Shown piece after piece: positions 1 through 38,784 of a stretch of 38,784 nt of DNA. This stretch comes from Ignavibacteria bacterium RIFOXYC2_FULL_35_21 (GTDB lineage: Bacteria; Bacteroidota; Ignavibacteria; Kapaibacteriales; UBA2268). The position numbers were made by a program, and so were the translations under genes. Position 1 is the stretch's first letter; each line of letters begins with the position of its first letter. The notes beneath the pieces were generated by a model. The model was not told the DNA's origin, made no database searches, and saw nothing but the letters and a program-made list of their open reading frames with translations. Where the stretch lies: the NCBI GenBank assembly GCA_001804705.1, contig MHAY01000002.1:89559-128342 (forward strand). Reading direction: 5' to 3'.

Positions 1-129
1 ATTATACAAAACTGCAACAAAATAAGGTAATAAGGTTGGTCGGGTGTGATAATGTTCTGTTACTAAGGTTTAATGGATATTATTAAGGTTAATTAAATTT
101 TAATATTTAAAAATTATAGAGTAAGTTAA

Positions 130-1974
130 ATGTCAAAAACATTTTTTTTAAATAGGCTGAAGGAAGGTGTTGTACTCTTCGATGGCGGCATGGGAACAGA
201 GCTGTACAATCGGGGAGTATTCATAAATAAATGCTTCGAAGAGTTAAATCTGACAAATCCATCGTTGGTGAAACAAGTTCATGATGACTACCGCAAAGCA
301 GGTGCTGAGGTACTTGAAACTAACACTTACGGGGCGAACAGGTTCAAGCTGAAACCATATATGTTAGCTGATAAATTATATGACTTGAATTACCAGGGTG
401 CTATGATTGCACGTTCAGCGGCAGGTGATGATGTGTATGTTGCAGGTGCAGTGGGACCTCTGAATGTAAGGATAGAACCATTGGGACCCATTTCACGTGA
501 AGAGGCACGCGAATATTTTAAAGAACAAATCAAACCCTTGATGGATGGCGGAGTTGATTTACTGATATTCGAAACATTTGTTTATCCTGAAGAGTTGAAG
601 CAGGCTGTAATTGCGGCACGTGAGATATGTGATTTACCTGTTATAGCACAGATGACTATTGACGAAGACGGATGTTCATTGACTGGTGCGGAGCCTGAGG
701 TAACAATCAAGGAATTAGAAAATCTTGGTGCTGATGTGATTGGAGTGAACTGCACAGTCGGACCACAAGTTATGTTGAACTGGTTAGAAAGAACACGCAA
801 GCATACTTCATTGCCAATTTCAATAATGCCGAATGCAGGCAAGCCAAAAAATATTGACGGTAGGAATATTTATTTGACATCTCCTGAATATCTCGGTGAA
901 TATGCCAAGCATTATATTCAATCGGGTGCGAATGTAATCGGCGGATGCTGCGGCACCAGCCCTGAGCATATCAAGAGAATGAGGAATACTCTCAATTCTT
1001 TCAAGCCGCTAATCGCTGCACCGAAAATTGAGATTTCAAAGGTTGAAGAATTTCCCGATATTGAAATTATACCGCAGGAAAAGAAATCGCGTCTTGCACG
1101 TAGATTGAAAGAAAATCATTTTGTGAAATTTGTCGAATTGGTTTCTCCACATGGTGTGTCGGCTCACAAAGAAATCGAAAAAGCCAGAGAGATGAACTAT
1201 TATGGTATTGATGTCATCAACATACCTGATGGTCCAAGGGCGAGTGCGAGAATGTCCGCTTTGTCACTGGCTGTGCAATTTCAGCGTGAGGTAGGTATAG
1301 AAACTGTTTTGCATTATGTGTGCAGGGACAGAAACGTGATAGGTATGCAATCGGATTTACTCGGTGCTTATGCTCTCGGTATAAAAAATATATTAGCAAT
1401 AACGGGTGACCCGCCAAAACTCGGCAACTATCCTGATGCGACAGGTGTCTTTGATGTTGATGCTATCGGTTTGGTGAATATTTTAAACAGGTTGAATCAT
1501 GGATTGGATATTGCAGGAAATCCTATTGGAAAGCCGACAGGTTTTTATATTGGTGTGGGAGCAAATCCCGGTGCAATCAATCTCGATGAGGAAATAAAAC
1601 GTCTTGATTGGAAAGTTGATGCAGGTGCTGAATACATAGTAACACAGCCTGTTTTCGATTTAAAGGTATTTGAAACATTTGCTAAAAGAATTGAACATTT
1701 TAAATTACCTTTGATTGCAGGCATCTGGCCTCTAACATCATTAAGGAATGCTGAGTTTATGAATAATGAAATTCCCGGATGCTCAGTGCCTGACAGCATT
1801 ATGAAAAGATTGGAAAAAGTTCAGGATAACAAGGAAGCAAGCAATGCTGAAGGCATTAAAATTGCAAGAGAAATTTTGAAAAGTTTATTGAAAAGTATTC
1901 AGGGAGTGCAGATTTCAACTCCATTTGGAAGGGTGCAAAGTGTTATAGATGTTCTTGAAGGAATAGAAGTTTAA
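130..1974 (+). CDS. Bifunctional homocysteine S-methyltransferase / 5,10-methylenetetrahydrofolate reductase
   Basis: This is a two-domain fusion of 614 aa, the length of Bacillus YitJ-type proteins. Residues about 1-295 form a homocysteine methyltransferase barrel: N-terminal FDGGMGTEL, then the zinc-binding cysteines in GVNCTVG (Cys208) and GGCCGTSPEH (Cys273, Cys274). Residues about 325-614 are a MetF-like barrel (FVELVSPHG, AITGDPP, FYIGVGANPG, EYIVTQPVFD), which reduces methylene-THF to methyl-THF using a flavin. Together the domains would make the methyl donor and may transfer the methyl group to homocysteine. The protein is cytosolic. It lies 61 bp upstream of metH on the same strand, so the pair probably forms one methionine/folate unit. 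No SD sequence is obvious; ATG 130 is chosen because the conserved N-terminus follows it directly. The domain assignment is firm, but the natural methyl donor is not known from sequence. Confidence 0.93.
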   Translation: MSKTFFLNRLKEGVVLFDGGMGTELYNRGVFINKCFEELNLTNPSLVKQVHDDYRKAGAEVLETNTYGANRFKLKPYMLADKLYDLNYQGAMIARSAAGDDVYVAGAVGPLNVRIEPLGPISREEAREYFKEQIKPLMDGGVDLLIFETFVYPEELKQAVIAAREICDLPVIAQMTIDEDGCSLTGAEPEVTIKELENLGADVIGVNCTVGPQVMLNWLERTRKHTSLPISIMPNAGKPKNIDGRNIYLTSPEYLGEYAKHYIQSGANVIGGCCGTSPEHIKRMRNTLNSFKPLIAAPKIEISKVEEFPDIEIIPQEKKSRLARRLKENHFVKFVELVSPHGVSAHKEIEKAREMNYYGIDVINIPDGPRASARMSALSLAVQFQREVGIETVLHYVCRDRNVIGMQSDLLGAYALGIKNILAITGDPPKLGNYPDATGVFDVDAIGLVNILNRLNHGLDIAGNPIGKPTGFYIGVGANPGAINLDEEIKRLDWKVDAGAEYIVTQPVFDLKVFETFAKRIEHFKLPLIAGIWPLTSLRNAEFMNNEIPGCSVPDSIMKRLEKVQDNKEASNAEGIKIAREILKSLLKSIQGVQISTPFGRVQSVIDVLEGIEV

Positions 1975-2012
1975 TGTAGAATGCAAAATGTAAAATGCAA
2001 AATGCAAAATGA
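1974..2012. repeat. Short tandem AT-rich array at the end of the fusion gene (unit near AATGCAA)
   Basis: The sequence from the stop codon onward is a run of AATGCAA / AATGTAA / AATGTAG units of about 7 bp. It fills most of the 61-bp gap before metH. It is one member of the 7-bp arrays found at several gene ends in this window. Confidence 0.6.
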
Positions 2013-2035
2013 AAATTTGGAATTGAAATTGAGAG

Positions 2036-5000
2036 ATGAAAAAAAGTAAATCAAATAAATTTAATTTATTGTCCGACTTATTGCAAAAAAGAATCCTTGT
2101 TCTGGATGGAGCAATGGGGACAATGGTGCAAAGGTATAAGGTTTCAGAACAGGATTTCAGGGGAGAAAGATTTAAATCGCACACGATTGATTTGAAAGGT
2201 AACAATGATATTCTTGTTCTGACAAAGCCGGATGTAATCAGAGAAATACATTCAGCGTATCTGGAAGCAGGTTCTGATATTATTGAAACAGATACATTCA
2301 ATGCAAATGAATTTTCTCAATCGGATTACAAGACTGAGAATTTAGTATATGAAATAAATTTTGAAGCGGCAAAAATTGCTAAGGAATGTGCTAATAAATA
2401 TACAAAACAGAATCTGGATAAACCAAGATTCATTGCAGGTTCGATAGGGCCTACAAACCAGACAGCATCTATTTCACCTGATATAAACAGACCTGGTTTT
2501 CGAAAGAATTTCTTCGATGATTTTGTTAAAGCATATTATGAACAAGTGAGAGGACTTGTTGAAGGTGGTGCTGATATTCTGCTTGTTGAAACTGTGTTCG
2601 ATACACTCAATTGTAAAGCCGCTATCTATGCCATATCAGAATATTTTAGATTATCGAGTTCAGAACCATTACCTGTAATTGTATCAGGAACAATTGTTGA
2701 TTTGAGCGGAAGAACACTTTCAGGACAGACTCTCGAAGCATTTTGGACATCAATCAATCATGCAGATAATTTACTTGCAGTTGGATTGAACTGCTCACTT
2801 GGGCCTAAACAAATGAGGCTGTTTGTTGAAGAGCTATCCAACATAGCAAATTGTTACATTGCGCTTTATCCTAATGCGGGTATGCCGAATGCTTTCGGTG
2901 GATATGACGAAACACCTGAGACTATGTCATCAGTTTTAGACGAGTATGCAGGTTCGGGATTTATTAATATTGTAGGTGGATGCTGCGGCTCGACACCTGA
3001 CCATATTAAATTGATTTCTGAAATATCAGCAAATCATAAACCAAGAGAAATTCCTGTCGTAGAGCCGTATCTAAGGCTAAGTGGGTTAGAGGTATTGGTT
3101 AAATATCCCGAATCAAATTTCATAAACGTTGGAGAAAGAACCAATGTTGCCGGCTCGAAAATCTTTGCTAAAACAATTATTGCAGGTGATTATGAGAAAG
3201 CTATTGAAGTAGCAAGACAGCAGGTAGAAAACGGTGCTCAAATCATAGATGTAAACATGGATGAGGGTATGCTCGATTCCGAAAAAGCAATGGCTGAGTT
3301 TCTGTGCTATATTGCATCAGAGCCTGAAATATCAAAAGTACCTGTGATGCTGGATTCATCGAAGTGGAGTGTGATTGAAGCAGGATTGAAATGTCTTCAA
3401 GGCAAAGGTGTGGTAAATTCAATTTCAATGAAAGAAGGGATTGAGGTATTTAAAGAGCATGCCTCCAAAGTAAAAAGATACGGAGCCGCAGTCATCGTAA
3501 TGGCATTTGACGAGCAGGGGCAGGCTACAACATTTGAAAGACAAACAGAAATTTTATTAAAAGCATATCAGATATTGACTGATGAAGTAGGATTTGCTCC
3601 TCAGGATATAATTCTTGACCCAAATATTTTGACAGTCGGAACAGGAATTGAGGAACATAATAATTATGCCGTTAACTTTCTTGAAACTACCAGGTGGATT
3701 AAACAGCATCTTCCATTGACGAGTGTCAGCGGGGGAGTCAGCAATATATCTTTCTCTTTCAGGGGAAATAATTTTGTCAGAGAGGCAATGCACTCTGCAT
3801 TTCTTTATCATGCAGTTAAAGCTGGAATGGATATGGGTATTGTCAATGCCGGGCAGCTTGAAGTGTATGAAAACATTCAGAAAGAATTGCTTGAGATGGT
3901 GGAGGATGTTCTTCTGAATCGAAGGGCAGATGCGACAGAACGCCTGATTAATTTTGCTGAAAAACTCAAAGAACCGGAGAAAAAAGATTCTGTTAAAAAA
4001 GATGATTTGTGGCGTACATTGCCTGTAGAGGAACGTTTGAAACAGGCTTTGGTAAAGGGAGTAGCAGAGTTTATCGAATTGGATGTCGAAGAAGCAAGAA
4101 ATAAGTTTGAGAACCCGATTGGCATTGTCGAGGGTCCTCTGATGGATGGTATGAATGTAGTCGGTGAACTATTCGGTTCGGGTAAAATGTTTCTGCCACA
4201 GGTTGTTAAAAGTGCAAGGGTGATGAAAAAAGCAGTTGCTTATTTAGTTCCGTTTATAGAGGAATCAAACAAGAAAAATGAGAAAAAGCAGGCGGCTGGC
4301 AAGGTGCTTCTTGCTACTGTCAAAGGGGACGTTCACGATATTGGAAAAAACATTGTGGGTGTTGTGTTATCCTGTAATAATTATGAAATAATTGACCTTG
4401 GTGTGATGGTCAGCTCGGACAGGATAATGGAGGAAGCAATTAAGCATAATGCTGATGTTATCGGTTTGAGCGGTTTAATTACACCTTCGCTTGATGAGAT
4501 GGTTCATGTTGCAAAAGAGTTGGAGAGAAATAAATTTACCAAGCCGCTATTAATCGGGGGTGCAACCACTTCTCGGCTTCATACTGCTGTAAAAATTTCT
4601 AAGCAATACTCTAATCCGGTCATTTATGTTCCCGATGCTTCAAAGAGTGTTCCTGTGGTCAGTAATTTACTAAGCCAAAATGAAAAAGATAATTACACTA
4701 ATATAATTAAGAAAGAATATCAGGAAATTATTGTAAGTTATGAAAAATCATTAATTAGCAGTAAAATAATTTCTCTTATTGATGCCCGAAAAAACAAATA
4801 TCAATTCTCAACTGAAACTGCTAAAATCAAGAGACCCAATAAATTAGGATTACAGATTTTAAATAATATTGATTTATCAATTCTAAAGGAATATATTAAC
4901 TGGTCTCAGTTCTTTATAACATGGGAATTGAAGGGAAAATACCCGGCTATTTTCGATAATCCTAAGATAGGAAGTGAAGCCAAAAAGTTATTTGATGAAG

Positions 5001-5740
5001 CTCAAAAAATGCTTGAAGATATTATCAAAAATAAATTAATTACTTCCAATGCAGTAATAGGATTGTTTCCTGCTAATTCTGTTGATGATGATATTGAACT
5101 TTATACTGATGAAAACAGGAAAGGGATTTTGACAATCTTCCATACATTAAGACAACAAAGCTCAAAAGCTGATAAAACTTATAATTCGGCTTTGTCTGAT
5201 TATGTTGCACCGAAAGACTCAGGATTTGTTGATTACATAGGTGCATTTGCAATTACGGCAGGAATAGGTGTTGATGAACTTGTAGCTGAATATCAATCTC
5301 AAAATGATGACTATTCTGCCATAATGGTAAAGGTACTCGCAGACAGACTTGCAGAAGCAGGTGCTGAGTATTTGCATGACATAGTCAGAAAAGATTTTTG
5401 GGGATATGAAACGAATGACAGCATTTCATTAGATGAACTATTTAAAGAAAAATACAGGGGAATAAGGCCCGCACCCGGATATCCATCATTGCCTGATCAT
5501 TCGGAAAAGAAGCTGTTGTTTGAATTGCTTGATGCTGAGGATAATTTAGGTATTACTCTAACAGAAACATATATGATGCAACCTGCCGCTTCTGTATGCG
5601 GATTATATTTTGCACATCCTGAAGCTAAATATTTTCCTGTTGGAAAAATAGGAAAAGACCAGGTGCTGGATTACAAACGCAGAAAAGGTTTAAGCACCGA
5701 ACAAGTCGAGAAGTGGCTCTCGAGTATATTGGGATATTAA
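2036..5740 (+). CDS. metH: Cobalamin-dependent methionine synthase MetH
   Basis: The protein is full length: 1234 aa against 1227 in E. coli. The domains are in the standard order. The homocysteine barrel has zinc ligands Cys253 (GLNCSLG) and Cys316/Cys317 ([10 protein letters not shown]). The pterin-binding barrel begins near residue 360 ([11 protein letters not shown]). The cobalamin module has its cap near 660-750 and the base-off motif DVHDIGKN with ligand His767. The C-terminal AdoMet reactivation domain contains [12 protein letters not shown]. The enzyme moves a methyl group from methyl-THF to homocysteine through cob(I)alamin and uses AdoMet to rescue the oxidised cofactor. It follows the methyltransferase-MTHFR fusion, which can supply methyl-THF. 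No cobalamin or SAM riboswitch could be recognised upstream. The gene converges with the NlpC/P60 gene, leaving only 8 bp and no terminator. Confidence 0.97.
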
Positions 5741-5748
5741 AAAAAAAT

Positions 5749-6504
5749 CTATTCTTCGCCTGCAAGGCTGGATGTAGTTCCTGTGTTTTTGTTGACGTTT
5801 GCTTTTTGAAGATTGTCTGCCCAGTTGGATTGAGTAAACCTGCCGCCATAGCGGAATCTCTGTGTGTAATAGCCGTCAGAAAGTAATGTATATTTTACTC
5901 CTCTTCCACTGCTTGCAGAAGATGAATGAGCGAACATACCATCATTGATGTAAATACCTACGTGTCGAATACCTCTTGCTTTTTTCGATTTTGAACCGCT
6001 GAAAAAGAGGAGGTCGCCGAACTGTAAATCTTCCATGTTTTTGATTGGTGTGAAATAAGTTGACTGAGATTTGGCACCTGCTGGAAATCTAAAACCAAGC
6101 GTTTGTTCTATAACAACTGAAATGAAGTTAGAACAGTCAACTCCTTTTGATGTTCTGCCGCCACGCCTGTATGCAGTGCCAAGCCAATTATTTATGTTAT
6201 CAACGAGTTTGTATCTGAGTTCATAATCAGCAAATATTGATTTGTTATAATTTTCATCCAAATAGGTTATCTCTTGTAGGAAACTCATTTCGCTGAGATA
6301 GTCAAGATTTGAATATTCAGGAAAATGTGTTTTCAGTAAGGATAATGATTGATTGACGTTGGCTGATTTCCTTACTCTTTTGGTTTTTTTCTTGTGTTTT
6401 ACTTTACCTGATTTTCCTTTAGCAAATATTTCAATAGGTGCAATGACCTCAATTGAGGTTAACACAAAAAAGCACAGAATTATATAAATGATTGTTTTCT
6501 TCAT
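5749..6504 (-). CDS. NlpC/P60-family cell-wall hydrolase, secreted
   Basis: This 251-aa protein has an N-terminal signal sequence (hydrophobic residues about 4-22, possible cleavage after IEIFA) and then a strongly basic linker (residues 30-47, KHKKKTKRVRK). Residues about 100-220 are an NlpC/P60 (peptidase C40) domain with Cys124 in GVDCSNF, His181 in RHVGIY and His193 in FAHSSS as the catalytic set. It is expected to cleave stem-peptide bonds of peptidoglycan in the periplasm, typically gamma-D-Glu-diamino acid. It stands alone on the minus strand between metH and kdsA. The 352-bp region upstream is the divergent interval with kdsA. Family assignment is firm; the exact bond cut is unknown. 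Confidence 0.9.
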   Translation of the reverse strand: MKKTIIYIILCFFVLTSIEVIAPIEIFAKGKSGKVKHKKKTKRVRKSANVNQSLSLLKTHFPEYSNLDYLSEMSFLQEITYLDENYNKSIFADYELRYKLVDNINNWLGTAYRRGGRTSKGVDCSNFISVVIEQTLGFRFPAGAKSQSTYFTPIKNMEDLQFGDLLFFSGSKSKKARGIRHVGIYINDGMFAHSSSASSGRGVKYTLLSDGYYTQRFRYGGRFTQSNWADNLQKANVNKNTGTTSSLAGEE

Positions 6505-6677
6505 TTCAAAATTTTGATTTTTGTCAGATTAATTTTAGGTAAATATAAACTCTGAACTTTAGGGAAACAATTAACAAATAATTAAAAGGTTTTCATAAAT
6601 GAAAAGGGTTTAATTTATGAACAGAAAATAATATAAAAAGTTCAATAAGTTATTGAAATTTCATCACATCATATAAA

Positions 6678-6720
6678 TTATCAACACATGTTGGTAATGT
6701 GTGGAAAAGCATGTGGAAAA
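6678..6720. promoter_or_regulatory. Cluster of three near-consensus DnaA-box-like nonamers
   Basis: TTATCAACA at 6678 and two copies of TGTGGAAAA at 6700 and 6712 each differ at one position from the consensus TTATCCACA or its complement. The last two are 12 bp apart. Function is unproven; replication-initiator binding or transcriptional control by DnaA are both possible. Confidence 0.3.
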
Positions 6721-6729
6721 CTTTTTAGA

Positions 6730-6755
6730 GACCCTTCGACATGCTCAGGGTGACA
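6730..6755. repeat. Dispersed hairpin repeat, copy 1 (stem ACCCT/AGGGT)
   Basis: The stem is ACCCT (6731-6735) with AGGGT (6747-6751). The loop is TCGACATGCTC and the tag GACA follows. It belongs to the REP-like family described in the findings. Confidence 0.75.
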
Positions 6756-6856
6756 CAATCTGCGATATTATAATAATCAAGGTGGTTTTATTAATAATCG
6801 GGAAAATTTAATTAATTTAGTTGAAATGAATCAAGTGGTATAGGAGACTATTATAA

Positions 6857-7648
6857 ATGAGTAATAAATTATTAGTGATTGCAGGCCCTTGCGTTGTGGA
6901 ATCAAAGGAATTACTACAGGAAACTGCCTCCAAGTTGAAAGCAATATGTGAAAAGTTAAATTGTGTATTTATTTTTAAGTCATCTTATAAAAAAGCAAAC
7001 CGTACAAGCAATGATTCATTCACAGGAATAGGTGATGAATTAGCCCTACAATATTTGAAAGAAATAAAAAATGAATATAATGTAAAAGTTTTGACTGATA
7101 TACATTCGGTTGAGGAAGCCGTTAAAGCGGCGGAATATGTTGATGTTTTACAGATTCCTGCTTTTCTTTGCCGTCAGACTGAACTATTACAAGCTGCTGC
7201 ACGGACAGGTAAAACCATTAACATTAAAAAGGGGCAGTTTATGGCTCCCGGGGATATGAAAAAGGCAATTGACAAAGTTATTTCAACAGGCAATAATAAT
7301 GTAATGGTAACAGAAAGAGGGAGTTCATTTGGCTATCATGATTTAGTCGTTGATTTCCGTTCCTTAGTTATAATGAAAAAATTTGGATATCCGGTAATTT
7401 TTGATGCAACTCATTCTGTCCAACAGCCATCATTAGGAAAGGAGTCGGGAGGAAGGCCCGAGTTTATTCCTGCTCTTGCAAGAGCGGCAGTGGCTGTGGG
7501 TATTGACGGGATATTTTTTGAAACTCATCCTCAACCGGAAAAAGCTTCGAGTGATTCTGCATCGCAATTGCCTCTTGATAAAGCAGAATCGTTTTTATCT
7601 GATGTTTGTAAATTTCATGAGTGTTATAAAAATTCTATTTTGATTTGA
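6857..7648 (+). CDS. kdsA: 3-deoxy-D-manno-octulosonate 8-phosphate synthase KdsA
   Basis: The enzyme condenses phosphoenolpyruvate with arabinose 5-phosphate to make KDO-8-phosphate for the lipopolysaccharide core. It is 263 aa, a normal length. Family motifs are IAGPCVVES, TDIHS, QIPAFLCRQ, KKGQFMAPGD, TERGSSFGYHDL, DATHSVQ and FFETHP. Cys12 in GPC with His186 in DATHSV identifies the metal-dependent class, as in Aquifex; the metal-independent E. coli enzyme has Asn at this position. The SD AGGAG at 6842-6846 supports ATG 6857. The stop overlaps the lptC start by one base (TGATG), so the two are translationally coupled. It implies an LPS-bearing outer membrane. Confidence 0.96.
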   Translation: MSNKLLVIAGPCVVESKELLQETASKLKAICEKLNCVFIFKSSYKKANRTSNDSFTGIGDELALQYLKEIKNEYNVKVLTDIHSVEEAVKAAEYVDVLQIPAFLCRQTELLQAAARTGKTINIKKGQFMAPGDMKKAIDKVISTGNNNVMVTERGSSFGYHDLVVDFRSLVIMKKFGYPVIFDATHSVQQPSLGKESGGRPEFIPALARAAVAVGIDGIFFETHPQPEKASSDSASQLPLDKAESFLSDVCKFHECYKNSILI

Positions 7649-8196
7649 TGAGAATGTTAAAATATACAATTTCAATTTTCATAGTTTTTGTTTTATTAGT
7701 CTGTTCCTGCGAACAAAATAAAGTTGTACCTAAACATTCCAAAGATACAATCAATATTGAAACTGCACCCGACCAGGTAAGCTGGGACAATGAAGTGCTG
7801 TTCGTTGATTCCTCGTACACAAAATCAAAACTGAAAGCTAAAAAGGCAATGATTTTCCGGAAGAGGATGCAGACTGTTCTCGAAGGAGGATTGTATGCAG
7901 AGTTTTATTCAAGATATACAAAAAAGAGGATGAGCTACCTTACTGCCGATAAAGCCGAAATTGATGACAGGACAAAGAATATGCTTGCACGCGGAAATGT
8001 AGTTGTAGTTTCTGACAGTTCAAAAACAAAGGTCGAAACACAGCTTCTGCACTGGAATAACAAGACTCAGATGTTTTACTCATCAGAGTTCGTAAAAGTA
8101 ACATCGCCTAATGAAATTATTCAAGGATATGGTTTTGAATCAGACCAGGATTTAGTTAATTATAAAATTTTCAGAGTTAGCGGAGAAAGAAAATGA
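7648..8196 (+). CDS. lptC: LptC-like lipopolysaccharide export protein (lipoprotein)
   Basis: This 182-aa protein is close in size to LptC. It has a hydrophobic N-terminus ending in a lipobox-like VCSC (residues about 18-21) and then a beta-rich domain with LptC/OstA-type repeats (LTADKAEIDDRTKNMLARGNVVVVS). LptC bridges the LptB2FG transporter and periplasmic LptA in LPS transport. ATG 7648 is chosen over the TTG three bases upstream because it gives the TGATG overlap with kdsA. The neighbourhood fits: kdsA makes the LPS core sugar. E. coli LptC is anchored by a transmembrane helix, so the lipobox is a difference to note. The assignment rests on fold pattern and context, and sequence conservation in this family is low. 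Confidence 0.75.
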   Translation: MRMLKYTISIFIVFVLLVCSCEQNKVVPKHSKDTINIETAPDQVSWDNEVLFVDSSYTKSKLKAKKAMIFRKRMQTVLEGGLYAEFYSRYTKKRMSYLTADKAEIDDRTKNMLARGNVVVVSDSSKTKVETQLLHWNNKTQMFYSSEFVKVTSPNEIIQGYGFESDQDLVNYKIFRVSGERK

Positions 8197-8960
8197 AAAA
8201 AATGCTGATTGCATGTAATTGGAAAATGAATTTGACAACATCTGAATCTGTCGCTTTGGTTCAGAGTATCATTGAAGGAATAAAAAATAAAAAAATATCG
8301 CCTGATATTCTTGTTTGTCCTCCTTTCACAAGTATAGATGCTGTGTCAAAGGTGTTGAAAGGAACAAAAATTTTTTACGGGGCACAAAATTGTCATTTTG
8401 AATCAAAAGGAGCCGTTACTGGTGAGATTTCAATACCGATGCTCAAAGAACTTGGATGCAGATACATTATTATCGGACATTCCGAAAGAAGGACTTATTT
8501 TTTTGAGAATGATGAGTTGGTTAATAAAAAGGCAAGGGCTGTTCTTGCTTCGGGGCTCATTCCAATAATATGTATAGGTGAATCATTGAGAGAAAGAGAG
8601 GAGAACAGAACATTTGATGTCCTGAAAAGACAGATTGAAATCGGATTAAGCAGGATAGAGCCTGAATATTGTGTTCAAATTGTTATTGCTTATGAACCTG
8701 TCTGGGCGATTGGAACGGGTGTATCCGCCGAACCTGAACAAATACAGGAAGCACACTCTTACATAAAGAAAGAGCTTATCAGGGTGCTTGGTAAACGTGC
8801 TTCTTCAATTATTGTACTTTATGGCGGGAGTGTTACTGACGAGAATGCTCAATCTATTCTAGAGCTTAAAGATGTTCATGGAGGCTTGATTGGCGGTGCT
8901 TCTTTGAAGTCCGATATTTTCTTGTCTATCATAGAAACTGCAAATTTGGTTTTAGCTTAA
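8193..8960 (+). CDS. tpiA: Triosephosphate isomerase
   Basis: The enzyme interconverts dihydroxyacetone phosphate and glyceraldehyde 3-phosphate in glycolysis. It is 255 aa. Catalytic residues are present: Lys11 in CNWKMN, His96 in IIGHSERR and Glu168 in AYEPVWAIGTG. The phosphate-binding motif LYGGSV and GGLIGGASL are near the C-terminus. The ATG overlaps the lptC stop (ATGA at 8193), which makes it the third gene of a tightly coupled kdsA-lptC-tpiA operon. It is followed by a 313-bp region with a hairpin repeat and no clear terminator. Confidence 0.97.
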   Translation: MKKMLIACNWKMNLTTSESVALVQSIIEGIKNKKISPDILVCPPFTSIDAVSKVLKGTKIFYGAQNCHFESKGAVTGEISIPMLKELGCRYIIIGHSERRTYFFENDELVNKKARAVLASGLIPIICIGESLREREENRTFDVLKRQIEIGLSRIEPEYCVQIVIAYEPVWAIGTGVSAEPEQIQEAHSYIKKELIRVLGKRASSIIVLYGGSVTDENAQSILELKDVHGGLIGGASLKSDIFLSIIETANLVLA

Positions 8961-9273
8961 TAAATTATTTTTATTTAAAACAAATAAATTTGTAATTGTT
9001 ATAAATCTTTGAACAAATGTTAAAGTAGTCTGGTGAAAGGTTTTCACACTTCGACAACGCTCAGTGTGACATTTAATATTATGGATTCTTTTGGTTAACC
9101 AACAAATCATATTTTGTTTTATTTTCCTACTTCATTAATTTGCCAACGACGAGGGTTTGCATTTAGATTTATTATAATTAATGAACAAGGTAATTACTAA
9201 TATTTTGTATTTATCTGTTATTGAATTTTGTAATAAGTCATTCATAATTCATAAATCATAATTCGTAATTATT
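8961..9273. other. Gene-free interval between tpiA and pgsA
   Basis: No gene is seen. The interval contains a hairpin repeat (9045-9071) and a short AT-rich array (9239-9272: AATTCATAA / AATCATAATTCG units) that runs up to the pgsA start codon. No strong promoter was recognised. Confidence 0.55.
9045..9071. repeat. Dispersed hairpin repeat, copy 2 (stem CACACT/AGTGTG)
   Basis: The loop TCGACAACGCTC and trailing GACA match copy 1. The stem has changed on both sides, from ACCCT/AGGGT to ACACT/AGTGT, which keeps the pairing. Confidence 0.75.
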
Positions 9274-9882
9274 TTGATATATTCTATACCTAATATAATT
9301 AGTTTCCTGAGGGTTGCTATTGCACCCGTTTTTTATATTCTTATGATAAAAAATAATCCGGGTTCAACGAGAATTGCTTGTGGATTATTTGTAGCAGGTG
9401 CGATAACCGATTATCTCGACGGATGGCTTGCCCGCAATGTCTATGGCGTTACAAGCGTAGGCAAGTTCGTTGACCCACTTGCCGACAAAGTGTTTACCAC
9501 AGCGGCTTTTCTGTCTTTTGTTCATTTAGGTATTGTCGAATTATGGATGGTGATAATAATTATTGTCAGGGATTTCGGTACGACAATTCTCAGGCTTTTT
9601 GCCGTTAATAATAAACATACGATTAGAACCTCAAGGTCTGCCCAATGGAAAACTTTTTTGCAGATGGTATTCATTGTCTATATTTTAATTTTATTATTAA
9701 TGCGTGATATTCATTTTATAAAAATTACACCCCAAAAGATTAATGAATTGATTTATTCGGATTTTAGTTATTATATCATGTTATTTCTTACTATTATCAC
9801 TTTATGGACTGCAATAGAATATATGATATACAACAGAAGCTTGTTCAAAATTAGAAAAGCCGGACATGATTCTCAGGAATAA
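9274..9882 (+). CDS. pgsA: CDP-diacylglycerol-glycerol-3-phosphate 3-phosphatidyltransferase PgsA
   Basis: This integral membrane enzyme of 202 aa makes phosphatidylglycerol phosphate. The CDP-alcohol phosphotransferase signature is complete: Asp46, Asp49-Gly50, Ala53-Arg54, Gly63, Asp67 and Asp71 (DYLDGWLAR ... GKFVDPLAD). Several hydrophobic helices surround it. The start is TTG 9274, giving MIYSIPNIISFLRV, the usual N-terminus of the family; no ATG fits. An AT-rich short repeat lies directly upstream of this start and no SD is visible. The gene lies 3 bp before a PgpA-like gene, so substrate and phosphatase genes would pair in phosphatidylglycerol synthesis, except that the PgpA-like protein looks inactive. 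Confidence 0.93.
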   Translation: MIYSIPNIISFLRVAIAPVFYILMIKNNPGSTRIACGLFVAGAITDYLDGWLARNVYGVTSVGKFVDPLADKVFTTAAFLSFVHLGIVELWMVIIIIVRDFGTTILRLFAVNNKHTIRTSRSAQWKTFLQMVFIVYILILLLMRDIHFIKITPQKINELIYSDFSYYIMLFLTIITLWTAIEYMIYNRSLFKIRKAGHDSQE

Positions 9883-9885
9883 TTT

Positions 9886-10383
9886 ATGAAAAAGATTTAT
9901 GAATATTTTATTATTCTAATTATATCTTTTTTGGGAATCGGCTTTATTCCTTACATCTCAGGGATACTTGCAATATTGATTTCATCACAAGTAATATTTT
10001 TACCAATAGCAAATCAAGAGTATTTTATATTAGGTTGTGCGGTTATTCTTATTATAGTATATATACCGGCAAACATAATATTCATGGGCAGATTGAAGGG
10101 TAAAGAAAAAAATAATGTATTACCAAAAGTGATGGGAACAATGTTGACATTATCATCGCCTGTAATTTTGTATTCTAATGCCTGGATTTTGACTGCAATT
10201 TTTGTATTCATTGTGTTTAGCCACATCAGTACTGTATTCGACAAGTATTTGAATCGAAAAACAAAGAACTGGAGTGTTCTAATTAAGGATTTGACAGCAG
10301 GTATAGCTACGGTGATAGTCCTGCACGTGCTATACGCCGGATGGCTCATCAGTCCTTATGTTTTAGCCTTCCTTGGAAAATAG
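9886..10383 (+). CDS. PgpA-like membrane protein lacking the catalytic acidic residues
   Basis: This 165-aa protein has about four hydrophobic segments. By eye it aligns along its length with phosphatidylglycerophosphatase A. GIGFIPYISGILAI matches the N-terminal G-G-P-G-x-GS-AA segment, NVLPKVMG (77-84) matches the IVWDEFIG segment, and VLIKDLTAG (131-139) matches IMIDDIVAG. The acidic pair of the DE motif is replaced by Pro80-Lys81, the first Asp of the DD motif is Lys134, and the KPxPIRxFD stretch is shortened. It follows pgsA by 3 bp, as an active PgpA might. Either it is a pseudoenzyme or the PgpA relation is only structural. Homology is an inference from remembered family sequences. Confidence 0.55.
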   Translation: MKKIYEYFIILIISFLGIGFIPYISGILAILISSQVIFLPIANQEYFILGCAVILIIVYIPANIIFMGRLKGKEKNNVLPKVMGTMLTLSSPVILYSNAWILTAIFVFIVFSHISTVFDKYLNRKTKNWSVLIKDLTAGIATVIVLHVLYAGWLISPYVLAFLGK

Positions 10384-10633
10384 GGACAGGAGCAGAGAAA
10401 TTATAGTTTGCCAAAATGAAATATTCTGACAAGCAAGTCCAGTTAAATTATTTTCAAAGCAAAAATTGAAACTATTTACTCCTATAGCGGTTTTTTTAGG
10501 TCGAAAAGCCCCAAAACCCTGAAAAAATCTCAATTGTGGAAAAAAAATCCTTGCATTACTTGATAAAATCTTGTATCTTTGAACCCGTTGTAATTGTTCG
10601 TTTCTTTAAACTCTTTAAATATAGGAGGTTATT
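10384..10633. other. Leader region of the HU gene
   Basis: These 250 bp between the PgpA-like gene and HU hold no gene. The downstream part carries the HU promoter (10551-10581) and a strong SD. The upstream part shows no recognisable element. Confidence 0.5.
10551..10581 (+). promoter_or_regulatory. Bacteroidota-type promoter of the HU gene
   Basis: TTG at 10551-10553 is followed by 20 bp and then TATCTTTG at 10574-10581. This matches the Bacteroidota primary-sigma pattern TTTG-N19/21-TAnnTTTG. The HU start codon lies 53 bp downstream, preceded by AGGAGG at 10623-10628. Confidence 0.7.
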
Positions 10634-10960
10634 ATGGCTTTAAACAAAACACAACTAATCAGCCATGTTGCAGCGTCATCAAAGATGACGAAAGTTGATG
10701 CCGAGAAGGCAGTTAAGTCCACTTTGGATGCAATTCAAAAGGAATTGGCAGGCGGTGGAGCTGTTACACTTATTGGTTTCGGTACATTCTCAGTATATGA
10801 GAGGTCAGCACGTATAGGCAAGAATCCAAGGACCGGCGCTACAATTAAAATTGCAGCCAAGAAGGTTCCCAAATTCAAAGCAGGTAAGGCTTTGGCAGAT
10901 GTGGTAGCAAAGAAAAGGTCTGCTTCTGCTCCAAAAGCAAAACCGAAAAAGAAAAGATAA
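10634..10960 (+). CDS. HU/IHF-family nucleoid DNA-binding protein
   Basis: This 108-aa histone-like protein has the usual HU body (residues 1-92): an N-terminal helical part, GFGTFSVYERSARIGKNPRTG with the DNA-intercalating NP(R) arm, and VPKFKAGKAL. A lysine/alanine/proline-rich tail (KKRSASAPKAKPKKKR) extends it beyond the normal 90 aa and should strengthen DNA contacts. It has a strong SD (AGGAGG), a clear promoter and a strong terminator, so it is a single, highly expressed transcription unit. HU bends and compacts DNA in the nucleoid. Confidence 0.95.
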   Translation: MALNKTQLISHVAASSKMTKVDAEKAVKSTLDAIQKELAGGGAVTLIGFGTFSVYERSARIGKNPRTGATIKIAAKKVPKFKAGKALADVVAKKRSASAPKAKPKKKR

Positions 10961-10974
10961 GAAAGCGATTTCAG

Positions 10975-11005
10975 AAAAAAGCCGTTCATTTGAACGGCTT
11001 TTTTT
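10975..11005. terminator. Rho-independent terminator after HU (works in both directions)
   Basis: Inverted repeat GCCGTTCA-TT-TGAACGGC (10981-10998) is preceded by A6 and followed by T7. It is the strongest terminator in the window. Confidence 0.9.
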
Positions 11006-11012
11006 ATATTTG
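11005..11012 (+). promoter_or_regulatory. Possible -7 element for pyrB
   Basis: TATATTTG fits TAnnTTTG and begins inside the T-tract of the HU terminator, 39 bp before the pyrB start. No good TTTG -33 box is placed 20 bp upstream, so this is tentative. Confidence 0.35.
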
Positions 11013-11050
11013 CATGATGTGAGTTTTATTAATTTGTAATTTTATATTGT

Positions 11051-11980
11051 ATGCCCGAAGAAACTTTATCCCATCCATATTTGCTTAGCTCCGATGATTT
11101 AACACATGACGATATTTTTAAGATTTTTAAAAAAGCGAAATACTTTATGTATAATTTTTCCTCTATGAAAAAGTTTGACGATTTGAAAGGTGTAACTGTA
11201 GGACTTGCTTTTTTTGAGTCTTCAACAAGAACAAAACTATCATTTGAACTTGCCGCAAAAAGACTGTCGGCTGAAGTATTCTCCTTTCAGTCATCTACAA
11301 GTAGTTTGTCAAAAGGAGAATCCCTTCTCGATACATTGAGAACCATCGAAGCTATGGAAGTGCAGATTTTTATCGTAAGGCACCAGAACTCAGGTGTTCC
11401 TGTTTTCCTTCAAAAAAACACGAGCGGTATCGTTATAAATGCAGGTGATGGAAAGCATGAACATCCAACCCAAGCCTTACTCGATGCATTTACTTTATAT
11501 CGCAGATTCAAAAAGATTGAAGGTTTAAAAGTCTGCATTATTGGGGATATTTTACATAGCAGAGTTGCACGTTCAAATGTGAGTATTTTAAAAACACTTG
11601 GAGCAGAACTTGCTTTTTGCAGTCCCGGTACACTTTTACCCCGGGAGCTTAATGTTTGGAATGTTAATATTATTGATACTGTCGGGGATGCCGTTGATTG
11701 GGCAGATGTGGTGATGGTGCTTCGCTTGCAGAGGGAACGCATGGATTCAGGCTTGATACCATCCGTAAATGAATTTTCTAAATATTATGGTGTTACATTT
11801 AAACATTTTACTAAAAAACCCGAATTAGTACTCCTTCATCCCGGGCCTGTGAATTACGGCATCGAGCTTGATTACTTGCTGAGTTCCTATCCTAATGTCC
11901 TGATTCAAACGCAGGTCAAGCATGGAGTATTTATAAGAATGGCACTTTTATCTTTGTTAGCAAAAAATCTTGGACATTAA
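11051..11980 (+). CDS. pyrB: Aspartate carbamoyltransferase, catalytic chain
   Basis: The enzyme joins carbamoyl phosphate and aspartate in pyrimidine synthesis. It is 309 aa. The carbamoyl-phosphate loop Ser58-Thr59-Arg60-Thr61 (FESSTRTKLSFE), Lys88 (SKGES), His138-Pro-Thr-Gln (HEHPTQALLDA) and HPGPVNYGIELD are all present. No pyrI regulatory gene is adjacent. The 3' end overlaps prmC by 11 bp, so the two are probably co-transcribed. Confidence 0.95.
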   Translation: MPEETLSHPYLLSSDDLTHDDIFKIFKKAKYFMYNFSSMKKFDDLKGVTVGLAFFESSTRTKLSFELAAKRLSAEVFSFQSSTSSLSKGESLLDTLRTIEAMEVQIFIVRHQNSGVPVFLQKNTSGIVINAGDGKHEHPTQALLDAFTLYRRFKKIEGLKVCIIGDILHSRVARSNVSILKTLGAELAFCSPGTLLPRELNVWNVNIIDTVGDAVDWADVVMVLRLQRERMDSGLIPSVNEFSKYYGVTFKHFTKKPELVLLHPGPVNYGIELDYLLSSYPNVLIQTQVKHGVFIRMALLSLLAKNLGH

Positions 11981-12833
11981 CCAAAATAAAATCTGGACGG
12001 TCATAGATATTATCAATTGGGGGACTGATTTTTTCAGAGTGAAAAGAATCGAATCGCCAAGATTGTGTATTGAACTACTGCTATGCCATGTTTTGCATTT
12101 TGAAAGAATAGATATTTACCTTCAGCATGACAAACCTATGACAAAGTCTGAACTGGAATTGCTCCATTCACTTGTAAAACGGAAAGCTGACAGAGAGCCG
12201 ATTCAATATATCATAAGTAAAGCCCAATTTTACGGATTAGAGTTTGAAGTCAATAGAAATGTTTTGATACCAAGGCCTGAGACAGAAATTCTCGTTGAAG
12301 AAGCTATAAAAATTGTCAGCAATTATTCAAATCCCCGAATACTCGATATTGGTACTGGCTGTGGGAATATTGCCGTCAGCATAGCTGCGAATTTCAGGGA
12401 TTCATCTGTTTTGGCAATTGATAAATCTATCGAAGCAATCAATGTTGCAAAAAATAATTCAGAAAGGTTAGGGGTCAAAAACGTTGAATATAAAATTATT
12501 GATATTCTCCAAAATATTCCAACTGAAAAATTCGATATTATTATTTCAAATCCACCTTATATAAAACATAAAGATTATGTGCAACTAATGCCAGATGTAT
12601 TAAGATATGAGCCGGCTGATGCGTTAACCGATAACAAAGACGGATTAACTTTTTATCGCAGGTTTGCTGAAATTTTTCCTGGTATGCTTAATATAGGGGG
12701 TATGTTTTTACTTGAGATTGGATACGACCAATCAGAATTAATCGGTGAGCTTTTTTATAAAGCAGGCTTCGAATTTGATTTTATCGATGATTTCAATAAA
12801 ATTAAAAGAATCTGCGTAGGTAGAAAGAACTAA
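11970..12833 (+). CDS. prmC: Release-factor glutamine methyltransferase PrmC
   Basis: PrmC methylates the GGQ glutamine of peptide-chain release factors using AdoMet. It is 287 aa with the N-terminal helical domain (SPRLCIELLLCHVL, REPIQYI), RNVLIPRPETEILVEE, the AdoMet loop LDIGTGCGN (from about residue 125) and the catalytic NPPY at 194-197. It starts at TTG 11970 inside the end of pyrB; no ATG fits the conserved N-terminus. It is 134 bp before the STAS gene. Confidence 0.93.
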   Translation: MDINQNKIWTVIDIINWGTDFFRVKRIESPRLCIELLLCHVLHFERIDIYLQHDKPMTKSELELLHSLVKRKADREPIQYIISKAQFYGLEFEVNRNVLIPRPETEILVEEAIKIVSNYSNPRILDIGTGCGNIAVSIAANFRDSSVLAIDKSIEAINVAKNNSERLGVKNVEYKIIDILQNIPTEKFDIIISNPPYIKHKDYVQLMPDVLRYEPADALTDNKDGLTFYRRFAEIFPGMLNIGGMFLLEIGYDQSELIGELFYKAGFEFDFIDDFNKIKRICVGRKN

Positions 12834-12967
12834 ATCTCATTTGTTAATTTCTCGTTAAGGATTATTTTTTATACTATTTAATTAAAAATAAACAAAAATT
12901 TTATTATTTTTGAATTCTTATTATTTTTTAAATTATATAATTGTTAGTATTTTTTGGCAGGTGATGA

Positions 12968-13312
12968 ATGTCCCATATTAAAATCGAAGAGAAAAGCGGA
13001 GGAGTTGTATTAAGCCTTAAAGGGCAGTTTATTGGGGGTGAAGAGACAGATAAATTAAGGGATGCCCTTGTAGGTATTGCTCAGCAGAAAAAAAACAATC
13101 TTGTAATTGACCTTGCCAAAACAACATATTTGAACTCTACAGCACTTGGTGTATTAATTTCAGCACATGCGAATTTCGTGAAACGTGAAGGTAAAATTAT
13201 TTTATGCAATGTGAATAAATCAATTCAAAATATATTTGTAATAACAAAATTATCTCTTGTGTTTACAATTGTCGAAACATTGGATGAAGCAAACAAATTA
13301 ATTTCAGAATAG
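12968..13312 (+). CDS. STAS-domain protein (anti-sigma factor antagonist type)
   Basis: This 114-aa single-domain protein has the SpoIIAA/RsbV pattern: GGVVLSLKGQF, NLVIDLAKTTYLNSTALGVLISAH and ILCNVNKSIQNIFVITKL. The Ser in LNSTALG sits where RsbV-like antagonists are phosphorylated. It probably takes part in partner switching with a kinase/anti-sigma factor, or in another STAS-regulated process, but no such kinase is in the window. It lies 29 bp before the exbB-like gene and may head that operon. The upstream sequence has TATTTTTG at 12905-12912 without a good -33 box. Confidence 0.85.
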   Translation: MSHIKIEEKSGGVVLSLKGQFIGGEETDKLRDALVGIAQQKKNNLVIDLAKTTYLNSTALGVLISAHANFVKREGKIILCNVNKSIQNIFVITKLSLVFTIVETLDEANKLISE

Positions 13313-13341
13313 TATTAATAAATTTAAAACGAGGTTGATAT

Positions 13342-14127
13342 ATGAAGAATTTATTTAATCTGGTGGTGATTTTTCTTGCATTAATCATCGGAGTAGTCGT
13401 TATATGGTGGTTTATTATGGGTAATCCCGGTAACTTCAAGGATGGCGAAAAACGTACGGAGCCGCATCCGGGTAATGTACTAGGTACAATCTATACAGGA
13501 GGCTTTCTTGTGGGAGCTTTGATTGGCTTAATAATAATATCCACAACTTTTATTTTTGAAAGAACATTTTCTATAAATAAAGCCAAAGGAAAAGGCAATC
13601 CGTCAGTATTTCTTAGAACTGTAATAACAAAGCTTGAAAAAGGTGACCTTGAAGCCGCAAAGACTGACTGCGACAGTCAGAGAGGCAGTGTTGCCAATGT
13701 CTTAAGAGCAGCAATCACACGTTTTACCGATGTTGAAAAAGACCCCGAATTTAGCGCCGAAAAGAAAATAGCAGAAACCCAGAGGGCGATTGACGAGGCT
13801 ATGAACCTTGAAACACCTTTGCTGGAGAAGAATCTTGTTATTTTATCTACAATTGCTTCAATTTCAACAATGATTGGGCTTTTAGGAACAACTATTGGTA
13901 TGATTAGAGCTTTCCAGGCACTTGCCATGAGCGGAACGGTATCGGCAATTCAGTTGTCGATAGGTATATCCGAAGCTTTGTATAACACAGCCGGCGGCCT
14001 TATCGGTGCGGTGCTGTCAATCGTTGCTTATAACTTCTTTACAACAAAAGTTGATAATTTCGTTTATATGATAGACGAGGCAATATTGAGTGTTACTCAG
14101 ATATTTACCGTCAGAGTGAAATCTTAA
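13342..14127 (+). CDS. exbB: MotA/TolQ/ExbB-family proton channel protein
   Basis: This 261-aa protein has an N-terminal membrane segment (about 5-27), a second (about 50-72), then a cytoplasmic stretch and two C-terminal segments (about 163-190, 208-235). The signature is ILSTIASISTMIGLLGTTIGMI. With the two ExbD proteins downstream it should form the inner-membrane motor that uses proton flow to energise TonB. It has a GAGG SD. It is the first motor gene of the cluster exbB-exbD-exbD-tonB. TolQ-type function cannot be excluded by sequence alone, but the tonB gene favours ExbB. Confidence 0.9.
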   Translation: MKNLFNLVVIFLALIIGVVVIWWFIMGNPGNFKDGEKRTEPHPGNVLGTIYTGGFLVGALIGLIIISTTFIFERTFSINKAKGKGNPSVFLRTVITKLEKGDLEAAKTDCDSQRGSVANVLRAAITRFTDVEKDPEFSAEKKIAETQRAIDEAMNLETPLLEKNLVILSTIASISTMIGLLGTTIGMIRAFQALAMSGTVSAIQLSIGISEALYNTAGGLIGAVLSIVAYNFFTTKVDNFVYMIDEAILSVTQIFTVRVKS

Positions 14128-14187
14128 TATAATTAAGAATTGAAAATTGAGAATTGAAAATTAAATAGAAGAAACAAGGAGAAACTT

Positions 14188-14721
14188 GTGCCAAAAGTTA
14201 AAAAGAAAAGGTTGAGTTTTGTTATTGATATGACACCCCTGGTGGATATTACTTTCCTCCTGTTGACCTTTTTCATGTTCACTGCAAAATTCAAGACAGA
14301 GGCTGAGAGCCAGCAGAAGTTCTTCATTCAAAGGCCTAAGGTAACTGCCGATACGTCCAAAATTCCCGAAAGAAATCTTGCTATTGTTAAAATAGCAATC
14401 AGGGATACTGTCGATGGCGTTGTTGTAAATGATACGACATACAACTATGAACTCATCAACGAAAGTGACCGTCAGCAGGTGTGGGCTTCATTGGAAGGGC
14501 TTCCCGAAAAAATGAAAGCGAAACCGATGCTCGAGAATATAAGTCTTGATATGCTAAGTACCGTCATAAGAAATACGAGAATAACGAATCCCAAAACTAT
14601 GTTTGCAATTGATGCAGACAGAAGAATCAGGTATAAATGGGTTTGGGATGCCATGGAGGTGATGAGGAAAAACCGGGCTACAATATTCAATTATGTTACG
14701 GAAAAGAAATCCGGCTTATAA
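14188..14721 (+). CDS. exbD: ExbD/TolR-family biopolymer transport protein, first copy
   Basis: This 177-aa protein has a single N-terminal membrane helix with the proton-path Asp20 in MTPLVDITFLLLTFFMF. The rest is periplasmic. It starts at GTG 14188 with a good AAGGAG SD (14176-14181). It lies 60 bp after exbB; the gap is filled by an AATTGAA-type array (14133-14166). It is paralogous to the next gene but has a different periplasmic domain. Confidence 0.9.
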   Translation: MPKVKKKRLSFVIDMTPLVDITFLLLTFFMFTAKFKTEAESQQKFFIQRPKVTADTSKIPERNLAIVKIAIRDTVDGVVVNDTTYNYELINESDRQQVWASLEGLPEKMKAKPMLENISLDMLSTVIRNTRITNPKTMFAIDADRRIRYKWVWDAMEVMRKNRATIFNYVTEKKSGL

Positions 14722-14755
14722 ATTAATGTAAAATGAATAATGAAAAGTGAATAAT

Positions 14756-14764
14756 TGTGGATAA
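14756..14764. promoter_or_regulatory. Single perfect DnaA-box nonamer (TGTGGATAA)
   Basis: TGTGGATAA is the exact complement of TTATCCACA and lies in the gap between the two exbD genes. One box alone may be chance in AT-rich DNA. Confidence 0.3.
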
Positions 14765-14857
14765 ATAATTTTATTTAAATTAAAATAACAATTTCATTTT
14801 GTAACTTTTTATAGTTTTAAGTGTCTTAAATATAGAAATAAAAATTAGGAGATAAAT

Positions 14858-15430
14858 ATGAGTGGAGCAACAGGTGGTTTGAGCGCTCCTGAAAGAATAA
14901 AAAGGGGCAAACTCAGCAAGAGGAAAAAGAGGAAAAGAATAGGCTTTGCATTAGACATGACGCCCCTTGTGGATATTACTTTTCTTCTTCTGACATTTTT
15001 TATGTTCACAACAACCATGGCGGCTCCTCAGGTTATGGAAATGTCAATTCCACCCGAAGTTGATGTACAAATAGAAGTTAAGGAAAATGAGTTATTGACT
15101 TTAAGATTAAGAAATGATGGGAAATTATTTTGGAATATGGCAAACGATGAACCCAAGCCTGTTGAGATAAAAGATTTGAGAAAAATTGCTGAGACAGAAA
15201 ATTTAAGGCCTGAAATTCAGAATAAATTAATAACTGTGTTTAAGGTTTCTGATGATGCCAAGTATGGGGATATGATAAGAGTTATGGATGAGTTGAATTT
15301 AGCAGAAATAAAAATCTCAGAAGTTATTACACAGAAAAAAGATGATAAAGGGAATCCGGAGAAGAGAAAGCGAAAATTTACTTTAGCTCCTCTGGACACA
15401 GCAGATGTTAGTTTAATTAGAGGGCTGTAA
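14858..15430 (+). CDS. exbD: ExbD/TolR-family biopolymer transport protein, second copy
   Basis: This 190-aa protein has a basic N-terminal extension (KRGKLSKRKKRKR) before the membrane helix with Asp39 in MTPLVDITFLLLTFFMF. It has a longer periplasmic domain than the first copy. It has an AGGAG SD. It is followed by tonB after one base (stop 15430, ATG 15432), so the two are tightly coupled. Two ExbD proteins next to one ExbB and one TonB is the usual arrangement in Bacteroidota-type clusters. Confidence 0.9.
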   Translation: MSGATGGLSAPERIKRGKLSKRKKRKRIGFALDMTPLVDITFLLLTFFMFTTTMAAPQVMEMSIPPEVDVQIEVKENELLTLRLRNDGKLFWNMANDEPKPVEIKDLRKIAETENLRPEIQNKLITVFKVSDDAKYGDMIRVMDELNLAEIKISEVITQKKDDKGNPEKRKRKFTLAPLDTADVSLIRGL

Positions 15431-15431
15431 C

Positions 15432-16208
15432 ATGGCAACAAGAGATGCAATAGCAATGCCTGCTCCTTCGGATTATGGTGCAATAGAACTGAAGGAGTTC
15501 ATCAGGAAATATACTTATAAAGGATTTATTGTAACTGTTGTTAGTTTAATAATCCTGCTTCTTCTTTATTGGGGTACAGTGAAAATATCCGAAGCAACTG
15601 CAAATAAATTCAAGATGGCACCAATTGTTAAAATTGATATTACTGACTTGCCACCACCTCCGTCTGATGCTGAGGAAATTCCTCCACCTCCTGCAGAGCA
15701 GATAATTAATACAGGCCCTGCTTCCAGAGCGGGAACACCTGTTCCTGTTCCTGAAACAGAAATAACGGCTGACCTGAAGGAATTTGCAAGCATGGAGGAA
15801 TTGGGACGTGCTTCATCAGAAGGCGGCGATGGAGTTGACCTCGGAGGTTTTGCACCAAACATTGATGTTAATAAGAAAGTTAATGTTGATGTGCGTGAGA
15901 GCGAAGGAGACCCATGGGAATTTGTCGCAGTTGAGAAAGAGCCATATATTGACCTGGCGGAGCTTCAGAAGAAAATTGTATATCCCGAAATGGCTCGCAG
16001 AGCCGGTATTGAGGGAAAGGTTATTGTAAGGGTATATGTCGGTAAGGACGGGAAGCCTGTTAAAACTTTAATTGAATCGAGTGATAATGAGCTATTGGAT
16101 AATGCGGCAAAAATTGCAATAATGAAATCGGTGTTTACACCTGCGATTCAGAATGGAAGCCCTGTTTCATTATGGGTGAGTATTCCGATAAATTTCAGGT
16201 TGAGATAA
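15432..16208 (+). CDS. tonB: TonB-family energy transducer
   Basis: This 258-aa protein has a cytoplasmic N-terminus (about 1-32), one membrane helix (about 33-54), a proline-rich periplasmic linker (LPPPPSDAEEIPPPP) and a C-terminal TonB domain (about 165-258) with YPEMARRAGIEGKVIVRVYV and SIPINFRLR. It transmits motor energy to outer-membrane receptors such as the barrel protein at 33223. It directly follows exbD. A possible terminator lies 55 bp downstream. Confidence 0.92.
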   Translation: MATRDAIAMPAPSDYGAIELKEFIRKYTYKGFIVTVVSLIILLLLYWGTVKISEATANKFKMAPIVKIDITDLPPPPSDAEEIPPPPAEQIINTGPASRAGTPVPVPETEITADLKEFASMEELGRASSEGGDGVDLGGFAPNIDVNKKVNVDVRESEGDPWEFVAVEKEPYIDLAELQKKIVYPEMARRAGIEGKVIVRVYVGKDGKPVKTLIESSDNELLDNAAKIAIMKSVFTPAIQNGSPVSLWVSIPINFRLR

Positions 16209-16262
16209 TTAATTCGGGGTGCTGATAGAACAAAACTTGAAATGTAAATTAATAAACAGGTG

Positions 16263-16312
16263 AAGCGGAGAAGAAATGTATTTTTGATGATTAATTTGTT
16301 CTTCGCTTTTTT
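16263..16312 (+). terminator. Possible terminator after tonB
   Basis: AAGCG(GAG)AAGAA (16263-16275) pairs with TTCTTCGCTT (16299-16308) around a 23-nt loop, with a T6 run (16307-16312). The 3-nt bulge makes it imperfect. Confidence 0.4.
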
Positions 16313-16338
16313 ATTACAAAGATTTAAAAAAGTTGATT

Positions 16339-16554
16339 ATGTTCTCTAAAATATTAAATTATGGTATAAGAGTCTTGATAATTATCATAGGTATCCTGAT
16401 GGTTACAGGGGTGATATATGTGCCAAATTCACAAAACAATTCTATAATTGTGGTGTTCGGTATAATATTCATTTTATTTGGACTGGTTAGGATATATATG
16501 TATTATTCAAGTTCCCGAAGATACCATAGGGAGGACAGAAATGATAATGAATAA
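16339..16554 (+). CDS. Small two-helix membrane protein of unknown function
   Basis: This 71-aa protein has two hydrophobic helices (about 6-27 and 35-55) and a basic, charged tail (SSSRRYHREDRND). ATG 16339 is preferred to TTG 16333. It ends 6 bp before the PstS-like gene and so belongs to that transcription unit. I do not recognise the family. Confidence 0.65.
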   Translation: MFSKILNYGIRVLIIIIGILMVTGVIYVPNSQNNSIIVVFGIIFILFGLVRIYMYYSSSRRYHREDRNDNE

Positions 16555-16560
16555 TGAATA

Positions 16561-17496
16561 ATGAAAAATGCAAGTTTGAAAATATTGTCATATTGTTTAG
16601 TATTAACGAGTTTATTTTTCTTCTCTTCATGCAATGAGGGAAAGAAAAAATCAAATGATAATGATGCTCTGACTTCAGGGAAATTGACAGTATATTGTGA
16701 TGAGGGCCTGTACAATCTCATAGAACCAACATTCAGGATGCATGACAGCACATTTCCTGATATTAAACTAACACCGGTTAAAGTGAATGCAAGAGAAGCA
16801 ATGGCGAAGCTATTGTCTGCAAATGCCGAGGTAATAATTATAGCCCGCGATTACCTGAAGGATGAAGACTCTTTAATAAAGGCTTTTAATGTTAAAGAAC
16901 ACCCGGTAATGATTTGTGCAGAGGATGCTCTTGTTTTCTACGCTCAGAAAGACTTTCCTTTAGACACAATAACTGAAGGACAGTTAAAGAATGTCTTATT
17001 GAATGGACAATCTCTTCTTGGATATTATCCTGCAATTAAATCGGAACCGAAATTTGTAATAAATAATAATTCTTCATCTGAATATGCAAATTTAATCTCA
17101 TTAGTTGCTAAAAAGCAGACTATAAAAAAGAAATTACTTATGTTATCGTGTTCAGATTCAGTTATTAATTATATGAAAAAGAATCCCGGAACAATAGGAA
17201 TAGGCTATCTATCACAGATTGCTAAAGACACAAGTCTGAAAGGTATAAAAATAAGTTATATTGATAGTGCAGGTAAATATGTATTTCCTCATACAGTCCA
17301 TCAGGCGAATGTCTTACGAGGGAATTATCCTTATATAGTGCCATTGAAAATATATTTGCTTCGGGATATGAAAAATAAAGCATTTTGGTTCGGAATGTTT
17401 TTGTCAAAAGAGGGAGTTGTTCAGAAATATTTTTTAGAAGCGGGAATAGTACCTGTTTATGCACAGATTAAGTTGGTAGAAGGAGAGCGGTATTAA
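16561..17496 (+). CDS. PstS-like periplasmic substrate-binding lipoprotein
   Basis: This 311-aa protein has a lipoprotein signal (hydrophobic residues 6-22, lipobox FSSC) and then a two-lobed binding-protein domain (KLTVYCDEGLYNLIEP, EVIIIARDY, SSSEYANLISL, PGTIGIGYLSQI, YPYIVPLKIYLLRD). It resembles PstS phosphate-binding proteins, but no pstC, pstA or pstB gene is near. Its place after exbB-exbD-exbD-tonB and before a TPR gene, as remembered in other Bacteroidota genomes, suggests a role with the TonB motor rather than with an ABC importer. The ligand is unknown. Confidence 0.75.
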   Translation: MKNASLKILSYCLVLTSLFFFSSCNEGKKKSNDNDALTSGKLTVYCDEGLYNLIEPTFRMHDSTFPDIKLTPVKVNAREAMAKLLSANAEVIIIARDYLKDEDSLIKAFNVKEHPVMICAEDALVFYAQKDFPLDTITEGQLKNVLLNGQSLLGYYPAIKSEPKFVINNNSSSEYANLISLVAKKQTIKKKLLMLSCSDSVINYMKKNPGTIGIGYLSQIAKDTSLKGIKISYIDSAGKYVFPHTVHQANVLRGNYPYIVPLKIYLLRDMKNKAFWFGMFLSKEGVVQKYFLEAGIVPVYAQIKLVEGERY

Positions 17497-17608
17497 GTTT
17501 TGAGTTTTGAGTTTTAAGTTTTGAGTTTTGAGTTTTAAGTTTTGAGTTTTGAGTTTTAAGTTTTAAGTTTTGAGTTTTGAGTTTTGAGTTTTGAGTTTTG
17601 AGTTTTAA
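17497..17608. repeat. Perfect heptamer array, 16 copies of GTTTTRA
   Basis: Sixteen uninterrupted 7-bp units begin on the base after the PstS-like gene stop. Each is GTTTTGA or GTTTTAA, in the order G G A G G A G G A A G G G G G A at position 6. Stops occur in every frame. Degenerate AATTGAA-type units continue to about 17680, so no promoter could be defined for the next gene. Confidence 0.95.
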
Positions 17609-17711
17609 ATGTTGTGTTTTTAGTTGAAAATTTATTTATTGAAAATTTATTGAAAATTGAAAATTCTAAATTGAAAATTAACGGAAAGTATTAATTGTAA
17701 TTAGAAAAATT

Positions 17712-19406
17712 ATGAAAAGTGTATTGAATATTTTTGCAGTGGTTGTCGGCATAATTAGTTTGTATGGGCAATCTAATTATGAAGCAATAAGAAATTATGT
17801 ATATAACGGAGACTACATGAATGCAGCCGCTCTGATTCCTGCGGCAGTAAGGGAGAATCCGAAAAATGAATCAATGCTGATTCTTTGCGGTGATATATAT
17901 TTGGAACTTGACAAACTCGACTCGGCATTGATTATGTATCGGAAGGCTGATGGTGTTAATAGCGATGAACCTCCGACTATGAGAAAAATAGGAAGAACAC
18001 TTTCGTTGATGGGGCATCATTTCGAAGCAATTAAAATATTGAAAGATGCTGTAAAGGAAGCTCCCGAAGATGTTTATAATTATCTTGAACTTGGCAGGGC
18101 ATATATTGAGGCAGACTCCATGAAACTTGCCGAATTTAATATTGCTAAAGCAAGAGAGATTAATAAAACCATACCGGACGCTTATGTAGCACTCGGAGAC
18201 TTATATTTTGCCCAGAAAGTTTATGAACTGGCAAAAAATAATTATGAAGAAGCATTATCAATTAATGAAGATTTGATTGATGCCAGAATCAAACTTGCTA
18301 CAGCATATTATTGGCTTGGTATGAGGGAATTTGACAAGGACCTGGCAAATGGATTTTTTGAACGTTCACTTAAAGAATGGAATACAATAACAAAAAAAGA
18401 CCCAAAGAATGCAAGGGCTTATTTCGAGCAGGGTAAGATTTTATACTTTTCACAACAATATGAAAATGCTGCAAAATCACTATATGAATATGTTACATTA
18501 AGGCCTTCCGGTTCGCTTGGAAGATGGTACCTGGCTCAATCGCTTTATGAATTGAGAGCCTGCGATTCTGCATCCGTACAGTTAAAAATTTGTGCAAATG
18601 AAATTGACTCAATAAAGTCAAAAGCTCTGATGCTTGCTGCAAGGTGTTATTATGATAATTCAAGATATAAAGAATCTATTGAGGCTTTCCTGGAATTGAA
18701 AAAGACAGATACATTAGAATTACAGGATTTAAAACGAATTGCACAGTCTGCACTACAAATCGGGGATACAACCTTAGCTGTTCAATACTATGTTGAAGCA
18801 AAAGACAGAGACCCATCTCAGTGCAAATTTATCTTTGATGTCGGAAGATTTATAATGTATGTTGTTAAAGATTACAATCTCGCAATTACATTTTTCAAGA
18901 CAAGGCTCGCAAATTGCAACGACTCGTTGAACCAGACAGATGATTATTTTATTGGATATGGCTATTCTATTTTGAAGCAGTATGATTCTGCTTATGTTTA
19001 TCTTAAGGCAAGCCTTGCATTAAATCCAAAAGACCTTAAATCACATTTATTTCTCGGTGATGTATATGCTGGGATGAAAAAACCGGATTCGGCAAAGGTT
19101 GAATTTGAATTTATTATTGAAAATGTAAATGGGAATATTGAACCTGTAAAATACGAATTGACACAGGCATTATTCAAACTCTGTGGAATGTTCCTTGAGC
19201 AGAAGAAATCAAATGAATTAAAAAAGTTTGCACAGAAATGGATAGACCTTATGCCTGATTCACCTTATGGGTACTTATATATAGCCGTCAGTTATCAATT
19301 GAACGGCGATATGGAAAATGCATGCAAATATTATAAAAAGGTTTTATCGGTTGACTCCAAGAATCCACAGGCTAAAGAAATGCTTAGTAAATTGAAATGT
19401 CCCTAA
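17712..19406 (+). CDS. Exported TPR-repeat protein
   Basis: This 564-aa protein has a signal peptide (about 1-20, cleavage near SLYGQ). Nearly all the rest is tetratricopeptide repeats, for example AYVALGDLYFAQKVYELAKNNY, ARAYFEQGKILYFSQQYENA and a C-terminal YLYIAVSYQLNGDMENACKYY. TPR superhelices bind partner proteins, so this is probably a periplasmic scaffold. It is the last gene of the ExbB/ExbD/TonB/PstS-like module and may work with it. A heptamer array separates it from the upstream gene, so it may be expressed independently. Confidence 0.8.
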   Translation: MKSVLNIFAVVVGIISLYGQSNYEAIRNYVYNGDYMNAAALIPAAVRENPKNESMLILCGDIYLELDKLDSALIMYRKADGVNSDEPPTMRKIGRTLSLMGHHFEAIKILKDAVKEAPEDVYNYLELGRAYIEADSMKLAEFNIAKAREINKTIPDAYVALGDLYFAQKVYELAKNNYEEALSINEDLIDARIKLATAYYWLGMREFDKDLANGFFERSLKEWNTITKKDPKNARAYFEQGKILYFSQQYENAAKSLYEYVTLRPSGSLGRWYLAQSLYELRACDSASVQLKICANEIDSIKSKALMLAARCYYDNSRYKESIEAFLELKKTDTLELQDLKRIAQSALQIGDTTLAVQYYVEAKDRDPSQCKFIFDVGRFIMYVVKDYNLAITFFKTRLANCNDSLNQTDDYFIGYGYSILKQYDSAYVYLKASLALNPKDLKSHLFLGDVYAGMKKPDSAKVEFEFIIENVNGNIEPVKYELTQALFKLCGMFLEQKKSNELKKFAQKWIDLMPDSPYGYLYIAVSYQLNGDMENACKYYKKVLSVDSKNPQAKEMLSKLKCP

Positions 19407-19547
19407 AGAAATTGAATATAGATTATTTAATTTGTTTTCATTAAATTTGAAAACTGTTATTATTTAATGAATTTTTGTATTGGCCTATTCCTTTTATTTT
19501 TATATAATTACATTTGATTTTTATCGTAGTATCAACTACTCTTATTC

Positions 19548-19579
19548 TTTGGTAAATAGCATGTAATTCCGTATATTTG
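19548..19579 (+). promoter_or_regulatory. Bacteroidota-type promoter of the yceD-rpmF-plsX-fab cluster
   Basis: TTTG (19548-19551), 20 bp, TATATTTG (19572-19579) is a full match to the Bacteroidota consensus, 22 bp before the yceD start. The leader would be very short. Confidence 0.75.
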
Positions 19580-19601
19580 TAAGTTTTTTTAGGATAGAAA
19601 A

Positions 19602-20141
19602 ATGATAAAGATATATATCCAGAGTATCGAGGACGGTTTGCATGATATTGATATGTCGATACCCGTTGAGGAAGTTGTAGAATTATATCCTGAATATTTT
19701 GGCAACATTCATTTAGTTGGTAAATTGAGAAAATTTGGCAAGCGATATACATTTACCGGTAGTGCAAATTGCAAAGCTGCACTTGTTTGTGATATGTCCC
19801 TGAAAAATTTCACGAAGGAAATTTCAGCTAATTTGAATGTTTCATATCTTGCCGATACGTTTTTATTTCAAATGTCTTCGCATAGTGTTACAAATAAGAA
19901 AAGTGAAAGCGATGAGATTATAATAGCCGAAGAAGACAAGTATATTGACCTAACAAGTGAAATTCGCGAAGAACTTGCTGTCAGTATGCCTATGAAAAGA
20001 GTAGCACCTGAATATGAGGGAAAGAATTTTGAAGACATATATCCGCAATATTCCCCTAATTCTCAAACAAAGAAGAAAAAAGTGAAAAAAGGGGAGATTG
20101 ATGATAGATGGGCACCATTGAAGAAAATTAAGTTAAATTAA
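19602..20141 (+). CDS. YceD/DUF177-family protein
   Basis: This 179-aa protein has the DUF177 pattern: GKLRKFGKRYTFTGSANCKAA in the middle, an acidic stretch IAEEDKYIDLTSEIREEL and a C-terminal DDRWAPLKKIKLN. In many bacteria this gene lies just before rpmF and helps 23S rRNA / L32 maturation; the role is known mainly from plant and E. coli work. It is followed after 17 bp by rpmF. Its own promoter lies directly upstream. Confidence 0.85.
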   Translation: MIKIYIQSIEDGLHDIDMSIPVEEVVELYPEYFGNIHLVGKLRKFGKRYTFTGSANCKAALVCDMSLKNFTKEISANLNVSYLADTFLFQMSSHSVTNKKSESDEIIIAEEDKYIDLTSEIREELAVSMPMKRVAPEYEGKNFEDIYPQYSPNSQTKKKKVKKGEIDDRWAPLKKIKLN

Positions 20142-20158
20142 ATATAGGTTTAAAAAAA

Positions 20159-20335
20159 ATGCCAAATCCAACAAGAAGACATTCAAAGACAAGAAGAGAC
20201 AAAAGAAGGACGCATTACAAGGCGACTGCTTCTACAACCACGGTATGTCCGCAGTGCGGGGCTGCTAAATTGACTCATCATGCCTGCCCGGAGTGCGGAT
20301 ATTATAACGGACGAAAAGTGATAGCTTCAATCTGA
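20159..20335 (+). CDS. rpmF: 50S ribosomal protein L32
   Basis: This 58-aa protein starts MPNPTRRHSKTRRDKRR, the family N-terminus, and carries a zinc ribbon with CPQC and CPEC pairs ahead of GYYNGRKVI. It is a component of the large ribosomal subunit. It follows yceD, its usual neighbour, by 17 bp. The gene is easily missed because it is so short. Confidence 0.97.
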   Translation: MPNPTRRHSKTRRDKRRTHYKATASTTTVCPQCGAAKLTHHACPECGYYNGRKVIASI

Positions 20336-20363
20336 GAGTCAAAAAAATTATTAAATGAAAAAG

Positions 20364-20384
20364 AATAAATGTATGACATTTATT
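20364..20384. terminator. Hairpin between rpmF and plsX
   Basis: AATAAATG (20364-20371) and CATTTATT (20377-20384) form a perfect 8-bp, AT-only stem with loop TATGA. A weakly T-rich stretch follows. It could be a partial terminator or a processing site that sets L32 apart from the fab genes. Confidence 0.35.
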
Positions 20385-20414
20385 ATTCATTTTATTTAAT
20401 CAATATCGTCGAAG

Positions 20415-21473
20415 ATGCAAAATACTGAAATGAAAAAATGCAGAATAGCAGTTGATGCTATGGGTGGCGATTTTGCCCCTATTAATGAAGTACATGGTGC
20501 TATTTTAGCCTCTGATTATTTCCTGGATGAAACAGAACTTGAAATAATTCTTGTTGGTGACGAAGGGAAAATTAACACAGCACTTAGCCAGTTCGACCAT
20601 TCAAGGCTCAAATACTCTATTGTTCATGCTGAGGAAGTCATTACTATGGATGACGAACCAACTGCCGCTATTAAAAAGAAAAAAGAATCTTCATTATACA
20701 AAGGAATTGAGCAGGTATTAAAAGGATATGCCGACGCTTTCATTTCGGCAGGCAACACCGGTGCAGTGCTTTCGACTGCGACAGTTATGCTCGGAAGGGT
20801 AGCGGGAGTAAGCAGGCCTACAATTGGTGAATTTTTCCCTTCTCAGAAGAAACACCCCGTACTCGTTCTTGATGTTGGGGCTAATATTGACTGCAAACCG
20901 AGGCATCTTTACGAATTTGCCGTTATGGGTTCAATTCAGGCAAACCAGATTTATGGTTTGGAAAATCCGAGAATCGGATTACTCAATATCGGCGAAGAAA
21001 AATCAAAAGGTACAGAAGTTGTTCAGGAAACCTATAAATTACTTAAGGAAAGTCCTCTTAATTTTATCGGGAATGTCGAAGGAAGAGATGTATTCAATGG
21101 TACTGCAGATGTAGTGGTATGCGATGGTTTCACCGGTAATATAATCTTAAAATTTGCCGAAAGCATTGCAGGCTTCCTGAAATTCAGATTTAAAAAGTTT
21201 GCCGGTGTTAATTTCTTTAATAAAATATTAATGCTGTCTGCAATGCCAGCATTGAAAAAGGTATTCAAAGACCTCGATTACCAGGAATATGGTGGAGTGC
21301 CAATACTTGGTATTAATGGTGTAGTAATAATAGGCCATGGCAAATCCTCACCAAAAGCAATACAAAACATGATATATAAAGCATATGAGTTTGTTAAAAA
21401 GGATGTGAATGGCAAGATTGAAAAAGCCCTGAATTCGCCTTCTATTTCGGAACATATTGAACAGAATATATGA
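20415..21473 (+). CDS. plsX: Phosphate acyltransferase PlsX
   Basis: PlsX makes acyl phosphate from acyl-ACP for phospholipid synthesis. It is 352 aa. Motifs are IAVDAMGGDFAP, ISAGNTGAVLSTATVMLGR, VLDVGANIDCKP, GLLNIGEEKSKG, VVCDGFTGNIILK and YGGVPILGINGVVIIGHG. ATG 20430 is a possible alternative start and would remove five residues. The stop overlaps the fabH start (ATGA). The order rpmF-plsX-fabH is the classical one. Confidence 0.96.
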   Translation: MQNTEMKKCRIAVDAMGGDFAPINEVHGAILASDYFLDETELEIILVGDEGKINTALSQFDHSRLKYSIVHAEEVITMDDEPTAAIKKKKESSLYKGIEQVLKGYADAFISAGNTGAVLSTATVMLGRVAGVSRPTIGEFFPSQKKHPVLVLDVGANIDCKPRHLYEFAVMGSIQANQIYGLENPRIGLLNIGEEKSKGTEVVQETYKLLKESPLNFIGNVEGRDVFNGTADVVVCDGFTGNIILKFAESIAGFLKFRFKKFAGVNFFNKILMLSAMPALKKVFKDLDYQEYGGVPILGINGVVIIGHGKSSPKAIQNMIYKAYEFVKKDVNGKIEKALNSPSISEHIEQNI

Positions 21474-22459
21474 CAGCAACAATTACTTCGATAGCACATT
21501 ATTTACCACCTGATGTTTATCCAAATTCTTATTTTGAGAATTATCTCGATACATCCGATGAATGGATTGTAGCAAGAACCGGAATAACCGAAAGAAGATT
21601 TATAAAGGATGGAGCGACCTCGGATATGATTATTCCTGCGGCTAAGCAATGCCTCGAGAGAAGAGGTATGAAGCCGAATGATATAGATTGTATCATTGTA
21701 TCAACTGTAACTCCTGACCACATGTTTCCTTCGACAGCTTGTATTGTTCAGAATAAGTTAGGAGCCGAGAATGCTTGGGGATATGATATATCTGCGGCTT
21801 GTTCGGGATTTCTATTCTCATTGGTAACAGCTGCCAGCCTTGTAGAATCAGGTGCCGTAGAAAATGTTTTGCTTTGCGGTGCCGATAAGATGAGTTCAAT
21901 TTTGGATTTTGAAGACAGGTCGCAAGCGGTATTATTTGGAGACGGGGCAGGTGTTGTTTTGATTGAAAAATCAAAAGAAAAAGAATACGGCATTATTGAC
22001 CATATTCTGCATATCGACGGGGCGGGCGGCCCCTATCTTCAGCAGGTTGCAGGAGGCAGTTACAAGCCTGCATCAATTGAAACTGTAACAAACAAAGAAC
22101 ACTATATTTATCAGGATGGGCAGGCTGTATTTAAGGCAGCAGTTGTCGGAATGGCTGATGTTTCTCTCGAAATAATGCAAAAGAATAATCTTTCTTCTGA
22201 TGATGTTGACTGGTTGGTTCCGCATCAGGCTAATTTGAGAATTATAGCTGCGACAGCTAATAGAATGGGGATTGATAAAAACAAGGTTATGATTAATATT
22301 GATAAATACGGCAATACTACTTCGGGTACAATTCCTATTTGTCTTTCCGAATGGCTCGATATGGGTAAAATTCATAAAGGAGATAGACTCATTCTATCAA
22401 GCTTTGGTGCAGGTTTTACCTGGGGAGCAGTTTATTTGAGATGGGGAATGGATAAGTAA
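21470..22459 (+). CDS. fabH: 3-oxoacyl-ACP synthase III FabH
   Basis: FabH starts fatty-acid synthesis by condensing acetyl-CoA with malonyl-ACP. It is 329 aa. The catalytic triad is Cys111 (SAACSGFLF), His252 (VPHQANLRI) and Asn282 (KYGNTTSG); the 30-residue His-Asn spacing matches E. coli. ATG 21470 overlaps the plsX stop. It is followed by a 164-bp AT-rich gap before fabD. Confidence 0.97.
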   Translation: MTATITSIAHYLPPDVYPNSYFENYLDTSDEWIVARTGITERRFIKDGATSDMIIPAAKQCLERRGMKPNDIDCIIVSTVTPDHMFPSTACIVQNKLGAENAWGYDISAACSGFLFSLVTAASLVESGAVENVLLCGADKMSSILDFEDRSQAVLFGDGAGVVLIEKSKEKEYGIIDHILHIDGAGGPYLQQVAGGSYKPASIETVTNKEHYIYQDGQAVFKAAVVGMADVSLEIMQKNNLSSDDVDWLVPHQANLRIIAATANRMGIDKNKVMINIDKYGNTTSGTIPICLSEWLDMGKIHKGDRLILSSFGAGFTWGAVYLRWGMDK

Positions 22460-22623
22460 AAATTATGAATTTTGAATGCTGTATTATGAATTGTAGATAA
22501 TTAATTACTGATGTTACGCAATTATTATTATTTCCAAAAAGCAATTATATATAAATTAAATATTTTGAAAATTGTTCATTAAAAATTCAATGGAAATTGA
22601 AAATTGATAATTGAAAATTTAAT

Positions 22624-23553
22624 ATGAAAAGAGCATTATTATTTTCAGGACAGGGGTCTCAGTATGTTGGGATGATGAAGGATTTTTCTGAAAAAATTCC
22701 TTCTGCTCGTGAATTAATTAAACATTCTGATGAAGTTCTTGGTTATAAATTGAGTGAAATTTGTTTTAACGGACCTATCGAGCTTTTAAAGGAAACAAGA
22801 TTTACACAGCCCGCTATATTTTTACATTCAGCTTTAATATTGAATTTATTGAAAAATAAGTTGGAATTTAATGCAACTGCAGGCCATTCTGTAGGTGAAT
22901 ATGCAGCTCTGTTTGCTTCGGGAGTACTTGATTTTGAAGATGCTCTGATGCTTGTCTCTTTGAGAGGCGAACTGATGTTTAAAGCTGGAGAGAATGAACC
23001 GGGGACAATGTTTGCAGTAATTAACCTCGATGATGATAAAGTTGAAGAAGTCTGCAAAAGGTTAACTGAAAACGGAAATGGAAATGTGGTTGTTGCAGCA
23101 AATTATAATTCACCCGGGCAGATTGTTGTTTCTGGTTCAGCTCGATATTTGAGAGATAATGCAAAATCTTTCAAGGAAGCAGGAGCAAAGCTGGCCAAAG
23201 AACTTGTTGTGAGTGGTGCATTCCATTCACCTTTGATGGATGCGGCGAAGAAAGAGCTTGAAATAGCTATAAATAACACTGATTTCAATTATGCAAAAGT
23301 GCCGGTCTATTGTAATGTTTATGCCAAACCGCTTGCCGATGCTAACGAAATAAAAGATGCATTGGTTAAGCAATTGACCTCACCCGTGATGTGGACTCAA
23401 ACAATGAAGCAGATGGAAAGTGATGGATTTGATACTATGATAGAAATTGGCCCGGGAAATGTTTTGCAGGGTTTGGCAAAAAGAACGGTTGATGGTGTAA
23501 GTTTATCAGGTATAGATAAAGCAGAAGATTTAATTGGAATTTTGAATTCTTAA
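22624..23553 (+). CDS. fabD: Malonyl-CoA:ACP transacylase FabD
   Basis: FabD loads malonyl groups onto ACP. It is 309 aa. Active-site Ser89 is in AGHSVGEYAAL, His201 in GAFHSPLM, and FSGQGSQYVGM is at the N-terminus. An AATTGAA-type array (about 22600-22620) runs almost to the start codon, leaving no recognisable SD. Confidence 0.96.
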   Translation: MKRALLFSGQGSQYVGMMKDFSEKIPSARELIKHSDEVLGYKLSEICFNGPIELLKETRFTQPAIFLHSALILNLLKNKLEFNATAGHSVGEYAALFASGVLDFEDALMLVSLRGELMFKAGENEPGTMFAVINLDDDKVEEVCKRLTENGNGNVVVAANYNSPGQIVVSGSARYLRDNAKSFKEAGAKLAKELVVSGAFHSPLMDAAKKELEIAINNTDFNYAKVPVYCNVYAKPLADANEIKDALVKQLTSPVMWTQTMKQMESDGFDTMIEIGPGNVLQGLAKRTVDGVSLSGIDKAEDLIGILNS

Positions 23554-23617
23554 TTTTGATTTGTGTATAAAGAATTTAGATTAAATATAAAATGAGATGA
23601 AAATTAAAAAAATTTAA

Positions 23618-23625
23618 TATATTTG
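23618..23625 (+). promoter_or_regulatory. Possible -7 element upstream of fabG
   Basis: TATATTTG fits TAnnTTTG, 24 bp before the fabG ATG. No TTTG is 20 bp upstream, so it is tentative. Confidence 0.3.
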
Positions 23626-23649
23626 TAGTTTATATAAAAGAACAGAGTT

Positions 23650-24396
23650 ATGGTAAAAGGTTTGGAGAATAAGACAGCAATTGTAACTGGCGGTTGCAGG
23701 GGAATTGGGAAAGCTATTGTCGAAAGACTTGCACATGACGGTGCAAAAGTGTTTGCATTTGATTACGTTATTCCTAAACCTGATGAAGTGTTCATTGAAG
23801 AAATTGATATTAAGGGCCTCGTGAAGTGCATCCAAGTTGATGTTACCCAGGATAATTCTGTTAATAATGCCGTGCAGGAGGTTATGAATGACACCGGCAG
23901 GATTGACATTCTAATCAATAATGCAGGCATTACGCGTGATAATCTACTGATGAGGATGTCAGAAACTGAGTGGGATTCAGTGTTGAATACGAACCTGAAG
24001 GGTGCTTTCTTGTGTACCAAAGCAGTCAGCAGGATAATGATGAACCAGCGAAGCGGAAGAATAATAAATATGGGTTCAATTGTAGGTTCCATAGGTAATG
24101 CCGGGCAAGTGAACTATTCATCCTCCAAGGCTGGATTAATTGGAATGACAAAATCTTTGGCAAAGGAGTTGGGTTCAAGAAATATACTAGTTAATTTAAT
24201 AGCACCGGGGTATGTTATAACACCTATGACTGAAAAATTAACAGATGAGCAAAAACAGCTTTATATAAACAATATTCCTTTGAAACGCGGAGCATTGCCA
24301 AAAGATATAGCGAATGCAGTGGCTTTTTTTACTTCCGATGACTCAGCCTATATCACAGGACAGGTAATGCATGTTGATGGAGGACTGGCAATTTAA
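23650..24396 (+). CDS. fabG: 3-oxoacyl-ACP reductase FabG
   Basis: FabG performs the NADPH-dependent reduction of 3-oxoacyl-ACP. It is 248 aa. The cofactor motif is TGGCRGIG, then NNAGITRD, and the catalytic Ser143, Tyr156 and Lys160 have the family spacing. The N-terminal MVKGLENKTAIVTGG fits ATG 23650. It sits between fabD and acpP, the classical place. A 7-copy heptamer array starts directly after the stop. Confidence 0.95.
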   Translation: MVKGLENKTAIVTGGCRGIGKAIVERLAHDGAKVFAFDYVIPKPDEVFIEEIDIKGLVKCIQVDVTQDNSVNNAVQEVMNDTGRIDILINNAGITRDNLLMRMSETEWDSVLNTNLKGAFLCTKAVSRIMMNQRSGRIINMGSIVGSIGNAGQVNYSSSKAGLIGMTKSLAKELGSRNILVNLIAPGYVITPMTEKLTDEQKQLYINNIPLKRGALPKDIANAVAFFTSDDSAYITGQVMHVDGGLAI

Positions 24397-24445
24397 TTAC
24401 GAATTACGAATTACGAATTACGAATTATGAATTATGAATTACGAA
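24397..24445. repeat. Heptamer array, 7 copies of TTAYGAA
   Basis: Seven consecutive 7-bp units, five TTACGAA and two TTATGAA, begin on the base after the fabG stop. It has the same period and position as the array at 17497, with a different unit. Confidence 0.9.
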
Positions 24446-24510
24446 TGATCAAGATAAAATTTATATAATTTTAAATAAAAATATGTTTCATGTAAAATTA
24501 AGAGGTTAGT

Positions 24511-24744
24511 ATGGCTGATATTAAATCAAAAGTAGTGGAAATAATTGTAAAGAAGCTTGGAGTAGAAGAATCCCAGGTTACAGATAGTGCAAATTTCACT
24601 AAAGACCTTGGTGCAGATTCATTAGATACAGTAGAACTCATCATGGAATTCGAGAAAGAATTTGAAATAACAATCGAGGATAGCGACGCCGAAAAGATTC
24701 AGACAGTCGGCGATGTCGTGAGTTATCTTGAAGCAAAAAAATAA
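24511..24744 (+). CDS. acpP: Acyl carrier protein
   Basis: This 77-aa acidic carrier has Ser37 in [13 protein letters not shown] as the phosphopantetheine site. It has a good SD (AGAGG). It carries growing acyl chains for FabH, FabF, FabG and PlsX. The gene lies between fabG and fabF, the standard order. Confidence 0.97.
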
Positions 24745-24835
24745 ATAGAGTGAATTGAGAATAGTGAAGAATGAATATTAGATTTTAAAAAATATTCATT
24801 TTTCATTATAGATTATTAATTATTAGAAGGTGATT

Positions 24836-26095
24836 ATGCCAAATTACAATTTCCCAAAAATTGTTATTACCGGTGTTGGAGCCGTAAGTCCAATCGGTAA
24901 TAATGTTGAGGAATTCTGGCAGTCAATGATGGATGGAAAAAGTGGGGCTGCCCCAATATCGCGTTTCGATGCTTCTGACTTTGATACCAAATTTGCATGT
25001 GAAGTAAAGAATTTTGACCCTTTGCTGCATATGAATAAAAAAGAAATACAAAGGCTCGACCTATTTACTCAATATGCTATATCGGCTGCTACTATGGCAA
25101 TCGAAGATGCAGGATTGAATTTTGAAAAAATAAATAAAGACAGAGTTGGTGTAATTTTCGGTTCTGGAATTGGTGGTATGTGGACTTACCACAACCAACA
25201 GCAGGAACTATATGCAAGGGGTGGTAAACCGGATAGAATATCACCTTTCTTCATACCTATGCTGATTTCGGATATAGCACCGGGCCAAATAGCTATCCGT
25301 TGGGGATTGAAAGGACCGAATTACGGAACTGTATCTGCATGTGCAACATCATCACATTCTTTAAGTGATGCACTTATGAATATTCAGAGAGGCGATGCGG
25401 ATATGATGCTTGTAGGAGGAAGTGAAGCTGTGATTTGCCCGATGGGAGTCGGTGGTTTTAACTCTATGAGGGCACTTTCAACAAGAAATGATAGCCCTGA
25501 AACAGCAAGCAGGCCCTTTGATAAAGACCGTGACGGTTTTGTTATGGGTGAAGCAAGTGGTGTTTTAGTACTCGAAACTCTTGAACATGCTTTGAATCGC
25601 GGAGCTAAAATATATGCAGAATTTGCAGGGATTGGACTTACTGACGACGCTTTTCATATTACTCAACCTGCACCGGGTGGTGAAGGTGCCGTTAGGTCAA
25701 TGTCCTTGTGTATTAAAGATGCAGGACTGACACCGAATGATATTGATTATATCAACGCACACGGGACTTCAACACCTCATAACGACAGAAACGAGACCCA
25801 GGCAATTAAAACGGTTTTCGGAGACAGGGCATATAAAATGGCTATCAGTTCAACAAAATCCATGACGGGCCATTTGCTGGGTGCTGCCGGAGCTATCGAA
25901 GCCATAGCTACTGTGCTTTCTATTAAAGAAAGTATGATACCGCCAACAATTAATTATTTTACTCAAGATCCTGAATGTGATTTGGATTATACGCCAAATA
26001 AATCGAGAAAGTTGGAAATTCATGCGGCTATAAGCAATACATTTGGTTTTGGTGGGCATAATGCTTCGCTATGCTTTAAAGCGTTCGAGGAGTAA
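24836..26095 (+). CDS. fabF: 3-oxoacyl-ACP synthase II FabF
   Basis: FabF is the elongating condensing enzyme. Counted from ATG 24836 it is 419 aa with Cys169 (SACATSSH), His309 (NAHGTSTPHND), Lys341 and His346 (TKSMTGHLLGAAGA), matching E. coli with a +6 shift. ATG 24836 is chosen over GTG 24830 because MPNYNFPKIVITG follows it directly and AGAAGG lies just upstream as SD. A hairpin repeat lies just after the stop, before rnc. Confidence 0.96.
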   Translation: MPNYNFPKIVITGVGAVSPIGNNVEEFWQSMMDGKSGAAPISRFDASDFDTKFACEVKNFDPLLHMNKKEIQRLDLFTQYAISAATMAIEDAGLNFEKINKDRVGVIFGSGIGGMWTYHNQQQELYARGGKPDRISPFFIPMLISDIAPGQIAIRWGLKGPNYGTVSACATSSHSLSDALMNIQRGDADMMLVGGSEAVICPMGVGGFNSMRALSTRNDSPETASRPFDKDRDGFVMGEASGVLVLETLEHALNRGAKIYAEFAGIGLTDDAFHITQPAPGGEGAVRSMSLCIKDAGLTPNDIDYINAHGTSTPHNDRNETQAIKTVFGDRAYKMAISSTKSMTGHLLGAAGAIEAIATVLSIKESMIPPTINYFTQDPECDLDYTPNKSRKLEIHAAISNTFGFGGHNASLCFKAFEE

Positions 26096-26105
26096 GAAAA
26101 TTTTG

Positions 26106-26131
26106 ACCCTTCGACTAAGCTCAGGGTGACA
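26106..26131. repeat. Dispersed hairpin repeat, copy 3 (stem ACCCT/AGGGT)
   Basis: Stem ACCCT (26106-26110) pairs with AGGGT (26123-26127), loop TCGACTAAGCTC, tag GACA. It lies between fabF and rnc. Confidence 0.75.
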
Positions 26132-26203
26132 TGATGCTGAATCCTGAATGAGGATAATTAATTAGATAAATAAATTAAAAGTGAGAAAAAAATTTTTGAG
26201 CAA

Positions 26204-27040
26204 TTGTATAATGGATTTCTGAGGTTTTCACCGCTCAGAAAATATTTAAAGTTTAAATCCAACCGCAAAGGAAATTTTCCTAAGGTTGGATTTTTAACTG
26301 ATGAGCGCTTACGTGAATTAGAAAAGACTTTGGGAGTGCAGATTTACAAGAGAGAATTTTTTGAACAGGCTCTTACACACCGCTCCTACCTGCAAGTTTT
26401 AGATGCACCAAATTCTAACAGCGATTCCAATGATGAAGAGAAAGAGCAAAACAAGGGAATCAAATATCCATCGAATGAAAGATTAGAATTTCTTGGTGAT
26501 TCTATTCTCGGTATGGTTATAGCCGATTATTTATTTTCTCTGCATACTGATTTTCCTGAAGGGGAGCTGACCAAGATGAGGTCATGGCTTGTTAATAAAA
26601 ATTCTTTATCAATTGTTGCCAGAAAAATTGAACTGGATGAATTTTTGATGCTCAGCCACAGTGCAGCGAAATCGCTTGAGCAGGGTAGTGATTCAATATT
26701 AGCTGATGCACTCGAAGCAGTGATTGCAGCTATTTATCTCGATTCAGGTATCGAAGCATCAAAGAAATTTATATTGAATTCTTTACTTCCTGTGATGCTG
26801 AATAAAAATATAATGGTTGATACCAATTTTAAAAGCATTCTGCTTGAAAAAGCCCAGTCCGAAGGAAAGGAAATTCCAAGATACGAAGTAATTAATGAAG
26901 AAGGACCCGACCATGAGAAAGAATTTACGATTTCAGTTTATATTGGAGAGGAGCTTCTCGGGACAGGAAAAGGAAAGACCAAGAAACAAGCAGAACAAAA
27001 TGCGGCAAGCGAAGCGCTGAAATCAATTATTAATTATTAA
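26204..27040 (+). CDS. rnc: Ribonuclease III
   Basis: RNase III cleaves double-stranded RNA, including the 30S rRNA precursor. It is 278 aa from TTG 26204. The catalytic domain has FFEQALTHRSYL, NERLEFLGDSILG and DALEAVIAAIYLD, with the metal-binding acids in the expected places. A dsRNA-binding domain (about 205-278) ends GKTKKQAEQNAASEAL. The N-terminus is uncertain: no ATG occurs between the upstream stop and the conserved region, so a TTG or another rare start is used. The fab-rnc order is classical. Confidence 0.93.
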   Translation: MYNGFLRFSPLRKYLKFKSNRKGNFPKVGFLTDERLRELEKTLGVQIYKREFFEQALTHRSYLQVLDAPNSNSDSNDEEKEQNKGIKYPSNERLEFLGDSILGMVIADYLFSLHTDFPEGELTKMRSWLVNKNSLSIVARKIELDEFLMLSHSAAKSLEQGSDSILADALEAVIAAIYLDSGIEASKKFILNSLLPVMLNKNIMVDTNFKSILLEKAQSEGKEIPRYEVINEEGPDHEKEFTISVYIGEELLGTGKGKTKKQAEQNAASEALKSIINY

Positions 27041-27074
27041 TTTTTTTAAAATGAGAAAACAAATGAGGAATAAA

Positions 27075-27305
27075 ATGAATTATCCAATACTAATATATCC
27101 GGCTGCTGAAGGCGGTTATGTAGCTGAAATTATATCCTTTCCAGGGTGTATTGCTCAGGGTGAAAGTTATTTAGAATGTTTAAACGAATTAGAAACTGTA
27201 TCGAAATTTTGGATAGAAGAATATTTAACGACTCATGAAACCTTGCCGGAAACAAAAAAAGCAGTTGAAAAACTATTACAGTTTAATCAATATGAAATTG
27301 CGTAA
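27075..27305 (+). CDS. HicB-family antitoxin-like protein without a partner HicA
   Basis: This protein is 76 aa from ATG 27075, with ATG 27051 as an in-frame alternative (84 aa). It has the HicB half-RNase fold pattern: MNYPILIYPAAEGGYVAEIIS, FPGCIAQGESYLECLNELE, ending in WIEEYLTTHETLPE. TGAGG six bases upstream favours ATG 27075. HicB proteins normally neutralise HicA, a small dsRBD-like RNase, but no HicA reading frame lies on either side. It is part of a small accessory islet between rnc and gcvPB. It may be an orphan or a solitary HicB-like regulator. Confidence 0.75.
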   Translation: MNYPILIYPAAEGGYVAEIISFPGCIAQGESYLECLNELETVSKFWIEEYLTTHETLPETKKAVEKLLQFNQYEIA

Positions 27306-27402
27306 TTGGGATAATTAAGATAGTAAAAAAAATTAAGAAAGAATGTTTAGTATACATGATTCAATAATCAATACTCTTTTATACATTATACATTAAAAAC
27401 CG

Positions 27403-27521
27403 TTCAATAAATCACGCTAAAAATCCTTTTTTTTGTTGTCTGTATAATCACGATTATTGAATATAATATTAATGAATTAATAGAAGAATTAGGATATGGA
27501 ACAGTTAATATTTTGAAAAAG
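27403..27521 (+). repeat. Direct repeat flanking the TA cassette, copy 1, with a truncated gcvPB start
   Basis: This about 119-bp segment is about 90 percent identical to 28073-28190, the sequence just upstream of and including the first eight or so codons of gcvPB. It includes ATGGAACAGTT, but a one-base difference soon after gives a stop (MEQLIF then TGA). It is a dead copy of the gcvPB start. Confidence 0.85.
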
Positions 27522-27582
27522 TAGATTTATTTGTTAAATTAATTCAGTTTTAATCCATTATAAGATACTTTATGAGGTAATT

Positions 27583-27780
27583 ATGCTTGAAATAAAAAAG
27601 TTGAATGTTTATGATGATAACCATAATCAAATTGCAGTTCAAATTCCTGTTGATGATTATTTAAAGTTAGAGGAGATAATAGAAAACTATGGTTTGGCAA
27701 AACTTATGGATGAGGTAAAAGACGATGATTTATTAACATTCACAGAAGCAGAAACTTATTATCAAAATCTGAAAAAATGA
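27583..27780 (+). CDS. RelB/Phd-type antitoxin
   Basis: This 65-aa protein has a beta-rich N-terminus (IKKLNVYDDNHNQIAVQIPVDDY) and a helical, acidic C-terminal half (LEEIIENYGLAKLMDEVKDD). Its place before a RelE-like gene, with an ATGA overlap (27777), marks it as the antitoxin. It has a good SD (GAGG). The exact antitoxin family is inferred from pairing and size. Such antitoxins usually repress their own operon as a toxin complex. Confidence 0.75.
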   Translation: MLEIKKLNVYDDNHNQIAVQIPVDDYLKLEEIIENYGLAKLMDEVKDDDLLTFTEAETYYQNLKK

Positions 27781-28055
27781 CAGAGTATAAATTAATTTTC
27801 ACCAAAACATTTTTGAAAGAGTTATATTCATTGCCTGAATTAGTCAGAACCGAAGCTGAAAAAATAGTATTTAATGATTTGAGAAATATTAGTCCCTTCG
27901 ATGTTGGTAATATTGAAAAATTAAAAGGTTATCAAGATAAATATAAAATCAGAATAGGAGATTACAGAATAGGATTAACACTTGAAAAAAATAATAAAAG
28001 AATTATTTTTCAAAGAGTCGCTCACAGAAAGGATATCTACAAATTATTCCCATAA
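27777..28055 (+). CDS. RelE/ParE-superfamily toxin
   Basis: This 92-aa protein has the RelE pattern: YKLIFTKTFLKELYSLP at the N-terminus, then IEKLKGYQDKYKIRIGDYRIGL and the terminal FQRVAHRKDIYKLF with the conserved His-Arg-x-Asp-x-Tyr. RelE toxins cut mRNA in the ribosome; ParE toxins block gyrase. Sequence favours the RelE side. It overlaps the antitoxin stop by 4 bp. The pair sits between two copies of the gcvPB upstream region. Confidence 0.85.
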   Translation: MTEYKLIFTKTFLKELYSLPELVRTEAEKIVFNDLRNISPFDVGNIEKLKGYQDKYKIRIGDYRIGLTLEKNNKRIIFQRVAHRKDIYKLFP

Positions 28056-28072
28056 TAAATATCACAAAATCC

Positions 28073-28190
28073 TTCAAAAAAATCACGCTAAAAATCCTTA
28101 TTTTTATAGTTTGTACAATTACGATTATTGAATTTAATATTAATGAATTAATAGAAGATTTAGGATATGGAACAGTTGATTTTTGAAAAG
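28073..28190 (+). repeat. Direct repeat flanking the TA cassette, copy 2 (the functional gcvPB start)
   Basis: This is the second copy of the about 118-bp repeat. It runs from TTCAAAAAAATCACGC through the gcvPB start codon to GAAAAG, where gcvPB continues as a full gene. Confidence 0.85.
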
Positions 28191-29621
28191 AGCAGAAGTG
28201 GAAGAAAGGGATACACTTTACCTGAATTGGATGTACCGAAAGTTGATACAGAAAGATTAATTGGTAAAAATTTTATCAGGAAAGCAGAACTTGGATTGCC
28301 TGAGGTAAGCGAAAATGAGATTGCAAGGCATTTCGTAAAGCTGTCGCATTTGAATTACTGCATCGAAGAAGGTGTTTATCCTCTCGGCTCATGCACAATG
28401 AAGTATAATCCAAAAGTTAATGAAAAGACGGCATCTATTGCCGGATTTGCGGAATTGCATCCCTGCATTGATGAGAAGTATTCTCAGGGTGCTTTGCAAT
28501 TGATGTATGAATTAGGTGAAAGCTTAAAAGCTGTTGCCGGATTGCAGGGTGTAAGTATGCAGCCATCAGCCGGTTCACAGGGTGAGTTGACTGGAATTTT
28601 AATGATTCGCGCTTATCATTTGGATAGGGGAGATACTAAGAGAACAAAGATTTTAATTCCTGACTCTGCACATGGCACTAACCCTGCATCTGCGGCTATT
28701 GCGGGATTTGAGATTGTCAGTATTAATTCCAATAGTGAGGGTAAGGTAGATATAGAGGACATGGCGAAAAAAGTAGGTGATGATGTTGCAGGATTTATGC
28801 TTACTAATCCAAATACTCTCGGCTTGTTTGAAAATCAGATTATTGAAATTGAAAAGCTGATACACGGATGCGGCGGCTTGATGTACATGGATGGAGCAAA
28901 TCTCAATGCCCTGCTTGGTATTGTTCGTCCAGGTGATATGAAATTCGATTGTGTCCATATCAATCTTCATAAAACATTTGCAACTCCTCATGGCGGAGGT
29001 GGACCCGGTGCGGGACCAGTTTGTGTGAGTGAAAAGCTTATTCCATATTTACCAATACCTCAGATTGTAAAAGTGGGAGAAAAATACATACTCAAGGAAG
29101 ATAATCCGAAATCAATCGGGAAACTCCATACATACTTTGGGAATTTCGGTGTATTTGTAAGAGCACTTACATATATCCGAATGAACGGTGCTGATGGCTT
29201 ATTTGGTATAAGTAAGAATGCAATAATAAATGCAAATTATCTTAAGGAGCTTCTGAAAAAAGATTTTGAATTTCCGTTTGATGACAGGTGCATGCATGAG
29301 TTTGTGATGAGCGGCGACAAGCAAAAGAAAATCGGAGTATCAACTAAAGATATGGCAAAGAGAATGTTGGATTACGGCTACCATGCACCGACAATTTATT
29401 TTCCTCTTATCGTCCATGAAGCTATGCTGGTTGAAACAACCGAGACAGAAACAAAAGAAAGTATTGATAAATTTGCAGAGACTTTAATTAAAATTGCGAA
29501 GGAAGCAGAAACTCAGCCTGAATTGGTTTTGAATGCACCTTCAACAACTCCTGTTAAACGGTTGGATGATGCCTTGGCGGCGAGAGACCTGAATATTTCG
29601 TGGTTTACAAAGAAGAAGTAA
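28167..29621 (+). CDS. gcvPB: Glycine dehydrogenase (decarboxylating) subunit 2, GcvPB
   Basis: This is the PLP-binding half of the two-subunit P protein of the glycine cleavage system. It decarboxylates glycine and passes the aminomethyl group to the H protein. It is 484 aa. MEQLIFEKSRSGRKGYTLPE is the family N-terminus. PLYPLGSCTMKYNPK-type residues follow, and Lys269 in HINLHKTFATPHGGGG is the PLP Schiff base. GcvPA is not in the window. The upstream 95 bp and first codons are duplicated before the TA pair. Confidence 0.95.
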   Translation: MEQLIFEKSRSGRKGYTLPELDVPKVDTERLIGKNFIRKAELGLPEVSENEIARHFVKLSHLNYCIEEGVYPLGSCTMKYNPKVNEKTASIAGFAELHPCIDEKYSQGALQLMYELGESLKAVAGLQGVSMQPSAGSQGELTGILMIRAYHLDRGDTKRTKILIPDSAHGTNPASAAIAGFEIVSINSNSEGKVDIEDMAKKVGDDVAGFMLTNPNTLGLFENQIIEIEKLIHGCGGLMYMDGANLNALLGIVRPGDMKFDCVHINLHKTFATPHGGGGPGAGPVCVSEKLIPYLPIPQIVKVGEKYILKEDNPKSIGKLHTYFGNFGVFVRALTYIRMNGADGLFGISKNAIINANYLKELLKKDFEFPFDDRCMHEFVMSGDKQKKIGVSTKDMAKRMLDYGYHAPTIYFPLIVHEAMLVETTETETKESIDKFAETLIKIAKEAETQPELVLNAPSTTPVKRLDDALAARDLNISWFTKKK

Positions 29622-29626
29622 CCTTT

Positions 29627-29660
29627 TAGAATGCAAAATGCAAAATGTAGAATGTAGAAT
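29627..29660. repeat. Short tandem array after gcvPB (unit near AATGCAA / AATGTAG)
   Basis: Units AATGCAA and AATGTAG are repeated about five times just after the stop codon. The unit matches the array at 1974 after the MTHFR fusion. Confidence 0.7.
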
Positions 29661-29718
29661 TAAATAAGATATAGGAAAAGAAATAGTGAGAACAAAGAAT
29701 AATAATTATATAAATTTA

Positions 29719-29763
29719 TCCTTCGACAAGCTCAGGATGACAGGCGACAAGCTCAGGATGACA
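29719..29763. repeat. Dispersed hairpin repeat, copy 4, tandem and inside a reading frame
   Basis: Two head-to-tail units (TTCGACAAGCTCAGGATGAC then GCGACAAGCTCAGGATGACA) lie in the 5' part of the TPR gene. In frame they read SFDKLRMT / GDKLRMT. The stem TCCT/AGGA pairs in the first unit. Confidence 0.85.
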
Positions 29764-30507
29764 ATTGTTTTTATCATAATTATGATATTTGCTTTTGGTG
29801 TAGTATCTGCTGCTGAAAGTGTTAAGAAAGATGAAAAATATTATAGAGAACAGGGTTTGACAAAATTTAAACAAGGTAAATATTCTGAAGCTATTTCCAA
29901 TTATACAAAATCAATAAAAATAAATTCAAAGTATTCTGTTGCCTTTCTTGAACGCGGATTAGCTTATTATATGTTAAATAAAAATGAAAATGCTTTAAAA
30001 GATTTAAACAAATCAATAAAATTAGATGGTAAAAATCCTCTGGCATTTTACAACAGGGCTTTGCTTTATAATAGATTGAATAAGCCTGACTCAGCGATTT
30101 TGGATTATTCAAAAGCAATTGATTTGAATCCTAAATTTTCTGAGGCATATACAAACAGGGGTCTTTCGTATAAAAAAATAGATAAATTTCAGGAAGCTGT
30201 TCAGGATTTTCACAAGGCTATTGAGTACACCCCCAAAAAAGCAATGAATTATTTTAACAGGGCTACTGCTTATGCTAAAATGAATAATATTGAATTAGCA
30301 ATGAATGATTTTCAAAAAGCATTGGAGCTTGAACCAAATAATTTGGAAGTACTTTATAACCGTGGATTGATTTATTACAGAACAGGAAAAAATGACCTGG
30401 CATTGAAGGATTTTGAGAACTATATTGAAAAAGCCAAAGATAATAAAAATTACAAAGAAACAATCCCCGGAATTGGGAATATTATCAAGCAGTTAAAAGA
30501 AAAATAA
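29758..30507 (+). CDS. Exported TPR-repeat protein
   Basis: From ATG 29758 the protein is 249 aa with a short signal peptide (MTIVFIIIMIFAFGVVSAAE, cleavage after VSA). Six or so TPR units follow (for example YREQGLTKFKQGKYSEAISN, AFYNRALLYNRLNKPDSAIL, VLYNRGLIYYRTGKNDLAL). The frame is also open up to GTG 29686 (273 aa), but the added residues cross a noncoding-type repeat. The chosen ATG and its AGG lie inside that repeat. It may be a scaffold in the periplasm. It lies 188 bp before gyrA. Confidence 0.75.
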   Translation: MTIVFIIIMIFAFGVVSAAESVKKDEKYYREQGLTKFKQGKYSEAISNYTKSIKINSKYSVAFLERGLAYYMLNKNENALKDLNKSIKLDGKNPLAFYNRALLYNRLNKPDSAILDYSKAIDLNPKFSEAYTNRGLSYKKIDKFQEAVQDFHKAIEYTPKKAMNYFNRATAYAKMNNIELAMNDFQKALELEPNNLEVLYNRGLIYYRTGKNDLALKDFENYIEKAKDNKNYKETIPGIGNIIKQLKEK

Positions 30508-30556
30508 ATTTTTCCACATTAGCATAAAAACCTGCTGAAATCACCCTGAAATTCAT

Positions 30557-30564
30557 TAAATTTG
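30557..30564 (+). promoter_or_regulatory. Possible -7 element upstream of gyrA
   Basis: TAAATTTG fits TAnnTTTG but the -33 box is poor. A hairpin repeat lies between it and gyrA. Confidence 0.3.
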
Positions 30565-30610
30565 TAGGTTATAATTTATTCAGATTTTTATATTATTTTC
30601 ATTTATAAAT

Positions 30611-30637
30611 CACCCTTCAAAAATCTCAGGGTGACAC
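30611..30637. repeat. Dispersed hairpin repeat, copy 5 (stem CACCCT/AGGGTG)
   Basis: Stem CACCCT (30611-30616) pairs with AGGGTG (30628-30633) around TCAAAAATCTC, then tag ACACA. The loop has drifted from TCGACAAGCTC while the stem is intact. It lies in the gyrA leader. Confidence 0.65.
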
Positions 30638-30695
30638 ATATTAATTGAAAAAGATTCTCATTTAAAAAAAGAGTAAAATAAAGGAAAAACAATAA

Positions 30696-33242
30696 ATGAT
30701 TTCTTTAAGTGATAAAACAGTTCCAACTATATTAGAAGACGAAATACAAAGTTCATATCTTGCTTATTCAATGTCTGTTATTGTATCCCGTGCATTACCT
30801 GATGTGCGTGATGGTTTGAAACCCGTTCACAGGCGTATTCTTTACGGTATGCATGACCTTGGTATGCAGCCAAACAAACCATATAAGAAATCAGCACGTA
30901 TCGTCGGTGATGTGCTTGGTAAATACCATCCCCATGGTGATACGGCTGTATATGATGCTATGGTACGTATGGCTCAGGAATGGTCTTTGAGGTATCCTCT
31001 GGTTGACGGACAGGGAAACTTCGGCTCGATTGACGGAGACTCACCTGCAGCTATGAGATATACCGAAACGCGTCTTGACTGGCTTGCAACCGAAATGCTC
31101 AAGGATATTGATAAAAACACTGTAGATTTCATCCCGAATTTCGATGAATCGCTTGAAGAACCGACAGTTTTACCATCTGTCTTACCAAATCTGCTTATTA
31201 ATGGTGCAAGTGGTATTGCTGTTGGAATGGCAACAAACATCCCTCCGCATAATCTGACTGAAATTATTGATGGCTTGCTTGCCATGATTAAGAATGAAAA
31301 TCTGACAATAGAAGAATTATCCAAGATAGTTACAGGGCCAGACTTCCCGACTGGCGGCGAGATTCACGGCTATGCAGGTATAAGGGATGCATACAGGGAT
31401 GGTAGAGGAAAATTAATTGTCAGGGCTGTCGCCAAATCAGATAAAGCAAAAAGCGGAAAGACAGCAATCATAATAACTGAATTGCCTTACCAGGTAAACA
31501 AAGCAAGTTTGATCGAAAAAATTGCAGAATTGGTAAGACAGAAAACACTTGAAGATATATCCGATATACGGGATGAATCAGACCGTGACGGTATAAGAGT
31601 TGTAATAGAACTTAAGCGTGATGCAATTGCCGAGGTTGTGCTTAATAATTTGTACAAACACACTCAAATGCAGGTTACATTTGGTTGCAACATGCTTGCA
31701 CTTGTCAACGGAATGCCTAAGACACTCGGTTTGCTCGAGATGATGAGGCTGTTCATTGAACACCGCAACGTTGTTATCGTAAGGAGGTCCAAGTATGAAC
31801 TTGAACTGGCAGAAAAGCGGGCTCATATTTTAGAAGGCTTTTTGAAAGCACTGAATCACTTAGATGAAGTTATAAAAACAATAAAGGAATCCAGAGACCC
31901 AAAGGTCGCATCAACTAATTTACAGGCAAGATTTGAACTGTCAGAAGAACAAGCCAAAGCCATACTTGATATGCGGCTTCATAGGCTGACAGGACTCGAA
32001 AGAGAAAAAATTCACCAGGAATATAAGGATATTTTGCAAACTATCGAAAGACTCAATATAATATTAGCGAGTAAGACAGAGCAGATGAGAATAATTTCTG
32101 ATGAGCTAACAGAACTAAAAAATAAATTCGGTGATGCAAGAAGAACAAAAATACTTCCGGAAGCAAAAGAAATAAGATTAGAAGATATGATAGCCGATGA
32201 AGATGTAATTATCACGATTACACATAAAGGTTTTATCAAACGTACTCCTGTGTCCAGCTACCGTAATCAGAATAAGGGTGGTAGAGGCTCCATGGGTGTC
32301 GGTACTTATGAGGATGATTTTGTAGAGCATGTTTTCCGTGCATCAACTCATCACTTTTTGATGTTCTTTACAGATAAAGGCAGTTGTTACAAAGTTAAAG
32401 TATATGACCTTCCAGAGGGAAGCCGTACTGCGAAGGGTCGTTCATTAGCAAACGTTATCCAGAAAACAACTGAAGAAAATGTAACTACATACCTTCCTGT
32501 TAAAGATTTTTATGAGAAGTATTACATTGTTATGGCTACCAGGAATGGTGTTATTAAGAAATGCGAACTTTCTGATTTTGCAAATATTCGCACGACAGGT
32601 ATAAGAGCAATAAATCTTGCTGACAATGATGAACTGGTAAGGGCTAAGCTAACTGATGGCAATTGCGAGATATTAATCGGTACGAGGAATGGATTAGCCT
32701 GCCGCTTCCATGAAGATGATGTACGGGCAATGGGTAGAGCCGCTGCAGGTGTCAGAAGTATTTCATTGAGGGGTGATGATTATGTCGTATCAATGGTATC
32801 AGTACTCCATATTGACACTTCGATTATTGTAGTTGGCGAGAAAGGCCTTGGAAAACGTACTGCCTTTAAGGATTTCAGACTTACAAGACGCGGTGCTAAG
32901 GGTGTTATATCAATGAATATCACCGAAAGAACCGGGAAAGTAGTAAGACTACTTTCTGCATCTGATAATGAAGATTTGGTTGTTATCACTACTCGTGGTG
33001 TACTCATAAGACAGCCTGTTAAGGATATTCGAGTGATTGGTAGAAATACACAGGGTGTGCGTCTCATTCGTCTTGATGAAGGCGATTCGATTGCCGATAT
33101 TACTTCTGTATTAAGAGAAGAAAATGGCAACGGAAATGGTAATGGAAATGATGCAGAAATACTGCAAGAGAGTTCAGAAGCTGAAAATGAACAACAGGAA
33201 AAAATAGATTTTTCTGATACTGATGATAATTCTGAAAAATAA
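30696..33242 (+). CDS. gyrA: DNA gyrase subunit A
   Basis: GyrA cuts and rejoins DNA as part of gyrase. It is 848 aa. Catalytic Tyr122 is in AAMRYTETR. The region linked to quinolone response has Thr83 and Asp87 ([12 protein letters not shown]). The C-terminal beta-pinwheel begins near 510. The GyrA box appears as QNKGGRG at 525-531, a variant of QRRGGKG, which supports GyrA over ParC. The tail after about 810 is acidic and has a short NGNGNGN stretch. It overlaps the next gene by 20 bp. Confidence 0.95.
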
Positions 33243-35319
33243 ATTTATCTTCCGGACAATTGCTTTTATTTTTATTACTTGTTTTTGTAATAATTCATTT
33301 TATGCATTAGCACAGGCCAGTCCTGAAGATAAAGTAATTCTTGATAAACTCAGGAAGCTGAATATACCTGATGATTCTCTGCAGATATATTTCGACAAGT
33401 ATAAAGAAGGAAAATTTAATTTAGATACGGCGAAAGTCGAACCGACAGATACAATTCCTCCGAATATTCCATTGAAATCTCATGGCAAAGCTTTTGTTAT
33501 TTCTAATGATAGTTATAAATCCATCCGTAAGGAAGATATTCAATTTCAGAATTATCATTCTTTGTTTGATATTTTAAAAAACAATCTCCCTGCATTTCCA
33601 TTATCACTCGACGGTATCGGTACATACAGGCATCTTTCTTTGTTCGGCTCTACACCAAGGGATATATCGTTTAAATTTAATAACAGACCATATAAAGACC
33701 TTGAGTACGGTTCAATCAACCTCGAGCAGTTACCAACGGAATTTATGGAGCAGGCTGAAATATTTGTTGGTTCTGATGCTGTTATATTATCTGATAATTC
33801 CTCGGGTGCGTCAATCAATATTCAGGAAATCAGGTACGATACAAAGAAACCTTATACACGGCTATGGTACTCACAAGCAGGGTACGATTTCATCTCAGCA
33901 GATGGAATATACAGCCAGAATTTTGTGAAGAACTGGAATTTCACTTTTGGATTCCGTACAATGACAGCTAGCGGAAGATATACAAATTCATGGCTTCAGG
34001 ACTGGAATGTGAGAACTATTCTAAGATGGAATCCATCGAATTATACAAGCATTTCATTGGTGGAGAATTATACTAATCATGGCTATGGAACAAATGGTGG
34101 AGTTGATGTAAATTATACTTCCGAAATATATGATAATATTTATGCAAGAGTAAAATTTGAAAATCTGAATGAAAGAGTTTTCAGACATGATTTAACATTA
34201 ACTTGTACATCCTTGCTTGATAAAGATTCTACATCAACTGTTTCAGGTTCTTTATTCATTTCAAATTCTGAATGGGATAATTACCGTTCATCAGATTTGT
34301 ATGTGAAAGCCGAAGATACAGTTAACATCACAACACACAACAGCCATTATATGGGTGCTACAGCCAAATATGAGCAGGATTTCTTCAATACATTTCAATT
34401 AAGAGTAGGCGGGGAAGTTGAATATGATGTACTCCCTGAAACATTTTATTTCGATGCTCTTAATGATTTGTCATACTCTGCTTTTGCATACGGTTTGTTC
34501 AAGCCTGTCGAGAATATCAGACTAAGTGGAGGAATGAGATTATCAACTTTTGCAGGTAATACAGCACTTTCAACGGGAGCAAAACTTATATTTTCCCCCT
34601 TTACTAAAGGTGGATTAAGGGGGATTATTGACTCAACCTCCAATTCTTCTTCTCTAGATTTAATAATAGATTTATCAATTTCTAATAGATTTCCCACACC
34701 TGCAGAAGGATTGAATTTAGCAAATGAAAAACATTTTCTGGGTTTTGCCGAGTGCAGATATAAAACTTCACCATTTAATATTTCAGCAGGTGCATTTTTT
34801 AGAAATGTGGATAATCCTATATTAACTCAAGCCGAAATCATTGATTCACACACAGTTTATCAAAGCTACAATGGAAACAAAAGAACTGTTCTTGGATTAT
34901 ATGCTAATCTTGACTTTGTCGTTTTCGAGCATATCTCTATATCGCTTTGGGGACAAGGTTACCTGAGCAGGACAAACGATTCAAATGATTACAGGTTTCC
35001 GAATTTCATTTGCGGTATCAGGACTTATTATGAAATCACTGCCGGAAGGAGCATACTCAGATTAGGAACATCATTCGGATTTATGGGTGAAATGCAGGGA
35101 GAACAATACATACCAATCGGAAGAAAATACATACCCAATTCAACTACCAGCTTAGCAAAACCGCTGAGTCTTGATTTATTTGCAGAGGCAAGACTTGGTG
35201 TTGCCCATGTTAAAATCACTTATGAAAATATTTTATCGAAGGGATATTATTATGTGCCTTACTACCCACAGTTAGACGGCAATTTCCGCATATCAGTTTC
35301 TTGGCCTTTCCTTGATTAG
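33223..35319 (+). CDS. TonB-dependent receptor-like outer-membrane beta-barrel protein
   Basis: This 698-aa protein has a signal peptide (about 1-31, cleavage near YALAQA), then an N-terminal segment, a plug-like domain (about 85-200, [40 protein letters not shown]) and a long barrel made of alternating aromatic-rich strands to the C-terminal SVSWPFLD. It is probably an outer-membrane receptor driven by the TonB cluster at 13342-16208. Its ligand is unknown. It starts 20 bp inside gyrA. The fifth part of the barrel (about 458-467) has in-frame repeat residues [12 protein letters not shown], see the repeat at 34595. Confidence 0.7.
34595..34623. repeat. Palindromic repeat (CCCCC...GGGGG) inside the barrel gene
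   Basis: CCCCCTTTACTAAAGG plus GGATTAAGGGGG reads in frame as [11 protein letters not shown]. An inverted relative with the same TTTAGTAAAG core lies at 35648-35700. Confidence 0.7.
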
Positions 35320-35478
35320 AAAATTTTGAATGTTGAATGTTGAATTTTGAATTATTTTCATATAATAAAAAAGACAATTTTATCACATAGTGATTATATA
35401 TTAGTAGAAAATAACCACACAACATGCATCATTTTCCCGTAGGGAATAAATATTTCACGTAAAGATGCAAAAAGTCTG

Positions 35479-35518
35479 AACAGGATTAAGAAGATTAAAG
35501 GATTGCAGGATTTTTTTT
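35479..35518. repeat. AGGATTAAGAAGATTAAAGGATT-type repeat
   Basis: Near-periodic GGATT / AGATT units (aggattaagaagattaa, aggattgcaggatt). I recall similar stretches in other repeat-rich genomes, but the function is unknown. Confidence 0.45.
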
Positions 35519-35647
35519 ACGCAAAGTCCGAAAAGAATATTGGTTGTATAAAGCCAAAACGTGCATTTTGTGCATCCGGAGCAGGTATTTCCAAATTTTG
35601 AATTTTGAATTTTAAATTTTGAATTGTGGATATGTTAATTGAATAAT

Positions 35648-35700
35648 CCCCCTGAATCCCCACTTCGGCAAGCTCAGTGCAGGCTCTTTAGTAAAGTGGG
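35648..35700. repeat. Palindromic repeat with a hairpin repeat inserted in it
   Basis: The outer element reads CCCCCTGAATCCCCACTT ... TTTAGTAAAGTGGG. Between ACTT and TTTAG sits a hairpin-family copy with stem CACT/AGTG (35661-35664, 35676-35679) and loop TCGGCAAGCTC. Confidence 0.6.
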
Positions 35701-35710
35701 AAATATGAAA

Positions 35711-35735
35711 ATGTCACATTTTGTCCTGTTTTGTC
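35711..35735. promoter_or_regulatory. TTTGTC site array, first cluster (10-bp phase)
   Basis: ATGTC at 35711-35715, then TTTGTC at 35720-35725 and 35730-35735. The GTC cores are exactly 10 bp apart. See the second cluster. Confidence 0.5.
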
Positions 35736-35816
35736 CTATATTTTTTAATTTTTGGATTGCCTTTAGGGAATAATTGTTGATTTATAAGAATTATTCATTA
35801 TTGCGAATATGGAATA

Positions 35817-35852
35817 TTTGTCTCATTTTGTCCTGTTTTGTCTCATTTTGTC
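35817..35852. promoter_or_regulatory. TTTGTC site array, second cluster (four sites at 10-bp phase)
   Basis: TTTGTC occurs at 35817, 35827, 35837 and 35847, exactly one helical turn apart. A TGTCAC/GTGACA inverted repeat (35860-35878) follows. This is a typical arrangement for cooperative protein binding on one face of DNA. Binding protein unknown. Confidence 0.55.
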
Positions 35853-35926
35853 CTATTGATGTCACATTAAGGGTGACAAAAAGAGACATTAAGTGACTAA
35901 AGTCAAAAGGAACAGGTAATCCATTT

Positions 35927-35946
35927 CCACTATCTAAAGATAGTGG
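35927..35946. promoter_or_regulatory. Perfect 9-bp inverted repeat before the SIR2-like gene
   Basis: CCACTATCT-AA-AGATAGTGG. The GTG start of a possible 61-aa frame lies in its right arm. No T-tract follows, so an operator or RNA element is more likely than a terminator. Confidence 0.5.
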
Positions 35947-36128
35947 CTATTCAACAAGGCATTGAATTCAAGTCCGACATATTTTATCAAAGAACGAGCG
36001 GGACAAAGATAAGGTTGATTGGATGTTATGTCAAGAAAATGATTTTAAAATGGTTTGGAAAAAATCCAATTTTATTTAATAATATTAATGAATTAATTTT
36101 GTTTAACAAAACAAATCTTATGGTATAA
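35943..36128 (+). CDS. Possible small protein before the SIR2-like gene
   Basis: This is a 61-codon frame from GTG 35943 that ends 4 bp before the SIR2-like gene. The product is basic and unfamiliar (MAIQQGIEFKSDIFYQ, RTSGTKIRLIGCYVKKMILK). It has no SD and no family I recognise. The close spacing to the next gene is the only argument that it is real. A chance frame in AT-rich DNA is as likely. Confidence 0.25.
   Translation: MAIQQGIEFKSDIFYQRTSGTKIRLIGCYVKKMILKWFGKNPILFNNINELILFNKTNLMV
36094..36101 (+). promoter_or_regulatory. Possible -7 element of the SIR2-like gene
   Basis: TAATTTTG fits TAnnTTTG, 31 bp before ATG 36133, with a weak TTTT at the -33 position (36070). Confidence 0.35.
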
Positions 36129-36132
36129 TAAT

Positions 36133-37302
36133 ATGATTGAAAAAATTATTAAAGAAATATCCGAACTCAAAGATGGATATTGTTTATGGGTAGGTGCTGG
36201 GATAGATATTTATTTATCATCAATCAGTGACTTAAAATTACCAACATGGGAAAAGCTAATATCAAATTTAGAGGCTATGGTTGAAAAAGAAACTGGAAAG
36301 GATTACAGTGTAAATAAAAGCTATAAATATTTTGAAAGATTTCAAATCATTCAAAATAGGTTATCAATTGATACTTATCAGTCTTATATTTACAATGAAA
36401 TATTTTTAAAACTATCTGCATCCATAATTAAAGCAGAGGAAGAACTAAATAAAACTGGAGAATTATTCCCCAAAATTATAAATAATATAGCCAAACTAAG
36501 TCACTTAGCAAACCCAATAGTAAATTTTAATATAGAATATCTCTCTTCAATAGCACTTGCTTTGCCTGGTGGGGAATATGCTATTAAGGTATTTGGAGTT
36601 CCTACACCTGATTCATTATACCCTTTCTCATTTATTGCAAACTATACAAGGGATAATAGAACTTTTAAAAGGCAGATATTTCATCCACATGGGACAATTG
36701 AAAGTAGCGGTAAATGTGTACTTAGCAAAAGTGAGTATGAGGCTTTAAATGGTACTTTAGCTTTGACTTTAGCAACACATTCAGCTTTTGCATCTGATCT
36801 TGTAATTGTTGGAATGAGTCTGGAAGATGATTATTTGAAAGAACAAATTAGTAAATTTAGAAATCAAATCAGAAATATATATTGGTTTACTGATATTGAT
36901 ATTTCTTCTGACCCTGATTTAGAAAAGTGGATAAATATGAACGGGGTTATATTAATAAATATACCTAATAAAAACTGGAATTTATTTTGGGATTTGATTG
37001 ATAAACATTTTAATGGGCCAGATACAAAATCGATAATTGTTACTTGGGCTAATCTCGTACTTCAATCTCTTCAATGTTTTGAAAATTGGGAAGAAATTTT
37101 GAAGAAATATAACTATGATGATACAAAAATTGTAAAGTCAATAAAAGAAGCAAAACCAAATAATGAATTAATTGAATTATATAGAGAATCACAAATTAGA
37201 GGAATTTTATCAGCATCAAATAGAAAAATTAATTTTGATAAAAATAGGTTATCCGATATTTTAAAAAATATGAAGAAAAGATTGGAACCTAATTTAATTT
37301 AA
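36133..37302 (+). CDS. Stand-alone SIR2-like protein (candidate antiphage NADase)
   Basis: This 389-aa protein has an N-terminal SIR2-like domain of the type seen in bacterial defence proteins. The nucleotide loop is LWVGAGID (18-25; Ser of GAGxS replaced by Asp), the Asn motif is VNFNIEYL (Asn131; usual Asp replaced by Asn133), the His motif is FHPHGTI (His186) and LVIVGMSLEDDYL (223-234) follows. The C-terminal part (about 290-389) is helical with no recognised domain. The catalytic-type Asn and His are retained. Similar domains in ThsA and DSR proteins deplete NAD+ upon phage infection; here activity is inferred. The gene is clearly AT-rich, isolated, and flanked by repeats, which suggests transfer. 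No partner gene (TIR, HerA, pAgo) is next to it. Confidence 0.75.
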   Translation: MIEKIIKEISELKDGYCLWVGAGIDIYLSSISDLKLPTWEKLISNLEAMVEKETGKDYSVNKSYKYFERFQIIQNRLSIDTYQSYIYNEIFLKLSASIIKAEEELNKTGELFPKIINNIAKLSHLANPIVNFNIEYLSSIALALPGGEYAIKVFGVPTPDSLYPFSFIANYTRDNRTFKRQIFHPHGTIESSGKCVLSKSEYEALNGTLALTLATHSAFASDLVIVGMSLEDDYLKEQISKFRNQIRNIYWFTDIDISSDPDLEKWINMNGVILINIPNKNWNLFWDLIDKHFNGPDTKSIIVTWANLVLQSLQCFENWEEILKKYNYDDTKIVKSIKEAKPNNELIELYRESQIRGILSASNRKINFDKNRLSDILKNMKKRLEPNLI

Positions 37303-37441
37303 AATATTTTAGTAAAACTTTTTTGGTATCTAAATTATAATGAAGTTAAAGATTTATTCCGATAAAATTTGACATTATTGAAAATTTTAAGATAAAAATT
37401 CTTTGTGGACTTTGTGGTAAAATTTAGCAGGCTTCCCATAG

Positions 37442-37527
37442 ATATAATCCCTACGGGATAAGTGTGGGTGCGGGTTCTGATGTTCTTCTACTAATGTATA
37501 ATCGCTATGCGATAAATTTGTTATATT
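37442..37527. repeat. 86-bp repeat with two mini-hairpins, copy 1
   Basis: It contains ATCCC-TAC-GGGAT and ATCGC-TAT-GCGAT hairpins about 50 bp apart. It is about 90 percent identical to 37619-37704 (9 differences, no gaps). Confidence 0.85.
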
Positions 37528-37564
37528 TTTTACACCTTCCCAAACCCTTCCTCGAGGAAGTGAG

Positions 37565-37590
37565 ACCCTTCGACAACGCTAAGGGTGACA
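37565..37590. repeat. Dispersed hairpin repeat, copy 6 (stem ACCCTT/AAGGGT)
   Basis: ACCCTT (37565-37570) pairs with AAGGGT (37581-37586), loop CGACAACGCT, tag GACA. It lies between the two 86-bp repeat copies. Confidence 0.75.
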
Positions 37591-37618
37591 GAATAATTAC
37601 GAATTACGAATGGTGGAT

Positions 37619-37704
37619 ATATAATCCCTACGGGATAAGGGTGGGAGTGGGTTCTGTTGTGCTTCTACTAATGTGTAATCGCTACGCGATAGAATTGTTA
37701 TATT
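37619..37704. repeat. 86-bp repeat with two mini-hairpins, copy 2
   Basis: Hairpins ATCCC-TAC-GGGAT and ATCGC-TAC-GCGAT. The same element as 37442-37527, 177 bp downstream in the same orientation. Confidence 0.85.
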
Positions 37705-37730
37705 GAATTAATATGGATTATACGCTATGG

Positions 37731-37754
37731 ATTCCTGCTTTCGCAGGAATGACA
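37731..37754. repeat. Hairpin repeat ATTCCTGC-TTTC-GCAGGAAT with GACA tag
   Basis: An 8-bp perfect stem (37731-37738, 37743-37750) followed by GACA, the same tag as the TCGACAAGCTC family. It lies directly before copy 7 of that family. Confidence 0.75.
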
Positions 37755-37762
37755 ATCAGGAG

Positions 37763-37788
37763 ATTCTTCGCTATCGCTCAGAATGACA
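37763..37788. repeat. Dispersed hairpin repeat, copy 7 (stem ATTCT/AGAAT)
   Basis: ATTCT (37763-37767) pairs with AGAAT (37780-37784), loop TCGCTATCGCTC, tag GACA. The stem differs at several positions on both sides from copy 1, again with pairing kept. Confidence 0.7.
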
Positions 37789-37813
37789 TTCATTAGTAAT
37801 TATTAATTAGTAA

Positions 37814-38704
37814 TTATTTTTTGAGTGCTTCGGCACCACTGACAATTTCGAGCATTTCTTTTGTGATTGCCGCCTGGCGAGCTTTGTTGAAAACAAGCTC
37901 GAGGTATTTGACAAGGTCTCTTGCATTGTTTGTTGCGTTTTCCATTGCCATCATGCGTGATGCCTGCTCTGCGGCATTTGATTCGAGCAATGTTCTCCAC
38001 ATCTGAATGTCGAGATGCTTTGGTAATAGTTCATCGAGGATTTCTTTTTGAGATGGTTCGAATATATAATCGAGTTTATATTTTTCTTCAACCTTATCAT
38101 CTTTCTTTGTATGTTCAATGGGTAGCAGTGTTATATTTCTCGGAACCTGGCTAATCAGGTTTTTAAATTCAGTGAAAAATACAAATACTTTGTCGTATTG
38201 ATTGTTTATAAAGCCATCGGAAACTAATCCGACAATTTCCTTTGCTGTCGAAAATTCAAGTTTCTGAAAAATTCCGGGATATTCTTTAATGACATTAAAA
38301 TTTTGTTTCTTGAGAAAATTGCATGCTTTTTTTCCAACTGCTATGACTGAAACCTCAGAGCCGGGATATTCTTTTGGTATTTCGTTGAGTATGAAATTAT
38401 TTGCCATACGGAAAAGGTTAGTATTGAAACTGCCGCACAAGCCTCTGTCTGAGCCAATAACAACTACAGCGACAGAATTCACGCTCTTATGTTTTTGAAT
38501 TAACGGATTAGTATATTCATCACCGACAGACTCGACAAGGTTGGTTAACACATCCGACAATTTCTGGACATAAGGCCTTGCCGACCAAATTGCTTCCTGT
38601 GCCCGTCTCATCTTTGAGGCGGAAACCATTCTCATTGCCTGTGTAATCTTTGCTGTATTTGCTACAGCAGTTATTCTTCTTCTAATATCTCTTAATGTCG
38701 GCAT
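37814..38704 (-). CDS. atpG: ATP synthase F1 gamma subunit
   Basis: AtpG forms the rotating central stalk of F1. It is 296 aa. The N-terminal helix is MPTLRDIRRRITAVANTAKITQAM, with MVSASKMRRAQEA; GSDRGLCGSFN is in the middle and the C-terminal helix has MAMENATNNARDLV and KARQAAITKEMLEIVSGAEAL. It is on the minus strand, so atpA would be expected to the right of the window. A heptamer-type array (AGTCGTT, about 38730-38770) lies just upstream of its start. Confidence 0.96.
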   Translation of the reverse strand: MPTLRDIRRRITAVANTAKITQAMRMVSASKMRRAQEAIWSARPYVQKLSDVLTNLVESVGDEYTNPLIQKHKSVNSVAVVVIGSDRGLCGSFNTNLFRMANNFILNEIPKEYPGSEVSVIAVGKKACNFLKKQNFNVIKEYPGIFQKLEFSTAKEIVGLVSDGFINNQYDKVFVFFTEFKNLISQVPRNITLLPIEHTKKDDKVEEKYKLDYIFEPSQKEILDELLPKHLDIQMWRTLLESNAAEQASRMMAMENATNNARDLVKYLELVFNKARQAAITKEMLEIVSGAEALKK

Positions 38705-38729
38705 GTACTTTCCTTAATTAACAATTAAA

Positions 38730-38770
38730 CAGTCGTTAGTCGAAAGTCGACAGTTGTTAGTCATTAGTAA
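38730..38770. repeat. Short tandem array upstream of atpG (unit AGTCGTT / AGTCGAA)
   Basis: About five 7-bp units with AGT at the same phase (agtcgtt, agtcgaa, agtcgac, agttgtt, agtcatt). It is the fifth array family in the window with a 7-bp period. Confidence 0.6.
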
Positions 38771-38784
38771 AATTTTCAATTTCT

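Follow-up and report, generated by a model that had tools for sequence, protein, structure and literature searches.

A solitary SIR2-domain protein with two exchanged active-site residues as a candidate antiphage effector in an Ignavibacteria genome

The gene and its protein

The window, by which the whole stretch of 38,784 nucleotides analysed here is meant, comes from the forward strand of contig MHAY01000002.1 (positions 89,559 to 128,342; assembly GCA_001804705.1) of Ignavibacteria bacterium RIFOXYC2_FULL_35_21. Towards its right-hand end a gene for a SIR2-like protein stands alone, with a porin/TonB-like gene upstream at 813 bases and a convergent atpG gene at 511 bases. The features of the gene are the following.

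36133 to 37302, plus strand: coding sequence of the solitary SIR2_2 protein, 389 amino acids (open reading frame list, Pfam, agreement of the start with homologue L074)
36166 to 37011, plus strand: SIR2-like (Rossmann) domain, approximately residues 12-293 (Pfam, HMM alignments, L074)
36193 to 36207, plus strand: GAGxS loop with Asp in place of Ser, G21-A22-G23-I24-D25 (sequence, 53-protein alignment, loop count)
36529 to 36537, plus strand: N133-I134-E135, the catalytic Asn and a Glu where TTNxD has its acid (HMM and ThsA alignments)
36688 to 36693, plus strand: H186-G187 of HPHG, with the catalytic His that corresponds to ThsA H152 and KomC H146 (profile alignments)
37012 to 37299, plus strand: C-terminal residues 294-389, a putative specificity or sensor region (no known domain; barely conserved in L074)

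The only close homologue found is a solitary protein of 381 amino acids encoded at positions 6375-7520 of locus L074, from a Parafilimonas MAG, which is 37.6% identical to the window protein over residues 15-309. The choice of start codon agrees between the two, as both proteins begin a few residues before the motif GYCLWVGAGID. The window protein belongs to the SIR2_2 superfamily, its match to PF13289 (residues 132-269) scoring 41.6 bits and that of L074 45.9 bits against a curated cut-off of 24.5. Besides SIR2_2, no Pfam family matched the window protein at E values up to 1 and no NCBIfam family at E up to 10, and the only PHROGs matches stood at E 0.14 and 0.35. Partial matches to the PADLOC profiles LmuA (E 1.2e-6) and ThsA (E 6e-4) have their best stretches in residues 177-247; L074 gave no PADLOC match.

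Searches of PDB sequences found nothing at E up to 10, either with the window protein alone or with a two-member profile of it and L074, and a search with L006 also returned nothing. With E values up to 1, a profile that joined the window protein with three SIR2-kinase fusions picked out 14 distinct PDB sequences, most of them KomC, ThsA and DSR2 (the last at E 7.5e-6), together with 7uxt ('USG protein') and 9v0g; one that combined the window protein with L074 and a single kinase matched 7uxt, KomC and ThsA. The relatives reached through the three fusions thereby appear to be mainly SIR2 NADases of defence systems. The comparison with SIR2_2, ThsA and DSR profiles that the earlier note had proposed has by these routes given a match above the cut-off for SIR2_2, a partial one for ThsA and, for DSR2, one obtained through the profile that includes the kinases.

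Structure prediction from the single sequence was useless (pLDDT 36). A model made with L074 and L075 reached pLDDT 44, with the C-terminus below 50 and too weak there for a fold to be read. The first seven Foldseek hits of this model were DSR2 chains (best E 2.7e-4, TM approximately 0.3); because the model is so weak, these matches carry little weight and are taken as a hint of fold.

The C-terminal 95 residues or so match no known domain in Pfam, PADLOC, NCBIfam or PHROGs, as had been supposed of the last 100 from the sequence. Across residues 179-293, 55 of 113 aligned positions are identical to L074, and across residues 294-389 the count is 19 of 91; the global alignment score of the two C-terminal pieces was equalled by 21 of 500 shuffles. 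A fast-changing tail on a conserved core would fit a recognition role, and a poorly constrained tail would look alike.

The gene has a GC content of 27.6% (17.9% at third positions), against 35.4% for the window and 39.7%, 35.3% and 38.5% for gyrA, the porin/TonB-like gene and atpG, respectively, which bears out the earlier note that its GC lies below that of its neighbours. Low GC is common to the two other SIR2 genes of the same genome (22.0% and 26.6%). Pseudogene decay was considered and rejected, as the open reading frame is intact over its full length and its motifs are conserved in L074.

With regard to the genome's other SIR2 genes (G000), a second SIR2_2 gene on contig C96 (L035 10754-14715) shares 4 bases with the end of a type IIG restriction-methyltransferase gene and matches the PADLOC profiles Aga_SIR2/SIR2. 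A third, on contig C23 (L036 5095-7749), begins 15 bases after an apparent TPR-repeat gene and also has PADLOC SIR2 matches; this pair may be a unit.

The genomic site and the distribution of the gene

The strip around the gene carries direct and inverted repeats, in keeping with the repeat-rich strip between housekeeping genes of the earlier note. Three features of the flanks, none with an assigned strand, enter the comparison with congeners.

35963 to 36056: left flanking block, 85% over 94 bases in congener G003 (L030) and partly present in G002 (L032) (comparison with congeners)
37442 to 37704: direct repeat of 86 bases in two copies at 90% (37442-37527 and 37619-37704) (repeat scan)
37521 to 37754: right flank, with blocks 37521-37563 and 37706-37754 found beside atpG in G003 (comparison with G003)

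Parts of these repeats are also present in the strips of the congeners, where the SIR2 gene is missing. The gene was found in none of the three congeners (G001, G002 and G003), one of which, G003, allowed the full interval to be compared. There, the interval is again bounded by the porin/TonB-like gene and atpG, the body of the SIR2 gene is unmatched, and an unrelated gene of 439 amino acids (Fn3_assoc/CHB_HEX_C_1, 25.8% GC) lies between the left and right blocks. G002 has the strip beside atpG without the SIR2 gene, its porin/TonB-like gene being on another contig with another neighbour, and in G001 the interval is interrupted by contig ends, one within the porin/TonB-like gene and one 556 bases beyond atpG. 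That G003 has another gene at this site, and that all 53 other genomes of the family lack the SIR2 gene, marks it as accessory.

The interval between the porin/TonB-like gene and atpG (L030 4888-7335, compared with window positions 36056-37754) looks like a cargo site: the low-GC gene that occupies it differs between two congeners, and the cargo of G003 is bordered on either side by a 49-base repeat. No integrase or transposase was recognised among the open reading frames of the strip, and scans of the window for Rfam families and tRNAs were negative.

The window contains 28 other open reading frames of at least 150 amino acids, ten of which were scanned against PADLOC (those at 20415-30507, the porin/TonB-like gene and atpG, with gyrA left out); apart from one weak generic TPR hit, these ten gave no defence family at E 1e-5. 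The lack of a partner of known systems that the earlier note described holds for these ten of the 28, and no defence island was seen in this part of the surroundings. The genes next to L074 are oppositely oriented FKBP-type and AraC-type genes, as read from the open reading frames, and no defence partner could be recognised around it from the sequences.

These surroundings bear on the idea of a split system, in which the protein would be the effector and its partner (TIR-type ThsB, HerA, pAgo or LmuB) would be encoded elsewhere in the genome. Such an arrangement would be in keeping with the partial ThsA and LmuA profile matches and with the partners that several known SIR2 systems have in the published accounts as far as these were available, but the lack of a partner family among the ten scanned open reading frames and of a recognisable one around L074 makes it, in our estimation, very unlikely.

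L074 was found with a four-sequence profile in a genome contig collection (E 5e-54 among the candidates), where two loci were confirmed out of 127 stretches; the SIR2-kinase of the second, L075, is the one also encoded at L048. Queried with the window protein, 59 other relatives and 394 other genomes of the phylum yielded no homologue, and the gene is absent from the 53 other genomes of its family, the samples of relatives, phylum, class and family overlapping; likewise, none of the 393 other sampled genomes of the family of L074 holds a member. Exact peptide patterns of the window protein gave 68 pattern matches in genome contigs (84,980 species), none of them confirmed. With the window protein, tblastn found nothing in plasmids at E 0.01 or 10 and nothing in phages at E 0.01; with L074 phages gave nothing at E 1, and scans of viral contigs yielded no confirmed relative. 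As pattern-based scans miss most distant relatives, the figure of one homologue is a lower bound, and a single close homologue makes neighbourhood statistics impossible.

Two further similarities were set aside. Microvirus replication initiators showed a weak similarity in tblastn (E 0.09-0.8) that was taken as chance, and a SIR2 protein of a Rhodococcus plasmid (E 0.8 to L074) has canonical motifs and falls outside the GAGxD/NxE family. Close to the gene for the latter lie genes for a recombinase, Fic and a class I DNA methyltransferase (L076 3212-10269).

The earlier note had named homologues lying mostly in metabolic operons as an argument against a defence role; the sole homologue, L074, is solitary and outside a metabolic operon. 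This touches on the suggestion that the protein has an ordinary role in metabolism or housekeeping, or that the gene is a neutral passenger, for which the rarity of the gene and its place beside housekeeping genes could be cited. The patchy occurrence (0/53 genomes of its family and 0/393 of that of L074), the conserved active site and the lack of a visible operon partner in either host speak against it, and little credence is given to it. Because the site is variable, the GC content low and the homologue distant, the gene was presumably acquired horizontally.

Active-site residues

The register of the active site was established with HMMs of 40 SIR2 proteins, of 37 of these without the SIR2-kinases, and of the three SIR2-kinases alone. 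N133-I134-E135 falls on the N-x-D of TTNxD in all three (40, 37 and 3 sequences), and a fourth HMM, of 12 nearer proteins, left the stretch around N133 unaligned. ThsA (6lhx) N112 aligns to the Asn of N-I-D/E in the profile that unites the window protein and the three SIR2-kinases, ThsA H152 aligns to H186 in the second profile (window protein, L074 and one kinase), and the mutation of the KomC H146N PDB chain sits at the HG histidine that matches H186. As the three HMMs and the ThsA alignment agree on N133-I134-E135, the catalytic pair is N133 and H186, and the residue at the acid position is E135.

The earlier note was right about His186 and about the GAG loop with Asp for Ser (D25 is at +2 after G21-A22-G23). 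It was out of register, however, in assigning the catalytic Asn to position 131 and in reading a change from Asp to Asn after an NF motif, and this reading was rejected since the HMM and ThsA alignments give N133 and E135. The real change, from Asp to Glu, is milder than the one claimed before. The proposal of a SIR2-like candidate single-gene antiphage system accordingly keeps its solitary gene, patchy occurrence and intact catalytic Asn and His, with one of its two active-site oddities misread.

Open reading frames of SIR2 type were sought in 54 loci and provided 53 aligned proteins, L017 having given none. The alignment HMM was built from 40 of them, chosen by a pattern that required D or N at the acid; no selection on the acid residue was applied in the tally of all 53. 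The proteins are not all independent: L046 and L047 appear to be duplicates, L050-L052 resemble one another, and fragments are included. At the GAGxS position 46 proteins have Ser, one has Cys and two have Asp, with four unreadable; as the TTNxD acid 50 have Asp and two have Glu, with one unreadable. Both Asp-for-Ser and Glu-for-Asp belong to the window protein and L074, the only two in which they co-occur. L074 also shares HPHG, and since the equivalents of D25 and E135 are kept at approximately 37% identity, the two residues are conserved and do not reflect decay. The loop from D25 to LPxW has ten residues in both proteins; elsewhere it has four residues in 13 proteins, five in two and nine in one (L005), among the 18 of 53 in which it can be read (35 unreadable).

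According to the available parts of the published studies, ThsA N112A and H152A abolish NAD cleavage, H152A also disturbing the oligomer (PMC7272460); N133, D135 and H171 are important in DSR2 (PMC10981675, PMC11263360, PMC11290490); and Avs5 loses immunity with N110A and D112A (PMC12931631). Exchange of the adenine contact T52 of DSR2 for Ala is given as having negligible effect (PMC10981675). The window protein has the catalytic Asn and His of the sirtuin NADases ThsA, DSR2, Avs5 and KomC, as N133 and H186, but not their Ser of GAGxS or Asp of TTNxD, where it has D25 and E135. The available portion of PMC12931631 describes GAGXS and TTNXD as motifs that characterise all known sirtuins; that D25 and E135 alter them counts against a defence reading, and real alternatives are a changed substrate or a pocket that is weak or dead.

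One such alternative is an offshoot of the SIR2 proteins with a changed reaction, in which D25 and E135 would retune the pocket towards another nucleotide, a signal molecule or ADP-ribosylation of a target. The confinement of the residue pair to two of 53 proteins and its retention at approximately 37% identity are what such an offshoot would lead one to expect, as is the loop of ten residues where four is the length in 13 of 18 readable proteins. The replacement of Asp by Glu is conservative, however, the catalytic Asn and His are kept, and L005 has a long loop (9) with normal motifs, so that a changed reaction is possible but doubtful.

The other alternative is a catalytically dead SIR2-like scaffold or a sensor of NAD or ADP-ribose. 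The Asp of TTNxD, replaced here, is described as important in both DSR2 and Avs5, where its exchange for Ala impairs activity (PMC10981675, PMC11263360) and immunity (PMC12931631), respectively, in the sections available; these data concern Asp to Ala and do not extend to Glu. An Asp at the Ser of GAGxS would in addition bring negative charge near the nucleotide. A dead scaffold would have no need of the catalytic Asn and His that both members conserve, and this alternative is considered improbable.

Named SIR2 systems and the proposed function

The window protein is related in sequence to several SIR2 defence proteins, and size, domain and partner led to its rejection as a member of the DSR, ThsA, SIR2-HerA, SPARSA and Lamassu families. 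It has in common with DSR2 the SIR2 domain with catalytic Asn and His, the profile match and first Foldseek hits given above, and the solitary gene, DSR2 acting as a single gene. DSR2, however, is a protein of approximately 1005 amino acids with HTH, helix-bundle, HEAT and C-terminal domains in the available text of PMC11263360, compared with 389 residues, D25 and E135, and no C-terminal match here; the remark that known DSR proteins (approximately 1000 amino acids) are much larger was thus well founded.

ThsA of Thoeris is comparable through its N112 and H152, which align to N133 and H186. It differs in its C-terminal SLOG domain, which has no match in the window protein, the ThsA profile covering only residues 177-247; among the ten open reading frames scanned there was no counterpart of its TIR partner ThsB. 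The LmuA protein (SIR2 type) of Lamassu provided the best PADLOC profile, with the best stretch at residues 179-247, but the match is partial and neither LmuB nor LmuC was found in those ten. As to SIR2-HerA, SPARSA and Lamassu, the adjacent genes are the porin/TonB-like gene and atpG and not HerA, pAgo or LmuB, which were also missing from the ten scanned.

KomC of Kongming is a SIR2-only NADase and, with 7uxt, is among the best PDB matches of the mixed profiles. It has 264 amino acids and canonical GAGVS and TTNYD motifs, and it works together with other Kom proteins.

After L074, the nearest SIR2 domains are those of SIR2-Ser/Thr-kinase fusions (L048/L075, L069 and L070), which share N-[LF]-N-I before the acid but retain Ser and Asp and carry a C-terminal kinase (by Pfam in L048, read from the sequence in L069 and L070). 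LmuA-profile matches in 33 of 395 genomes of the phylum (own included) gave SIR2 domains weakly similar to the window protein, L048 among them, and a profile of the window protein with L048 matched 7 of 391 genomes of the class at 1e-5 (own included) and added the fusions L069 and L070.

Fusions of this kind, approximately 785 amino acids long, are encoded at L075 7929-10283, L079 3218-5578 and L078 5789-8146. In two of these three loci, L075 and L079, the gene sits between HsdR-like and HsdM-like type I restriction genes, L075 having Fic and HsdS in addition, and L078 has an open reading frame with an HSDR_N domain (281 amino acids) approximately 1 kb downstream. The position of the genes suggests that the SIR2-kinase is an add-on to type I restriction. 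A further arrangement is found at L039 (70-2403, minus strand), where one open reading frame reads as a SIR2 domain followed by an apparent histidine-kinase ATPase and a receiver domain.

The window protein is therefore placed, by its sequence, within the SIR2_2 superfamily and outside the named SIR2 defence families compared, with two motif changes unseen in the other 51 proteins. A literature search by general words, in the text accessible to it, met no GAGxD/NxE family, which is weak evidence.

The reading preferred here, with a probability of about one half, is a horizontally acquired, solitary SIR2-domain effector, probably an antiphage NADase with a remodelled NAD pocket. Its observed basis is the SIR2 domain with catalytic Asn and His, the conserved D25 and E135, and a gene that is solitary in two distant hosts and absent from close relatives; NADase activity, trigger and phage defence are ascribed to the protein by analogy, and an anti-virus role of the gene is plausible. 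NAD(+) would bind between the Rossmann core and a small helical module and, on a trigger, be cleaved by N133 and H186. An infected cell would then lose NAD and phage production would stop, an abortive infection of the kind attributed to DSR2, ThsA and KomC. The variable C-terminal residues, some 95 in number, may set the trigger or hold the enzyme off. Human FAM118 proteins, SIR2 relatives, are presented in the available part of PMC12700824 as NAD-processing filaments that need a partner paralogue, and solitary need not therefore mean simple.

A more far-reaching version, speculative and rather unlikely, is that the window protein and L074 represent a small family of solitary sirtuin-like immune effectors, in which the GAGxD/NxE pair and the longer loop remodel the pocket so that phage infection would lead to the use of a different nucleotide, or to a different product, than in the known NAD-depleting SIR2 systems, the fast-changing C-terminus serving as phage sensor.

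With the catalytic Asn and His retained and Ser and Asp exchanged, in two distant hosts, the family constitutes a compact natural test of what the exchanged residues do. With fewer than 400 residues, the window protein is also a small candidate for single-gene SIR2 defence that would be easier to study than DSR2 with its approximately 1000.
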